Positions 1 through 64,000 of a stretch of 64,000 nt of DNA are shown piece after piece. The translations under genes and the position numbers were made by a program. Positions within the stretch are counted from its first letter, which is position 1. Every line of letters begins with the position of its first letter. Source of the DNA: Nitzschia sp. DOCU1. Taxonomy: Eukaryota; Bacillariophyta; Bacillariophyceae; Bacillariales; Bacillariaceae. The notes under the pieces were generated by a model. It had not been told where the DNA came from and did no database searches. It saw nothing but the letters and a program-made list of their open reading frames with translations. The stretch lies in contig OX595986.1 in assembly GCA_951394045.1 (NCBI GenBank), positions 62,001 to 126,000 on the forward strand. Direction: 5' to 3'.

Positions 1-1
1 C

Positions 2-2122
2 AGTGGAGAAGTCATGTCCGTCGATTCTGAGCAGAAATCAGGAGAAATCGAGACTAAGCCCAAAGAGAAGAACAAAACAAGAAGTGTGCAGTTTGGCAGC
101 GACTCTGGGGATGTGGAATCTCAAACCATTTCTAAGAGCGGCAGCCTCCAGTTCCGTGGAAGCTATAGCGGCTCCAACAAGGATTGGGAAAGATTGATGA
201 TGAACAACCATTCGGACAACGACGTTCTGAGGATTCTGGAGTCTGCTACTGCCTCTGGCCACGGTAGTGGTCAGTACGCTGGCTCGATGGCCAGTTCAAT
301 GAGCATGTTCTCGAGGGTCCTCCCCCTTTGGCTCCGCTTTGACGAGCATTCCAAGCGCGTGGCTGAATTCACCAACGAGATGCGGCTGCTCTCTCGGCTC
401 CGCCACCCTTGCATCACCACCGTCATGGGTGCCGTCGTCTCGTCGGCGATTGATCCGATGCTCGTCATGGAGTACATGGAATACGGCTCTTTGTACGATC
501 TGCTGCACAATGAGACCATGACGCCAGGAGGAGAGATCATTCTCCAAGTTGTTCGAGATATCGTCCAGGGAATGCAGTTCCTGCATGCCTCGAAACCCCC
601 GATTCTCCATGGCGACCTCAAGGCCAAGAACATCTTGGTCGACTCTCGATTCCGCGCCAAGGTGGCCGATTTCGGTTTCTCCCATATCAAGTCTAGCAAA
701 CAAGGAAATATCCTCCAGGGAACTCCGTTTTACATGGCACCAGAATACTTGCGACGTCGAACCGAGTATACCACCTCCTGTGATATTTACTCCTTTGCCA
801 TGATCATCTACGAGATCTATGCCAGGGCTTCGCCCTTTGAAGGGGAAGACCCACGCAAGATCTTGCCCAAGGTGTGCCACCCCCGCCTCAACAAGCGGCC
901 CCAAATTCCACCCGCCTGTCCTCCGAAAATGGTTGATCTCATGAAAAAGTGTTGGAGCGCCAATGCGTTCTTCCGCCCTTCCGCCAAGGATATTGACTAT
1001 GCCATGGTGGAAATGAGTTCACAAGACACGGAACCTTTGGAAACCGGGGCTCATCGGGATATCATCAAGCGCAAGCCGACATCCTTGTACGATGTCTTCC
1101 CCAAGCATATTGCCGATGCCCTGAACGCTGGCAAGAAAGTGGAGGCTGAGTCTCACGAGATTGTCACTATCGTATTCTCGGATATTGTCGGGTTCACGAC
1201 AATCTCTGACCAGTTTTCGCCAATGAAGGTTTCCACCATGCTTGATCGGTTGTACCACGCTTTTGATGATCTCGCCGGCAAGCACGGGATCTTCAAGGTA
1301 GAAACGATCGGCGATGCCTACATGGGCGTTACCAACATTGACGGTAGTCAGTTTGATACGCACGTCAAACAGGCTGCGGAATATGCTCAAGATGCCATTC
1401 GAGCGGCTAATCAGATCTTGATTGACGAGGAAAACCCGTCGTTGGGCTGTGTCCAAATCCGTATCGGAATCCACTCTGGTCCGGTCGTCTCGAATGTTAT
1501 TGGATCCTTGAATCCCCGCTATGGTCTCTTTGGGGACACGGTCAACACAGCGGCTCGTATGGAGTCGAATTCCATGCCAGGCAAAATCCACTGTTCGTTC
1601 GCTTCTGCAGAACTGCTCAAGACCCAGGCTCCCGATATCCCGGTGAACTTGCGCGGCATGATAAAGGTCAAGGGCAAGGGCAAGATGAAGACATACTGGG
1701 TCGGTGACGAGGACCTACTCAAGCCTTTGGCTCCTAATCCAATGCTCTCTGGTGCCGCTATTCACGAGCCGATGGAGCCCCTGTCGGAACACGAAGAAGA
1801 CGACTCGTTTCCGGTGAACATTGAACACCACCATGAATTCTTGGACCACGAGGGCAGCGATCACTCGTCGTCTCAAGGCGACAGTGGCAAGAGCGACCAG
1901 CATTCGTCGTCTAGTAGCAACTTGGGCAAGCCCCATCATGACGAATTGTCCGAGTCTCATCGCACTCAGGATACTCATATAATGTCTGTGAGTGGGGATT
2001 CCTTGTCGGGCAGTGAACGACGAGATCACTTTATCAAGGTCCACGCCGCGTCGGATAAGAAGTCCAGTAAGCCGCACCACAAGGCTCAGATCCAAATGGA
2101 TGGGACCATTTTGACAAACTAA
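2..2122 (+). CDS. protein kinase / class III nucleotide cyclase fusion, 5' end outside window
   Basis: The reading frame is open from the first bases, so the ATG at 14 is probably internal and the gene is cut by the window edge. The visible 702 residues hold a TKL-like kinase C-lobe (about 115-340): HGDLKAKN catalytic loop, DFG, and an APE motif in YMAPEYL. A class III cyclase domain follows (about 375-565), with FSDIVGFT and ETIGDAYMG carrying the metal Asp residues and NTAARMES carrying the transition-state Asn and Arg. Glu in KVETIGDAY is the residue guanylate cyclases use for purine choice; the partner position is Gly (PRYGLFGD), not the usual Cys, so GTP preference is likely but not certain. 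A His/Ser/Asp-rich tail ends the protein. No glycine loop or VAxK lysine is visible before the C-lobe. The role would be cGMP or cAMP production coupled to a kinase-like module, as in receptor guanylate cyclases. Confidence 0.88.
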   Translation, partial: SGEVMSVDSEQKSGEIETKPKEKNKTRSVQFGSDSGDVESQTISKSGSLQFRGSYSGSNKDWERLMMNNHSDNDVLRILESATASGHGSGQYAGSMASSMSMFSRVLPLWLRFDEHSKRVAEFTNEMRLLSRLRHPCITTVMGAVVSSAIDPMLVMEYMEYGSLYDLLHNETMTPGGEIILQVVRDIVQGMQFLHASKPPILHGDLKAKNILVDSRFRAKVADFGFSHIKSSKQGNILQGTPFYMAPEYLRRRTEYTTSCDIYSFAMIIYEIYARASPFEGEDPRKILPKVCHPRLNKRPQIPPACPPKMVDLMKKCWSANAFFRPSAKDIDYAMVEMSSQDTEPLETGAHRDIIKRKPTSLYDVFPKHIADALNAGKKVEAESHEIVTIVFSDIVGFTTISDQFSPMKVSTMLDRLYHAFDDLAGKHGIFKVETIGDAYMGVTNIDGSQFDTHVKQAAEYAQDAIRAANQILIDEENPSLGCVQIRIGIHSGPVVSNVIGSLNPRYGLFGDTVNTAARMESNSMPGKIHCSFASAELLKTQAPDIPVNLRGMIKVKGKGKMKTYWVGDEDLLKPLAPNPMLSGAAIHEPMEPLSEHEEDDSFPVNIEHHHEFLDHEGSDHSSSQGDSGKSDQHSSSSSNLGKPHHDELSESHRTQDTHIMSVSGDSLSGSERRDHFIKVHAASDKKSSKPHHKAQIQMDGTILTN

Positions 2123-2586
2123 GTATTTTCGAAACAAGAGCGCCAAGAGCTGACGGCCCAGGGGGCCCGCCGCCGGGATTTGGCGCCTCGGAATTTATAT
2201 AACTTTTGACGGTTTAGCATACATGTTTTCCACCGTGACAAACTAGAGTGGAGATATTGAATGAGTAGTCACTCTGCTAGTAGTAGCTATTGCAAACATT
2301 TGCTCTAGCTACTAGTAGTAGCTGGCAAGTGGAGACGCAACGCAGCAGTAGCGTTGTGCGGCAGTCGGAGGACTCAAATCAACTGCCACATAGTCGTGGC
2401 GGACGGAGGGCGAACCCTGGTTCTCTCGGAGGAATTCCAAAATGCCTATCGCTATTACCCTCATCAAAATGTACCGATGGTTCGCAAACCCAATGGGCCC
2501 GTCGTCATCGCCTTCCGAGTTATGTGACCTGGACGCCTCACTTTTGTTGCTTCCACCATTCTTCGTTCCTTGTAGCACCATCCACC
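2123..2586. other. intergenic, no gene seen
   Basis: Between the cyclase stop and the next ATG. It holds CTACTAGTAGTAGC-type low-complexity sequence around 2275-2330. An open frame starting at 2290 runs into the signal-peptide exon of the next gene, but its first 99 codons have no protein character. Confidence 0.6.
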
Positions 2587-5170
2587 ATGACAGCCCTCTG
2601 CTTTCTACTTTTCGTTACACTTTTTTGTAGCATCAACTCCTTAGCAGAAGCTACAGCACCATTAAATCCTGCTGCTGATGGCAGTAGGCGTGCTGCTGTT
2701 GGTCGACGATCCTCGCTTTGGACCACCACGACCAAGAACAATCATCCGCGACGATCCCTTCAGGTACTTTTCTTTCGTCTGATTTAGTGGACTTTCTTTT
2801 CCTTTCGGTGACTCATTTCATTTTCATTTCTGTTGCCCACTGCTGAATTTATTGCAGACGGATCAATGTCAGACAGAGAGTGCGAATATCCAAAGCTATG
2901 TCGGTCTTACCCAGGCGCTTTATGACCTCGACGACTGGCGTGCCACACAAACCTCCGAAAGGATTTGTGAGGAGCAAAACTCCAAAGTTGCGTGCGTGTT
3001 GAATTACACGCTGGCCCCAGAGAATTTAGAAGACGCCTGCGCACAAGTCGGGGCCGTGTATGTTACGTCGACGTCGATCTTTCAATGTGACGCGTCGGAT
3101 AACACAAACGTCTTTTATAGCGCCGTGGAGAAGCCTCTTTGTTATGGTTCCTCTTGTGGAGCCGATGATGTATCTACCTTGGCAGATATAGACGCCACAA
3201 ACGACATGAATGAATACATGGCAAGCCAAGGCGTTCAATGCACAAGAGTACGTCTCGAAGTCTCAGACCCGATTATTCCGACGACCGAAACAACCACAGG
3301 ACAAAACAATAATTGCACGGGGCAGACCACATCCATCATGGCAGACTTGACGGGGGATCCTGAAGCAACTTCTGCATTGTCACAAGTTCCCAATAATATG
3401 AAAGCGACTTGCGTGGAATCGCAAGACACTGATAATGTATTTGAGACGGCCGACACATACCAAAAGTGCAACGCAGATTTTGGGCTGGCACCATTTCCAT
3501 TCGAAGAAAAATGTGGGGAATTGAATGGCGTCTACATGCAAATGGAATATACATTGGCATGTCAACAGTCCGGACAAGTTCCCATGCTCGTTTCTGTACT
3601 GGCAGATCCATTTTGCGTTTCGAAAAGTTGCACTTTGGATCAACTACAAAACGAGAGTGCTTTGGACCAAGCCATGAGACCCTTTTTGATGGATAGTACC
3701 GATTGGGACTGCACGGTTCTGGCGCTTCGAATAGAGGACTTTGCACCAAGTCCACCCCCCACAATCTCACCAGCTCCAACGTCGTCGTTTCCACCCACCG
3801 GATCTCCTACGCAGACCCCAGCGCCTACTGTGGCAGCGACAGGTGGCGATTGCCTTTCTAGAAGCATTTTGTTAAATCAAACCTCCGCTATTCAGGAACA
3901 GCTGCAGAACTATGACGTCCAACGGGAAACATGGGCGCTCGAAATGCATCCCGATATCGATGGCTCTTTTCAGTACCAGTGCAAACCCGAGCTATCACGG
4001 AATGCCTCGCAAGCAGACATTGCAACCAGCGATGCCAATATCCGACGACGACAACGACGACAACTCGAACCTACCCTCGATTCGTCATCATGGTGCGAAG
4101 TCGTTGAGTTTGCTGAAAAATCGACGGACGAAGAAGCTAATGGTACGAGCGTCATGAGACAAATTTGCGAAGAGAACGGCGGCATGTTTGTGGAAGAAAT
4201 CTTCACCGTGCACTGCGAATCCATGGCAGAAGGCGATGACACTGTTTACGAACGATCCTTCTATAACAAGCCGGCATGTCGGGCCGCATCTTGCAACGCC
4301 GAAGATCTCAAACAAGTTCTTGGTGACGACATGGAATGGTTGCGTGCAGCCATGGAGCAAGAATATGAAAATGATGTCCAATGCGTTTATCGTAAAGTCA
4401 ATCTCTTGGCAGGGGTGGGCAATGTAGATGGTTATCAACCCGATGGTACCTTGCCATCGTCGTTTCAAGTTACAGAAGAATGTGCCTCGACATCCAACAC
4501 GTTGAGTACCAACATCGCCATGTACAATGAACGTGAACGAGTTCGTCAAAAGTTCAAGGAATACAGTTCTGTGGATCTGCGACAAATTTGCACATCCAGT
4601 ACAGACACCTTGACGTGCGATTTTGATTGGCTTACTTTCCTTCAAACCGAAAGCGACGTTCCGTACAACAACCTGTGTCAGCAATCTGGTGGGCAGTTTG
4701 TGACTAGCACTGTTTTGACAACTTGTACAAAGGCCGACGAAGCTCGCGGCTTGCAGATGTACTCGCGCAACTATCCTTCGTGCTTGGGTTTATCCTGTAG
4801 TCCAGGCCAATCACAAGTTTATTTGCAAGGTGGCGATGGTTCTTGGATGGCTGATGAATATACTAAGCAAGGCTGGGCATGTACGAGTGTCATTCAAAGC
4901 GTCTTTGCGCCTGACTATTTGTTGCCCGGGGAGCGTCCACCTGCAACAGCTGCTCCCACCCGAGCTCCGGTACCCGAATCCACAACTGCGCCAACAACTG
5001 CCGAAACTGAGGTTGAAGACTCAAACACTACTTTGACGACTCAACCACCTCAGGCTGAAACATCCGCTCCAGAGCCTGCCAAGTCTGGCGCTATTCATGT
5101 GGTCTCCGGGGAGACGTTTGTAGCAACTGTAGCAGCTGCTGCCGCTGTTGTGGTTTCCATTGCTCTCTAA
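2587..5170 (+). CDS. secreted four-repeat cysteine protein with hydrophobic C-terminus
   Basis: Two exons, 2587..2763 and 2858..5170, joined over a 94-bp GT-AG intron in phase 0 give 829 residues. The ATG at 2587 was chosen because it begins a clear signal peptide (MTALCFLLFVTLFCSINS). The body contains four copies of a Cys module. Each has a C-x(3)-[NG]G-x-[YF] segment, a P-x-C-x(3)-SC knuckle (PLCYGSSC, PFCVSKSC, PACRAASC, PSCLGLSC) and a closing single Cys (VQCTR, WDCTV, VQCVY, WACTS). Pro/Thr/Ser linkers (PSPPPTISPAPTSS; AAPTRAPVPESTT) separate parts and precede a C-terminal Ala/Val hydrophobic stretch that could be a GPI signal or an anchor. I do not recognise the family. A cell-surface or frustule-associated role is inferred from export and architecture. 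AATAAA occurs at 5226. Confidence 0.82.
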
Positions 5171-5886
5171 TAGTAGCAGTTGCAGTGTACCACTGCCGCG
5201 GTCTTTGCATTTCCTCAGAAGCTAAAATAAAGGGTTAGATTTCCGAACGAGCTATTGTAGTAATATCTATTGCTATTAGCTACCGGTAGATCTCTATTGC
5301 AGTTAGCAATGGCGTCATCCTTTGGCGGAACCCCACAGAACATGCCGCCGACTTCATTCCTTTATCTTATTTGCACTATCACAGGTATGATGCCAATACT
5401 ATTTATGGCGACGGGTTGCTCAATCGCCTAATCCGGACTCATCCGCACGACTCTTAAATCTCTTTGTACGACTCGAAACATGCCCTCAATTAGCTGGATA
5501 CCGCCAAATGTTACGAAGTAAAATTCAGGCGAGAGACATTTCGTTGCACCAACGGAAACAATCAAATAGGCACTCTGCGGCCAAACGCAGTTGAAATATT
5601 TGATGCCAAGTCCCCTGAATGTGTCTATTATGCCCCAGTCATCTGAAGCTCAGATACTTCGGGATTCATGTCGCAATCGGCGGCGAAACGCGATTGATGC
5701 ATACCATCGGATATCTTTTCAGAGGGCAAGGATTCGAAAAAAATTTCCAGTCCTTCTTGGAGAAGAAGACTAGAGTTACTCTCTGACCCTGCTCTACTCC
5801 AAACTGACAGTGATATTCAAGACTAGCTAGTACGCTGCGTGGCATCGACATTGCTCTTTTCTTCTTTCGGTGTTAGTTTGGGCAGA
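5171..5886. other. intergenic, no gene seen
   Basis: 716 bp between two same-strand secreted-protein genes. It holds a possible polyadenylation AATAAA at 5226-5231 and short TAGCTA/TAGTAG runs near 5255-5300. The small open frames here show no recognisable protein features. Confidence 0.6.
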
Positions 5887-8800
5887 ATGAAAGTGTCAGG
5901 TACATTCCTTCTCTTGTTGGCGGCATTTCCCCCGTCGGGGGCTCAAGAAGGAACCAACACAACAGATTGTGAGCCTCTTCTACCCTTGAATAGTACGAAT
6001 ACTACCTCCTTCTTCTTGGCGGACTTTATCGGCAAGCCTGGCCTGGTATTAACCGAGGATTTGGACGCCTTGGAAGCTTCGTTTGTGGAAGCCTTTACGC
6101 TAGTCGCAGATGATTGCTGGATTCTGACTTCCATAGACTTTGTGAGTACGCCACCATATTCTTACAATGAAAATGATGCCTCCTTTCTTCAGCCGACGCT
6201 ACCCAACCGAGACTTTTCCTACATTATCATGGCAGAAGCGGATTGTGCCGGATGCACCTCATCGAAGAAGTTACTGCACGTTGACTCGCCTACCACTTCA
6301 AGTTCGACTCTGGCAGATGTTGAGCTATCCCAAGTGACTGACGATTTTTTGGACGAAAATGGTTGCCAGAAAGAGTTCGTTTGTCAACCTCCCCCTCGTA
6401 ACCGCTTGCTGGCTCAGTGGCGAGCCATATTCGAAGCTACCCCCCACTCAGAAGCCATTTCCTCTATTTTCAACTTGCAACCACTGGAATATGACACCGA
6501 AGATAAGACTTGTGACCCTGATACCTTTGCCAAATTTGCCTCCAAAGTGGTTGTTTCCTTCGCTCCGACGGACGAAGGATTCGATTTAAACGGCAACGAG
6601 ACGGATAGCAATTCCACTTTGGCTCAACAACTCGCAATTGTGGCAAATCTCTTTCAGGAGTCTTATCTAGCTGCCAACGACTGGAATCAAGATATTTGTG
6701 ATCCGCTCTATCGGCAAGTGGTCTCTGTTCGTGCGTCTCTCAACTTCGATGCTAGTCGCTATACCAATTTGAAAGATCCCGATCCCAACTTGATTTTCGT
6801 CGACTTTTACGCAGCGGGGTTTTGTCTTGGATGTGAGCTGGAGACTAACTTGTTTTCGGATCATGATTTGGATTTGGAGGAACTCAATACCCGACGGCTG
6901 CGGCGGCTACAAGAAGAAGAAAATGTAACAGAGGACTTGCTCTTTACAGACGGAGAGCTTGCTTGCCTTTGTCCCTTGGACGATGCAAATCGCGGTATTT
7001 CCACCACGGCTTTGGAACGCCGTGGGCCAAATGAAGCTGAGTTTTTGAAGCGCTTTCGCCAAGCCTTGAGCGATGTTACATTTGTTGGACTCGCCGAAGA
7101 GATCTTTGAAGTTGACCCGGCCATTTGCGAAGACGAAATTGTCGACTTTCAACAAACCGTTGTGGTCGACTATATTCCAGCTGACCCGTACCAGGATCCC
7201 ACACCGAATGATATATTGATGTTAGAAATGGGCTACGTTTTCATGTATAATGTATTGGCGGAGCAATTGTGCGATCCGCACTATCGAACTATGGAATCGG
7301 CCAGTATTCTTCGGACTGAAACAGTCAGTGGCCAAGACGAATTCGGCAACTCCACGGTCGTGTCTTGGAAAGTCGAGATGCAGCTCCAAGGCAGATGTCG
7401 AGGCTGTGATGCCGCAACTGTAAGCGTCTACGAAATGCCGACCTCCCAAACGACCTCTATTAGAGCTCTCGAAGAATCCAAAGTGGTGCAATCATTGATG
7501 GATAACAAAGAGCTGATGCTTTCCAGAGTGACGCCGGAGGAGCACCGATCCTTGGTCCTACGACGTCTAGCAACGTGCTACTGTGATACATCGGCCGCTT
7601 ACCAGCAACGTGGCCCACGAGAAGCTGAAGTCATGATGCTCTATCGTAGCTACATCGAGTCCTTGATGCTTGCGTCTATTCCGTCGGTTGGTCGGTGTAA
7701 CTATGGTCAAGTGTTTGAAACGACCTTCGTAGCCAGCGTTGCAAATAACGCCACAGACATATCGGAAGAAAATGTGGAAGAAATGGGTCAGTCTATCTTG
7801 TCAATTCTTCGTGAACTGTACTCACCAGAAGGCAACTTCTGCAGCGTCCAGTTTCGAGATTTCCAGCGTGTCAGGGCGCAAATTGCGGCGGGCTTTAATC
7901 CTCGAGACTTCGGGTATGTTGTGAGCCGAAGGAAGATGCAGAATATGGAACTGGCACCTAGTTCTACGCCTGGGCTCAGCCCACCACCCAGCCAGTTGCC
8001 GTCATCTTCCCCAACTTATATTGATCTTAACACCTACGTCATGATGACAGTCTCTGGTATTTGCAACTATTGTCATGGCGTTCCAATCCTCACGGGACAA
8101 GAATTCGTAGCGGCGACTCGGCAACTGGGCATGGGGGCTCCTGGGCGGCAGCTTCAAGAGCAGGTTGAGGGTGCGCCTTTGTCGAACTGCTACTGCCCAA
8201 TAGAATCCACCACAACCAACGACTCATACAACAAGATTACGATCGAAACCGCCTTCTCTACCGCATTGCTGGAGGGATCTGGGAGCGCCATTGATTTGGA
8301 GCACATGTATGAGGTCAATACGGTGCCGTGCGAGGGTGAAACGACCGACTTTCAGGGACAAGATATGGTGATTCAAATCGCCACCAACAAAACCTTTACT
8401 CGTGCCCAAGTCCAGGTGTTTGCAAGATTGGTCCGTCGCACTTACAAACGGTTGAGTGCTATGTACTGCGATCCCTTTGAAAGAAGTCTGGATCGGTTGA
8501 CATTTGAAGAGGCCATGGGCATAGACAAACCATCAAGCACATGCAACGAATACCGACTGCGTTTTTCGGTCGGTGCTACATGCAGAGGATGTGTCGATGG
8601 CACTTCCATGCTCGATGAAACCAGTGACTACGACAGACTTCGAAGGCTTTCTGGAATGGTGGATGAGACTGTCGTTACTTATCCCTTCAGAGAAAGCAGC
8701 ATTGAAATGGTTTCTGCCGTTCGTCGTCGGCTCCAAGGATCAAATACGTGCTACTGTGATCAAAAGACTGTGGCCAATAGAGTCCCAAATCGAATTGAAT

Positions 8801-11800
8801 TTGAGGCGGCGCTGCAAGCAGCCGTTGCCGCCAGCGACGGACCTTTGGGCCAAATCCTTTGTAATGTTTCTGTGCCGCCGCAAACCATTGCGTCACCTGC
8901 ACCTTCGGCTGCTCCAACCAAAAAGATTTGTAGCGTGACCTTGCCCGATGAATTCTTTGCCTCGTTATTAGTTACAACCGTGGAAATGCCAACCGCAGAG
9001 CGAATTGACTTGCTTGCCGATCTCATCGTCGAGACGTACAATGAGATCAACGAATTGCATTATTCTCCCTGTGATTTGGAATACCGCTTGATCAGCAATG
9101 TAACCGTCGATCCGAATTTCAATAGGCGCCGTCTTAAAGAAGACCACGTTCGGGCTTCTTCTGTCACGCATGTGCGATTGCGTTCGAACCATCCTGCCCG
9201 CGATTTGGCGATCAGCGAGGACAATGGCATGTCTATTCTCTATTCAGTACAAGTGCTCTGCCAAGGTTGCCCTCCCGATACTGGTCTGTTTGGCCAACCC
9301 GTTATTTCCAAGGAAGAATTCTCGGCAGTCTTTCGTCGAAAGGCCAGTGCGCTGGACACAAACAGCACTGTGTTAGAGAACGTCCAAGAAGTGGAGACCA
9401 AGGACTGCCCTGCCGATATTACCCAGTTCGAAACTGTGATTTTACTCGAGTTGACTCAAAAGCCCTGCCTCTTGGGCTTTGACTTTTCAGGAAGCGATGC
9501 AGACTTTGCCCAAGTCGAGCAGGCTGTCGTCAATACTTACAACTCTATGATACAAAGCTATTGTGATCCATTCTTCCGCAACTTGGATGGATCTCAAATT
9601 GTGCGTTTTGGCGAAAATACCACTGCAGGAAATCTTCCTGTGGAAATTCGTGTCCGTGGAACATGTCGAGGCTGCGATCCGATCAATGTCGACTTGTATT
9701 CCATCCCATCATCTACGGTAGCCGCCGCCCAAGCTGCTACTTCTGGGCGCAGTCTCCTTACTTCTGATGTCAAAGCCTTCAAGGCTCCAGCAGCTCCTCG
9801 CCGACTTGTTGATCTCGCGAACTGCTACTGCGACGTCCAAGCCATCGGAGACCGCGCGCCCTTCGAGTCTGAGTTTGTGGCGGCTCTTCAACAGTCGATT
9901 CGTGCACTCAATCTAACTTGTATTGATGCTGTGGAAGACTGCCTTTTTGGTACGACATTCCAAACTGCAATCGTTCTATCCTTTCCACGAGACGAGCTAC
10001 TGCAATCGGGTAATTTGACCAAGACTTTGGAAGAGCAGTTCAAGGCAACAGTCAACGACCTCTACAAGGTCACGGAAGGTTCGTGTAACCCTGAATTTCG
10101 TACCGTCGACTCGGTTCAAGCGTTTATCGGGCTAAACACCAACATAAATGAGACTCGCCGCTCTCTCCAGGCTCAGACCTCATCACCATCAGCGGCGCCT
10201 ACGGTGACAGTCAGCCCTTCAAGTTTATTTGATGGTCAACCCACGCCGCCTTCAGGAATCGAGTCCAATAACGAAGTTCCTGTCATCATGTTTGTGACCG
10301 GCTTGTGCTCGGGGTGCTCAAACGACATAACAACGAGCAATCAAGTCAGTGAACGACGTAGCAAGCGAGATTTGCAGGAGGGGTTTGGTCCATTCAACGT
10401 TTCTTCAAATTGCTTTTGTCCAATCAATTCTACTTTACAAGTAGGCCAAGTTGATGCGGCCACTTTGCGGAATTCGTACCAGCAGAATCTTCAAGCAGAC
10501 AGTGTCTCACTGGCGTTAAACACTGACATCGAGGAGAGGCGGTGGGTGTATTGCGACGAGGATGTCAACGATTTTGAGACTTCCTTCATTTTCTCTTTCT
10601 CAGGATTTGCAAACGCTACAGCTGGAGAGATCAACACTATTGCTTCTCTTGTACAAACGACGTACAACGATCTTGCTGACAGCTATTGCGATCCGCTTTT
10701 GATTCGTCTTGAGACAGTCATAGCGTCTGATTTTTACCCCGTACGAAAGCGGCGGCAGCTTCAAGACGACTGTGCCCTCTTCAATGTAGAGTTCTTTGCA
10801 ATCGGCTCTTGTCGAGGCTGCGACGACGGCCAAGCGATTCTGTCACCGGACATTCTCCGGCGAGTCTTGGAGTCCGTCGATATCTCATCACCTATCACCA
10901 AGGATCGTCCAACAAAGGCTCCCAAAGATTCGTACAAAGACACTCCGTCTTCCCGGACTCCCGAAAATCAGGGCAGCAGACAAAAGAGGAAACGCCGGCG
11001 ACTCGAGGGCTCGGACGAATGCCTCTGCGAAGCCGACGCTATTGATACTAGCTCGCCATCTGTTCGCAAGTTCACTTTGGATTATCAAAACGTGGTTGCA
11101 AACTCGCCCGACCTTCCCAATATCTGTGCCTTCATCGCGGTGGAGGAGCAGCAGCCCGACATTTGCGACTTGAGCGTTATTGGAGACCAATTTGTGACGT
11201 CCCTCACCTTGACACTTGCCGTTGACGAGTCGGTGGGCTATAGTTCCCTGGCCCTCGAGAACGCGGTCTTTGACGGATACAACGACTTTGTGGACTCAGA
11301 ATACGATTCTTGTGACCAAGATTACACCAAAGTCTTCTATGTAGAGGCCGGAGACGGTACCAGACGACTAGAAAAGGCCCCACAAGTCCCTTCGGCACGA
11401 AACTTGCAGTCATACTCCTTTTCCACTATCGACTTCGTCCTTTACGGTCTTTGTCGCGCAGGTTGCGAGGAGGACAACTTGGAAAAGGCTCTTCCACTTA
11501 TCGTTGAGTACATCGAGCGGCTTTTCTTTGTCGAGTTTGTCGTTGGATTCGAGGAGTTTGGTTACGGAACACTCATTCCGACTCAGGAATTCTTTAACGA
11601 TGACGACTTTTTCTTCGATGATGATGCTTTTGCAGCTGCTGCGTTTACCGACGACCAGTTTATGATCGATGATGGCATTGACGATGGAGTTGGTGTTGAC
11701 GATGATGGTTTCTTGGGCGACGATGGTTTCGGCGATGATGGCGGTGTTGGAGACGATGGCGCCGTAGATGATTTCGTCGGAGATGATGGCGCCGGAGACG

Positions 11801-11919
11801 ATTTCGTCGGAGATGATGGCACCGGAGATGATTTCGTCGGAGATGATGGCGCCGGAGACGATTTCGTCGGAGATGATGGCACCGGAGATGATTTCGTCGG
11901 AGATGACGGCGGCTTTTAG
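5887..11919 (+). CDS. giant secreted protein of about ten CxGC modules with acidic Gly-Asp tail
   Basis: Single exon, 2010 residues. The ATG at 5887 begins a good signal peptide (MKVSGTFLLLLAAFPPSGAQ); the frame opens earlier at a GTG that is not needed. The protein is a string of roughly ten degenerate modules of about 170-200 residues. Each has a CDP-x-[YF]R-like start, a short beta-like run ending in C-x-[GY]-C (CAGC, CLGC, CRGC, CNYC, CRGC, CQGC, CRGC, CSGC, CRGC, CRAGC), an RRL dibasic site, then a C-[YFL]-C motif (CYCD, CYCP, CFCP, CLCE) and an amphipathic helix (FEAALQAAV, FVAALQQSI). Several NxS/T sites are present. It ends in an Asp-rich segment with a 10-residue repeat GDDFVGDDGA. 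No family is recognised. Secretion is likely. Function is unknown; wall, adhesive or ion-binding roles are guesses. It follows another secreted Cys-repeat gene on the same strand. Confidence 0.85.
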   Translation: MKVSGTFLLLLAAFPPSGAQEGTNTTDCEPLLPLNSTNTTSFFLADFIGKPGLVLTEDLDALEASFVEAFTLVADDCWILTSIDFVSTPPYSYNENDASFLQPTLPNRDFSYIIMAEADCAGCTSSKKLLHVDSPTTSSSTLADVELSQVTDDFLDENGCQKEFVCQPPPRNRLLAQWRAIFEATPHSEAISSIFNLQPLEYDTEDKTCDPDTFAKFASKVVVSFAPTDEGFDLNGNETDSNSTLAQQLAIVANLFQESYLAANDWNQDICDPLYRQVVSVRASLNFDASRYTNLKDPDPNLIFVDFYAAGFCLGCELETNLFSDHDLDLEELNTRRLRRLQEEENVTEDLLFTDGELACLCPLDDANRGISTTALERRGPNEAEFLKRFRQALSDVTFVGLAEEIFEVDPAICEDEIVDFQQTVVVDYIPADPYQDPTPNDILMLEMGYVFMYNVLAEQLCDPHYRTMESASILRTETVSGQDEFGNSTVVSWKVEMQLQGRCRGCDAATVSVYEMPTSQTTSIRALEESKVVQSLMDNKELMLSRVTPEEHRSLVLRRLATCYCDTSAAYQQRGPREAEVMMLYRSYIESLMLASIPSVGRCNYGQVFETTFVASVANNATDISEENVEEMGQSILSILRELYSPEGNFCSVQFRDFQRVRAQIAAGFNPRDFGYVVSRRKMQNMELAPSSTPGLSPPPSQLPSSSPTYIDLNTYVMMTVSGICNYCHGVPILTGQEFVAATRQLGMGAPGRQLQEQVEGAPLSNCYCPIESTTTNDSYNKITIETAFSTALLEGSGSAIDLEHMYEVNTVPCEGETTDFQGQDMVIQIATNKTFTRAQVQVFARLVRRTYKRLSAMYCDPFERSLDRLTFEEAMGIDKPSSTCNEYRLRFSVGATCRGCVDGTSMLDETSDYDRLRRLSGMVDETVVTYPFRESSIEMVSAVRRRLQGSNTCYCDQKTVANRVPNRIEFEAALQAAVAASDGPLGQILCNVSVPPQTIASPAPSAAPTKKICSVTLPDEFFASLLVTTVEMPTAERIDLLADLIVETYNEINELHYSPCDLEYRLISNVTVDPNFNRRRLKEDHVRASSVTHVRLRSNHPARDLAISEDNGMSILYSVQVLCQGCPPDTGLFGQPVISKEEFSAVFRRKASALDTNSTVLENVQEVETKDCPADITQFETVILLELTQKPCLLGFDFSGSDADFAQVEQAVVNTYNSMIQSYCDPFFRNLDGSQIVRFGENTTAGNLPVEIRVRGTCRGCDPINVDLYSIPSSTVAAAQAATSGRSLLTSDVKAFKAPAAPRRLVDLANCYCDVQAIGDRAPFESEFVAALQQSIRALNLTCIDAVEDCLFGTTFQTAIVLSFPRDELLQSGNLTKTLEEQFKATVNDLYKVTEGSCNPEFRTVDSVQAFIGLNTNINETRRSLQAQTSSPSAAPTVTVSPSSLFDGQPTPPSGIESNNEVPVIMFVTGLCSGCSNDITTSNQVSERRSKRDLQEGFGPFNVSSNCFCPINSTLQVGQVDAATLRNSYQQNLQADSVSLALNTDIEERRWVYCDEDVNDFETSFIFSFSGFANATAGEINTIASLVQTTYNDLADSYCDPLLIRLETVIASDFYPVRKRRQLQDDCALFNVEFFAIGSCRGCDDGQAILSPDILRRVLESVDISSPITKDRPTKAPKDSYKDTPSSRTPENQGSRQKRKRRRLEGSDECLCEADAIDTSSPSVRKFTLDYQNVVANSPDLPNICAFIAVEEQQPDICDLSVIGDQFVTSLTLTLAVDESVGYSSLALENAVFDGYNDFVDSEYDSCDQDYTKVFYVEAGDGTRRLEKAPQVPSARNLQSYSFSTIDFVLYGLCRAGCEEDNLEKALPLIVEYIERLFFVEFVVGFEEFGYGTLIPTQEFFNDDDFFFDDDAFAAAAFTDDQFMIDDGIDDGVGVDDDGFLGDDGFGDDGGVGDDGAVDDFVGDDGAGDDFVGDDGTGDDFVGDDGAGDDFVGDDGTGDDFVGDDGGF
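11761..11913 (+). repeat. 30-bp coding minisatellite (GDDFVGDDG[AT])
   Basis: About five tandem near-identical 30-bp units at the extreme 3' end of the CxGC gene, encoding an acidic decapeptide. Units alternate GCC and ACC at one codon (Ala/Thr), which suggests higher-order two-unit duplication. The stop codon follows directly. Confidence 0.9.
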
Positions 11920-13448
11920 ACGATGGTCATCTTTCTATGTTTCAACGCTTGTGCAAGCAAGTGTCTCGTGTATTGTTGCATCAATAGGATGTTTTAGTAG
12001 GTTACATGAAATGTTTGTTCCAGTCACAGGGCAAATGGATAACACGGTTTGCCTCCAATTCTAGCTGAACCAATGCCGGGACAACAAGATTCTGTTCCGT
12101 CTGAAGATAAATAGTGAAAAGAAGACTGCTGGTAGCACGCAGTCCACCCCTGCCGCAAACCATCATCTCGTGTTGAACCAAATGCATGGAAGGCATGCTA
12201 CAGCTAGAAAGCATAATAGGCGACGTCTTGCATACATGCAAACCATAAGGATGGTTACGACCGTTGGTGTCCCTAGCTAGTATCTAGTATTTCATTCGTC
12301 GTGAGGCAATCGGGGGGTGCTGAAGTATGGCGAAGCACCACGCAACAGGGCTTCGTTGGAGACATATTTACATAACGAAAAAGGCCGAAGGCTCATCTAC
12401 AGGCGCAGATCCCAAGGGATGGCGAATGTCCTAAAAGGATGCATGCCGACTACGATCGCAATCGATCTCAACTTGTTGGCTACCGCCGCCCTGGAACGAA
12501 TGATCGGCTCGACTTCTTGGGGCCTCCTGCTGCTCCTAGCAAACTAGAATGGTGGGCAGTACTGAAACGAATCACCTGCAATGAATGATGTCGCTATTAA
12601 CCTCCGTCTCCTGACCCCTCGTGCAACAGCAGCCCACAAGAAGAAGCAGACCGAGGGGGACGAATTCCTGGTGCTTGACCATGGCGACACCAGATAAAAC
12701 CCAATCACGAGGCTACTAGCACTAGCCAGCCACTTGCCTCCTGCTTTCCAACCCTTATCTTGTTTTCCTTCACAACATGCTAGAATCTACTCTACTAGTA
12801 GGAGCTGCTAGTAGAGGGTCGTGCTTGCCATTACCGAATTTAGAGCCGAATCCGCCGCTCAATGCCAGAACTTTCTACCACCACGTCGTCCAGGCTTATT
12901 GCTTGGGCACTAATCTGCAATAGGGCAATTCTTTTCAACTTTATGTTGTCGGAGGATCCTTCCGCCGATGATCCTGAAAGATGCACGTGGCTCTACGTCA
13001 CGAAAGACACATGGGCAATAACAAATACTCGGTTAAAAGAAGCGGAGGCATAGTTATTCTTGGATTCTACTCCGCGAATCATGTGTGCCTCCCAAATTCT
13101 GCGCGCTTCTATTCCTTCTCCGGATTCTCAGGGTCGTTAAGTATGAATCTACAGTTGGGCCCCTACTACCGTAACAGAGACAAAACGACGCTTCAATGCA
13201 TGGTCGTGGTTTCTTCGGCATATCTCCGTCGTTGACATTTCTCGCTTTTCCTTTGCCTTCGGTGCGGAGCACCGCATCATCGAAAATGCTGGCAGGAATC
13301 CGGTATCGCTACACACCGGACCCTACTCCACACCGCGGAGAATACCTTCAACTTTCGCCCCATCTGCGCCACCTTGCGCTCTATCGTCCTCCCTTGGCGA
13401 CGATCCTCTTGTTCCCCTTTGTTGCTATTGAATAGGAGCGGCAACAAA
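11920..13448. other. intergenic, no gene supported
   Basis: 1.5 kb with only short open frames that show no domain, signal peptide or splice continuity. A CTACTAGTAGGAGC run lies at about 12790-12815. The last part presumably holds the promoter and leader of the histidine kinase gene. Confidence 0.55.
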
Positions 13449-16400
13449 ATGAACATGATAGACGATGCGAGCAGTAGCTTCCCTAGTAGAAACCCTCACC
13501 AGAGTGCTTCTGTGGGAGGTCGCTCGAACAAGAGCTTTTCCATATCGGATTCGAGTTGCAAGGCCTCAGAACTGAGTGTGTCCCACCTCGGGGAATCTCT
13601 CGTAAGTTTCTTCGCCGACGGTAAGGGGGTCAGCGACGTCCTTCTGCCGCCTTCAGGGAGGAAGAAAGCAATGAGAATAAGAGTCATCAATGAACAAAGT
13701 CAGCGCTCAAAGGATCTGGTGGTCGACATTAGTTCTTCTCGGAACCTATACGATGCCGTCTATGACAACCAGGTCGTGAAAGATGCCCATGTTCGCAAGT
13801 GGGGGCCGACGGTCGTGCAACAAGTGAAAAGCAAGACCTCTGAGATCCACTGTGCAGTGTGGGATGATGTTGTGGGAAACCCATGCCACGTCTTTTCGAT
13901 AGACGAATTGAAGCAAACGAGTACGAAGCAACTGTACGAGCTAGTTCCTGAAATCGACCTCATCAAACTCGTTCTGCAGTGCTTGGACAAGGAACAAATT
14001 CAGAGGCGACAACGGTCGTCCTTCACGGAAGAGATGAAAAGCAACGAAGATCTACCCATATTTTCTGACCCAGTGCGTAGACAGAGTGCTAGCAGACCTT
14101 CTTCTCAGAATGCAGATGCTCAGGATCCCGCCGCCGCCAAAGTGTCTAGGTGCCCTTTTTCTGGGACCGTTGTGGATTCCAAGCTTTTGGAGCAGTTTAA
14201 AGAGCATATTGCTGCCCAGCAGCATAAAGACGATGATTCGTCATCATCAGAGTCCATGGAAGACCCGCTCCCCGTGATAGGGGTTTCCCAAGGGGGTTCG
14301 GGGCAAGCGGAGGGCAGACGCACCGATGATGGAGTGACACATTCTGGAACCAACCAGCGAGACCAAGGTGCGGAAGACAGCGAATATTGTCCCGACTCGT
14401 TTACTGCTACTATCAGATCAGACTCGACGATAGGAGAGGATTCTTTCCTTCACGACCACCGCGACACGTTAGATATCCCGTCACACATTGGACTTCGCGT
14501 CACAAATCAAATTTCTCTTCGGAGCAAAGACTTATTGGTGCCGATTAGTGAAGAGCACAACCTATATGATTCGGTGTACAACAACCAGGCTCTCAAGGAC
14601 GCTCATGTCCGAAAGTGGGGTTCGCAGGTTGTGCGCGATGTGAAGGCGGATATAGCAGAAATCAAAATGGCAATTTGGGATGAACCCAACGGAAAGCCCT
14701 TGCATGTGTTTGCCGTGGAAGAACTGAAAACCACTTCCACCCTACAACTTCACAATATGATCGCCGGTAGCTTCAAGAATGTACATTTAATGCTTCAATG
14801 TGTGAGCAAGCTGGTTGCTGCTGCTACGCCGGAAGAAGATCTCTCGGCTCAAGCCAAGTCTTCCGACGAGAGTTGGACGTCTTCAGCTTCTGGGAGGACG
14901 GGCCACCGGGATTATACTGCTGATCTGGTCACCAGTAGGAGAAAAGAAGATTCCGCCTTACCTGTGGACCTACTTTCTGGGAGCATGCGAACAGTATCCT
15001 TTAGTGCCGACCCGCCCGGTAGCGTGGGCGATACTCTTCTTTCGTTGGAACTAGACTTCGACTCATCGACTGGGGAGGCTACCCCTATAATTCCAACCGA
15101 GCAGAAGAATAGTCTTAGAATACGGATTTGCAACCGGGCTAGCAACCGATGCAAGGACCTTGTGGTTGACATCAGCGACAACCTCAATTTGTATGATGCG
15201 GTGTACAACAATAGATGGGTGAAAGAGGCGCATGTGCGTAAATGGGGACCGCGGGTGGTTGAAGAAGTCAAGAACAAAACTTCAGAAATTCAGGTTGTAG
15301 TATGGGACGACGATTCTGCACGGCCCTGGAAAACTCTTACGATCGATGAGTTGCGGACAACGACAACAAGGGACCTCTACGAAGCTGTTCCGGAATCGTC
15401 AGATCTGGTAAAACTATTCCTGGAATGCGTAAAAGTGAGTCAACCTGAACCTGAAGCGCCTGTTTTTCCGTCTTTACGCTTGGAGAATGGAAAACCCCAA
15501 TCAACGGCAATGATGCGTTCCTCGAAGAGTGAAAGCTGCTTAAAGCGAAGTAATTTGGCGAAGAAGACAACGCGCCTTAATCACATGACAGTTTCGTCGA
15601 TGACAACAGCGTCCAACGGATCGAACGAAAGGTTGTCCTCCATGGACTCTTCGGTAGCATCATCGCATGGAAGGCGGCAACTGTCGCATGATTTCTGGAA
15701 CACACTCGCCGCTGTGTCTGATCACAACAACACTTCAGCAGGACGGGCGCGGCCTCGGCGGAAAGCCCGAAGAGTGGACATTGACGCGTTTCTGATGAAA
15801 TCCCAAAAGCTAGCTGCAGGAAGAAGTTTATCATCTGATGATTTGGCTACAAACTTCAACGCCAAATGGGACGGCGCGATGAACTCGCCGAAACCTACGA
15901 AGGCTGCGGATTCAACGCTTTCTTCCAAGGTACAACGCTTCCTTCAACTGTCCGAGAGCCAGTTCAAAGAGCGTGGCTCTGACAAGAGTTTGGGTGATGC
16001 GAACGATGCTCCCCCGGAAGACCGTATGAAAGAATTTATGCGGCTATGCAATGCCAAGAAATCGGCCTCCTATCAAAGCAAAGATATGCTCGACGAGCAT
16101 TTTCAAAGTCCTACGCATGGGACGGGAAATGCAAAGTTTCCTCCTTTTGTGCAAACTGCGTCGGTTCGAGAGAATCCCTTGCTGAGTCGCGTAAGCTCGA
16201 TCACGTTACAAGACCAAAGATCCAACTTACTCTCGACCATGCGCGGAGCGCCCAATGCTACCTTCATATCGGGGCCCAGAGCGAAGGATGCAGAGTTGTC
16301 AACGCTTGACATAGCTAAAGCTGCGATTGCCAAGAGTAATGAACTGGGTACCCCACCGGCTCGTGCAAAGAATTCAAAAGTTTCAGACAGGATCAGTCGT

Positions 16401-19400
16401 TTTTTGAGGTTCTCTCAACCTGATATGCATGCCGCGGGTGCAGAATTCAGCAAAAACATGCCCAACGAGACCGGAATTCTCCACTCTTCGGTCTCAAGTT
16501 GTGGCCTAAAATCCGGTCTCCATTCGTCCTTGGATTCACTCAACGAAGACTCTCGCTATACCTCTCCTGTCATTCCGAAGAGGATATTGAAACTTACGGA
16601 GACTACGGCCGATATACCACCAATTGCAGAAATTAAAGTTTTTAAAGGTGAAGGTGGCAGGCCAGTTCCTGCATCGGCTACCGGAGGAATCTCTCTTTCG
16701 CCTGAACTGGTGAAAGAGGTTTTCCCTTACCATGTTGTCCTAGACTCGGGCTTTCGCATTCTTCAGGTTGGAAACAATCTTGCGAACTTCATTGACGAAG
16801 ATTCGCTAATTGGAAGGATTGTTAGCGATATTTTGATGGTCACCAGTCCAATACCTATGTTTGGCAAGTGGGACTGGAACATTTTGGACAAGATGAGGGA
16901 CAAGACTATTTTTCTTGAGTCTGTAATCACAGCATCGTCGAATACCAAGGTCAAAATCAAGGGTACCATTATCGAAATTGCATCCAGTCCCCGGATGGTC
17001 ATGCTTGCTTTGTTCCCGAATGTCAAGAATCTGTCCGAGCTGGAAAGTATGGACCTCTCAATGGCCGATCTGCCCCTTCATAGCTGCCAGCGTGAAGCTG
17101 TGTTGCTCGGAGAGCACAGCAAGTCAGAAGTGAAGCTGACAAATCACCTCGACCAGCTCCACCGTGACCTAATCAATTCGATGGAAAAGCAGATCGAAGA
17201 TCGAACGAATGAATTAGCCAGTGCGAATCAAGAGCTGGAGCGAGCCAACTCTCAACTTGCAATGCAGTCTGCGCGTCAGCTCGAGCATTTTGCTTGCATG
17301 AGCCACGAGATCCGAACCCCTTTAAATTGTATCGTCGGTATGTCATCGCTTCTTCTAGACGACGCCGATGATATGGACCCGATGCATGCGGACTCAATTC
17401 GTATGATCAACACAAGCGGGGACTTGCTGAAGGCTGTCGTCGATGACGTTCTCGATTATGCGAAACTGGGTAAGTTGCGCCGTCCCTCATCACATTTCAA
17501 CACGTTTGCCCCACATTCGTACCACGCTCACTTCTGCCATTTCGCCACCCCGTTAACCTAGAATCTGGAAGTTTTGAGGTGGATATCAAACCGACGAACT
17601 TGCAGGATACTCTTGCAAGCGTTGTTCATTCGATTTCTCAGAAAGTCCAAGAGAAGAACATTCGACTGCGGACGCATTTTTCGGCAACTCTGCCTCTCGT
17701 GCTGGAAACAGACTCGCGGCGACTTCAACAAGTTTTGTTCAACCTTTTGGGTAACGCCGGAAAGTTCTCGAAGAAAGACAGTGTAATTGATCTATCAGTT
17801 GATCTGATGACTGGACCGCTGAAGCAGGAAGAAGGACAACCAGTCAAGTACAGCCCAAGCGGGAAAATCATTCGATTTTCAGTAAAGGACTACGGAAAAG
17901 GCATTGACAAGAAAGATTTCAAGACAATTTTTGAACCATTTTCTCAGGCTAGCAAAGAAACACAGAATCTTTACGGCGGTACCGGGCTGGGGTTAAGTAT
18001 TACTTCGAAACTTGTCCATAGGCTTGGAGGCACGGTCGGCCTTGATTCTGAGCCTGGGATGTTTACCGAGTTCACAGTTGACTTGCCTTTTATCGGTATA
18101 CCCGTTGATGTGGTTGGTGTCAGGAGGAAGCTTGAGCCTACAACCATTGTGTTGGTCGAAACTCCCAAAAAATTCGACTATTCGTTCTCGGACTATCCAA
18201 TCCGGGCTGAACCTGCTTCTTTCAATGGCGAGGTTGTGAGAATCTTCGGATTGGACGTCTCTCAATGCTCCTCCATGGATGAAGCGTACGAGCTCGTCCG
18301 CAGCCGGAACGGGCTGGACGGAAAATCGAACTTTGCTTTCTTGGTGCACGAAAGTCTGTATGACTTTGAAGCGACTTCGAAATTGGACGCGACCATCGGG
18401 CGGTCAGGCTACACGTTAATGACATTTGGGCCGAACTACGCCATTCAAGAAACCAAGGCATGGCATTTCAAGTCACTCCTCGGCTTTTTCCCGGCCGCTT
18501 TGCTTGAGGCGATTGCTCAGAATATTGTTACCCAGGATCTTGACCACGTGCCAGGGAATGATGAGTTCGACTCTCCAGAATTAGAAACTGTGTTGGAAAA
18601 CACCGATTCATCACTGAATTCCGAACTACAAGCAGACAAAAGCGAGGAAACGGAACAACATACTGGTTCCAACGGAGGGCTGTTCGCCCCTCTGCTTTCC
18701 GAAACCATGGGCGCGGTGTCTGTTCCTTCCAAAGAGGCGATTAAAGGCTATAATGGCAGCGCACAACCGGAAAATCCAGGCCAAGACAAATACGATGAGC
18801 TGAAGGTCGAGAAGTCAGGACCATCCACGCAAGTTACTTCGGCCCAAGGTGGACTATTTTCATCCCTCGCTGCTGAAAAGGAAGAAGGATCGGGCGCCCC
18901 AGGTGGATTGTTCGCCGCCCTGCTAAATCAAGGAGATTCATTGGTAGACAAAAAGAGTACGGTCCAAGGCGACAGCGATGAGTTGCCGACTAATACGCGA
19001 ACCCAGGCTACTCCTTCTCGCGAGCCCCCTTCAACAAGAGGTCTCTTTGCCTCGCTCTCCGGCACGAACATTCTGGAAGACAAACCTGCTGCACCAAGAC
19101 CAGCCGATACCAGTCCAAAAACAGGGGACGGGTTGTTCGCGCCCTTGAAAAAGGCGGATGGTGGCGTCGTTGTACCGGAACGCGACACCCGTTCGAAAAG
19201 TCCCATTCCGACCCCTCTAAAGGAAAAACGCTTGCCACTTGGAAGACAAGCATCGAAAATGAAGCTAGCACCTCCAAAGCGCGATCTCAAGGTTTTGTAT
19301 GCCGAGGACAATTTGGTGAATCAAAAGGTATTGTCTAGAGTATTGAGTCGGGCGGGCATTGACGACATTACGATCGTGGACAATGGCCAAAAGGCAGTCG

Positions 19401-20713
19401 ATATTTGCGCAACGTCGACCTTCGACTGTATATTCATGGATATGCAGATGCCGATTATGGACGGTATGGAAGCAACAAAGATAATCGTAGAGAGAGATCC
19501 CACGGCTTTCGTGCTTTTTGTTTCGGCTCATGCTCTGGACGAATACAAGACCCAAGCGGAAGCTGTCGGTGCCAAAGGTTTCTTCTCCAAACCTTTTCGA
19601 ACCAGTGACATTGAGGCCGTCTTGGACGGCTTGAGTAAGAGGAATCGTCTAAGCGCTGTGGATGCAACTCCGGGCAAGGCGGTCGAATCCAACACGGAAG
19701 AACGCGATGAATCAGGCACACCAAGCGAGGGAAAGAAGACTTCCCTGGAACCCCAGAATGAGTCCAGTACAAAGCCAAACGATGCAACGCCCACTGTTTC
19801 GCAGCACCAGCAGACCAAGGCAGTCGCCGTGGCACGTAATTTGAAGGTTCTTTATGCGGAAGACAATCAAGTCAACCAAAAGGTTTTGGCCCGAGTTCTG
19901 AATCGCGCGGGTGTTACTGATATCACCATTGTTGACAATGGCCAGCAGGCTGTCGATATTTGTCTTACGCAAACGTTTGACGTTATTTTTATGGATATGG
20001 AGATGCTTGTTTTGTCCGGGATGGAAGCTTGCACCCAGATCGTTGCCCGTAATCCTCAGGCTTGCGTGGTATTTGTCACTGCGCATACTCTTGAGGTATT
20101 CAAGGCCGCTGCCGATGCTGCAGGAGCGACGAGTTATATTACCAAGCCATTCCGTTTGAATGATGTGGAGTCTTTGTTGGATCGTCTCAATTTGGTGGGT
20201 AGTAGTTGCGGAACCAAGGACGATGCATCAGGGTCAGCATCCGCGCCAGCAGTCGAGGAGCCGACACCTGCTCCCACAGTAGTAGCGTCGAAGGCAGAGG
20301 TCCCCTCTCACGCCACTGCCGCAAAGGGTAAGGCGCCAGTCGCGAAACGAAACCTCAAAGTTTTGTATGCCGAAGACAATTTGGTGAATCAAAAGGTCTT
20401 GTCCCGCGTTTTGAATCGCGCTGGTATTGAGGACATCACCATCGTTGACAACGGCAAGTCAGCCGTCGACATGTATGGTTCTGAACACTACGATATCGTA
20501 TTCATGGATATGCAGATGCCTATAATGGACGGTATGGAAGCCTGCAAACAAATTGTCAAGCACGATCCTTCGGCCATGGTGATTTTTGTCACGGCTCACG
20601 CCTTGGATGAATTCAAGAATCAGGCCGTGAGCATTGGCGCAAAAGGCTTTATCTCCAAGCCGTTTCGGCTCGGCGATATTCAACGAATTTTGGACGAGTT
20701 GAATCTACACTAG
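13449..20713 (+). CDS. HNOBA-containing hybrid histidine kinase with three receiver domains
   Basis: Two exons, 13449..17469 and 17562..20713 (92-bp intron, split Glu codon), give 2390 residues. The order is as follows. Three copies of an unrecognised module of about 105 residues lie near 74-185, 345-455 and 555-662, all containing LYD[AS]VY.N and AHVRKWG. A Ser-rich linker follows. An HNOBA-type domain lies near 1084-1222 (FPYHVVLDSGFRILQVG ... DLPLHSCQREAVLLGE), as found in soluble guanylate cyclases. Then come a signalling helix, HisKA with SHEIRTP near 1285, and HATPase_c with N and G boxes (NLLGNAGKF, DYGKGI, GGTGLGLSI). A linker carries five GLF[AS]xL motifs (about 1710-1870). Three receiver domains (about 1912-2035, 2099-2217, 2270-2390) all keep YAEDN, FMDM and KPF. 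Autophosphorylation and phosphorelay are expected. No heme (HNOB) domain or transmembrane helix is seen, so it is probably cytosolic. The ATG at 13449 is the first in frame. Confidence 0.9.
13665..15435 (+). repeat. three coding copies of a novel ~105-residue module
   Basis: Copies lie at about 13665-14000, 14485-14815 and 15113-15435 inside the histidine kinase gene. Shared positions include RSKDL/RCKDL, NLYD[AS]VY, [KE]AHVRKWG, EI..A/V[IV]WD, EEL/DEL, T[ST]T and L.L.C. The copies are separated by long low-complexity linkers, so they look like folded units, not a linear repeat. Confidence 0.85.
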
Positions 20714-21461
20714 CTACAGATCTAAGAACTTTATAAAGCAGCTTAGATAAATCAACAATCTTGGGCTTGCCTGTGGCCCGCGCTATCATTTACGATCGAT
20801 AGGGATCATTGGCGCTCGAGTACAGCAGAGAACATTTTCCACGGAGACAACCACCACCCAAATGAAGCTTTTTTGACTACACCTTGTCGAGTCTCTCGTA
20901 GCTAGCTTATTAGTTAGAGTAAAGGGCTACATTCGAGGACTCTAGCAGAGGGCGGTCCCTCTTGGGTCTTGAATTCATGCAAGCCATTTCGACTCGGCGA
21001 TATTCAACGAATTTTGGACGGATTGAATCCTACACTAGCCCACGCCTTGCATGAATTACGGACCCAAGCCGTGAGCGTTGGTGCAAAAGCTTCCATCTCC
21101 AAGCTGTTTTGGCTCCGGCTTGGTGATATTCAACGAGTTCTGGACGCATGGAATCTACACTACTAGTAGAGCTACGAACTATTGAAGATGGGGGGAGGAC
21201 GATCGCCAAGTTTGGAGCGTCGGCCGTCTCAGATCGACTGAATCGACCGGCAAAAACGAACGCATACTTTGAGTCCCGTCAAAAAGCCCGCGTAAACTAC
21301 AGTACGATGGAACCAAAAAAGTCCCGGCAAAATGCCCGCGCCCCGCCCGCCGCCGAGAGAAAAACGATGGAAGCAATGACAATGACGGAATTCGAGACGG
21401 TGCTTCATCCATAGCTCCTTTCGTATCGCTATAAGTCGACTTTGTTTGCACAATTGATAAC
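20714..21461. other. intergenic with receiver-domain remnants
   Basis: The region between the kinase stop and the LRR gene. Part is derived from the kinase 3' end (see the pseudogene at 20978-21166). The remainder shows nothing recognisable. Confidence 0.7.
20978..21166 (+). pseudogene. two decayed copies of the histidine kinase's last receiver tail
   Basis: 20978-21038 matches the final 60 bp of the kinase gene (KPFRLGDIQRILDGLN then stop-like sequence). 21041-21166 matches about the last 115 bp (HALHELRTQAVSVGAK ... LGDIQRVLDAWN). Both lie downstream of the true stop and carry substitutions and small indels. They indicate past tandem duplication of the receiver-encoding end, followed by decay. 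Confidence 0.88.
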
Positions 21462-22952
21462 ATGGCCATGGCAAGCAATGATTCACAAGTAGAGTCGGTG
21501 GTGAGCAAGTATGGGAGCTTCTGGTTTGACGCAGACGACACCGAGCCGCAAATGATCGAAAAACTGCAGCGACTTCGCAGGGAAAATTATCCGACTGAAA
21601 TCGATTTCTCCATTTATGCCATTCAATGGACAGAACGCATCGCATTGGAAGTGATCCGTACCTTTCGACACTATGTCGATTTGAATTTACAATGGAGAGA
21701 AGGAGAGTTTAGAGGGTTTGATCAAGAATCTGAACCATTTGGCCGGGTGGTGGAAGCTGCCGTCAATCTCAAACTGTTTCGTAAACTAACCTTTGCCAGC
21801 AGCTTGCGTGGGCCAATTGAAGAGATGAGCATTAGATTCGCGGCTGTGCTTGCAAATGTTCTTCGGGAAGGTCGACATCTAGAAGGGGTAACAATCCGAC
21901 ATTTTGTCTTTTCAGCGAATGCCATGGCTGCTGTGGCCACAGGACTGGCTACGGCCGGGCAAGCTGTTGGATTAAAGGAATTGTGCTTCTCGCGCATCCG
22001 CTTGGTGGGAAGGGCTGATAGTGGGGGGATAATGGGTGCCCCTGAATACCTGGCTGCTGGGCTGGCTTCGAACACAACCTTGAAGGAGTTGTGCATCGAA
22101 GACGCCTATTTGGATGATGCCTCACTGGGAAGCATTGTCCAAGCTCTTTCTAGCCATCCTTCATTGGAAGTACTACGATTAAGCGATTGCGAATATGGAA
22201 GAAATACGATGCGGTCCATTCATCAGTGGCTCAGGTCGGACCGCTGTCGACTTAAGGAACTTCGCATGCACGATCACTACCACCCCTCTGATCAATCAGA
22301 GAGCTGGGATCTATCACAGAGCTCGGATCAATCACAGAACTTGGATCAATTAGAGGATGACTTGAACGTGGTGCAACTATTTTTGGAAGATCTGCCCCAA
22401 ACCACCTCCCTCGAACGCCTTACCATCACGGGCGAATATATTGATATCGAAGAGAACGACATCAACCGGTTGCTCGGAAGTTTATGGAAACTTCCAAACC
22501 TTAGAACCCTTGACATTTCTGGGTTCACTGAAAATGTATCTGACTTTGTAGCTCTATCAGCCAACCTGGCCAACAACACAATGCCGGCACATCGATTGCG
22601 GACCCTGAACCTCGATGGCAGTTGCGATTGGGAAGGCGCTGACGAGGAAGCCATCCTGGAATTCCTGGAAAACATCTTTCCGGAATTAGGCTACCTGGGG
22701 GAAACATTTAAAGAGCTGGTAATAGAGGGTATCCTACCGTCCAGTGTAGGACTGCGACTGAATCGCAACCGATGCTTTGGACCTTTACGGCGCGGGGCAA
22801 TGATACCGCTTTCTTTGTGGCCTTTGGTCATGGGGAAGGCGAATGTGGATCCATTCTTCCTACCTTCAGATGAGATGTTTCAAACCCAAAGAGCGACCAT
22901 TCTGTACGAGATGCTTCAAGGGCCGGCATTTGTAGGACGAGGATCTTTGTAA
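21462..22952 (+). CDS. leucine-rich-repeat protein, ribonuclease-inhibitor-like
   Basis: Single exon, 496 residues. ATG at 21462 with a second in-frame ATG two codons later. LRR-like segments recur across about 110-420 (LKELCFSRIRLV, LKELCIEDAYLDDASL, LEVLRLSDCEY, LKELRMHD, LERLTITGEYI, LRTLDISGF, LRTLNLDG). There is no signal peptide or membrane segment. A small acidic insert near 290 consists of repeated SDQS/LDQ units (SDQSESWDLSQSSDQSQN) encoded by a degenerate 24-bp-like repeat. Such intracellular LRR proteins form large families in diatoms. The ligand is unknown. Confidence 0.8.
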   Translation: MAMASNDSQVESVVSKYGSFWFDADDTEPQMIEKLQRLRRENYPTEIDFSIYAIQWTERIALEVIRTFRHYVDLNLQWREGEFRGFDQESEPFGRVVEAAVNLKLFRKLTFASSLRGPIEEMSIRFAAVLANVLREGRHLEGVTIRHFVFSANAMAAVATGLATAGQAVGLKELCFSRIRLVGRADSGGIMGAPEYLAAGLASNTTLKELCIEDAYLDDASLGSIVQALSSHPSLEVLRLSDCEYGRNTMRSIHQWLRSDRCRLKELRMHDHYHPSDQSESWDLSQSSDQSQNLDQLEDDLNVVQLFLEDLPQTTSLERLTITGEYIDIEENDINRLLGSLWKLPNLRTLDISGFTENVSDFVALSANLANNTMPAHRLRTLNLDGSCDWEGADEEAILEFLENIFPELGYLGETFKELVIEGILPSSVGLRLNRNRCFGPLRRGAMIPLSLWPLVMGKANVDPFFLPSDEMFQTQRATILYEMLQGPAFVGRGSL

Positions 22953-23203
22953 TCGAGCGTTACATGCTTGAGAGACGAAGTCTCCCACGCCTGGTAGGAT
23001 CATTGCTGAAGCGAACAATCGTCCTTTTAGCTTTGCTATTGGATAGGACTGGATGCATCTTTGAATAGAACTACTAGAACCTGTAATAGTTGCGTACTAC
23101 GACAATAAACTAGTCTAGGAGCGATATCGCCACTACACATGGTTACCAAGTTGACGTGCAACAGGCAACCAATGTCGATAACCATCTCCAGTATGCTCAG
23201 TAG

Positions 23204-26200
23204 CTAGCTCATGGGATCTGCCATTGCGAAAAAAACTCCCGGCAAAATCTCACTTGTTTCGCTTGTCGTCAAATCAGTAGTACTATTCGATTCTTCACTT
23301 CCAGACGTCACAGTAGAGGCAGACGATCGCTTCAAATGCAATTCGGAGGAGGAACCCATAGCACTACTGCTGTTATGCATGGAGCTCAATCGTTCCCAAT
23401 TGAAATCCTTGAGGATGTCAATATGCTCGGAATTGTAACGCGCTCGTCCTTGTAATGCCGTGGTTGCTTTTTCTCGCAACGACGAGGATTTCAAGAGTTC
23501 AGCGTGTTCCTCTTTCATGCGATTGGCCTTGCCATGAGCACCCCAATCTTCATACAACAAAAAGGCCTGGCCCATGTAGTACTCTGCCCATCCATCATCC
23601 TTTTGTTCCAGGAGGAATTCAGCGGCCCGTTCACACAGATAGGCTTCAAAATGGACCAACCCCAGGCGCGCACAAGCTCGAATTCCAATATCGTATTTGT
23701 CTTTGGACGGCGATTCTTCCGCGAGAAGCATCAGGTAAATGGGATGCGAATTGATATTGCCATTCTTCAAGTCCTTTTCCAGATCCTTGAGAATCTTTTT
23801 AGCCATGGTCTTGTGTTTCTTCTTGCCTTTCAGACGGTACAGCTTGAAGCAAGCCAAGGCCATGGTAGCTCGACGAAGACCTGCTCGAGCGATAAATCCA
23901 TCAACGGTCAAAAAAGGTTCCAGCGAATCGACCAAGATTTCAGCCATTTCCCAGTAGCCAAACAGTACCGCCAACAATAGTCTCATGGAATGAATATCAC
24001 GCTTGGTCATACGTAATCCACTGCCACTCAATGTACGTAAAACCTCATCTTCATCCATTGCGTCCCCCTTTAGCACCGCCGGACGGGCCACGTGTTCCTG
24101 TTCGAGATTCAAAATAAATTGATGGAATATTTTGAAGACAATACCCACCGTCTCGGGCATGCGAAATTGTCGGGCTTCTTTTTCATAAGCCAGCAAATCG
24201 GATTTGAGTGTCCCCAATGGCAATCCCACCGTCAAGTAAGTGTAAGTGTAACCCAAAGTGGCCGACGTCGCCTTTTCTGTGTTTCCAGTTCGTAGTCCGA
24301 CGTGATGTGCTTCTAGCCAATAATCTAGCGACTTGTTGAGTGGACGGGATCTTGAAAAAATGAATCCTGCTGCCATGGCCATGACATTCGCATGCAACGA
24401 TCCGACAGTACGAGGAAAGCGTTCCATGAGCTGAAGTGCCATTTCGGCATATTCATCGGCTTCTTGATATTGACCCTGCTCACAAAGATGTGACGCCCAT
24501 CCAACAATGGCGAGTGCCGTATCTTCTGTGACCCCTTGTTGTTCAGCTGAAAGCGACAGTGCCCGTATTACAGAATACCAACTCATGTCCTTGTTGGGAC
24601 GTGTCGAGTCCTTGCTGGTGCTGGAGTCGTTGCTGTTTTGAGCCATAATGTTAAACACTCCAAAGTATTGAACCAACAATCTCAAAATGTTCCTCGATCG
24701 TTGATTGGTCAGTTCCGGGAACTGCAGCAACGACGCCACACTCCCACCGGGCAATTTGTGTTTGAGTTTTTGGTGTTCCACAAAGGCTTGACCGGGCAGT
24801 AGTTTCGATGGAAACTTGACGCCATATTCTCGCAAAATTTCCAAGGTTTTGGCAGTTCCCGCCACATAGTTACGATCTTTTCCCGATGTGATCGCCTTGA
24901 GCATGACACATTGCGCGTGAAATTTATCGTCCAAGGTCTTGGCGTGTTCCAAAACTTGTTCGACCGCAGTCATCGCCTCGTCTTTATGGCCCAGTTGATA
25001 CGCCAATTCGGCCACACTATTTGTGAGTTCCAGCGTAAGTGCATAGTGAAAAGTCCAACGTTCATGTTGGGAAGGTAAATGCCCCACGCCAGCTTGAAGC
25101 ATTTCCAAAGCCGGAATCAAGGCCGATTTACTCAAGGAGAGTTTGGCGGCTTCCAGACAAAGCGAGGCTACTTCGGCACCCAAACCCATTTGGTCTTGTT
25201 CTTGTTGCTGATACTCGGAATATCGATTTAATTGATCGGCTGCCATGAATACCATCCATTCCGCATCGTCTCTCTCCAATGACAAACGCCACAATAGTTT
25301 TCCGAGTTTGATGTGAAGCGATCCCCTGAATTCGTTTGGAATCAAAGAGTAGGCAACATGTTGAAGCTTGTCGTGCGCCCAAATATAGGCGTCTTGTCCT
25401 GGGGGCTTCATCAAAATGCCACACTGGACGGCCGATTCCAAAACATTGCGTAGCCCCGTCTCTTGGACTTTGAAAAGGGCTTGACACGTGAGACTTTGAT
25501 TAGAAGTGCCTTCGAAGTATTCCACAAGTACATCGAGTGGCACAATCTTTCCCAAACACGACGCCACCTTGATAGCAATCCGCGTCGCCTCGGGTAAACT
25601 CTTCATGGTATCTGCAATCATATCGGCGACGTTATCGGACAATTTGGCGGCTTGTGCCAAAGTTTCCACGTCGTTGTTCCATTCCCATTGAAACGTATGA
25701 TAGCTGTACGTCAAGAACTGCTCCCTTCTCAACATTTGCAAAAACTGAGATACGAAAAAGGGATTGCCGGCTGTCTTTTGAAAAATGACTTGACTTAATG
25801 GCAACGTCTCTTCGGGAGAATGTCGGGTGACCTTGGCTACAAATTCATTGACTTTATCCAAGGGTAAATCTTGGAGGGCAATGTCATGACCGTGATGAAT
25901 TTTGCTTAGTAGTTGCATCGTGGCATGTTCAGGCGTGACTTCTTCGTCTCGATACGACAAAACTACCATCCAATTGTTGTTGTTTTCATTCGCATTCAAC
26001 AAAAGATACTCCAATACTTGTAAACTGGGGGCATCGGCATATTGCAAATCTTCGAGCCACAAGAGTACGCGTTGTCGACTAGACAAAAATTGCAAAATTC
26101 TCGCAAAGGAAGCATGGACGCAATCATCCATGGCAATGGTAGTAGTGGCTGCCATGTTGGTAGTGATGCATGAATTTGTTCGCTGGAGTTTGGGTTTGAC

Positions 26201-26761
26201 AATCGCCTGAGATACCTGGCACATGCACGTCCCGTTATTGGTGGCGGCCAGGTAGGCCTTGGGTAAAATGTTGCGCATAAACTCGTAATCTTCTTTGAGC
26301 AACAGTCGAAATCCGCCTAGTTGACAAACTTGCTGCATGGAATTCTGCACCAGCCAAAGATCGACCAGATTATTAAGAGCTTGAATTAGCGCCCCATAAG
26401 GCTCTTGGATCTTGGCGTGTTCATACTTGCCGCTAGCGACTAAATAGTCTTTCCAGGACGGAACACTCGATATCAGAGCCGTTTTACCGACCCCCGCCTT
26501 GCCATGCACGATAATCGTCGCAGGCTGTGATTGTTCCTGAGCGGCAGCGACGATTTCCTGAATCTGCTCGGACTCGCGCTCTCGCCCCACCAGGCACTCC
26601 TCCAAATTCCATTCGGGGCCATCACTGCCGTTACTACCACTGCTACTGCCAGTCGAAAAGGACATTTTGTGTTTGTAGCCTAGAGTAGGAGCTGAGAATG
26701 ATGATGAGAGTAATCGACAAACGAATAGGCAGGGAAGTGCAATGGAAGACATGCGACACAT
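23204..26761 (-). CDS. AAA_16-type ATPase with TPR-like helical region
   Basis: Single exon. The frame opens at a GTG (26827), but the first ATG is at 26761, giving 1185 residues. A possible N-terminal targeting or signal-like stretch (MCRMSSIALPCLFVCRLL) precedes a conserved start LVGRERESEQI. The P-loop is HGKAGVGKTAL and Walker B is LLWLEDLQYAD, as in the MalT/COG3899 predicted-ATPase class (AAA_16). The remaining roughly 700 residues are alpha-helical with TPR-like spacing (for example LGHKDEAMTAVEQVLEHAKTL). In diatoms and bacteria such ATPase/TPR units are often fused to histidine kinases or cyclases; none is present here. The C-terminus is Ser/Thr-rich. Likely role: a nucleotide-switched signalling scaffold (inference). 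Confidence 0.8.
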   Translation of the reverse strand: MCRMSSIALPCLFVCRLLSSSFSAPTLGYKHKMSFSTGSSSGSNGSDGPEWNLEECLVGRERESEQIQEIVAAAQEQSQPATIIVHGKAGVGKTALISSVPSWKDYLVASGKYEHAKIQEPYGALIQALNNLVDLWLVQNSMQQVCQLGGFRLLLKEDYEFMRNILPKAYLAATNNGTCMCQVSQAIVKPKLQRTNSCITTNMAATTTIAMDDCVHASFARILQFLSSRQRVLLWLEDLQYADAPSLQVLEYLLLNANENNNNWMVVLSYRDEEVTPEHATMQLLSKIHHGHDIALQDLPLDKVNEFVAKVTRHSPEETLPLSQVIFQKTAGNPFFVSQFLQMLRREQFLTYSYHTFQWEWNNDVETLAQAAKLSDNVADMIADTMKSLPEATRIAIKVASCLGKIVPLDVLVEYFEGTSNQSLTCQALFKVQETGLRNVLESAVQCGILMKPPGQDAYIWAHDKLQHVAYSLIPNEFRGSLHIKLGKLLWRLSLERDDAEWMVFMAADQLNRYSEYQQQEQDQMGLGAEVASLCLEAAKLSLSKSALIPALEMLQAGVGHLPSQHERWTFHYALTLELTNSVAELAYQLGHKDEAMTAVEQVLEHAKTLDDKFHAQCVMLKAITSGKDRNYVAGTAKTLEILREYGVKFPSKLLPGQAFVEHQKLKHKLPGGSVASLLQFPELTNQRSRNILRLLVQYFGVFNIMAQNSNDSSTSKDSTRPNKDMSWYSVIRALSLSAEQQGVTEDTALAIVGWASHLCEQGQYQEADEYAEMALQLMERFPRTVGSLHANVMAMAAGFIFSRSRPLNKSLDYWLEAHHVGLRTGNTEKATSATLGYTYTYLTVGLPLGTLKSDLLAYEKEARQFRMPETVGIVFKIFHQFILNLEQEHVARPAVLKGDAMDEDEVLRTLSGSGLRMTKRDIHSMRLLLAVLFGYWEMAEILVDSLEPFLTVDGFIARAGLRRATMALACFKLYRLKGKKKHKTMAKKILKDLEKDLKNGNINSHPIYLMLLAEESPSKDKYDIGIRACARLGLVHFEAYLCERAAEFLLEQKDDGWAEYYMGQAFLLYEDWGAHGKANRMKEEHAELLKSSSLREKATTALQGRARYNSEHIDILKDFNWERLSSMHNSSSAMGSSSELHLKRSSASTVTSGSEESNSTTDLTTSETSEILPGVFFAMADPMS

Positions 26762-27290
26762 CGTTCTGTTGAGATCACGAATGAACCCATTGGAACTTGT
26801 GCATGTGCTCGTGCTGCGCGCAGCCACGAAGGACAGACGTTTGGGTTAGGGTCATTGCGCTAGTTATTGAATATGACTGCTCTCCTTCGTCGCAAGCAAA
26901 ATGTTCCCGGACTGGGGACAACTCAATATCCCTAACCTCTAAATGATTGAAAAGATTATATTAAATGACTTCTTCATTCTTCGCAAGCAAGGCCCTTCTT
27001 CAGATCTATCATTACGACCTACCGACGAGTCAAGATCATGCGTTGAATGCGAACAGGGCTATATCAATCAAGGTGGGAATCCGGCGACGTGTTCTATTTC
27101 TATTTAGAGCGAGCTTCAAAAGATAGTAAGATTCGCCACTATTGGCCATAGATCAGGCCGAAAAATCGCGTGCGTTGCGGGACGAGATACCAATCTACCT
27201 CAACATCCAAACAGCTGCGGCGGCATTTCAGAGGCAGAGCAGGTTGGTTCATCTTTCGAGACTTCAACACATCGACACTGTTGGTGAAAG
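26762..27290. other. intergenic between divergent genes, no gene seen
   Basis: 529 bp separating the divergently transcribed ATPase gene (minus) and the gametolysin-like gene (plus). It presumably carries both promoters. No motif was recognised. Confidence 0.5.
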
Positions 27291-30175
27291 ATGGCATCTA
27301 TTGCAAAGAAGATTGTGCTGCTGCTGGGCGTGTTCTTGTTGCTAGCCCTGGCTGTGGCTGAGGAGAGCAACGAGGACGAGGAGGCTTTGGGCGACGACGG
27401 GGTAAGTTAAAAGGACACAGCTGCCGTTGTGGTGCTGCTTTCTGTTGCTGCTGCTACCGCCACTTAAGCTAACCTTCTCTTGCTTGGTCTTTCTATAAAC
27501 AAAGCCTCGTCGGCACACGTATCATCGCGGTCGTCGCTTGGTTCAACAAACAGTGGAGTGCTTTCTCTACAAGGTCGTCATTCAATCTCTCGATCAAACT
27601 GCAGACGAGGAAAAGTGGCAATGCGAACTTCAGGGAGCCGATGCCGCTAAAAGTCGACTCTTTTTCGTCGACGTGGAAGGGTTGGACTTTGGGGGCTTTG
27701 ACGGAAGTGGACATACTGGAGCGATTACATTGTTAGCCCAAGGGGCGGTCATTCAAGATGGCAAGTTGAAAATTCCCCCAGGAGCCACCCAGCGTTTCAA
27801 CAAAGTGGAAGGACGCGGGCCGGCGAACAAGGGTCAGGGGAATGGCAACGGTAACGGTAACGGTAACTCTTCGGAGCAAGGCCGTCAATTGAACCCCGTT
27901 CCGGTTGTTCGCAAGGTTTTGGCTGTTCGGGTCAAAGCCAAAGATGTCTCAACAACTTCGAGCAAAGCGGTAATCAGCGACAAGGTCTTTGGAACCTCCG
28001 GTGACACTTGCAACCTTAAGGAACGAATGGGCACTTGCTCATTTGGCGATCTTATGATCGAACCCTTTTCAGGCACGGCTGGTTCCAAAACTATATCCGC
28101 CGGCGTTTATGAAGTATCCATCGGGTCGAATGCCAAGGGCGTTCATTATCAAACTGTCCAAAACGCTGTTGTTTCCAAATTGACAAGTGACCTCGGGACT
28201 TTAACCAACAAATTCGATCACGTTATGTTGTGCTTGCCAGCTGGAACTGCCGGAGGAGGTTGGATTGCATATGGTGAGTGGGCATACTAATCTCCATCGT
28301 CTTGGCGTTCTTCGCCGTGGTCATTCTTTAAGGCGTCTGATCATTATCGATCTTCTTCTTCTTCCCATTCTACCAGGATATATCGGTGGGTATCTGACCG
28401 TCTACAACGACGTTTGGTGCAACTATCCGTCGGCCCAAGTCCACGAGGTGAGCAAAGCAAATGCAGGATCATGCAGTACCATCGTTTCATTCTGCTGGTG
28501 ACGTCTCATCAACCTTTTCCCCTTCATACTTTAGATCGGACATAACTTGGGCTTGCATCATGCTGGCGAAGGAGGTGTCGAATATGCTGATCAGACTGGA
28601 CTGATGGGATATAGCTACGGCCAAGATACCACTTTGATGTGCTACAATCCAGCAAAGAGCTGGCAGCTTAACTGGTACTCTAATCATCGCCTTGCCTGGG
28701 ATATCGCCAGTCAAGGACGTCTCACGAACGGGAAGCTGATTGGCATCGTCGACTATGAACACGCGCAAGCGGACGGAAAATACGTGACCGTGAAAGTAGT
28801 CCCACCTGTTCCTGGTGCGCCAGACATCTTTGTCGCCTTCAATCGCAAAGACAGTTTCAATATTGAAACCAAGGAAGGTCTGAACCAGGTCACTGTTACA
28901 TCGCAGGCAGTATACCATAAGTCCGAGCTCCTTGCGAAGCTTTCGTCTGGAGGACAATTCACTGTCAACAACTTTTGGTACAGCGCTCCGCTCATCATCA
29001 AGGTCAATTCGATTTCTACATCCAGCAGTCCTCCGTCCGCTAGTGTGGACATATACCTTGACGGCTGCACCAGCAATGCAGACTGCACAGATGGTAATGC
29101 CTGTGTTGTCGGTACTTGCGGACAATATGGCACCTGCAGCTACTCCTGGGTGGGTACTTCTTGCCCTGGAAACTTTTTGATGGACTTGACTACCGATGAC
29201 GCCCCAGGGCATACTTCGTGGAAAGTGGAAGATCTGTGTGCTGGGAGTGCTATTGTCCTCTCTGGTGGCTCTTACACCGCCGCACGAACTCAGTACACGA
29301 AAACGAAAAATCTTGGCCTATCTCGCTTCAAAGTGACCTTTTCCGACAGTAACGGTGATGGGCTTAGTTGGGGCACAGGATTTTTCACCGCAACTTTCGA
29401 TGGCATACCAGTCGCAACAGGAATAGGTAATTTCGGTTTCCAAGTCGTGGGAGAGTTTGGAACTCCATGTCCCACTCCAGCACCGGCTCCTGTTACTCCC
29501 GCCCCCGTAACACCCGCACCGGTCACCCCGGCTCCTGTTACTTCTGCCCCCGTGACACCGGCACCTGTCACCCCGGCCCCTGTTAGTACTCCTGCCCCCG
29601 TGACACCCGCACCTGTCACCCCGGCCCCTGTTAGTACTCCTGCCCCCGTCACACCCGCACCTGTCACCCCGGCCCCTGTTAGTACTCCTGCCCCCGTCAC
29701 ACCAGCACCAGCACCAGCAACTTGGCAGCAAATTTTTTATGACAATTTCGCGGCTGGTTTTAACATATTCAGCTGTGGCGGCAGCACTAATTGCAAAATC
29801 TCCACTCTTGCCTACCAAGGAGACTTGCAAAGTCTGGAAGTCAAAGACGGCAAGACCACTTCCTTAGCCTTTACTGCTTCGAGTCATGATGTCAGACTCT
29901 ATACCAAAGTCCGTGCCAGCTTCTATTTTTATGCCCAAAATGTAGACAACAACGAAAAGTTTTACTTGGAATGGAAGTCGAATGTCAACGCCAATTGGCT
30001 GGTGGCGCAGACATTCAATTTCGGTACGACTTACACGACCAATAAAATATGGCATCATGCTAATGTCGAGTGGAATCTTGATGGGGCGGGATATGTGGAA
30101 CTTCGCCTTCGCACTCAATTCAGCGAGGGGAAGGAAAAGGTCAATTTTGACATGTTTAAGTTCGAAGGAATGTAA
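27291..30175 (+). CDS. gametolysin-like (peptidase M11) secreted metalloprotease
   Basis: Four exons, 27291..27401, 27505..28273, 28377..28447 and 28535..30175, with introns of 103, 103 and 87 bp, give 863 residues in frame. The ATG at 27291 begins a signal peptide (KKIVLLLGVFLLLALAVAEE). Intron 3 interrupts the zinc site: joining gives HEIGHNLGLHH, the HExxHxxxxxH metzincin motif, with a likely Met-turn (GLMGYSYG or LMCYN) downstream. A Gly-Asn repeat and RRL/RKVLAVR sites lie in the probable propeptide. After the catalytic domain come a small Cys cluster (DGCTSNADCTDGNACVVGTC), a beta-type domain (SDSNGDGLSWGTGFF), a Pro-Ala-Val-Thr linker and a C-terminal beta-rich domain of about 150 residues. 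The M11 family digests algal cell-wall glycoproteins. A role in wall remodelling or mating is inference. Confidence 0.92.
29563..29706 (+). repeat. 48-bp coding minisatellite in the Pro-Thr linker of the M11 protease
   Basis: Three nearly perfect tandem 48-bp units encode the 16-residue PVSTPAPVTPAPVTPA-type linker. Shorter PAPVT units lie just upstream. Length polymorphism would be expected. Confidence 0.9.
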
Positions 30176-30727
30176 AAAAATGAATAATACGATAGCAGAC
30201 GTGAACAATTAGACGATTAGTACTAGCTAGCGCCAGGCCTATTCTTAGGAGTACTCTCTAGAGGACGAACAAGAAGGACACCCTCTACTAGTAGTAGCAG
30301 TTCTCAGCGCCTGCTTTTCATGCGCCGACGCCGCCGATTTTGTGAGCATGACAATCCCCAACAGATTTCTTTTAGAGAAAGGACACATAAAGAAGGCATC
30401 GTCCCGTAATTAACAATAATACCGCTTATCATATGAATGATGTCGTAGCACATGTCCCAACGGAAAATCGTCGGATCCTGAATATGGCCGTGAAATGTCA
30501 TCAGTCGTGAAAGCAAGTCACACCGAAAGGGTCTCCCTCACTTGGATGAGCAAGACACGTCATCATAGAATTCTGGCCAATAGCTACCACCGCCAAAACG
30601 GAAGCTGATGGGATCTTGATACTTGTTTGCACCCAAAATCATTGCCCTGTTGCGATCCATGAAGTTTGATGCCCTTGGGGTCAAAGCCTTGGACTTGTCT
30701 TGATGCTCGTGAGCTACTCGAAACACC
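30176..30727. other. intergenic, no gene seen
   Basis: 552 bp between two same-strand secreted-protein genes. It holds a CTACTAGTAGTAGCAG run at 30285-30300. Short open frames here have no protein features. Confidence 0.5.
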
Positions 30728-32002
30728 ATGAAGCGTTCTAGGCCATCCGCGAAAGCGACCTCGATGATTCTGGCGGTGTTAATAGCCCTGTCATGTTCTG
30801 TGGTCCCCAGGTCTGTGGCAGCAAATGGCGACGAATCGGGTAGATTTCGGTTGCGATTGTTTGATCAAGAATCACTGAACGACCCGACAAGGAGGCTGGC
30901 ACCCGAAGGAAAGTTACCAACATCTGACAAATTCAATAGTACTTCGTTAGTCGAGGCATCCGAAGCATTGCCAGACGCCAAGAACGAAACGTCGCCAGCT
31001 GGTGCTGCAACCGATGTCAAAACAAAAGACGACCCACTTCCTACAAAGAACACCACTCTAGCGGATAAGGAAAAAACTGTTACTTTTCCGGATCAAGAAG
31101 AAGAAGAAGACGAACAGACACTCGAACCTACCTGGGACTATTCCATGTCCATGTCCATGTACTTTTCTTACAGCAAGGAAGGCAAAAATAGCAAAAACGC
31201 CAAGAAAGGCACAAAGGCTCCCAAAAGCACTTTCTCGCCAACATACCAAGCTTCAGAAGGTGACACTTACTCTCCAGGCGATAGTTTCACAATCTCGCCA
31301 ACATCTCAAGGATCAAAAGGATCCAAGACATCCAAGAACGCCAAAGCGAGTAAGAAAGGAGACAATGTCTACAATGGTTACTATGTGAAACTTCGGGAGT
31401 TTAAGAAATCATGTTCGTCCTCTGGGGGATGTATAAAAGCGAAGAAAGCATTTTGCATGGGAGGCATGGACGTCGTGCAAGAGTTTTCCTTGGAGGGACT
31501 AGGAACGGTCAAAGTGCATTTGGATATCACGTGGGACTTTGCGGGAGCCCCTTCTGGCTCGACGTGCGGCACAATATCCAAAGGAAAAGAGACGCTCTGG
31601 GGGCTTGGCTGGCTTCCAATCATCATGACGAACAGCTACATTTGTTTTGTAGATTACGTCTATCGTATTCCGGAGTCGCCCAACTTGAACGAACAAGATT
31701 TCGCAGGAACCTTTTCGGTGGAAATGCCAGACGGCGAGCACCTAGACGGACAAATACTCAGCGGCTCGGTATGTGAAGTCTATTCGGATCAAGGTACCTA
31801 CCTGCAAACGACATCATTTACCATTCTAGCAATGATACCAGGCTATTCAGTGTCACTGCATTATCTAATGGACGAGCGGACGATGCAAGTCATGGAGTCA
31901 CTCAGTGGAGCGCCGCACATAACCATCATGGACGACGATTCCTTGAATAGCGGACGATGGGATCATTTAAAGCCGGATATCGCCCTCATGAAAGGCACCT
32001 GA
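30728..32002 (+). CDS. secreted SM/SK-rich protein, unknown family
   Basis: Single exon, 424 residues. The ATG at 30728 gives a signal peptide (SMILAVLIALSCSVVPRSVA). An acidic segment (DQEEEEDEQ) is followed by SMSMSMYFSYS and a Lys/Ser-rich run (KNSKNAKKGTKAPKS; SKGSKTSKNAKASKKG) that resembles silaffin-like SK motifs. A globular C-terminal half of about 210 residues has paired Cys (SCSSSGGC, AFCMGG, TCGTIS, ICFVDY, VCEVYS). SM/SK segments are common in exported diatom proteins, and their lysines can be modified in silica-associated proteins. No catalytic motif is seen. A wall or silica role is an inference from composition only. Confidence 0.75.
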   Translation: MKRSRPSAKATSMILAVLIALSCSVVPRSVAANGDESGRFRLRLFDQESLNDPTRRLAPEGKLPTSDKFNSTSLVEASEALPDAKNETSPAGAATDVKTKDDPLPTKNTTLADKEKTVTFPDQEEEEDEQTLEPTWDYSMSMSMYFSYSKEGKNSKNAKKGTKAPKSTFSPTYQASEGDTYSPGDSFTISPTSQGSKGSKTSKNAKASKKGDNVYNGYYVKLREFKKSCSSSGGCIKAKKAFCMGGMDVVQEFSLEGLGTVKVHLDITWDFAGAPSGSTCGTISKGKETLWGLGWLPIIMTNSYICFVDYVYRIPESPNLNEQDFAGTFSVEMPDGEHLDGQILSGSVCEVYSDQGTYLQTTSFTILAMIPGYSVSLHYLMDERTMQVMESLSGAPHITIMDDDSLNSGRWDHLKPDIALMKGT

Positions 32003-32110
32003 TAACCGCCACTCACACAAGCCGAACGCTACATGGCTTTGAATTTTGTGTTTAAGAGAACCATCAAAGTTCTCTAGTCAAGTTTGTAGACACAGCCCTG
32101 CTGGAATAAA

Positions 32111-35100
32111 CTAGTTCCAATCGTATTTGTTGTAGACGTATCCCAAGTCTTGACACGAACACTTGTTGTGGGCATGACACCACCGGTGCACAGCCTTGGC
32201 TATTGGCACTCCTGAAATTGGTCCACACGTCGAAAGCTTGTAGCGTCCTCCCTTGACGCGGCAAACCAAAGGGGGGTCGCCGTCAGTTAGATACCTCATG
32301 TTGGACCAGCCGTCATACAAATACGGCCCTGTCTGAGTAGTCCCCCCACTAAAAGGATTCTTGGTAATGTTGAGTCCTTCTGCCAAGACGTAGAGCTCGT
32401 CTTTAGTACAGCCCTTGAAAGATGGATCCGGATCTGCGCCATGCTTGCACTGCTCCAATACTAAACCGACGAGCAACGCATTTGCACCAATATCATGACG
32501 CTTCGGGGCGTACAGGTTTTGGGCTTCACGATCCATCAAGACACGAGGTCGGCGCGGACCTTGTAACCGTTCAATCAAGGTTGCCTTGGCCCCCGACTTG
32601 CTTAGTCCCCAGTGCACGCATTGCTGCTGCAGCGCTTGCGTCGTCCACTTGGAATAGTCCGCACCCGTGTCTGAATTCTGCGAGGATGCAGTTGCAGCAT
32701 TGACCACCAGAGCCCCTGGCGCCGCCACCGACGACTTATTTGAAGCTTTCAAGTACTTGTTTTCGGTCGGCACGGTTTTCTTGGTGGCGATTCCTTTCAG
32801 CTTGGCGTCCAAAACCGGCGGCTGCAGCATTCCATCGTTTTCTTTCTCTTCAACTACCACAATCCGACTCGCTTGCTGTTCTCGTTCTCGCGCCGCTGCC
32901 TTTCGCGTTTGCATGGCATCTTTGGCCAATCGAGAAAAATCAACCTGAGGCGGAATCTTCTTGACCAAATCCTTGAATTCTTGATAGCTATATTTCAAGC
33001 TATATTTCCCGCCCTGCGCTTCCTGCAACACTCGTGCCGCCCACCTCGCCAGCTCAAACATGGAGTTCTCTGGAGAGCTTGTTCGAAGAACATCAAAGCC
33101 TTCCGTCTCTAGGTTCTTGATGAGTTCATCCAGCTTTTCCCTCGAGACGTTGTGCTTCCGATGACCTATATAACCACCCGTCACTTGTTGCGTTTCTTCC
33201 TTGCCTTCAATAATGTAGGCCATGCGACAGTTTGAATAGCCAAAAACGTACTGGCCCCTGTACATGCGCTTTTTCTGACTTTCCCAGCGTCCATCGGACA
33301 CGCTGATGGCAATATCTTCAATACTCTTGCGTTCGACAAGCAGCGGACACAGCTTTTCGCCGGAAAAGAAGCAATAGTCACCAATCGATAATGTTCCCAC
33401 GAAGTAAGGCAAGCCCACCATATCCAGCTTGTTGCACATTTTATGCAAATTGTGTGCTTCACCGCCCCCTTCTTTCCGATCTACCGCCAAGCAGATCCCC
33501 TGATATTTTGCCTGGACTTGGTCCTTGTACAAGTTACTGGTTCGATAGTGCCCATTCGGTGCCGGAAAGAGGCGATTTCGAACATGCAGCGCCTTTCGGA
33601 ACCCCCGTCTGGTCAATTCCATGTGTGGTTTTCCCTTGACGCTGTGGCGTCGAAGATACGGCAGCTCGTGATCTTGAAGCACACTCGTCAATTTAACAAG
33701 CTGCAAAAATTCCGCATTACGGGTGGAGGCATCCAGATAGTGCGCCACGCCGTTGTCAGGATCTTCTCGTCGCGTCAATCGGTGGGGGCAAGTTTGTTTG
33801 AGACGTTCATCAATCATTGGGAACAAATCCGAAAAGGACAACCAGTAATCCTTTTCCGATAATAGTTGCTGTGCCGTTAATGATTGCTCACTATCGTCGT
33901 CGACTTGGTTGGACATGAGAGCATCAAAACTACCCCCAATCGCTTCGACTAGTTTGGGAGCAACAAAATCCAACATGGCCACCAATGCAGCTTCTGGTAT
34001 GGTGTAAAAAGTCCGTTGAGGACCCTGCCTGAAGGTATTCGTGATGGTATTTCCCGATGGAGCTACTCCAGGCGGTGTCTTGATACGATCCACATCTTGT
34101 TCGTCCAACAATTGTTTGAGTTCTTGGACTTTGGTATCGGACCACGTCACTCCTCCCCCAGGCAGTCGCCGTTGACAATATTCATCGGGTGATCGTATGG
34201 CGAATTCAACCTCGAGTGCCAAATGAACAATGCGAGACGCCATTCGATCGAGCCGTCGACAATTATAAGAATGATGTGTTAATTTCCGTGCCTCTTTCCA
34301 GAAGGCCAAACAATATTGAGCTCGAACGTCTGGATATGACTTGGTTTGATCCAACAATCGAGGATACGAAAGGAGTGGTCTAGACGTAGCAGCGGGGGGG
34401 AATGAGGATAACTCCCGAGATGCTGATGACGACGATGTCTTGAATGTTTCCGATGTGGAGTTACTTCCCGTTGCCGACGACACGGACGTTGTAGAACGCC
34501 GTAGATATGGATTCTTGATGGTAGGAGTAGTAGGAGTCCTGGACCAAGGCTGCTGTGACGAATGACCCGTAAACAAAGAAGTGGGCGTCGTTGTCGACGT
34601 CTTTTTATAAGGATTGCTGGATGAGAGCATTCCAGCAGTTGTAGGGGTAATGAGACGTCTGCTCGAGGTGGTGGTGACGGCGATGGTGCCACTAGCAGTC
34701 GTAGCCGAGCATTCTTGCCTTGGACAACGGAGATAAGGGTTCGAGGTTGGTGTCTTCTTGACGCTGCTCGTGAGTGTAGCAGTATTTTGAGATGCCGTCA
34801 TGAAAGCTTTCTGGGCCACTGCAGAAGCCTCTAGGCGAGACGCCTGAAGGGCCGCCTCTAACTCATGGTCGCAATTGTCATCGTCATCGAGTAATGAAAT
34901 TGTCACTGGATCCTTCAATGGCCTACTAGTAGCAGTAGCAACATGAGGCTGATGTGTGCTGTTGTTCCCACAGTCATACCCCGCTTGTTCCATGCCTTGA
35001 GGCGTTTTAGGATTGAGTTTGGTGAAAGTACCCGCCGTGTTCCAAATAAAATCATCGTCATCATCATCGGAATCAGATAGTGACGATGACAAGGATGTCT

Positions 35101-35806
35101 TTGCTGGCCGTTTGGCAGCAGCAAATACAGTCGTAGTTAAGCTAGAGGCTTTCAAAAGCTTGCGCTTCTTGTCATTGTTGCTTTGGCGGCTCTCTGAAGA
35201 AGGTGGGGTAGCCGATTCCCGCCCCGTCTGGCAGGTACTCGCTAGGGAAACCCCCAGTGGCACAGTTGGGGGTGGTTTCACATGTAGCACTTGGATTTCT
35301 ATATCATCATCGTCGGTGGCGGCATGGGCTGCCTGAAGGACGATGGGTGGTGTAGAAACTTCTGCCAAAGTAGAACCCAGTGGGGTATGATTCTCGGCAT
35401 TGTTTCTAGCAACCGAGGGTCCTGCTGCTAGTAGTAGACTAGCGCTGTTATCCAAAGAAGCGGTTGCGGTGGTAGCCTTTATTTTCTCCTGGACATTCTG
35501 CGGGGGCAACTTGTGGTTCGTCGGTCGCCATGAGAATTTCAGAGGAAATCTGGCGTTTGTATCGGCATTTCCGTTGTTACTATCATTCTCATCGTCTGAG
35601 AATTCGGCAATGCTGTCATTATCATCTTGATTATCGACCTTTGAAGGAAGCGCTGCAGCCTCTTCTGGTGATGGTGGCAACGAAGCTTTGTGCTGGTTCC
35701 TGGAACGAGCAGCCGCGCCGTCGTCCTTATCGTCGTCACTACTATCGCAGAGGGTGATAACTTCTTGATCACGAGGATGAGGATTCGGTGCTGATACCTT
35801 CTTCAT
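32111..35806 (-). CDS. MUS81: MUS81-like structure-specific endonuclease with UIM and SAP
   Basis: Single exon, 1231 residues from ATG 35806. The first 450 residues are low-complexity and acidic. They include a ubiquitin-interacting-motif-like helix near 315 (DHELEAALQASRLEASA). The ERCC4/XPF-family nuclease core lies at about 770-935: AVDRKEGGG, GDYCFF, then the active-site ERKSIED and SDGRWESQKKRM, as in MUS81 (GD...ERKxxxD). A SAP-type DNA-binding helix pair follows near 1050-1090 (WTTQALQQQCVHWGLSKSGAKA has the SAP pattern). The C-terminus carries a Cys/His-containing tail. MUS81 with an EME partner cuts branched recombination and replication intermediates in the nucleus. The long N-terminus, UIM and SAP differ from the standard layout, and no C-terminal HhH pair was seen. 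Confidence 0.8.
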   Translation of the reverse strand: MKKVSAPNPHPRDQEVITLCDSSDDDKDDGAAARSRNQHKASLPPSPEEAAALPSKVDNQDDNDSIAEFSDDENDSNNGNADTNARFPLKFSWRPTNHKLPPQNVQEKIKATTATASLDNSASLLLAAGPSVARNNAENHTPLGSTLAEVSTPPIVLQAAHAATDDDDIEIQVLHVKPPPTVPLGVSLASTCQTGRESATPPSSESRQSNNDKKRKLLKASSLTTTVFAAAKRPAKTSLSSSLSDSDDDDDDFIWNTAGTFTKLNPKTPQGMEQAGYDCGNNSTHQPHVATATSRPLKDPVTISLLDDDDNCDHELEAALQASRLEASAVAQKAFMTASQNTATLTSSVKKTPTSNPYLRCPRQECSATTASGTIAVTTTSSRRLITPTTAGMLSSSNPYKKTSTTTPTSLFTGHSSQQPWSRTPTTPTIKNPYLRRSTTSVSSATGSNSTSETFKTSSSSASRELSSFPPAATSRPLLSYPRLLDQTKSYPDVRAQYCLAFWKEARKLTHHSYNCRRLDRMASRIVHLALEVEFAIRSPDEYCQRRLPGGGVTWSDTKVQELKQLLDEQDVDRIKTPPGVAPSGNTITNTFRQGPQRTFYTIPEAALVAMLDFVAPKLVEAIGGSFDALMSNQVDDDSEQSLTAQQLLSEKDYWLSFSDLFPMIDERLKQTCPHRLTRREDPDNGVAHYLDASTRNAEFLQLVKLTSVLQDHELPYLRRHSVKGKPHMELTRRGFRKALHVRNRLFPAPNGHYRTSNLYKDQVQAKYQGICLAVDRKEGGGEAHNLHKMCNKLDMVGLPYFVGTLSIGDYCFFSGEKLCPLLVERKSIEDIAISVSDGRWESQKKRMYRGQYVFGYSNCRMAYIIEGKEETQQVTGGYIGHRKHNVSREKLDELIKNLETEGFDVLRTSSPENSMFELARWAARVLQEAQGGKYSLKYSYQEFKDLVKKIPPQVDFSRLAKDAMQTRKAAAREREQQASRIVVVEEKENDGMLQPPVLDAKLKGIATKKTVPTENKYLKASNKSSVAAPGALVVNAATASSQNSDTGADYSKWTTQALQQQCVHWGLSKSGAKATLIERLQGPRRPRVLMDREAQNLYAPKRHDIGANALLVGLVLEQCKHGADPDPSFKGCTKDELYVLAEGLNITKNPFSGGTTQTGPYLYDGWSNMRYLTDGDPPLVCRVKGGRYKLSTCGPISGVPIAKAVHRWCHAHNKCSCQDLGYVYNKYDWN

Positions 35807-36634
35807 TATAGGTGTATATTGTTGTGAAAGTCGTTTCGTTCTACATTGAAAGTAATGTTAATGTCAAGAATGGAGAAAGGAAGCAGTAGAGACGAGAGTG
35901 TCATTGGAATTCAAAGAGAAGAGTTCTGGTCAACAGACAGACGCCTTCATCGGTCGCCAGTCGAAAAAGGCCCAAAGCGAAATGACTCTTACATCGTAGG
36001 TTTTCAGCACTTTTCGAACTTCCTCAAAACAACGACCATGACACTATTTTGGAAACAAAGCTGCGGCAGCCCTTATTGCTTTCAGGCCTTAATTCATAGC
36101 TACGTGCGTTATTCGAAACATCCCTGAACATACTTGAGTGAGTGGGATTGTCCAAACCCGCCTACAGCAGTTCACCTCGGTTCGTGAAATTTATGATTTA
36201 TCGATTTCAGGACTCCACAAATCGAGACCCAAAAGAGCCCCAAAATCGACCCTTTTCTGGCGTCTAGCTTAAATGACCGGGTGGTCTCATAAACTTTGAC
36301 TCGCGGCCGTATTGAGGTTGTAATTGCAGGCGTTTTAGTCGCCGATAAGCCTTCCCACACCTACGGTCAAATTCGAGCGTTTTGGGGTTAGATCGAGCCA
36401 TGAACCGAATCATGATTCTGCAAGTTTCGTTGGCTACAGCGATCTTTGTCCCTTGCCAAGCATGGATTCATCCTTCTGGCAACTTATGAGGAATTACTGA
36501 CACCTGGCTAGCTAGAGAGTAGAGAAACAGTTGCGAAATTAATCGTGCTGGCTGTGAGTAGCTAGCTGCGTTGCATCGTTCTCGCATGATACACAACATT
36601 CATCGATCCTAACAACAACGTACTAGTCCTACTA
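35807..36634. other. intergenic, no gene seen
   Basis: 828 bp between two minus-strand genes. It includes the MUS81-like gene's 5' region and, from about 36556, sequence downstream of the SET gene that is copied again at 52126 onward. Confidence 0.5.
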
Positions 36635-38386
36635 TTACAAATCGGTTCTTGGCGACGTTTCCTTTTTGCGCATCATGTCTTCCTTATCGAACAGCGGTTC
36701 CGCATTCTTCCGTTTGAATTGATGATGATCACTCTCTAATTGGTCATCAGGTTCGGCTTGTTTGCTTCGTCGTCGAACTTTGGATCGCAACCAATTGGGT
36801 GGATACATATCCTCGGAAACTTCAATCATATGCCGAAAGGCCACGGGCAAGAATGAATCTGACTGATAGGTAGCTTCGACGAATTCAATGCCTTCTCTGG
36901 GAATGTCAGTGTAGATGTATTCAAATCGTCGAAAAATGTGGCAGGTGTATTCAATATTTTCGTTTTCATGATGATGGTCGACCAATTTGGCGGTATAAGT
37001 GATGGTGCTTCCATCGCCACCCTCCCGGGTCTCGCGTTCCAAGATGATACAGGGCAGCAAACAATTATTGTGCTCCGTTTGAGTATCCCACGATTGATAC
37101 TGAATCATGGCATACTCTTCCGCAAATTCATCTTCAATCCAATCTTGTTCAAATCGACACGCCGTCACGAGATTCGGAGGATAGGGCTCTTTATGTTGTT
37201 CGGTAATCGTTTTGAGAATTTCGTCGGCTTGCAGGGCATTGAATTCCGAAGCGGGAACGTAATTGTCGTCCAAACGCGGCCCGAGTAACTGATATCTCGT
37301 AACGTGTTTTTGCCAAGCGTCGACCCAAGAGGGACCATAATCCAAATACAATTCTTCACCCTCTTCTAAATCTCTGAGTGCGACCAAGTCCATGACCAAA
37401 CCTTTTCCATGTGTCGCGGCCACACGTTCGACGCTGTATCGAAACAGTTCAGGATGATGATATTGTTGTCGTCTTGCAAGTCCTTCATTCGAGGGCGCAT
37501 CTTGATGCCACACAACCTTGACGTTAGGAGTGCTGTGATGATTGACCAAATTCATCAGGGGCCCGTAGGGTAGCCAAAGTAAATCCGAATCGGGATGACC
37601 AAAACAATAATTTAACAAGAGCTGTTGTCGTCCGATATTATCCACGGGGGGGATTTCCAAGACACTGCGGTGAACGGGCACGGCCGGTGCCGACAAGACA
37701 ATGGAGCCCTTTTTCAGGGGTTGTCGGGTATAAACCCCTCGTCCCACATGCTCTAGTTCTGACTCGTGGTGCTCTTCTACCTTGTCGTCGACGCAAATCA
37801 TGGTCGAGTCCTGAGGATTAAAGGTTGATTTGATGTGTCGATATTCAGCCGCATCGAAGTCATCGTCGTAACATTCTGCAATCAGCTCTTCGCCTGGCAA
37901 AATATCTCGAACCGCTCGAAACATGGTGGTGGTGTAGTATGAAAAGGATCCTGCCTCGGGGTGTTTCGTGCGATCGATGCCATGACGATTGAATTCCATT
38001 TCGTTAATTTGTTCGACGTTGAAATTGACGCTAGTGCAGGGACAAATGGCCGAGATGCCCGGCGAGTACATGAACATGCCCCCGAGTGCTTCCAGCACAA
38101 GATTCTTATGCGCTTCCCCGCCCCACATGAATTCTCGCAACGGAGGATGAATTCCTTGGTCCTCTTCGTCGGTATTACTTTGCAGATCATAAATGGGAAC
38201 AAAGAGTTCACCAGGCAGATCCTCCCCGGCCTTGATTAGACGCCCCGTGTACATGCCCAGCCCATAACCATGTTCGGCTTCCTTTTTAACATGAGAGGGA
38301 CCCAGCCATAAACCGCAATCGGCAGTAGCACTAGTAGCCAAGACCAGCACTGCTGCTAGTAATGTTGTCGTCATTGCAAACGACAT
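36635..38386 (-). CDS. SET-domain-like protein with N-terminal signal peptide
   Basis: Single exon. The frame is open to 38497, but the first ATG is at 38386 (second at 38374), giving 583 residues. The start MTTTLLAAVLVLATSATA looks like a signal peptide or anchor. Two SET-like segments can be traced: residues about 30-190 (HGYGLGMYTGRLIKAGEDL ... ILPGEELIAECYDDDF) and about 210-370 (HVGRGVYTRQPLKKGSIVL, LLLNYCFGH, LMNLVNHHSTPNVKVVW, DLEEGEELYLDYG). The NHHSTPNV and EELYLDYG strings match the substrate/AdoMet core of SET methyltransferases. The C-terminal quarter is charged, with RRRSK and KRK. Export of a SET protein is unusual; it might act in the ER or a plastid-targeted route. Substrate unknown. 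Its 3' end has been duplicated at 52-55 kb. Confidence 0.78.
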   Translation of the reverse strand: MSFAMTTTLLAAVLVLATSATADCGLWLGPSHVKKEAEHGYGLGMYTGRLIKAGEDLPGELFVPIYDLQSNTDEEDQGIHPPLREFMWGGEAHKNLVLEALGGMFMYSPGISAICPCTSVNFNVEQINEMEFNRHGIDRTKHPEAGSFSYYTTTMFRAVRDILPGEELIAECYDDDFDAAEYRHIKSTFNPQDSTMICVDDKVEEHHESELEHVGRGVYTRQPLKKGSIVLSAPAVPVHRSVLEIPPVDNIGRQQLLLNYCFGHPDSDLLWLPYGPLMNLVNHHSTPNVKVVWHQDAPSNEGLARRQQYHHPELFRYSVERVAATHGKGLVMDLVALRDLEEGEELYLDYGPSWVDAWQKHVTRYQLLGPRLDDNYVPASEFNALQADEILKTITEQHKEPYPPNLVTACRFEQDWIEDEFAEEYAMIQYQSWDTQTEHNNCLLPCIILERETREGGDGSTITYTAKLVDHHHENENIEYTCHIFRRFEYIYTDIPREGIEFVEATYQSDSFLPVAFRHMIEVSEDMYPPNWLRSKVRRRSKQAEPDDQLESDHHQFKRKNAEPLFDKEDMMRKKETSPRTDL

Positions 38387-38907
38387 GGTCTGCTGGAAGT
38401 GGTGGCCGTGCTGTGGTGGTACGTCTACAATCTGCAATAAGAACCACACAACGATGCAACAAGGAACAATGACCGACCGTTTGAAGTCGGGGTGCAACGG
38501 CGTTCTTTATGATAGAGAGAGATAAAGACCGAAAAGCGAGCGCATCGAAAGAGCCAAGGGTCGTACAAATAGAGTATCGGTATCTTAGTGGGGTTAACTT
38601 TAGGCACGTGGAGTATGGGAGGTTTCGCGGGATTTCGGCGATGATTGACTCCTTGGACCACTCTTTAACATCGAAGGTAGGAAGGTACTGCTGTGATCAT
38701 TGTAGGTAGTAATAAGGGATAGTACCAGCACTGACTGTGTGTGGCCTCGAGGGAAGTAGTTGAGGCTTTCATCTACTACTAGGAAAGTAGTAGTAGCAGC
38801 TCCTGCTGTACTCCGGAGTAGTAGTATCAAGATGACAAACTATCAATTCTGCTGAGTACTAATAGTAGCAGCGATAATTTTGGATTACGAAGTATGGATG
38901 AAGACAA
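38387..38907. other. intergenic, no gene seen
   Basis: 521 bp between two minus-strand genes. It contains TAGTAGTAGCAG/CTACTACTAGG low-complexity sequence at about 38765-38875. No coding potential is visible beyond the upstream extension of the SET frame, which lacks an ATG. Confidence 0.5.
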
Positions 38908-41900
38908 TCAATCTTCTTTCTTGTCGCTTTCGGTTTCGCCCTCGATCATCAATGCATCCAAGGCGGCGGATGCCGCGGTGGCAACCTTTGCGCGTTCTGA
39001 TCCCATGGGCGACATGGTGCTGTAGCTAGCATTCAAAGACCTAAGACTAGACTGCAAGTTGCCCGACATATCCATCGCTCGCGCAGAGTAGTCTTTGCGG
39101 AGCATCCTCAGCCGTTCCTTCTGCTTGACGTTCCAACGGTCCCTGATCAAGTTGGCGGCATTGATGAAGCGGGCACGCGTCTTAAGCAACTGCATCTGTT
39201 CACGGACGGCGTCTCCTGATACAGGACTGGCGGTAGTAGCAATGCGCATGATACTGTGTGTGCGTTCCATTTTGTAGCCCATCAGACCTAGAGAGTACTT
39301 GGGAAAGAAGTCTTGAACACGCTTGCCCCTGATCATGCGAGAGAGCGAAGAGATTAGGCGACGCAAAACCCCAAAGTGACATATGCCAGGGGCTACGACG
39401 ACTTACATTTGATGGAACATAACACACATGGCCGTAAAACGTTGAAGCGATGCGATGCGCGACTCGTAGAGCTCCATGCTGAAATGCTGGCACTGTGCTT
39501 GTGCAAACGAGTTGATTCCAGGTGGAGCGGTAGCATACAACTCGGCGCCAAAGTATTCTTCCGTGCTGGGCTTGACTTCGAGCAGTCCCTGCTCATTGTG
39601 TTGAGTCGCATGGCGCAGACGACGAATCATATCGGAGCCTCGAAGGAGCATGATTCGTTCGAATTCCTTAAAGTCCAACTCTCCTGAGCCATCGACGTCG
39701 GCCTCCCTAAAGATGAGTTCAATGTCCGAGCGAGAAAGACCCTCGTGAACTCGATTATAAGCGACAACAAACTCTTCCAAGTCGATCGATCCGGATCCAT
39801 CCTTGTCGATCTCGGCAAAGATTTGATGAACCTGCGAAGACTTCTGTTTCTCTGCAATCATTGCCGCAAGAATAGCTTCTTCCGCAGAGGTTTCGTCGAA
39901 CTCTTCCTGGAAAAGGTCAAGCTCCATGGAAACATTCCGCTCAGACAAGGGCCCATTTTCCTCTGTCCCACTGCGACTGCCGTTGTCCGACATGGCCCTC
40001 TTGCTAACCGTTTGACGTTTCGACTGTTGCATTGACTGCTCTCTCATTCCAAGGTAAGCTCCTTTGAGACTGTGCGAGCTGCGGTCAAGCTTGGAGGACC
40101 CATCGTCGTCGCCACCAAACCAGGCAGAAAAACCCAGCCACTGGTTAATCGTGAACATCCAACGCCTCCAGATGGTCCATTCTTCCCATGTTTCCAAGGG
40201 ATTCAACTTAGAAGCGAGGGCCTTCTGCTTACGAAGATGCTCGTCGTCCATGATATCCAAAATTTGCTCGCAAAGGAACTTGGGTCGATAAGTGCTCAGC
40301 GCTATATCCATTTTAGTAAGACCGAGCTAAAAAAGAAAAGGGAGAAGTATAAGAAGATGTATGAACAATGAACGAAGAATTCGTCGCTAACGTGAACATA
40401 CCTTTGACGGGTTGTGGCCAATGGTGATCGACTCGCATGTTCCTCCCATACTCTGGATGCTGCTGGCCTGGTTCACGCTCAAGTTGACGGCGCATTCAGC
40501 GCTCGTCAAGGCCGTTAGACGCCCGTCGGGCCGTCCACAGACCAACAAACTACCACGCACGACGCGATGGGTGTGGCTTTGCGACGGAAAGTGAGTCAAC
40601 AAGTTATTCGATGGTCGTTCAGTCAGAAGGGCGACTTGATTCTTACCGATGGACCAAGTGATCGGCCGGATTTCCCGAAAGCACATTGAGACCGGCAATC
40701 GAGTAGGACCGAGCAAAAATCTTGGACAAGAAAGCTTCAATACTCTGTGCAACCCAAGGAATATCTCCCACAACAACAGTTCGCCCAGTCATTCTGTGTC
40801 TCAAATTTCGATTTTGAATTAGTCGGATGATGATAATGTTGATTTGCGGCAAAAAGAAGTAAATCAGGGCATCAAGGAACCGAGTGATATAGAAACCCCA
40901 GTGGCCATCAGCAAGGCCACAGGCGATTGCAATACCCGTCACAGCAGGATATCCCGACGTGACGGTACCGACAACATAAATGAAACTCATGATGTAGGCG
41001 CGAACATTTTCCAAGACATGGTCAGCCCAAAGGGATCCGGCTTCTTTCAGCTGTCGGGTGGCCTCGGTCTGGTGCTCTTTTCCGGAAACGTCTTTTCCAA
41101 CGATTCGTTCCAAAGCCAAGATGTTATCCTGGTTACATCGTTCCAAAACTCGGAGGTCGGGCTCGGTAACGACGGCGCCAGTCAAATCCCGAAAGACTTG
41201 CTTGCTGAGAATAACGAGGCAAATGTACTCGTAGATTTGAGTCAAGAGTTGGTGCGTGGCCGCTACACTCAACGAGCAAGGTTCAGCTGGACGAACGCCA
41301 ATGTCGGTAGTGAAGACGCGGCTTCCAAAAATATCCTTGTCGTCTTGGAACATCGCACGGAGTTGTTTGCCAATTTGGGAGTCCCATTCACTTGACACCA
41401 CAAAAATGTTTCGAGTCACACTCTGCAAAAGATTGGAAATGGCCAGCGGAGCAAAGGTTCCTCCACTGTGGCTTACAATGATGACAATCGTATGCTTCAA
41501 GTCCGGATTGTGATCCGACAGGGGGAATCCAATGCTGGGGACGCTCAACTTGAAACGGGAACGAGGAATACGGGTGAGCGTACCGAGCACTATCTTGCGG
41601 CTGTCTGCATTTCACCGGTACTTCTGCCAGCGCACTTACTTCTTGTCCCAACAATCCCAAGAGCTTATTCGAACTGATGGCTTGGATTGCCATCTTTGGG
41701 AAACTCTTGGAGAGATCCGACGCCAATTGCTCTGCCAACCACAACGAAACTTCGCACCCCGTCAACAAGATATCCACACCACCCTTTGATAATCCTGCCG
41801 CTTGTGCCGTCAATCGCTCCCGAAGTTTGCGACCCAAATTCCACGCGGTGAGTCGATTGAGACCTCCTTCCTTCCAATTCTCTTGGATACGATAGAGCGC

Positions 41901-44094
41901 TCGTGGAATCGAGCCTATGTCTTCGGCAATGGGGTCTACATAATCGGGCGTAAGCGGCAAAAGAAATTCATTGCCACGCAAGGGCGTAACACGGGATCGT
42001 AATGTTTGGGCGGATGATCGCGTTTCCTGATGGTTTTGAATTTCGACTTCGCCCGAGGTCCAATCCATTAAAACAACTTCGCCACCCAAATCATCCAAGT
42101 CAAAGCGGCATGTCTCTTGTGTCAGGATTTGGCTTAAATGGGAACTACCGTGCTTGCTGTGAATCGGAAAGCTCCCACCAGGACGATCGAATTGCAAGCC
42201 GGCCTTGACGGCGGCAAGTTCAGATCCATAGCAAACAATTCCTTTGGAAGGACTGTAGTGAACAAAGCGACAAGACATTTGTTAGTCCAATCGGTATTCC
42301 CCCTTTTTCTCTCGGGGGGCCTCCACAAGAAGCTTTACTTACTAGAAAGCAATCGACATGGGTTGTCCTCGTGCCGCAATACAAATTTGTCGATGGGCAT
42401 CCAAACTCGACGTGACCATGAGTCCAAACGATCCGACGGCACTCTTCATAAAGAGCCGTGTCGTCATAAACAAGTCATTGTCAAAAAAGGCGTCAATCGA
42501 TTTCTCTACCAATTTCTCCAGTGTTGGTCGAGTTCGCTGTTTCTTCTTATTCAAAGCTTGCTCCACGTCTTCATCGCCCAGTTGTTTCATGGTATCATCT
42601 ACGCCAGCTTCGGGTTCGGCATATTCATAGAAAGACGATAGCTCAATCTTGTACTGGGTTTTGATCTTGGCCACCACTCGACTCGCAAATTCTTCTCGTA
42701 AGTCACGACTCTTGGAGATTTTCTTTAGATTCATTTCGGGTTTTGCCTTGCAAAACTCCAACAATGTCGATTCGAAAAATTTGGACAATCGATCATAATC
42801 CATATAGCTTGGGCATGCTTGTGATAGACTTATTCGTGAATGGGGCATGGCCAGCAAGTGGGCATATCGAATACTGAGCGCAAAACATCCGGCACTACGA
42901 ATAATATCGATTACCCCCGCAATGGCAGCTGAATCAACTGGAGCTGGGATGGGAAATCCAGTCGCTTCGACGAGCCATTCTTGAATATCTTGAAGTGGGG
43001 CATGAAGTCCGTTGACTTTATAAAAGTCGAAATCTCCATTATGAGTGACAAAGTTGGATACTTTCATAGCAATCGGATACGGAGTCTTGGAAGCCCAAAT
43101 TCTAGCATTGTCCAAGGGATAGACTCGTCGAAATTGGGGTGGGCACCAGGCATGAGGATGGGTTCCGTCCAATGTCGCTTTGCTGGACGTAGCAAATCTA
43201 GTATGCCCCAATAGCAATCGTACCGTCCTATCCATGGGCCCAACGCCACCGAACCATCCAGAACTACAAATTCTAGCATTCAACGCCTTCCGCATCATTT
43301 CGCTGAGATCCGTGCGCTTGCTATTGACGACGCGCACTCTGACAGGGGTAGGGGCTTGTCCTTCACGATGCGTCCAAGTTACAACACCCCCCGTTTGGGC
43401 TAGTTGTAGTTAATATAAGTAGACCAATAAGTCAGTGCTCGATTTCCAAAGAAGAAAGCCGACAATACCGTCGTTGCTTACCTCCTCTCATCATTGTAAT
43501 TTGAATCATTTTCTCCAACAAATCTAGAACCGTCTTCCCATTATCGCCTGGCGTCTTGACCCAAGCATCATGTAGCATAATGACTCCAAAGTTTCCACAA
43601 GCAAACATGGTTCTTGAGTGTGAAAAGCCTGACGACAGGCCCAACAAGTCCGTCGATAAAGCTTCTACCAAGGTGACCAAAGCGGCTGTCTGCAGATATT
43701 TGCTCCCGCCGTTGGTGCAATCATAGTACTTGTTCCAACTCCAAATGAGCAGCCACAACAAGAGACTGACGATCCAACCTGCATGTCGCACCATGTCAAC
43801 TTCGAATTCCGAGGCCGCCTCGAGCGAAGGAAGAATAACGGTTCGTCCCAAAAGGGCTCCGAAGCAATCCAAAACTCCGACTTGTTCGGCATCCGAATAT
43901 CCGAGAACTCGCGCAGTCGCGATATGAGAGACTTCATGCAATGCCCCCAAGATGAGATAGGAACTCACAAGCCAAACAAACTTGTTATTGCTCATGGCCG
44001 AATCAGCTGACGGCGACAGCGACGACGATCGCTTGGGCGTCGTCGTCGCCGTCGCCATCGTTCCCTTCATGCTGGTCGCTTCCTTTGCCACCAT
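38908..44094 (-). CDS. membrane fusion: HExxH segment + class II glutamine amidotransferase + SIS + two EF-hands
   Basis: Seven exons on the minus strand: 44094..43482, 43399..42343, 42252..41640, 41548..40647, 40576..40402, 40326..39407, 39328..38908. They total 4701 bp, or 1566 residues, with every junction in frame; introns are 82, 90, 91, 70, 75 and 78 bp. The N-terminus has hydrophobic helices around HEVSH (residues 53-57), M50-peptidase-like. The amidotransferase begins at the CGNFGV cysteine (C166) and has GHTRFATSS (R272) and VTHNGDF (N325), matching GlmS-type glutaminase sites. SIS-like parts follow: LLTGCEVSLWLAEQ near 730 and VSHSGGT near 786-792. Two membrane segments lie at about 946-966 and 986-1003. 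Two EF-hands lie at 1294-1305 (DKDGSGSIDLEE) and 1330-1341. GlmS makes glucosamine-6-phosphate from fructose-6-phosphate and glutamine; a related calcium-linked membrane activity is inferred. The exon 4 acceptor could instead be at 41593. Confidence 0.82.
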
Positions 44095-45018
44095 TGTTCG
44101 TCCCGCTTTCTTCGTTCTCCTCGACAGCGGGATAATCGTCCCTCTGATACACAACAATAGCAATATATGTGTTGTTTAGGACTCTTTGACTCTTTTCTGC
44201 AGAAGTGATAGAGACCAAAGGATTTCTGCACAGGGAGAAGGCTCTGCAGATATCTTTTGTGTGTGTAATGATGACGGGGTACAGTACGATAAGGCAAGAG
44301 GATTGCAAACTTCCGACGTGAAATAAGGAACTTGGACATTGCTCAACATGCAGTGAGGAATATGTAAATAGAATGCCGAAATTCCGATATCGCGTTGCTT
44401 TAAACGGAGTTGCCGGATTTCTTGCTTATGTTGCATAGGGTTATGTATGGGAAAATTGTAAATAACATGCCAAAATTCCGATATCGCGATTCCTTAAACG
44501 TCACAGGCTTAAGCGTTATAGTGAACAGGCATAATAGACATTCCCGTTGAGGATACGCCGGATACGGATGCAGGCAGTTTGAAAATGAGAGGGACGACCA
44601 ACGCCATCTCTCCCTAAATTTATCTTCTTAATCGGTCCCTCCCCCATTGAGGAGGCCGAATTTATCCTACCGCCACGAGTACGGTAGTCGGCATGAACTA
44701 CGAAGCGATAGTAACACTAACGTCCAGAGTCACAGCACTATAGCTAGCTAGCTCTGACTCCTATTGCAATAATGGAGCGCTTCTCCTTGGATCATATTCA
44801 TGCAGCTACTAGTAGGACACCAAGTAGTAGTACCCCGCCACCCAGCTTCTGAACAAGCAGAATGGCGAAACGAGCTACAAACGTTGCACGTAATTCCCTT
44901 TCAAACGATAAAAATCATGAATTATCCTATGCATTCATATGCAATTGCAACAGCAACAGCTAGCCTTTTCCAACGCGTTGCTGTTGCTCAAGACATGCAC
45001 GCACGCACCGCGACACTA
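44095..45018. other. intergenic, no gene seen
   Basis: 924 bp between the promoter side of the amidotransferase fusion and the 3' end of the BAR-like gene. The 14-bp string attccgatatcgcg occurs twice (about 44379 and 44470) in similar AT-rich surroundings, suggesting a small decayed duplication. TAGCTAGCTAG and CTACTAGTAGG runs occur near 44745 and 44805. Confidence 0.55.
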
Positions 45019-46596
45019 CTAGAATTCTGGCGCTTTGGAGTGATGGGGCGCCAGCTCGTCATCACCAGCAGTCGTCGAAGTAGGAGTAAGATGATGATGA
45101 GTCGAAGTAGTAGAGTCAAGTGGTACCTTCTTCATGGCTTCCAATGTAAACGAGAGTCGTCCATAGGATGCTTCGTCTCGCGACAGCTTGTTCAATTCAA
45201 AGCGCATGCTATTCTTGACCAATGGATACAAATCTTTCCATCCATTCAAGGTGACTTCTTCCAACAAGACACACAACTTGGAGGCGCGTTCTTCATGAAG
45301 TTCCCATGCAGCATTCAACTTTTGATCGTTTCGTGTAACTTTTTCCGAAAAGCCATGATGAATTTCCTTGCCCTTTTCTTCCATAGTATTGAGACGTTTC
45401 CTCAAGCCGGATACCTTGCGTTCATAATGAAGTCGACGTTGTTGTAACAGGCTGACTTGTTTGAGTTCTTCATCCAAGCGTTTTGTGATAATCGTTTCCC
45501 ATTCGGTAGCATAGTCCAAAATGTACTTGTCGTATTCTTGAGCACTAATTTGTTCGTGTACACGAGCCAATTGTTGGACGGCTGCCAAGGAGAGAGTACC
45601 CATGTGTTGCGCAATTTCTTGGGCCTTTTCGGCTGGAAGTTCCATCTCCTCGCTCTTGTGGTGGGTCTCTTTGACGACGACTGTGCCTTGTGTTTTGTGA
45701 ATTCCGTGTAATTGTTCTTCATTCAAGGGTTTTCCAACATGATCCAGCAGAGGATTATCTTTTGACATGTTGGCGTATTCTTGAAAGAGCTGGAAATCGA
45801 ACAAAGTAGTAATGTTAGCAATGAATACGAATCGAGTGCGGCGCATATCCAATTATCGCGTTCTTACCTGCGTTCGAGCGGATTGCATCTTTTCCGTCGT
45901 TTGTTTGTAAGCCTTAATGGCGGCAATCAACGTTCGTAATTGCTTTCGAAAGTCTTGATACTTTTTGGTCAAGGGTACTAGCTCAGGACTGCGTCTCTGA
46001 GAACTAAAGGACTCGCACTTGGCAATTTCTTGCGTGAGTCGAGTGTCAATCGTAGTCTTGTAGTTGGTATTCGCAGCAGTAGGATACGATGCTAGTTTTC
46101 CTCCTGGACTGTGCACGGGAGACGATGGCGACGAAGATGCGGGTGACACGCTCGAGAGAATGTCTGCAGGAGCAGCCTCGTCTTCTTCTTCTTCTTCTTT
46201 TGTGTGTGTAGCAGCAGATGGGGTCGTGACGGGTTGAGGTTCTTGTTCGTCCTGTTCCGCAGGATAAGGACCCATCAGCAGATCAATCTCATCTTCAGGG
46301 TTTGTTGCAACAACCGGCGGTGCACTCGACGAGGGCTCGTCTTCTGGTTTGTCTTCTTCGGGTGGGGGTGGGGGCAGTATGTCATCATCATAAAAGTCGG
46401 AGGTGGGTGGAGGAGGTAGAATTTCACTCGAGCTATCACTATCAAAACTCATCTGCTGGCCGGGCGTCAATTCATTCTCCATCATATCGTCGCCGGGTTC
46501 TTTTTCGTGTTGCTTTTCTTCTACCAGCGGCGGCGCCTGTTCCGGGGGTACCTCGTTTTGTCGCTTTACTTCTTCAGGATGGCATCCAGTGTCCAT
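45019..46596 (-). CDS. BAR/sorting-nexin-like coiled-coil protein
   Basis: Two exons, 46596..45868 and 45789..45019 (78-bp intron, phase 0), give 499 residues from ATG 46596. The first 170 residues are acidic and disordered with proline runs (EILPPPP, DILPPPPPEE) and a Glu run. After that, a long helical region (about 195-455; KKYQDFRKQLRTLIAAIKAY, MQSARTQ joined to LFQEYANMSKD, then a central coiled coil) has the spacing of a BAR domain. A His/Thr-rich tail ends the protein. BAR proteins bind and bend membranes, often in endocytosis. Family placement is by helix pattern, not by a diagnostic motif. Confidence 0.68.
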
Positions 46597-47080
46597 GGTT
46601 GTTGTTGTTATTGTTGTTGTTTGATTTGAGTCGTATAGATTGTTGCGGTGGTTGATGTTTTTGTCGTATGGATTTTATGTGTTGGCGGGAAGTTATGTAG
46701 TAGTTGTGTAGTGTGTGTCGTGCGTGCTGGCCGAATTTTGGCGGGGTGTGTTCTCATATTTCTCTGGTGGGACTACTTTATGACATTTCCCTTCTTATCT
46801 TGCCTATGCTCATACAGTAGGTAAGATCATAAGTATTCGCGATGGTGTCAACACGCGCGCGTGCATCATTCGTGCCACGCCACATGATTTTCTTCCCGCA
46901 CTTTTCGGACGGAAGGGCTTCTCATTCGTCGTTGTTCGAGAATCACAATCGTCGTCATTCCGGAAGATGCCAATGAAGCAAAAAGTGGAACCTCCAAAAA
47001 CGAAACAGTGTAATAGACGGTTCAGCATTTCATCCAAACAACAACAACTTTACTAGAAGCAGAATGATGCATATGATATA
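46597..47080. other. divergent intergenic region, no gene seen
   Basis: 484 bp between the BAR-like gene (minus) and the ENT gene (plus). It contains GTTGTT and TTGTTGTTG simple sequence next to the BAR-like start. Confidence 0.5.
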
Positions 47081-48628
47081 ATGCGTTGCTCTTCTTCTAG
47101 CAGTACGATAATCTTTTTCTTCTTGGGCATTGGCGTGTTACTGCCCTGGAATGCTTATATCAGTGCCAAGCCGTATTTTGTGCAGCGACTAGGAGGAGGC
47201 TGTGATGACAATGATGATAATGACTACCCCGTCGAAGCGTGGTTTTCCGTCTTGTTTAATGGCGGCAGTGTCCTTTCCTTGGTGCTCTTGTTATTACTGC
47301 AATGGGTTACTACTCGTGGTACTTCTTCGTCTTCTACATTCTTTGTGCAGGAGTATCCTCTGGTCATGATTCCACTGGGATTGTATCTGGTGGTCTTTGT
47401 GGGGACGACGCTATGGGTATTCTTTCCGGGCAGTTCGACTCGTTTATTTGAGCTTTGGACGCTGGGGGGGTTTGCGGTTTGTGGCATTTGCACGTCCGTG
47501 GCGAGTTCAGGCATTGTGGGAACGGCCGCTGGACTTAATGACGACGCAGATACTGATAAAGAACAAGCACATGTGGCAATTCATGCCTATTTTCAAGGAC
47601 AAGCCATGGGGGGTTTGATTGTGGCAGTGGGAAGTTTAGTGGCAAACTATTATGACGACAACAGCAAAACCGAGTCGGCGTCATGCCAGCAATATTCTTC
47701 TATATCCTGGCCGACGGCGGGATATTTTGGAGCATCTTGTCTGGTACTAGCCGCCTGTATGGTGGGATATGCACATGTGGTGGAACATCAACAACCACAA
47801 CCATCAACGCATAAGGAGCAAACGCCTCTGTTATTGCTACAACCCCCAGGTGACGCAACAGACGAAGAACGCGATGATTCACCAGGATTTTACTATTATG
47901 GCACTTACAAGACGACAAGACTTGCCGAAGAAGACACCGCTTCTACGACTAGTAGCTCGGATGCATGGTCATCAGTATCCTGCGAGGCATTGGAAGAACA
48001 ACATCAAGACTGCTTTTCGTGGCGCCAAGTGATGCCGCTGATTCAAGGCCCCGCATGGTGTTTGTTTGGGACGTATTTTGTTACCCTTACCATATTCCCG
48101 GTATGGACGTCCGAATTGACATCTTATCATTATGACGATGATTCGAGTTTGTGGGAACGACTCTTTCATGGAGATTTGTACACGCCCATGACCTTTGTCG
48201 TCTTCAATGCTGCCGATTTGCTGGGTCGAATTCTATCGTCGATTGACGTGTCGTCCTCTACAGCCTCTCGACGCATGGTCCTACTAGCGTTGGCGCGGCC
48301 TTTCTTGTTGGGGTTGTTTTTACAATGTTCTTCGACCTTTCAACAACAGGGACGAGGAGACACTTATTCTTGGATACTTCAATGGATCTTGGGCATTTCC
48401 AATGGCTATCTCACCAATATTGCATTTGCATCGGCGGCATCGTCCACGAGCAACATCGCTGGCGGCAACTATGATAAGACACAACAGCAACAACAACAAT
48501 TACAACAAGTCGTATCAGCGACACTCAATACCAGTTTGTGTTTGGGCATGTGGTTGGGTGGCATGGCCTCCTTTTACTATTTGCAAGTCGCAGCAACAGC
48601 AGCTGCAAGTACAGGCGCTGCGACGTAG
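47081..48628 (+). CDS. equilibrative nucleoside transporter (ENT/SLC29 family)
   Basis: Single exon, 515 residues from ATG 47081. The N-terminal helix carries the ENT signature (FFLGIGVLLPWNAYISAKPYF). About eleven hydrophobic helices follow, with the usual large polar loop between helices 6 and 7 (about 250-315), then ENT-like LIQGPAWCLFGTYFVTLTIFPVW, FNAADLLGR and LGISNGYLTN. These are the conserved PLL-WN, FP..W and NG-Y elements of the family. It would move nucleosides or nucleobases across a membrane; which membrane is not visible. A broken cyclase lies immediately downstream on the same strand. Confidence 0.92.
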   Translation: MRCSSSSSTIIFFFLGIGVLLPWNAYISAKPYFVQRLGGGCDDNDDNDYPVEAWFSVLFNGGSVLSLVLLLLLQWVTTRGTSSSSTFFVQEYPLVMIPLGLYLVVFVGTTLWVFFPGSSTRLFELWTLGGFAVCGICTSVASSGIVGTAAGLNDDADTDKEQAHVAIHAYFQGQAMGGLIVAVGSLVANYYDDNSKTESASCQQYSSISWPTAGYFGASCLVLAACMVGYAHVVEHQQPQPSTHKEQTPLLLLQPPGDATDEERDDSPGFYYYGTYKTTRLAEEDTASTTSSSDAWSSVSCEALEEQHQDCFSWRQVMPLIQGPAWCLFGTYFVTLTIFPVWTSELTSYHYDDDSSLWERLFHGDLYTPMTFVVFNAADLLGRILSSIDVSSSTASRRMVLLALARPFLLGLFLQCSSTFQQQGRGDTYSWILQWILGISNGYLTNIAFASAASSTSNIAGGNYDKTQQQQQQLQQVVSATLNTSLCLGMWLGGMASFYYLQVAATAAASTGAAT

Positions 48629-48653
48629 CAGGTTTTCGATTCAACTAATTCAC

Positions 48654-49940
48654 ATGCCAATCACTCAATTGTCGACCGTACTAGGTCCGTTTTTTGGCAA
48701 CAACGGCAATCCTCAAACCAGAGTCTTGTACGAGCTTGAGGCAGAGTCCTCGACAATGACGCCCGTCACTGCAAGTTTAGCTCCCATTCTGGATGCAGCC
48801 TCGGATGGTAATGGTGCCGAGAAGAAGAAGATTGTGGGAGTCGCAGTGGGATGGCCTGGATGGGACTTTTCGTTTGCGCACCTTTTGCCGGAGGGCGTGG
48901 ATGCTGCTTTCGTACTCGTCGGCACGGAAAAGAACTGGCAAGAGCCTTTTGCTTTGCAGATCAATGATCCCAACGTGACGGATCAACACGGCGATCAAGA
49001 GTACTGTTGAAGCTGGACACCTACGGACGTCTGTGGCACGGAAAAGAACTGTCAAAAGCCATAACTTTGTAGATAAATGGCCCCAACTTGACCTAGTTGG
49101 CAATTTCTGAAGTATACTTCTGACATCCAAGCCAGAGCCGCTCGAACGGACGCCATTGCCAACTGCATCTTTCCCGCCAACGTCAGCGGCCGTCTGATGG
49201 AAGGCAACGAAGACGATCAGCCGGGCAACAAAACGAAATCTTATCCAGTTGGCAACTTCTGAAGTATACTTCTGACATTCAAGCCAGAGCCGCTCGAACG
49301 GACGCCATTGCCAACTGCATCTTTCCCGCCAACGTCAGCGGCCGTCTGATGGAAGGCAACGAAGACGATCAGCCGGGCAACAAAACGGAATCCTATCCGC
49401 TGCTCAGAATAGCTTTTCAAGGACCGACAAGGGCAAAGTCCCGTCCGGCAAGACCTCCGGCCCAAACTTTGGGGAAATGGAAACGGACTCCTCAGGCGTC
49501 TTCACAACGAAACTAATTGCAGGTATGCACCGATATCGTCTTTCTACGGACACCCGGGCGAAACCAATCTCGCTCGTATTCCAGTCTCCTATTTATTTTG
49601 CAGACTTGTTCCCGTCATGCACAGTACTATTTGCAGGTACGCAACGAAATCGTCTTTTCTGCAAACAGTCGATCAAATCTATTCTCACTTTAGGTTTCCC
49701 CCGTTTGCGTCATTAGATATCGTTGGATCCATGGCATGGGCTTCGACAATACAACCCGCTCAAGTATTTACCCTACTCGAAACGACGTATAATGCTTTTG
49801 ACAAGATGCCGCAAAACCGCAAAGTCTTCAAAGTCTAAACCATTGGATTGTTATGTTGCTGCGTCCGGCCTTCCAGACCCTCGCAAAGTAAGTCGGCTGG
49901 ATACGATTCTCTCCTCGAACTCTGCAACGGTCGGGCGGCC
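48654..49940 (+). pseudogene. rearranged receptor-type class III cyclase pseudogene
   Basis: Fragments of one receptor-cyclase gene lie in order but broken. 48654-49010 encodes an ectodomain piece (TRVLYELEAESSTMTPVTAS; VGWPGWDFSFAHLLPEGVD). 49034-49095 is a decayed repeat of its last 60 bp. 49095-49246 and 49247-49398 are two copies of a juxtamembrane piece (ARAARTDAIANCIFPANVSG). 49600-49900 holds the start of the catalytic domain (ADLFPSCTVLFA; then, after an intron-like gap, AQVFTLLETTYNAFDKM and DCYVAASGLPDPRK). Breaks seen: a TAA replaces the Glu codon after RKVFKV, and a two-base loss follows in the ATIGDxY region. The rest of the cyclase is absent. It belongs to the diatom class of extracellular-domain/TM/cyclase proteins. 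Confidence 0.82.
49095..49398 (+). repeat. 152-bp tandem duplication inside the cyclase pseudogene
   Basis: Two adjacent copies with a 152-bp period (49095-49246, 49247-49398) differ at only a few positions. Each encodes the post-membrane segment TDAIANCIFPANVSGRL. The low divergence suggests a recent event. Confidence 0.9.
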
Positions 49941-52125
49941 GTTCCCAGACCTACGCTACTACTAGCTAATGGAACGATTCGCGGCCAACATCAACAAGTG
50001 GTAGGACAGTGTCGCCACAACAAATATCAGGGAATGAGACAATACATAGTTGTTACTAGCTAATAGTAGTCATGATTGTTGCTGCTGACAGTACGTTCTT
50101 TACTATCCCTCCGATAGAAAGAACGAGAGCCCACGTGGATGCTCGTATTATCGTGATACCGTCGCTTGTAGAAGTGAGAAAGCTGCGGTCGTCTGGCTTA
50201 CGTAACCACAGAAGCTAGAACAAAAGTAAGACAAGGGAGCTAGCAGTAGTCTGCAGTCGTAGCTACCGTAGTAGCCAGCTATCTACGTACTCTGCTGCAA
50301 TGCTTTGCACTACTATCGGCTCTATTTGTCGCTGAGGGAATTGAGATTCGATAAGTGCCCCCAGTACGAAAGCGGTTTTTGCGAAATCGCTTGTTGTAAA
50401 ATCTTGCGTCACCAAATTGCGAGTAGTGAAATCTCGGGAAATCGCATTGCATCCCCTCGGCAGCCTCCAAGAGGGCATATGCATTTACTTAAAGGGAAAT
50501 TGATCTTGAGTGATTTTGATTACCTCGACTGCTTACACATAAATTTATAGTGAAATCACGGCGGGCGACAATCTTCCCTCTATTACAATCTAACTTTGCT
50601 TACCCTTTCTGGCAAGGTCGCTCTTTACAATATTGTACTTTATATTGACATTGACTCTAGTTTAAATTTTCATTGTCTCCTTTTGATCACAGAGTGAGTT
50701 AGCGTCATCTAAAAAACGAACTCACGATAGACCGCGTGGCCGACCGTTTTTCCCATGGGTCGATGAGGGCATTGAAAAAGGGCTACTAAGTTTCTAACTA
50801 CCTATCGTAATTTGACAAAAACTTTACAAACGTCTTCAAATCAACCATAGCTTGCCGTTTACAGCTTGGGTGTGATTGTAGCATCCAGCTGGACAGCGAT
50901 CGGCCCACTTCTCTAGCTTGCTATCTTTCTGATGTAGTCCGTCTAGTCGACGAACGATTGACGTAAGGCATATCAATCGTGTTTAACAAACAGCGTCAAA
51001 TGTTTTCTAGCTTATGCCCTTGCCTCAGAAACCATATTCTGTGGATTTGGCGAACTGGCGGATTTGAATGTGGATTACTTTCAGCCACCGTGGGGCTTCA
51101 TCGTGGGAAAAATCACGAAACTGCTTCATCGTGGGAAAAATCACGAAACTGCTCGCAAACCACAGCAGAAACGGCTCCGATCTCCGCATTCCTTCCAACA
51201 AATGCATCACTTTTTCACTCAATCGACCTCACTTTTTTGCGAAGGGAGCAATCCGCATCGTACGATGATCAGCTTTCTTCATCAACTTTCTTTTCACTCT
51301 GCTATGAACAGACCTCTACTGCGGCGATCACTATCATTTTGATGGTGCGGCTCAGCTGTAGCGAGATAACAGCCTGAAGGAGGAGAAATCCACGGTGAAG
51401 GTCCGGTTTGTGCCGGACCGCCCTGGAACACTCGTCCTGAAGGAAGCCAATATTGGGGGTGTACGTGGACTCAGTCTCTGGAGAGCCCTCCAGATTCGGT
51501 TGAACCATGACGCTAGCTCCCTGAGGCAAACGGAGCCGAAGCAGACCCTGGAAGAAAGTTGTTGGATGAAATGTTTGATTGTTGTGTTGGTGTTGGCGGA
51601 GGAATGATTCATGTGGTGGCGCCCTTCGGAACGGTACGTGCACTCCAAACTTGCGTTTTTGCGACTCGACGGTGCCGTTTGATCATATTTCTTTCCCGCA
51701 GTGCTACTCACCTTGTTCTTTCCTCCTTTTGCAGGCGTCTGGCGTTGTTCTACAATACCAACATTTTCCAGAGCAACGATCCTGATCCGTGATCTCGACC
51801 CCGATTCCGATTCTCCCCGCACACAAACAGCCTGATCAACGCAACCGGTTTGTGGTTCCGGTTTTAAAACGTCCTCCACTCGCGTACGTGTCTCGTCGCG
51901 GAGAGTTTAAGTGTAACCTGTGCTGGTGCGTGGAGAATTGGAATCGGCTACGCCGTCGAGTGAAGTGGATTGTTGTCTCTACCGGGCGGAGCAGCTGTGG
52001 CCCACCCCCTCCGAAATCGAACTGCTTTGACGTAGCGGTGGGGCTCAGTAACTTTTTGTGTGAGAACACAAAAACGAAGCCAAAAGTTCGATGAATAGAT
52101 AGATGATAAATCTACCGGTAGAGGA
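49941..52125. other. gene-poor region, no gene supported
   Basis: 2.2 kb of short open frames on both strands without domains or signal peptides. It includes a 28-bp tandem duplication at 51097-51152, TAGTAG low-complexity sequence near 50050-50290, and a minus-strand stretch at about 50335-50450 whose translation has a five-residue periodicity. The frames at 51352-51879 (-) and 51395-51607 (+) overlap and neither is convincing. Confidence 0.5.
51097..51152 (+). repeat. perfect 28-bp tandem duplication
   Basis: Unit beginning ttcatcgtgggaaaaatcac is present twice head-to-tail (51097-51124 and 51125-51152). No coding context was seen. Confidence 0.92.
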
Positions 52126-52326
52126 GTAGCTAGCTAGGTTGCATCGTTTCTCGCACGATACATAACATATTATTGCTCCGAACAAAATACGTTCTAGTCC
52201 TACTATTATTTCAAATCGGTTCTTGGCGACGCTTCCGTTTTGCGTATCATATTTTTCTTCGCAAACAGTGGTCCCGCACTCTTGTGCTTGAATTGGTGAT
52301 GATCACTCTCGTCGTCTTCAGCAGGC
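52126..52326 (-). pseudogene. copy of the SET gene 3' end and downstream flank (left part)
   Basis: About 200 bp align with 36556-36760, including roughly 80 bp beyond the SET gene stop and its last codons (the KKETSPRTDL region), with scattered substitutions. The copy is interrupted at 52326 by the ABCA fragment. Confidence 0.85.
52288..52326. repeat. 39-bp direct repeat, left copy
   Basis: Begins ttgaattggtgatgatcact and is identical over 39 bp to 54845-54883. It lies within SET-gene-derived sequence and bounds the ABCA fragment. Confidence 0.92.
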
Positions 52327-52335
52327 ATTATCAAA

Positions 52336-54844
52336 TTAATGGTCGTTTGTGCCTAATTTGAGTTTCTCCGCTTCGGCAGCATGCATGTTGAAGACTTGTT
52401 CCAAAGAGGTCTGACTGACTCCATAGTCATCCAAAAGGAGACGTTCCTTGTTCGCTTCCAAACTGGCAAAGATACTCGAAATCTTCACACCCTCCGAGTT
52501 GACGTCGTATCGGACCTTGGTATCCTGGCGCTCCCGGAAAATATTGGAGGCATACGAAGTTACGATGTACTCCGCAATCTTTCGGATCCTCAACTCTACG
52601 GTCGCAAAGGCGGCGAGTTCGGCAAGGGTTACTCCCGCCGGTGAAGTCGCACTCTTGTGAATATTGTAACCAATGGGATTCTGGTCGTTGATGACAGAAG
52701 ATAGGTAGGTATCACCCGTCAATTCCTGCAGGGCCGCAACCGTCTGATCCAGATTGAAGAAAATGCCTTCCGTCTCTGGCACGACGCCCCCTTCTTCTGC
52801 TGTTTGCGCCCCGGAGCTATTCAAACGCCCTTGACCGAGCTTCGAAACTACCTCGACATAGTCAGGATCCGACCGTTCCACGAGCTTGCACTTCATCTCT
52901 ATCTGGTATCCTTTGCCGAATTTGTTCTTGAGATGCTGGGCCGATCCCAGAGCCCGGAGCCGCCCATTGGCCATGATGCCGATTCGAGGACACAAGGCCT
53001 CGCATTCTTCCATGCTGTGCGTCGTCAAAATGATGCTGGTGCGTTCTTCAGGAGCGACGTTTCTCCCGGCAACCATGTTGCTTACCATTTCCCAAATCTC
53101 GCGTCGAGCCACGGGGTCCACTCCGGTCGAGCACTCATCCAAAAAGACGATTTGAGGATCACCAATGGTAGCACATGCAAGACTCAAACGACGCTTCATT
53201 CCTCCACTGTAGTTTGCGGCCAAGCGATCGCTGTCGGATTCCGAAAGACCTACTTGGGCAAGCTTGGCAGAAGTCGCCTCCTTGACGAATTCCCTGGGAA
53301 TCCCCTTGATCGTAGCGTAAAGCTCGACATGCTCTCTCCCGGTCATGTTTGCAAAGTGCGCATCGAACTGAGGACAGTATCCGACCCGACGACGGGTCTT
53401 TTCAGGCTCCCTTGATACGCTGTAGCCCGCCAGGGTCGCGTCGCCAGAAGTGGCGGGAAACTCGGCGGTCAGCATCTGCATAGTGTCGTCTTTCCACTGC
53501 AAACACAAACGCAAGATTGTAAAGGGTGAGAGAGAGAGACTCATGGTGCCTCGAGCCAAAAACCGAGACTTCAAAACTTACGCCCCGTTCACGCCTAGTA
53601 AGCCAAAAACTTGGCCAGGCGGGATACCCAGAGATAAATTATTGACTGCCTCCTTTCCGTTGTCGTACGTCTTCGACAATTTGTCGCACACAATAATGTC
53701 GTTATTGGCGCCGCCGCTGCCAACACGCTCCTCCTCCGCCAATACGTCGCTGTCCTCAGCTAGTTCCGTCGTGATGTCACGATCCGACGATTTCGGCCAC
53801 GAGCACGTCAGGCACCAAGTGAACTTCTTCCAGGCCGAAACAATACTTGGATTAGTGCTCCAGATATCGATCTGGATAGCAAGAATGACGTAAACCACCG
53901 ACTCCCACCCCAAAAAGACCACGTCGTACACCAACACTTCCTTGCTCCAAACGGTCGTCAAGCCGGGGTACAAGAACTTCACAAAGTCGATGTTGAGAGC
54001 AAAGTAGAGAGCGTGTCCGAGGCAGAAGCAAGGATGGAAGCGCAGAATCCAAGACAGGATGTTGGCAATATCCACCAGATTTTGCTTGGGTTCGTATGGG
54101 TCTCCCCCGATCAAGGTGAGAATAATGACTGTGACCGGTCCGCCCATTCCGATCAAAAATCCAGAGATAATCGAGATGACGTTACAGAGGGCCGGCGATT
54201 TGAAGAGATAGGTCAGGCAGTACGTGTATCCAGCGGCAGCGGGCCCGTAAAGAACCATGGCAGAAATCACCCCGCCAAGGACTCCAAACTCGGTCGTCGT
54301 GAAAGCATCAACCTTGAAGATGAAAAACATCGCCACGACGATCCAAAGAGGAAACTGGTAGTTGACAATGTCCCATAGGTACGTCGAAACCCAATATCCC
54401 GAAGGCTTGACTCCCGTCACAGTCTGCAAGTGCTTGGCCTTGGATTCGCGTTCCGCCACGATGAATGTTCCAAAGCTTCCGGCAATAAATGGGAAACTCA
54501 AAACTAGCAAAAACCATGCCGTGAAGGCATCTTCCGTCTTTGCGATGGATTTCTCAAAGTCGGTAAGCGGCAACGGGTGGATAGTGGTTTGGATTGTGAA
54601 GTCGTCCGTACCCAAAGCAGCTCGTGCGATACCCTCTGTAGCCAAGGACATGTAGGTCGGTGTGACGTGCAATGCCGTAAAGTTGTATTGAATGAGATAG
54701 CCCAACCCAGTATAAGCTGGGCAGTCACTCGCATTGTTCAACAAAGTCTGGCCAAACGATTCTGCGAGCTCGCCAACGCTAGTACAATTTGCGAGCACGA
54801 TTTCGTCGAACGAGCTACCATCCCCAAGGATGCTTGTAGAATCG
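52336..54844 (-). pseudogene. truncated ABCA-type transporter (second membrane domain + NBD), frameshifted
   Basis: The minus-strand frame is open up to 54844, exactly where the flanking repeat begins, so the N-terminal half is missing. The remaining part encodes a large extracellular loop, about six membrane helices (LLVLSFPFIAGSFGTFIVAE onward), then an NBD: LLGVNGA / intron (about 53498-53582) / MQMLTAEFP, signature YSGGMKRRLS, Walker B VFLDECSTGVDP, H-loop TTHSMEECEAL, and the ABCA tail SLEQVFNMHAAE. It ends at its own stop at 52336. Splicing GC to the downstream T rebuilds GAGKTT, but one base is then missing before MQMLT, so the frame breaks in Walker A. No alternative junction keeps both the P-loop and the frame. 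ABCA proteins move lipids; this copy is probably dead. Confidence 0.82.
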
Positions 54845-54883
54845 TTGAATTGGTGATGATCACTCTCGTCGTCTTCAGCAGGC
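54845..54883. repeat. 39-bp direct repeat, right copy
   Basis: Identical to 52288-52326. SET-gene-derived sequence continues to the right, so the two copies look like a target-site-style duplication around the inserted ABCA segment. Confidence 0.92.
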
Positions 54884-55105
54884 CCAGCTCATTTGCCTTG
54901 GCGTCATCGTCATACTTTGGATCGCTACCGATTGGGTCAGTTCTCGGCGACACTTCCTTTTTGCGCATCATGTACATCACTCTCTACTTTGTTGTCAGGT
55001 TCGGCTTGTTCGCTTCGTCGTCGTACTTTGGATTGCAATCAATTGGGTGGATACATCTCCTCGGAAACTTGAATCGTATACCGAAAGGCGACGGGCAAGA
55101 ACGAA
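54845..55105 (-). pseudogene. SET gene 3'-end copies (right part, two nested pieces)
   Basis: 54845-54935 continues the interrupted copy (matching about 36711-36800). 54936-55105 starts again further 3' (TTCTCGGCGACACTTCC-like, matching about 36640) and runs to the region of 36860. Substitutions and indels prevent translation. Confidence 0.83.
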
Positions 55106-55797
55106 CGAACGAACTTTGCTCCCCCGTCTCCTAACCCCGTGTATTCTCCTCGTGGTGCAAAAGAATAGACATTGCCAAGGTCCAGCGTGGTATACAATAG
55201 AGGGGCCATGATGTTTTTGCCCGAGACACCGTACAGTCGACTAATCCAAGGTCAGCTAGACCACAGCAACATGGCCGCTCCTTGTTCCAAAGGAATGCGA
55301 GAGACGGATACCGGTCGGGCACCCAATAATCGACAGGATCGACGGTAGCCCGCCGCAATGACCAATATAATCGGCAGGATCGACGGTAGCCCGCAATGGA
55401 CTATTGAACATCCCTGCTATCTCATGGTCCCCTTCTTTAACTTGCACAAGTTGAGATTGATAAGTTTGCAGCGCAAAACTGGGTGACCTTCAAGTCGGGA
55501 GCCTGGGCTGGATCGATCGACAAACGTATGCTTGTTGCATTCGCGCCCCGACCGCCGACGGTAGCCCGCAATGGACTATTGAACATCCCTGTTATCTCAT
55601 GGTCCCCTTCTTTAACTTGCACAAATTGAGATTGATAAGTTTGCAGCGCAAAACTGGGTGACCTTCAAGTCGGGAGCCTGGGCTGGATCGATCGACAAAC
55701 GTATGCATGGATGGATGGGATTCTTGACGGAATGGTGGCAGATTCGAGTTGGCTCGGCCGTTGGAACGCTGGGAAATCTTGCTGGCAATACTCGACA
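55106..55797. other. duplicated anonymous sequence, no gene seen
   Basis: It contains a 175-bp tandem duplication (55381-55555 and 55556-55706) and shorter iterations of ggatcgacggtagcccgc near 55335-55395. It translates to nothing I recognise. Confidence 0.6.
55381..55706. repeat. 175-bp period tandem duplication
   Basis: Both copies begin cgacggtagcccgcaatgga and run through a block ending in caaacgtatgc, with only single-base differences. The second copy is slightly shorter. Confidence 0.9.
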
Positions 55798-58026
55798 CTA
55801 GCAATCTTCACTCACATTGGCCAGAGCCGGCTTAAAACCACCCGAGCCGCCACCCATGGCGTCCGTTGCAAACAACTGACTCCGTCTTTGTCTATTAGTA
55901 TCCTGAGTCTTGGAAGACTGCTTGTTCGACAAATGTCGGCCAGAGAATAGACGTGTGGAGCTACCCCACCAAGCCAAGACATTAGCCTGGGCCTCTTGAC
56001 TTGTAGATCGATGGGGTGCCTCGTTTCCGCGTCCTCCAACACTATCGCCCACATTGTTGTTCGCAGCTGGTGGATGATAGACAAAGGTCGATCTCCGCGC
56101 ATTGTGTGAAAGTCGTTTGCTCTCAAGCAATTTATCAAGTCCACCATGAACGCTGTCCATGACTTCAATTCCCTTTTTCAGATGTTTTTTTAGCTCTTGC
56201 TCCACATGCTCCATGGTTGGTCGTCTAGAAGGATAATGATGCCACGCAGATTCCACTAATTCCTTCAATTCTTTTGTCCAAGCAGCCTTGGGTGATGTCA
56301 AAAACAAAGTCAATTGTTCGTCGACAAATGCATAATTGCTGGTGCTGTTAGCAACGACTTGAATTTTGGGCCGCCGCTGATACGAATCATTCCAGACCAG
56401 TCGTTGTAGCTTGTCCATCGTCACCCTCCCGAATGGCTTTTTCAAATTCATTATTTCCCAAAATAACAGCGCAAAAGAATAACAATCGCATTTGGCATCA
56501 TATTGTTTGTCTGTTGCGACCTCTGGTGCCACTAAATAGCAGAATTTAATCAACAGCCACGGCAAGAGTTAATGTCAAGAACGACGTGGATTTGACAGAC
56601 AAGCATCGCATCGCTCCTCGGCACTTACTATATCGGGGCGAACCACACATGGCTGTCAATTTCCAAGGGCCCTCCGTTCCGTCTTGCGGAATTTCCTTGG
56701 CCAAGCCCAGATCAAAGATTTTGATGTCATCACGCTAGTAGAAGAACATTATGGAATGAGCGAGCGCACGAGGCAACAAGAAACAGTTAGACTAGCCGCC
56801 CCGAAATGGTTTGTGCCAAAGTCCTCTTCCATATAGATAGTACTCACAACATCGAATCCAATATTGTCCGGCTTCAAATCGCGATGCATAATATGATGCT
56901 TATGCAAATGCGCTACTGCCGACGCCAAATCAAAGGCCGCCCATAGTCGATCCACCGTCTGTTGATGCCGTCGTTTCAAATCTTTGAGTTCTTGTGGCGA
57001 GACATTATCATGCCGACTACTTTCCAAAATAGCCTCGGCTTCTTGCCGATCTCGTCGGTTGCTACTCCAACAAGGCTTGAAACATGATTGAAACAGGGAT
57101 TGCCTTGGCACGATTCTTCCACTGAGAAGATCTCTCCATTTTTGAAGCTTTGTTTCCAAAGTATCATAAAGGCGATCCAAGATGATAAAATAGTAAGGAT
57201 CGAATCGATCGCCGCTGGAAATCGCCCGTAATTTGATTACGTTGGGGTGATGGGGCAAACTGGATAGAATCCGTGTTTCCAAATTCAAATCGAGAATTCC
57301 TTGAAAGAGAGAGTCCGGGTCGGCAATCAATTCATCTTTGAGCTGCTTGATAGCATATCGTGCATCTCCAGAATGGGGTCGCCGACAATGTGTAGCAATG
57401 AATTTGCGAGCATCTGTCTGGTCAATGGGGGTTCGATGCGAGCCCAGCGCCTCGTCGCGTTGAAGAGTATTTTCTGGTTCTGTAGTTGCATCCAAAACCT
57501 CACTCCCACTATCGTCCCCATTACTACCCCTATGACTTGTGTCCAACGGCGTGCCCCCACCCCCATGATCCGAGTTTGGCCGCTTCCAACTTTTCCATCG
57601 TTGTAGAGCGGCTACAGATGCCCGCCGCCGAACACTGATTTCAGGAATCGAGAATCCGTTGCATTGCGAGACCATTCCAAACCCCCCTGTTCCCAACAGG
57701 CGTCCCTTGATAATTTCCGAATAGGTAAAGGATGGCAAATTATGTGACCAATCCTCAATGGCCGAATCGGCAAAATCTTCCAAGTATTGCTCGTGCGCAT
57801 ACGAACACGCGGATACCTGAAGAGCGGCAAGTCCGTCAAAGGTCCTACTGCTCTTGTCGAGATTGTATTCGGCCGAGCCACGACATTGTCGAATATGGAC
57901 GCTGGTCAACACACTGGCTTGGGCGGCGACAACATCCTCGGGTCCAACACTGCTACAGTCGTCGGCTTCGGAAGATTCCTCGTGACGTAACGCATGGAGT
58001 TGACGTTGAGAAGAAGGAGCCACCAT
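55798..58026 (-). CDS. TKL-like protein kinase with large N-lobe insert, DLG variant
   Basis: Three exons, 58026..56848, 56734..56629 and 56531..55798 (introns 113 and 97 bp), give 672 residues in frame; ATG 58026. The glycine loop is GTGGFG (112-117). The ATP lysine is in ARYAIKQLK (K227), after an insert of about 105 residues. Catalytic loop HRDLKPDN is at 381-388. Exon 2 supplies IKIFDLGLAKE, where DLG replaces DFG. Exon 2 to 3 joins SPRYM with APE. The C-lobe is complete, with a Ser/Arg-rich tail (RRSTFVYHP) shared with the kinase at 62047. Both also share KFIA.HC.RP before the lysine, DRLYDTLE after it, and an intron right after GFD[VI]. Substrates unknown. Confidence 0.88.
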
Positions 58027-59633
58027 TGTCAGAGACGAGGATACTGTTGCAAACGGTGGTTAATGGCTAGCGGCGGTGCATAGCTTGCATCTGCTAGAGT
58101 GCTGGATGAGGGTCGACGCCAAGATTCCAACGGTTTGGGTTGAATGAACAGTTTCCATCTTCGGTCTCTCTTCGTTCCTACTTCGGTTGCTTCTGCTTGG
58201 ATTGTCGGAAGCAAAAAAAGGCGCGGGCGAAAGGCGAAGCCCAAATGCTTCGCGCGGACGAAGATCTTTCTCCTTCCACCAATCATATTAGTCCTCAGAG
58301 TCATGACGTCACCTAAAGATATGCGAGAGAATTTAGATTTCAACGTACCACACATTTTCGGCAATTTTCTAGTGTTCCTGGCCGGCCGAAAAAAGAAGGG
58401 GGAAGGGGGAGAAATTCAGTGCAATTAGGGGGGAGCATTTTGCCCATTTGAAACACCATACTGTGTCTTTGGCCACCACAAGAAGAATGAGTTCGAGTAC
58501 TACCTAGCTACAGTACTATCATAACAAGACTACTGTCGTAGCTACCACCATACTAGTAACAATGAGCTAGTATGACCAGCAGCCAGCAGCAGCTCCAATG
58601 CAAGTAGTAAGAAGGGCGGGCGCTAGTAGCACACGAGGACCAGTAGCTCATAATATAGTGGCTGTCACAAAATACTATTCTAGTGGTGGCACCTATAGAG
58701 CTACCCTACTTTCCACTAGGAGCTACTACTAGCTAGGTCCTGCTGATACTCTAGCTAGTACTACTGGTGCTATGAATACTCTAATAGCACGCACAAGCAG
58801 CAAAGGAACGACAGGTGCTGACGTTAGTAGTAGTAAGAAGCAATAGCACCACCCCACTACTGGCAGCCAACTACTATTCCGGAGTATAATACAGATACCA
58901 TTACTAGCTAGGTACTAGCTGCAGATAGTAAGTTGTGGTGGCTTGTTTACCAAAAACTGTGGTGGTTGTTCATGAAGCGGCCGCACGAGGGGGGACACGA
59001 GGACTGTTACTTGGGTGGCGTGGTGCCTTGGCAACTCCATGATAAAAGCCCGATGAGTAAGAAGAGGCTAATAGCAATAGCTAGCGGCAGTGGTGGTTGC
59101 AAAAAGATAGCTATTGTAGTGGTGGCACCAGTAGAGTAGCTAATTCTTCCACTACTAGCTACTACTAGTAGTGAGTGAGTTCTGCTGATACACCAGTCTT
59201 AGCTACAAGTAGTAGTAGTAGCTAGCTAGTAGTAAGACTAGCACCACACCACTACTGCTAATAGTATATTGGTGATAATATATTGTAGCAGCAAACTACT
59301 ATTCTGGAGTATGATACAGATATCTATCGCTACTACTTGTAGCTGTGTACTACTAGCAGCACCTGGTAACTTTGGGGGCGGCGGGAAAACCCAAATAATG
59401 GCGCGAAAGAGAGTCAAACAAGTCAAAAGACGGCTAATAATCTTTTTCATTAAGCATTTAGCTTTATATTTTATAAAGTAAAATCGCCGGTCAGTTTCAT
59501 TAAGCATTTAGCTGTCTTTATTTTCAGAGTTGACACGCCCGTCCACCCTCATGAAGCACCAGGAACATGAGAGGGTTGCCACATTTTCCATCGACACATC
59601 ACATCACTGGACACCACAGGATGTTGATCCATC
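58027..59633. other. long intergenic stretch rich in CTAG/TAGTAG low-complexity sequence
   Basis: Between divergent genes. From about 58495 to 59360 it is dominated by AGCTACTACTAGTAGTAGC-like, partly self-complementary sequence. Two near-identical short blocks (near 58860-58920 and 59255-59340) share actactattc[ct]ggagta. A 22-bp AT-rich repeat with cattaagcatttagct occurs at about 59446 and 59498. No gene seen. Confidence 0.65.
58495..59360. repeat. dispersed CTACTAGTAG / AGCTA low-complexity block
   Basis: Dense imperfect iterations of CTA, TAG and AGCTAG words in both orientations. The densest example of a sequence type found in nearly every intergenic space of this window. Confidence 0.8.
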
Positions 59634-61106
59634 ATGGTAACCATTCAGGCAGGGCCTCCATCGACACAACAGCAACTATTTGTTCGATCGTCACGATGGG
59701 GAAACAGTAGCAGTAGCAACAACAGACGAGGAAAAGCTAGTAATCAAAATCGGCAACAGCATCATGTGCTGCCCCCAGTTGGAGCCGTCGTTCTCGCCGC
59801 TTTGGTGCTCGCTGGATCTTGTTTTCTCTCGTACCAGCAACACGCTCGTCAACATCATGAAGACATGTCGGCAGAAGCATCCAGGGCATTGCATCATTCT
59901 ACGCCGTCATCATTGTCCATACTAGAATGGTGCCAGTCTCATCCACAGTGCCTCAAACGACTCGAAGCACTGCGTTCCAAAATGGAATTGGAAGATTGGA
60001 TTTATCAAGAACAATACAAGATCGAGCAGGCCCGGACTCAATCGGATGACGTCAATCAAATGCAGGAGACCAAAGAAGAAATTCTAGAGGCCATTCGCAG
60101 CGAAATCGAGGCCGAGCAAGTGTTGGACAACGAAGAAGGAAACCAGGAAACTGCTGCTGACTATAAACACCGACCAGAGTGGGTCAAGGATGGCTCGTTT
60201 CCAGAGTTGACGGTCATTGGCAACCCCAAGACGAGCGCATCACAGTTATACAAAATCCTGGCATCGCATGTGGATGTAGTGACAGGAAAAGTACAAGTGA
60301 GTTTTTGCAACGATCAAGAAGATTTGGAGCGACGTTTACTCTACCAGTCGTCGGCAATGGCATCCGCCAAGTTTTTGGGGCTCTTGCGTGATCCCGCGGA
60401 CTGGGCGTGGGCCATTTACAACTCGTATAGCAACTCTTATTGGGAGGACAATGATACTGACCTTGGTGGAGTGTTCAATGACACGTGGCATTATCGATCT
60501 CCGGAAATCTTTCATGAACTCGTATTGAGCGGAAACAAGTCGATATTGTCCAAACCATTTTCCAATTTGAAACGACAATTCCTCCATGACTTCAGGAGGA
60601 TTCGAGTCTTGGTAGGCAAAGAAAATTTCATTGTGCTCAAGACCGAAGACTTGCAGCAGCAAAGTGGGAGTGATTCGAGTGGGCTTTTGGAACGAATAGC
60701 AGGAGCGACGGGCTTGTCGTTGGATGGGTTTGATGACAAGATTCTTCAGCAGAACAACTTGGTAGATGACGATGGTGAGGATGGAATTAGCAATATTAAT
60801 CGTTTACTCCAAGGCACGGATAGAAGGAACGGTCATCGTCAAAGCGACGGAAATAAGAAACTTCAAGAACAGACCCGCCATACTTGGACAAACTCGAACA
60901 GCACGGTCTACCGTGATTTCAAGGCAAGCAGCAACAACATGGCTTCAACAGGTGCTAGCTACCTTGTGTCACACTTTCGTCCCATGTTCGAGTCAACCCG
61001 CAAATTCCTTTACTTGCAGTGGCACAAGGAATGTACGATTTGGGCAAAGGAGTTTGGTGTTGAATATTCGGATTGCTTGGCGGCCATTTCGGACGACGAC
61101 AAATGA
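59634..61106 (+). CDS. type II membrane sulfotransferase-like protein
   Basis: Single exon, 490 residues from ATG 59634. A basic cytosolic N-terminus is followed by one membrane anchor (VGAVVLAALVLAGSCFLSY, about 49-67), the Golgi type II layout. After a coiled-coil stem (about 110-170) comes FPELTVIGNPKTSASQLYKI, matching the PAPS 5'-phosphosulfate loop, and LGLLRDPADWAWAIYNSY, matching the 3'-phosphate loop of carbohydrate sulfotransferases. A later WHKECTIWAKEFGV segment could hold a disulfide. Sulfated polysaccharides are major exported products of diatoms, so a Golgi role in glycan sulfation is plausible. The usual loop lysine position reads NPKTSAS, close to the canonical PKAGTT. Confidence 0.75.
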   Translation: MVTIQAGPPSTQQQLFVRSSRWGNSSSSNNRRGKASNQNRQQHHVLPPVGAVVLAALVLAGSCFLSYQQHARQHHEDMSAEASRALHHSTPSSLSILEWCQSHPQCLKRLEALRSKMELEDWIYQEQYKIEQARTQSDDVNQMQETKEEILEAIRSEIEAEQVLDNEEGNQETAADYKHRPEWVKDGSFPELTVIGNPKTSASQLYKILASHVDVVTGKVQVSFCNDQEDLERRLLYQSSAMASAKFLGLLRDPADWAWAIYNSYSNSYWEDNDTDLGGVFNDTWHYRSPEIFHELVLSGNKSILSKPFSNLKRQFLHDFRRIRVLVGKENFIVLKTEDLQQQSGSDSSGLLERIAGATGLSLDGFDDKILQQNNLVDDDGEDGISNINRLLQGTDRRNGHRQSDGNKKLQEQTRHTWTNSNSTVYRDFKASSNNMASTGASYLVSHFRPMFESTRKFLYLQWHKECTIWAKEFGVEYSDCLAAISDDDK

Positions 61107-62046
61107 CAAGAAGGAGGGTGACACGATAAAGGCAGGATACGTCAGTGACGACGCCCGCATGGTAGCCCGCCATTCGTACTGCGCGTCTCGTTCGAGACCA
61201 CACTTTCATGTTCTCCTGGCGTCATTGTCGTGACTTGAACATGTGTTGTCAAGGGACTCTTGATTCCTCGCTGCTCTCACATGTATCAACAGCTCGGGGT
61301 GCTTCTACTAGTAGTAGTACGCAACAAAGGGTGCAAATGGACTTTTGTGCGCGTTTCGAAGAAGCACCCAACAGAAAGAAACCTCGATTCATTATTACGA
61401 TTGGTGCCGACATTGTTAAAGCCTGAAGATTAACAAGTTGCTTCCGACGCAGAATCTCTCAGATCAGGATGCTACTACTAGTATGCAACAAACGAGTGCA
61501 TCCGCTCCATTTGTTGTTGTTTTGACTTGAGCTCTTTCAACAAGAGGGAACCTAGATTGGTACCGGCGAGACGACATGAACTACACGGTAGTAGAATCAA
61601 TAATAATCTTTCAATTCAAAAGGCCTTCATCTCCAATATATGTAGTTCGGTACTCTACTAGAAAGGATAGCCAAAGTCTCTATCGAAGTCGCAACGTTGG
61701 CACCCCTATCCTCTGCATCCCCCAAGTTCGGACGAGTCCATTAACGATTCATCCGAACACTGTGTTTGAGATCGAAGGGATCGGCTAGTCACGTTCCTTG
61801 GCGAGGTGCGCCAGCCGGGCTTCTCATTCGTGGGACTCTACGGGATCTTGGAGGCAAATCCGAACCAGTCGGAACACGGCGATGATGGCACATCATAGGA
61901 ACGTACGTGGGAGTGTAGCGGTATCTTTTTTCAACAGAACAAAACAATGGAAAGGAAGCCAGGGATGTGTTCCTCTCACTTTACAACAACAGCAGCAGCA
62001 ATAACACCACCTCACGATATCTTTGACAATCAGTACAGACAGTAAC
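61107..62046. other. intergenic, no gene seen
   Basis: 940 bp between the sulfotransferase-like gene and the second kinase. Two related blocks (near 61305-61345 and 61468-61510) share CTACTAGTA plus gcaacaaa and gtgca words. No coding features. Confidence 0.5.
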
Positions 62047-63605
62047 ATGGCAGCCAAACGACGAAGCAGTCATCATCACCCGCAGTCTCCCACGGCTGGC
62101 GCCAGCAAGCGCCTCATGGTGCGGCGCATCATCAGCAATACTAACGTGAACTCGATTCACTTGCGAGACGAATCTCAAAACTTGGAGCAACGCCGTCCTT
62201 CTGAAGCCATGCGAATGACCGCTTGTGAAATGGCGCGTCAAATGTACATGCAAGACTTTGCTGGCAGTAGTAGTCAACGAATTCTGGAAGAAACGCGAAA
62301 ACTGCCCAAGTTTACACCGGAAGAAATCACCAAGGGACCGCTGCTGGGCAGTGGAGGCTTTGGAATTGTCTTTGAAGTCTCCGAGTTTCACATTTCACCA
62401 TTGCAAAGTAATGACAATGTCATGCCACCCTGCCCCTCTTCTCCCGCTCTGGAAGGACGCAAGTTTATCGCGGAACATTGCGTGCGCCCTAGTAGTAACA
62501 CTAGCAGCAATGCTCAGGAAGCTCGCTATGCCATCAAGACGTTGCGAGCCGACATTTGCTCGGATCAAACCGACTTGTGTCAAGCTCTAGCAGATCTCAA
62601 TGTCGAGACGCGAATTCTCAGTTCGATTGAACATCCCAACATTATCAAGTTGCGCGCTATTGGCAAAGGACCCCGATTTCATCAAGAATATTTCATCGTC
62701 TTGGATCGTCTCTATGATACTCTAGAAGCGAGAATGCAAAAGTGGAAACACTGCAAGGCGGGCTATAAAGGCCTGGCAGGCAAATGGCGGGATCCGGCAC
62801 ATACACATCGTCTCCAACTATGGCGGGATCGTCTATTGGCGGCCTATGATTTGAGTTCCGCCGTAGCCTACTTGCATGAGCATCGCATCATTCATCGAGA
62901 TTTAAAGCCACAGAATATTGGATTTGATATTGTAAGTTAGTATTGTGGGGGCTGATGTAGATTCTTCTGGTGGTGGATTATCTCTAACTCTACTACTACT
63001 ACTACTACTTCTACACACAGAGAGATGATATCAAACTATTTGACTTTGGTCTCGCCAAGGAATTGCCACCACCAAGTCAAGCGGACGCCAATTGTCGCTT
63101 TTGCATGAGTGTTTGTGGTTCCATTCGATACATGCCACCGGAAATTGGCATGGATCAACCCTACAATGAAACGTGCGATGTCTATTCTTTGGCGCTGGTG
63201 ATTTGGGAAATGTTTGCCTTGAGACAACCCTTTGACAAGTATACTCACGATGATGACATTGTCAATGCCGTAACTCGACCACCCTATAAACGTCCACTCA
63301 TCAAACAAACATGGCCGACTCCACTTCAAGTCTTGTTGCATCAATCGTGGCATCCTTTACCAGAACGTCGACCGGCCATGAAGGCCGTGGAAGAATGCCT
63401 ACAGAAAGAACTCGTGCAAGCACAAAATGGTAGCACTGATCATTTGGATCATTTACAACGTCGATCGACCTTTGTCTTCCACTCGGAATCGTCAATGTTG
63501 CGCAATCGACTCTTGTCCATGCGATCAGCGGCGGCCACAGCATCGTCACGCAAGAGCCACCAAGATTGGATGGGGCGAGACGATAGTGCCATTGAGGAGG
63601 AATGA
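62047..63605 (+). CDS. TKL-like protein kinase, DFG-containing paralogue
   Basis: Two exons, 62047..62931 and 63021..63605 (89-bp intron), give 489 residues from ATG 62047. The open frame begins earlier at a TTG with no support. Glycine loop GSGGFG 101-106; ATP lysine in ARYAIKTLR (K164); HRDLKPQN 283-290; exon 2 gives IKLFDFGLAKE with a normal DFG, then SIRYMPPE and a full C-lobe. The tail has RRSTFVFHSE, matching RRSTFVYHP of the minus-strand kinase at 55798. The intron carries a (CTA)n run before its acceptor. Probably soluble. Substrates unknown. Confidence 0.88.
62983..63009 (+). repeat. (CTA)n microsatellite in kinase intron
   Basis: About eight consecutive CTA/ACT triplets just upstream of the 3' splice site (cacacag at 63014-63020). 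It might affect splicing by its length. Confidence 0.85.
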
Positions 63606-64000
63606 CTACTTGTTACAAACGACGGGCATCAACGTTTGAGTACGATTGCGGAGGAGGAATAACAAACTTGGCTTGACTTGGCTTGGCTTGGCTTGGCAAA
63701 CGAGCCACTACGTTTTTGTGTTTATCAAAGTCAATGATTCGTCGTGCGGGAAAGCACCGACGACTATATTATTATAAGCTTGTGACATGCGGGCCGTGTA
63801 TACTTTGCCCCGAACAACAACTACTACTACGAAAGAACCCTGTTATGTGACTCTTGGGTGGAGCGCAGCAGGGGCCGTGTCTGTTCCATGTGAGCTCTGT
63901 AGCTGATGCAGCATTCTATAATACTACTACCCATTAATCTTGAGTGGTCTATAAACTTGCGCTCTACTCTCCTACTCTAGCTACTACTAGCTTAGGAATA
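63606..64000. other. downstream of kinase, no gene seen
   Basis: It contains a short (TTGGC)n-like run at 63670-63700 and CTACTAC/CTAGCTACTACTAGC sequence at 63820-63830 and 63965-63995. No open frame of interest up to the window end. Confidence 0.5.

Follow-up and report, generated by a model that had tools for sequence, protein, structure and literature searches.

One gene on the minus strand of the window (the whole stretch of DNA analysed, 64,000 nucleotides from the diatom Nitzschia sp. DOCU1) encodes a protein in which a membrane domain resembling the M50B, or site-2, proteases (S2P) lies directly ahead of a class II (Ntn) glutaminase. This places the catalytic cysteine of the glutaminase inside the chain, at residue 166. 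Our preferred reading, to which we assign a probability of roughly 0.45, is that the M50B-like domain cuts before Cys166, maturing a membrane-bound, GlmS-like amidotransferase in cis. If this is true, site-2-protease chemistry would have a new use, in one protein that is both its own substrate and a metabolic enzyme. An Ntn nucleophile would also be reached by a new route, other than its own autocatalysis, in a family that spans cyanobacteria and algae. Diatoms and cyanobacteria, of course, account for much of the planet's photosynthesis; members of the family, where they are named, are mostly called "hypothetical protein."

Spliced translation joins seven exons into a coding sequence of 4701 bp with no internal stop, interrupted by six GT-AG introns of 70-91 nt (Table 1). 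This reproduces exactly what a preliminary description of this DNA had proposed: seven exons and 1566 residues, forming one gene. A nearer acceptor for intron 3 gives a 1581-aa model, in which residue numbers above 761 are 15 higher than in the 1566-aa model. This longer model was ruled out, as its 15 extra residues are absent from relatives. The 1566-aa model is preferred because four relatives (P0002, P0032, P0061, P0083) run continuously through GQ(E/D)L(S/A)(V/I)PxxGF across the intron 3 junction. Judged by eye, the other junctions lie inside stretches that are uninterrupted in the same four.

The preliminary description had named transcripts showing separate genes as the result that would undo the fusion. 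Separate genes are ruled out by transcriptome-derived relatives, which keep the identical domain order within one open reading frame, and by a second copy with like domain order in the same 52-Mb, 63-contig genome (C9:708868-712399). In one transcriptome relative, P0034 (1520 aa; MMETSP, "type:complete"), HExxH stands at residue 17 and CGNFG at residue 165, and the sequence carries EF-hand Pfam entries. Conservation rules out a chance motif; 252 relatives at E<=1e-3, together with the second copy, are beyond chance.

Table 1. Features of the gene; positions are those of the window, residues those of the 1566-aa model.
Feature	Position	Strand	Extent	Basis
Whole gene	38908..44094	minus	7 exons, 1566 aa	spliced translation, relatives
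Exons	44094-43482, 43399-42343, 42252-41640, 41548-40647, 40576-40402, 40326-39407, 39328-38908	minus		
M50B / site-2-protease-like membrane domain	43639..43992	minus	residues 35-152, three long helices	
HEVSH, HExxH zinc motif	43924..43938	minus	residues 53-57	conservation
Asp149, presumed third zinc ligand	43648..43650	minus		conservation, SpoIVFB alignment
Proposed scissile bond Ala165-Cys166 and Ntn nucleophile Cys166	43597..43602	minus		conservation, P0083 fold
Class II glutamine amidotransferase (Ntn) domain	42102..43599	minus	about residues 166-607	
Linker and first SIS lobe	41162..42089	minus	residues 612-890	P0083 fold
Phosphate loop SHSGGT	41473-41456	minus	residues 787-792	S-x-S-G-x-T conserved
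Membrane hairpin between SIS lobes	40796..41044	minus	residues 930-1012	hydropathy, P0083 model
Second SIS lobe	40312..40795	minus	residues 1013-1125	alignment to GFAT
Two canonical EF-hands	39652..39819	minus	loops 1294-1305 and 1330-1341	Pfam
Conserved C-terminal domain, SMELYESRIASLQRF...RTHSIMRIATTASPVSG	39184..39609	minus	residues 1360-1475	A1 consensus

Far from being a one-off fusion, the protein belongs to a family that is widespread in algae and has relatives in cyanobacteria. A first search (E<=1e-3, scoring the 7993 candidates that shared the most words) gave 252 relatives. Among the best 120 of these 252, which were used here, the best-scoring named relatives are Bacillariaceae. 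Named diatoms in this set include Thalassiosira, Seminavis, Cylindrotheca, Entomoneis, Epithemia, Fragilaria and others; a pelagophyte, the dinoflagellate Effrenium, and the green alga Pycnococcus are the named non-diatoms. Use of L013 as a query returned eight matches, among them the dinoflagellate Durusdinium and shorter intron-less proteins. One of the latter, P0125, in turn matched 295 sequences, itself included; in the best 120 of these 295, the rows that carry a taxon name (n=8: P0133, P0146, P0157, P0161, P0166, P0181, P0199, P0242) are all cyanobacterial.

"Eukaryotic-type" and "cyanobacterial-type" are used here as working labels, as most rows carry no taxon name. A tree of 90 rows, made by a quick method with long branches and a midpoint root, has the 45 eukaryotic-type rows on one side of a branch with support 99; L013 adjoins these, and the cyanobacterial-type rows stand apart. 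Neither the viral contigs nor the plasmids searched yielded relatives. A motif-pattern scan of genome contigs recovered only L013, by patterns that are absent from cyanobacterial-type members (these have HYRF for HTRF). Although L013 is assigned to a Verrucomicrobiaceae MAG, its broken frames suggest that a protist contig may have been binned with a bacterium. The residue counts given here exclude P0128 and sequences under 1000 aa (4 of 244 besides P0128), and at each position cover the rows that carry a letter.

Family members are about 1200-1600 residues long and have hundreds of relatives. The phrase "undescribed fusion" in the preliminary description holds in part. Searches of open-licence PMC papers for such a fusion listed none, save for one hit on ROS genes; however, the family is widespread, and some of its members bear the UniRef name "Glutamine amidotransferase type-2 domain-containing protein."

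The N-terminal membrane helices of the preliminary description are present, but it had missed their likeness to a zinc metalloprotease. In the predicted model, HExxH lies within helix 35-63 and D149 within the third core helix, 129-150. The alignment to 8vjm ends at model residue 150 on SpoIVFB 138; SpoIVFB D137 is given as a zinc ligand in a passage of PMC9042235. All five of H53, E54, H57, D149, and C166 are retained in 92 of the 96 eukaryotic-type rows with a letter at each of these positions, and Asp occupies the D149 position in 104/104 eukaryotic-type and 113/114 cyanobacterial-type rows. The four exceptions to the five-residue pattern (P0023, P0054, P0098, P0120) differ from the other rows at their N-termini, perhaps through wrong starts.

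This domain is called "S2P-like," not "S2P," because the LDG motif that surrounds the Asp in S2P is absent; the Nitzschia protein has TDLLG, and its relatives mostly [ST]D[LVI]. Compared with the M50B/site-2 proteases SpoIVFB, mjS2P, and RseP, the domain is also short, and it is fused to its likely substrate. No M50 profile of Pfam matched the Nitzschia protein over the curated cut-off, nor was M50 found in a Pfam scan of 12 N-terminal domains; one of 17 distinct members scanned, P0128, passes the M50B cut-off (28.3 versus 26 bits). A profile search of the PDB returned only PsaK, at E 0.7. A second returned 738 sequences, the best 60 of which are by name EF-hand proteins (calmodulin and so on), except for one CCDC81B. 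The fold-search listing carries no information on the N-terminal domain.

Behind this domain comes the cysteine. Class II amidotransferases have an N-terminal Cys, and its free alpha-amino group is part of the GFAT-1 site (in a passage of PMC7000685). Ntn enzymes are made as precursors, as stated in part of PMC9140057. With its catalytic Cys internal, at residue 166, the enzyme discussed here should need a cut. The PurF-type amidotransferases of MEROPS C44 remove autocatalytically a few residues that precede the Cys (the relevant part of PMC9140057); here, in contrast, the Cys is preceded by some 165 residues that have a protease-like fold.

Cys166 is a Cys in 105/105 eukaryotic-type and 117/117 cyanobacterial-type rows. 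In the predicted model of P0083, the equivalent Cys130 is the first aligned residue, and falls on Cys1/Cys2 of GlmS/GFAT. The motifs HTRFAT (at 270) and THNGD (at 323) are present, and C166, R203, T271, R272 (116/116), N325 (120/120), G326 (120/120), and D360 (122/122) are invariant in the eukaryotic-type rows. Neither GATase nor SIS was found at cut-off in the Nitzschia protein with Pfam or NCBIfam; their assignment rests on the predicted fold of the relative P0083 and on the conserved motifs. The class II amidotransferase of the preliminary description is upheld by the same two lines, with profiles below cut-off.

Cys166 sits directly behind a protease-like domain, and two bonds known to be cut by S2P enzymes immediately precede a Cys: Ala108-Cys109 in RseA (in a portion of PMC4597795) and a Leu-Cys bond in SREBP (likewise from a portion of PMC3639327). 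A built-in maturation protease is the simplest reading. The starting arrangement, three M50B/S2P-like helices carrying H53, E54, H57, and D149 directly ahead of an Ntn glutaminase with an internal Cys, has the support of both sequence and model. Once the protein is inserted and folded, its protease domain would hydrolyse the Ala165-Cys166 bond, either in cis or from one copy to another. This, in turn, would give the Cys a free alpha-amino group and switch the glutaminase on. Ammonia from glutamine would then reach a sugar-like, phosphorylated substrate bound by the two SIS lobes, which the hairpin between them would hold at the membrane. In eukaryotes, the EF-hands might make maturation or activity calcium-dependent.

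The cyanobacterial-type members complicate this account. Gly replaces the catalytic Glu of HExxH in 112/112 of their rows, and hhalign gave no match between their domain and the M50B profile. They have instead an invariant Glu in LEHRS-like motifs (112/112), which MAFFT aligns to a hydrophobic eukaryotic position two residues before a shared R84; hhalign aligns this loop differently. The LEHRS Glu may be a catalytic base that has moved, or the domain there may no longer be a protease. It seems somewhat doubtful that the most complete version holds, in which a metabolic enzyme contains an intramembrane metalloprotease that cuts its own chain before Cys to create the nucleophile at the membrane, with calcium control in algae, and a cyanobacterial catalytic Glu relocated to another loop.

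The same data lend themselves to an alternative that survives better than the others, though we consider it unlikely. Here, the M50B-like domain only anchors the protein in the membrane, its metal site being structural or regulatory, and Cys166 is freed by another protease, such as a signal or organelle peptidase. The Gly and the failed hhalign match of the cyanobacterial-type domain fit an anchor. So do 14 of the 117 cyanobacterial-type rows, in which R272, N325, and D360 are lost while both His, the Asp, the Cys, and the LEHRS Glu remain. A metal triad retained beside a degenerate glutaminase means that the N-terminal domain has some value beyond making a glutaminase and, with the loss of the catalytic Glu, counts against self-maturation. 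Further, ordinary GlmS-like genes are found in the same genome, with frames that likewise extend ahead of the Cys; an outside protease may release the Cys there too. However, E54 is kept in those 92 of 96 eukaryotic-type rows, although it would be dispensable in a domain that only bound metal and served as an anchor. Nor does this alternative readily explain the distance from Asp to Cys in cyanobacterial-type rows: of 113 rows, 112 have a spacing of 14 residues. In eukaryotic-type rows, this distance runs from 12 to 48 (median 21; 17 in the Nitzschia protein), and such looseness, together with the failed M50B match, lowers our trust in self-maturation.

A protease need not, of course, cut its own chain. 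S2P-family proteases are known to cut other proteins, for example anti-sigma factors (according to a section of PMC10202637). The domain could act in trans on another membrane protein, with the amidotransferase as a regulated partner or sensor, and the metal triad does outlive the glutaminase in one clade. This is nonetheless improbable, given that the glutaminase residues are otherwise nearly invariant and that the protease-like domain is immediately followed by the nucleophile.

The part of the protein that would use the ammonia is best seen in the predicted fold of P0083, where two SIS lobes follow the glutaminase and hairpin helices occupy model residues 852-869/871-889 and 908-934. The alignment to GFAT extends to model residue 1061-1062, with the second lobe partly at low pLDDT. 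The preliminary description had read a membrane-embedded protein, SIS-like segments, and membrane helices within the SIS half, and had asked structure prediction for a SIS fold; all of these are borne out, by the N-terminal helices, the hairpin, and the P0083 model. Since hhalign to GlmS gave only short pieces, the GlmS claim rests on the fold search.

Identity to GlmS/GFAT in the alignment is 14-15%. Compared with those enzymes, the Cys is internal here, and the protein adds the N-terminal metalloprotease-like membrane domain, a large helical insert in the glutaminase, the hairpin between the SIS lobes, the EF-hands, and a further C-terminal domain. A nearly invariant Glu (GCEVS) stands where GlmS has Thr or Ser. 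In the S-x-S-G-x-T of the eukaryotic-type rows, the first Ser is kept in 121/121, the second in 121/121, and the Thr in 119/121. The isomerase residues of GFAT are Lys558 and Glu561 in human numbers (from part of PMC7000685). The Nitzschia protein has SKIFA and the A1 consensus SKIFAC, which by motif reading, in a region of low pLDDT, keeps the Lys and puts Ala at +3; the essential GlmS Glu appears to be replaced. The putative amido-sugar synthase of the preliminary description keeps its phosphate loop but, it appears, not this Glu.

Such a replacement would suit a glutaminase that is never processed, in a silent pseudo-GlmS sensing sugar phosphate, glutamine, or calcium. The cyanobacterial-type clade without glutaminase residues points the same way, as does the Tyr that replaces T271 in 117/117 cyanobacterial-type rows. 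We regard this as quite improbable, in view of the seven glutaminase residues that no eukaryotic-type row with a letter at the position has lost.

Two canonical EF-hands, as the preliminary description had it, are confirmed over the Pfam cut-off: PF13499 scores E 4.3e-14 (53.1 versus 30 bits) at residues 1300-1361 of the 1581-aa model. The loops read DKDGSGSIDLEE at 1294-1305 and DVDGSGELDFKE at 1330-1341 of the 1566-aa model. EF-hand Pfam entries occur in 94/120 rows of the first search (best 120 of 252, several others being partial), and in 0/120 rows of the P0125 search (best 120 of 295). A strict EF-loop pattern is found in 62/95 eukaryotic-type rows longer than 1350 aa, a smaller share than the Pfam entries would indicate, and in 0/117 cyanobacterial-type rows. 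Either the eukaryotic line has, therefore, gained the EF-hands or the other line has lost them. "Calcium-linked" is right in that EF-hands are present, but membership of the family does not depend on the calcium part. A glucosamine-phosphate synthase of the ordinary kind, tethered to the membrane, regulated by calcium and lacking a protease, as first described, would account for the GlmS fold and the EF-hands, but is very improbable, as it leaves HExxH plus Asp and the internal Cys unexplained, in a genome with ordinary GlmS-like genes and a family with no EF-hand entries in the best 120 cyanobacterial-type relatives. The conserved C-terminal domain that follows the EF-hands has, by eye, a similar end in P0124-P0126.

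In 14 of the 117 cyanobacterial-type rows (the shorter relatives, in which a strict loop pattern matched no EF-hand), the glutaminase site has degenerated through the replacements R272G, N325D/E/S and D360A/P, in the numbering of the window protein. These same proteins (P0170-P0174, P0176, P0177, P0181, P0185, P0186, P0189, P0192, P0196 and P0197) retain both the nucleophilic Cys and the metal triad. The 11 that were included in the tree form a single clade, with a support of 100.

In the cyanobacterial-type relatives, Gly replaces the Glu of HExxH, and this is accompanied by an invariant Glu in an LEHRS motif, which in the relative P0125 lies 24 residues downstream of the position of the HExxH Glu. 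Here, the catalytic base might possibly have shifted to the LEHRS Glu, as judged from an alignment that is itself uncertain.

A conserved C-terminal domain (SMELYESRIASLQRF...IATTASPVSG) is found in the relatives and at residues 1360-1475 of the window protein, where the Pfam scan gave it no match. The fusion gene itself neighbors a SET-domain reading frame.

Open reading frames flanking the fusion gene
Feature	Coordinates	Strand	Match
SET-domain ORF, 623 aa	36635-38506	-	PF00856, E 3.5e-11
Neighboring ORF, possible sorting-nexin WASP-binding BAR domain	45019-45852	-	Below threshold (17 bits; cut-off 24.9 bits), E 0.0042

L013, a deep relative on a metagenome contig, carries HETCH and CGNFG; inspection by eye saw no EF-hand in it. 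Its contig, binned as Verrucomicrobiaceae, is probably of protist origin. L013 adjoins a broken glutamine-synthetase-like frame, likewise identified by eye.

The genome from which the window comes contains, on contig C1, two ordinary GlmS-like genes (L001 and L003, at about 1.252 and 1.260 Mb), which are oppositely oriented and separated by about 8 kb. Upstream of the catalytic Cys, the reading frame of each gene stays open; thus, their products, like the window protein, may require a cut to function.
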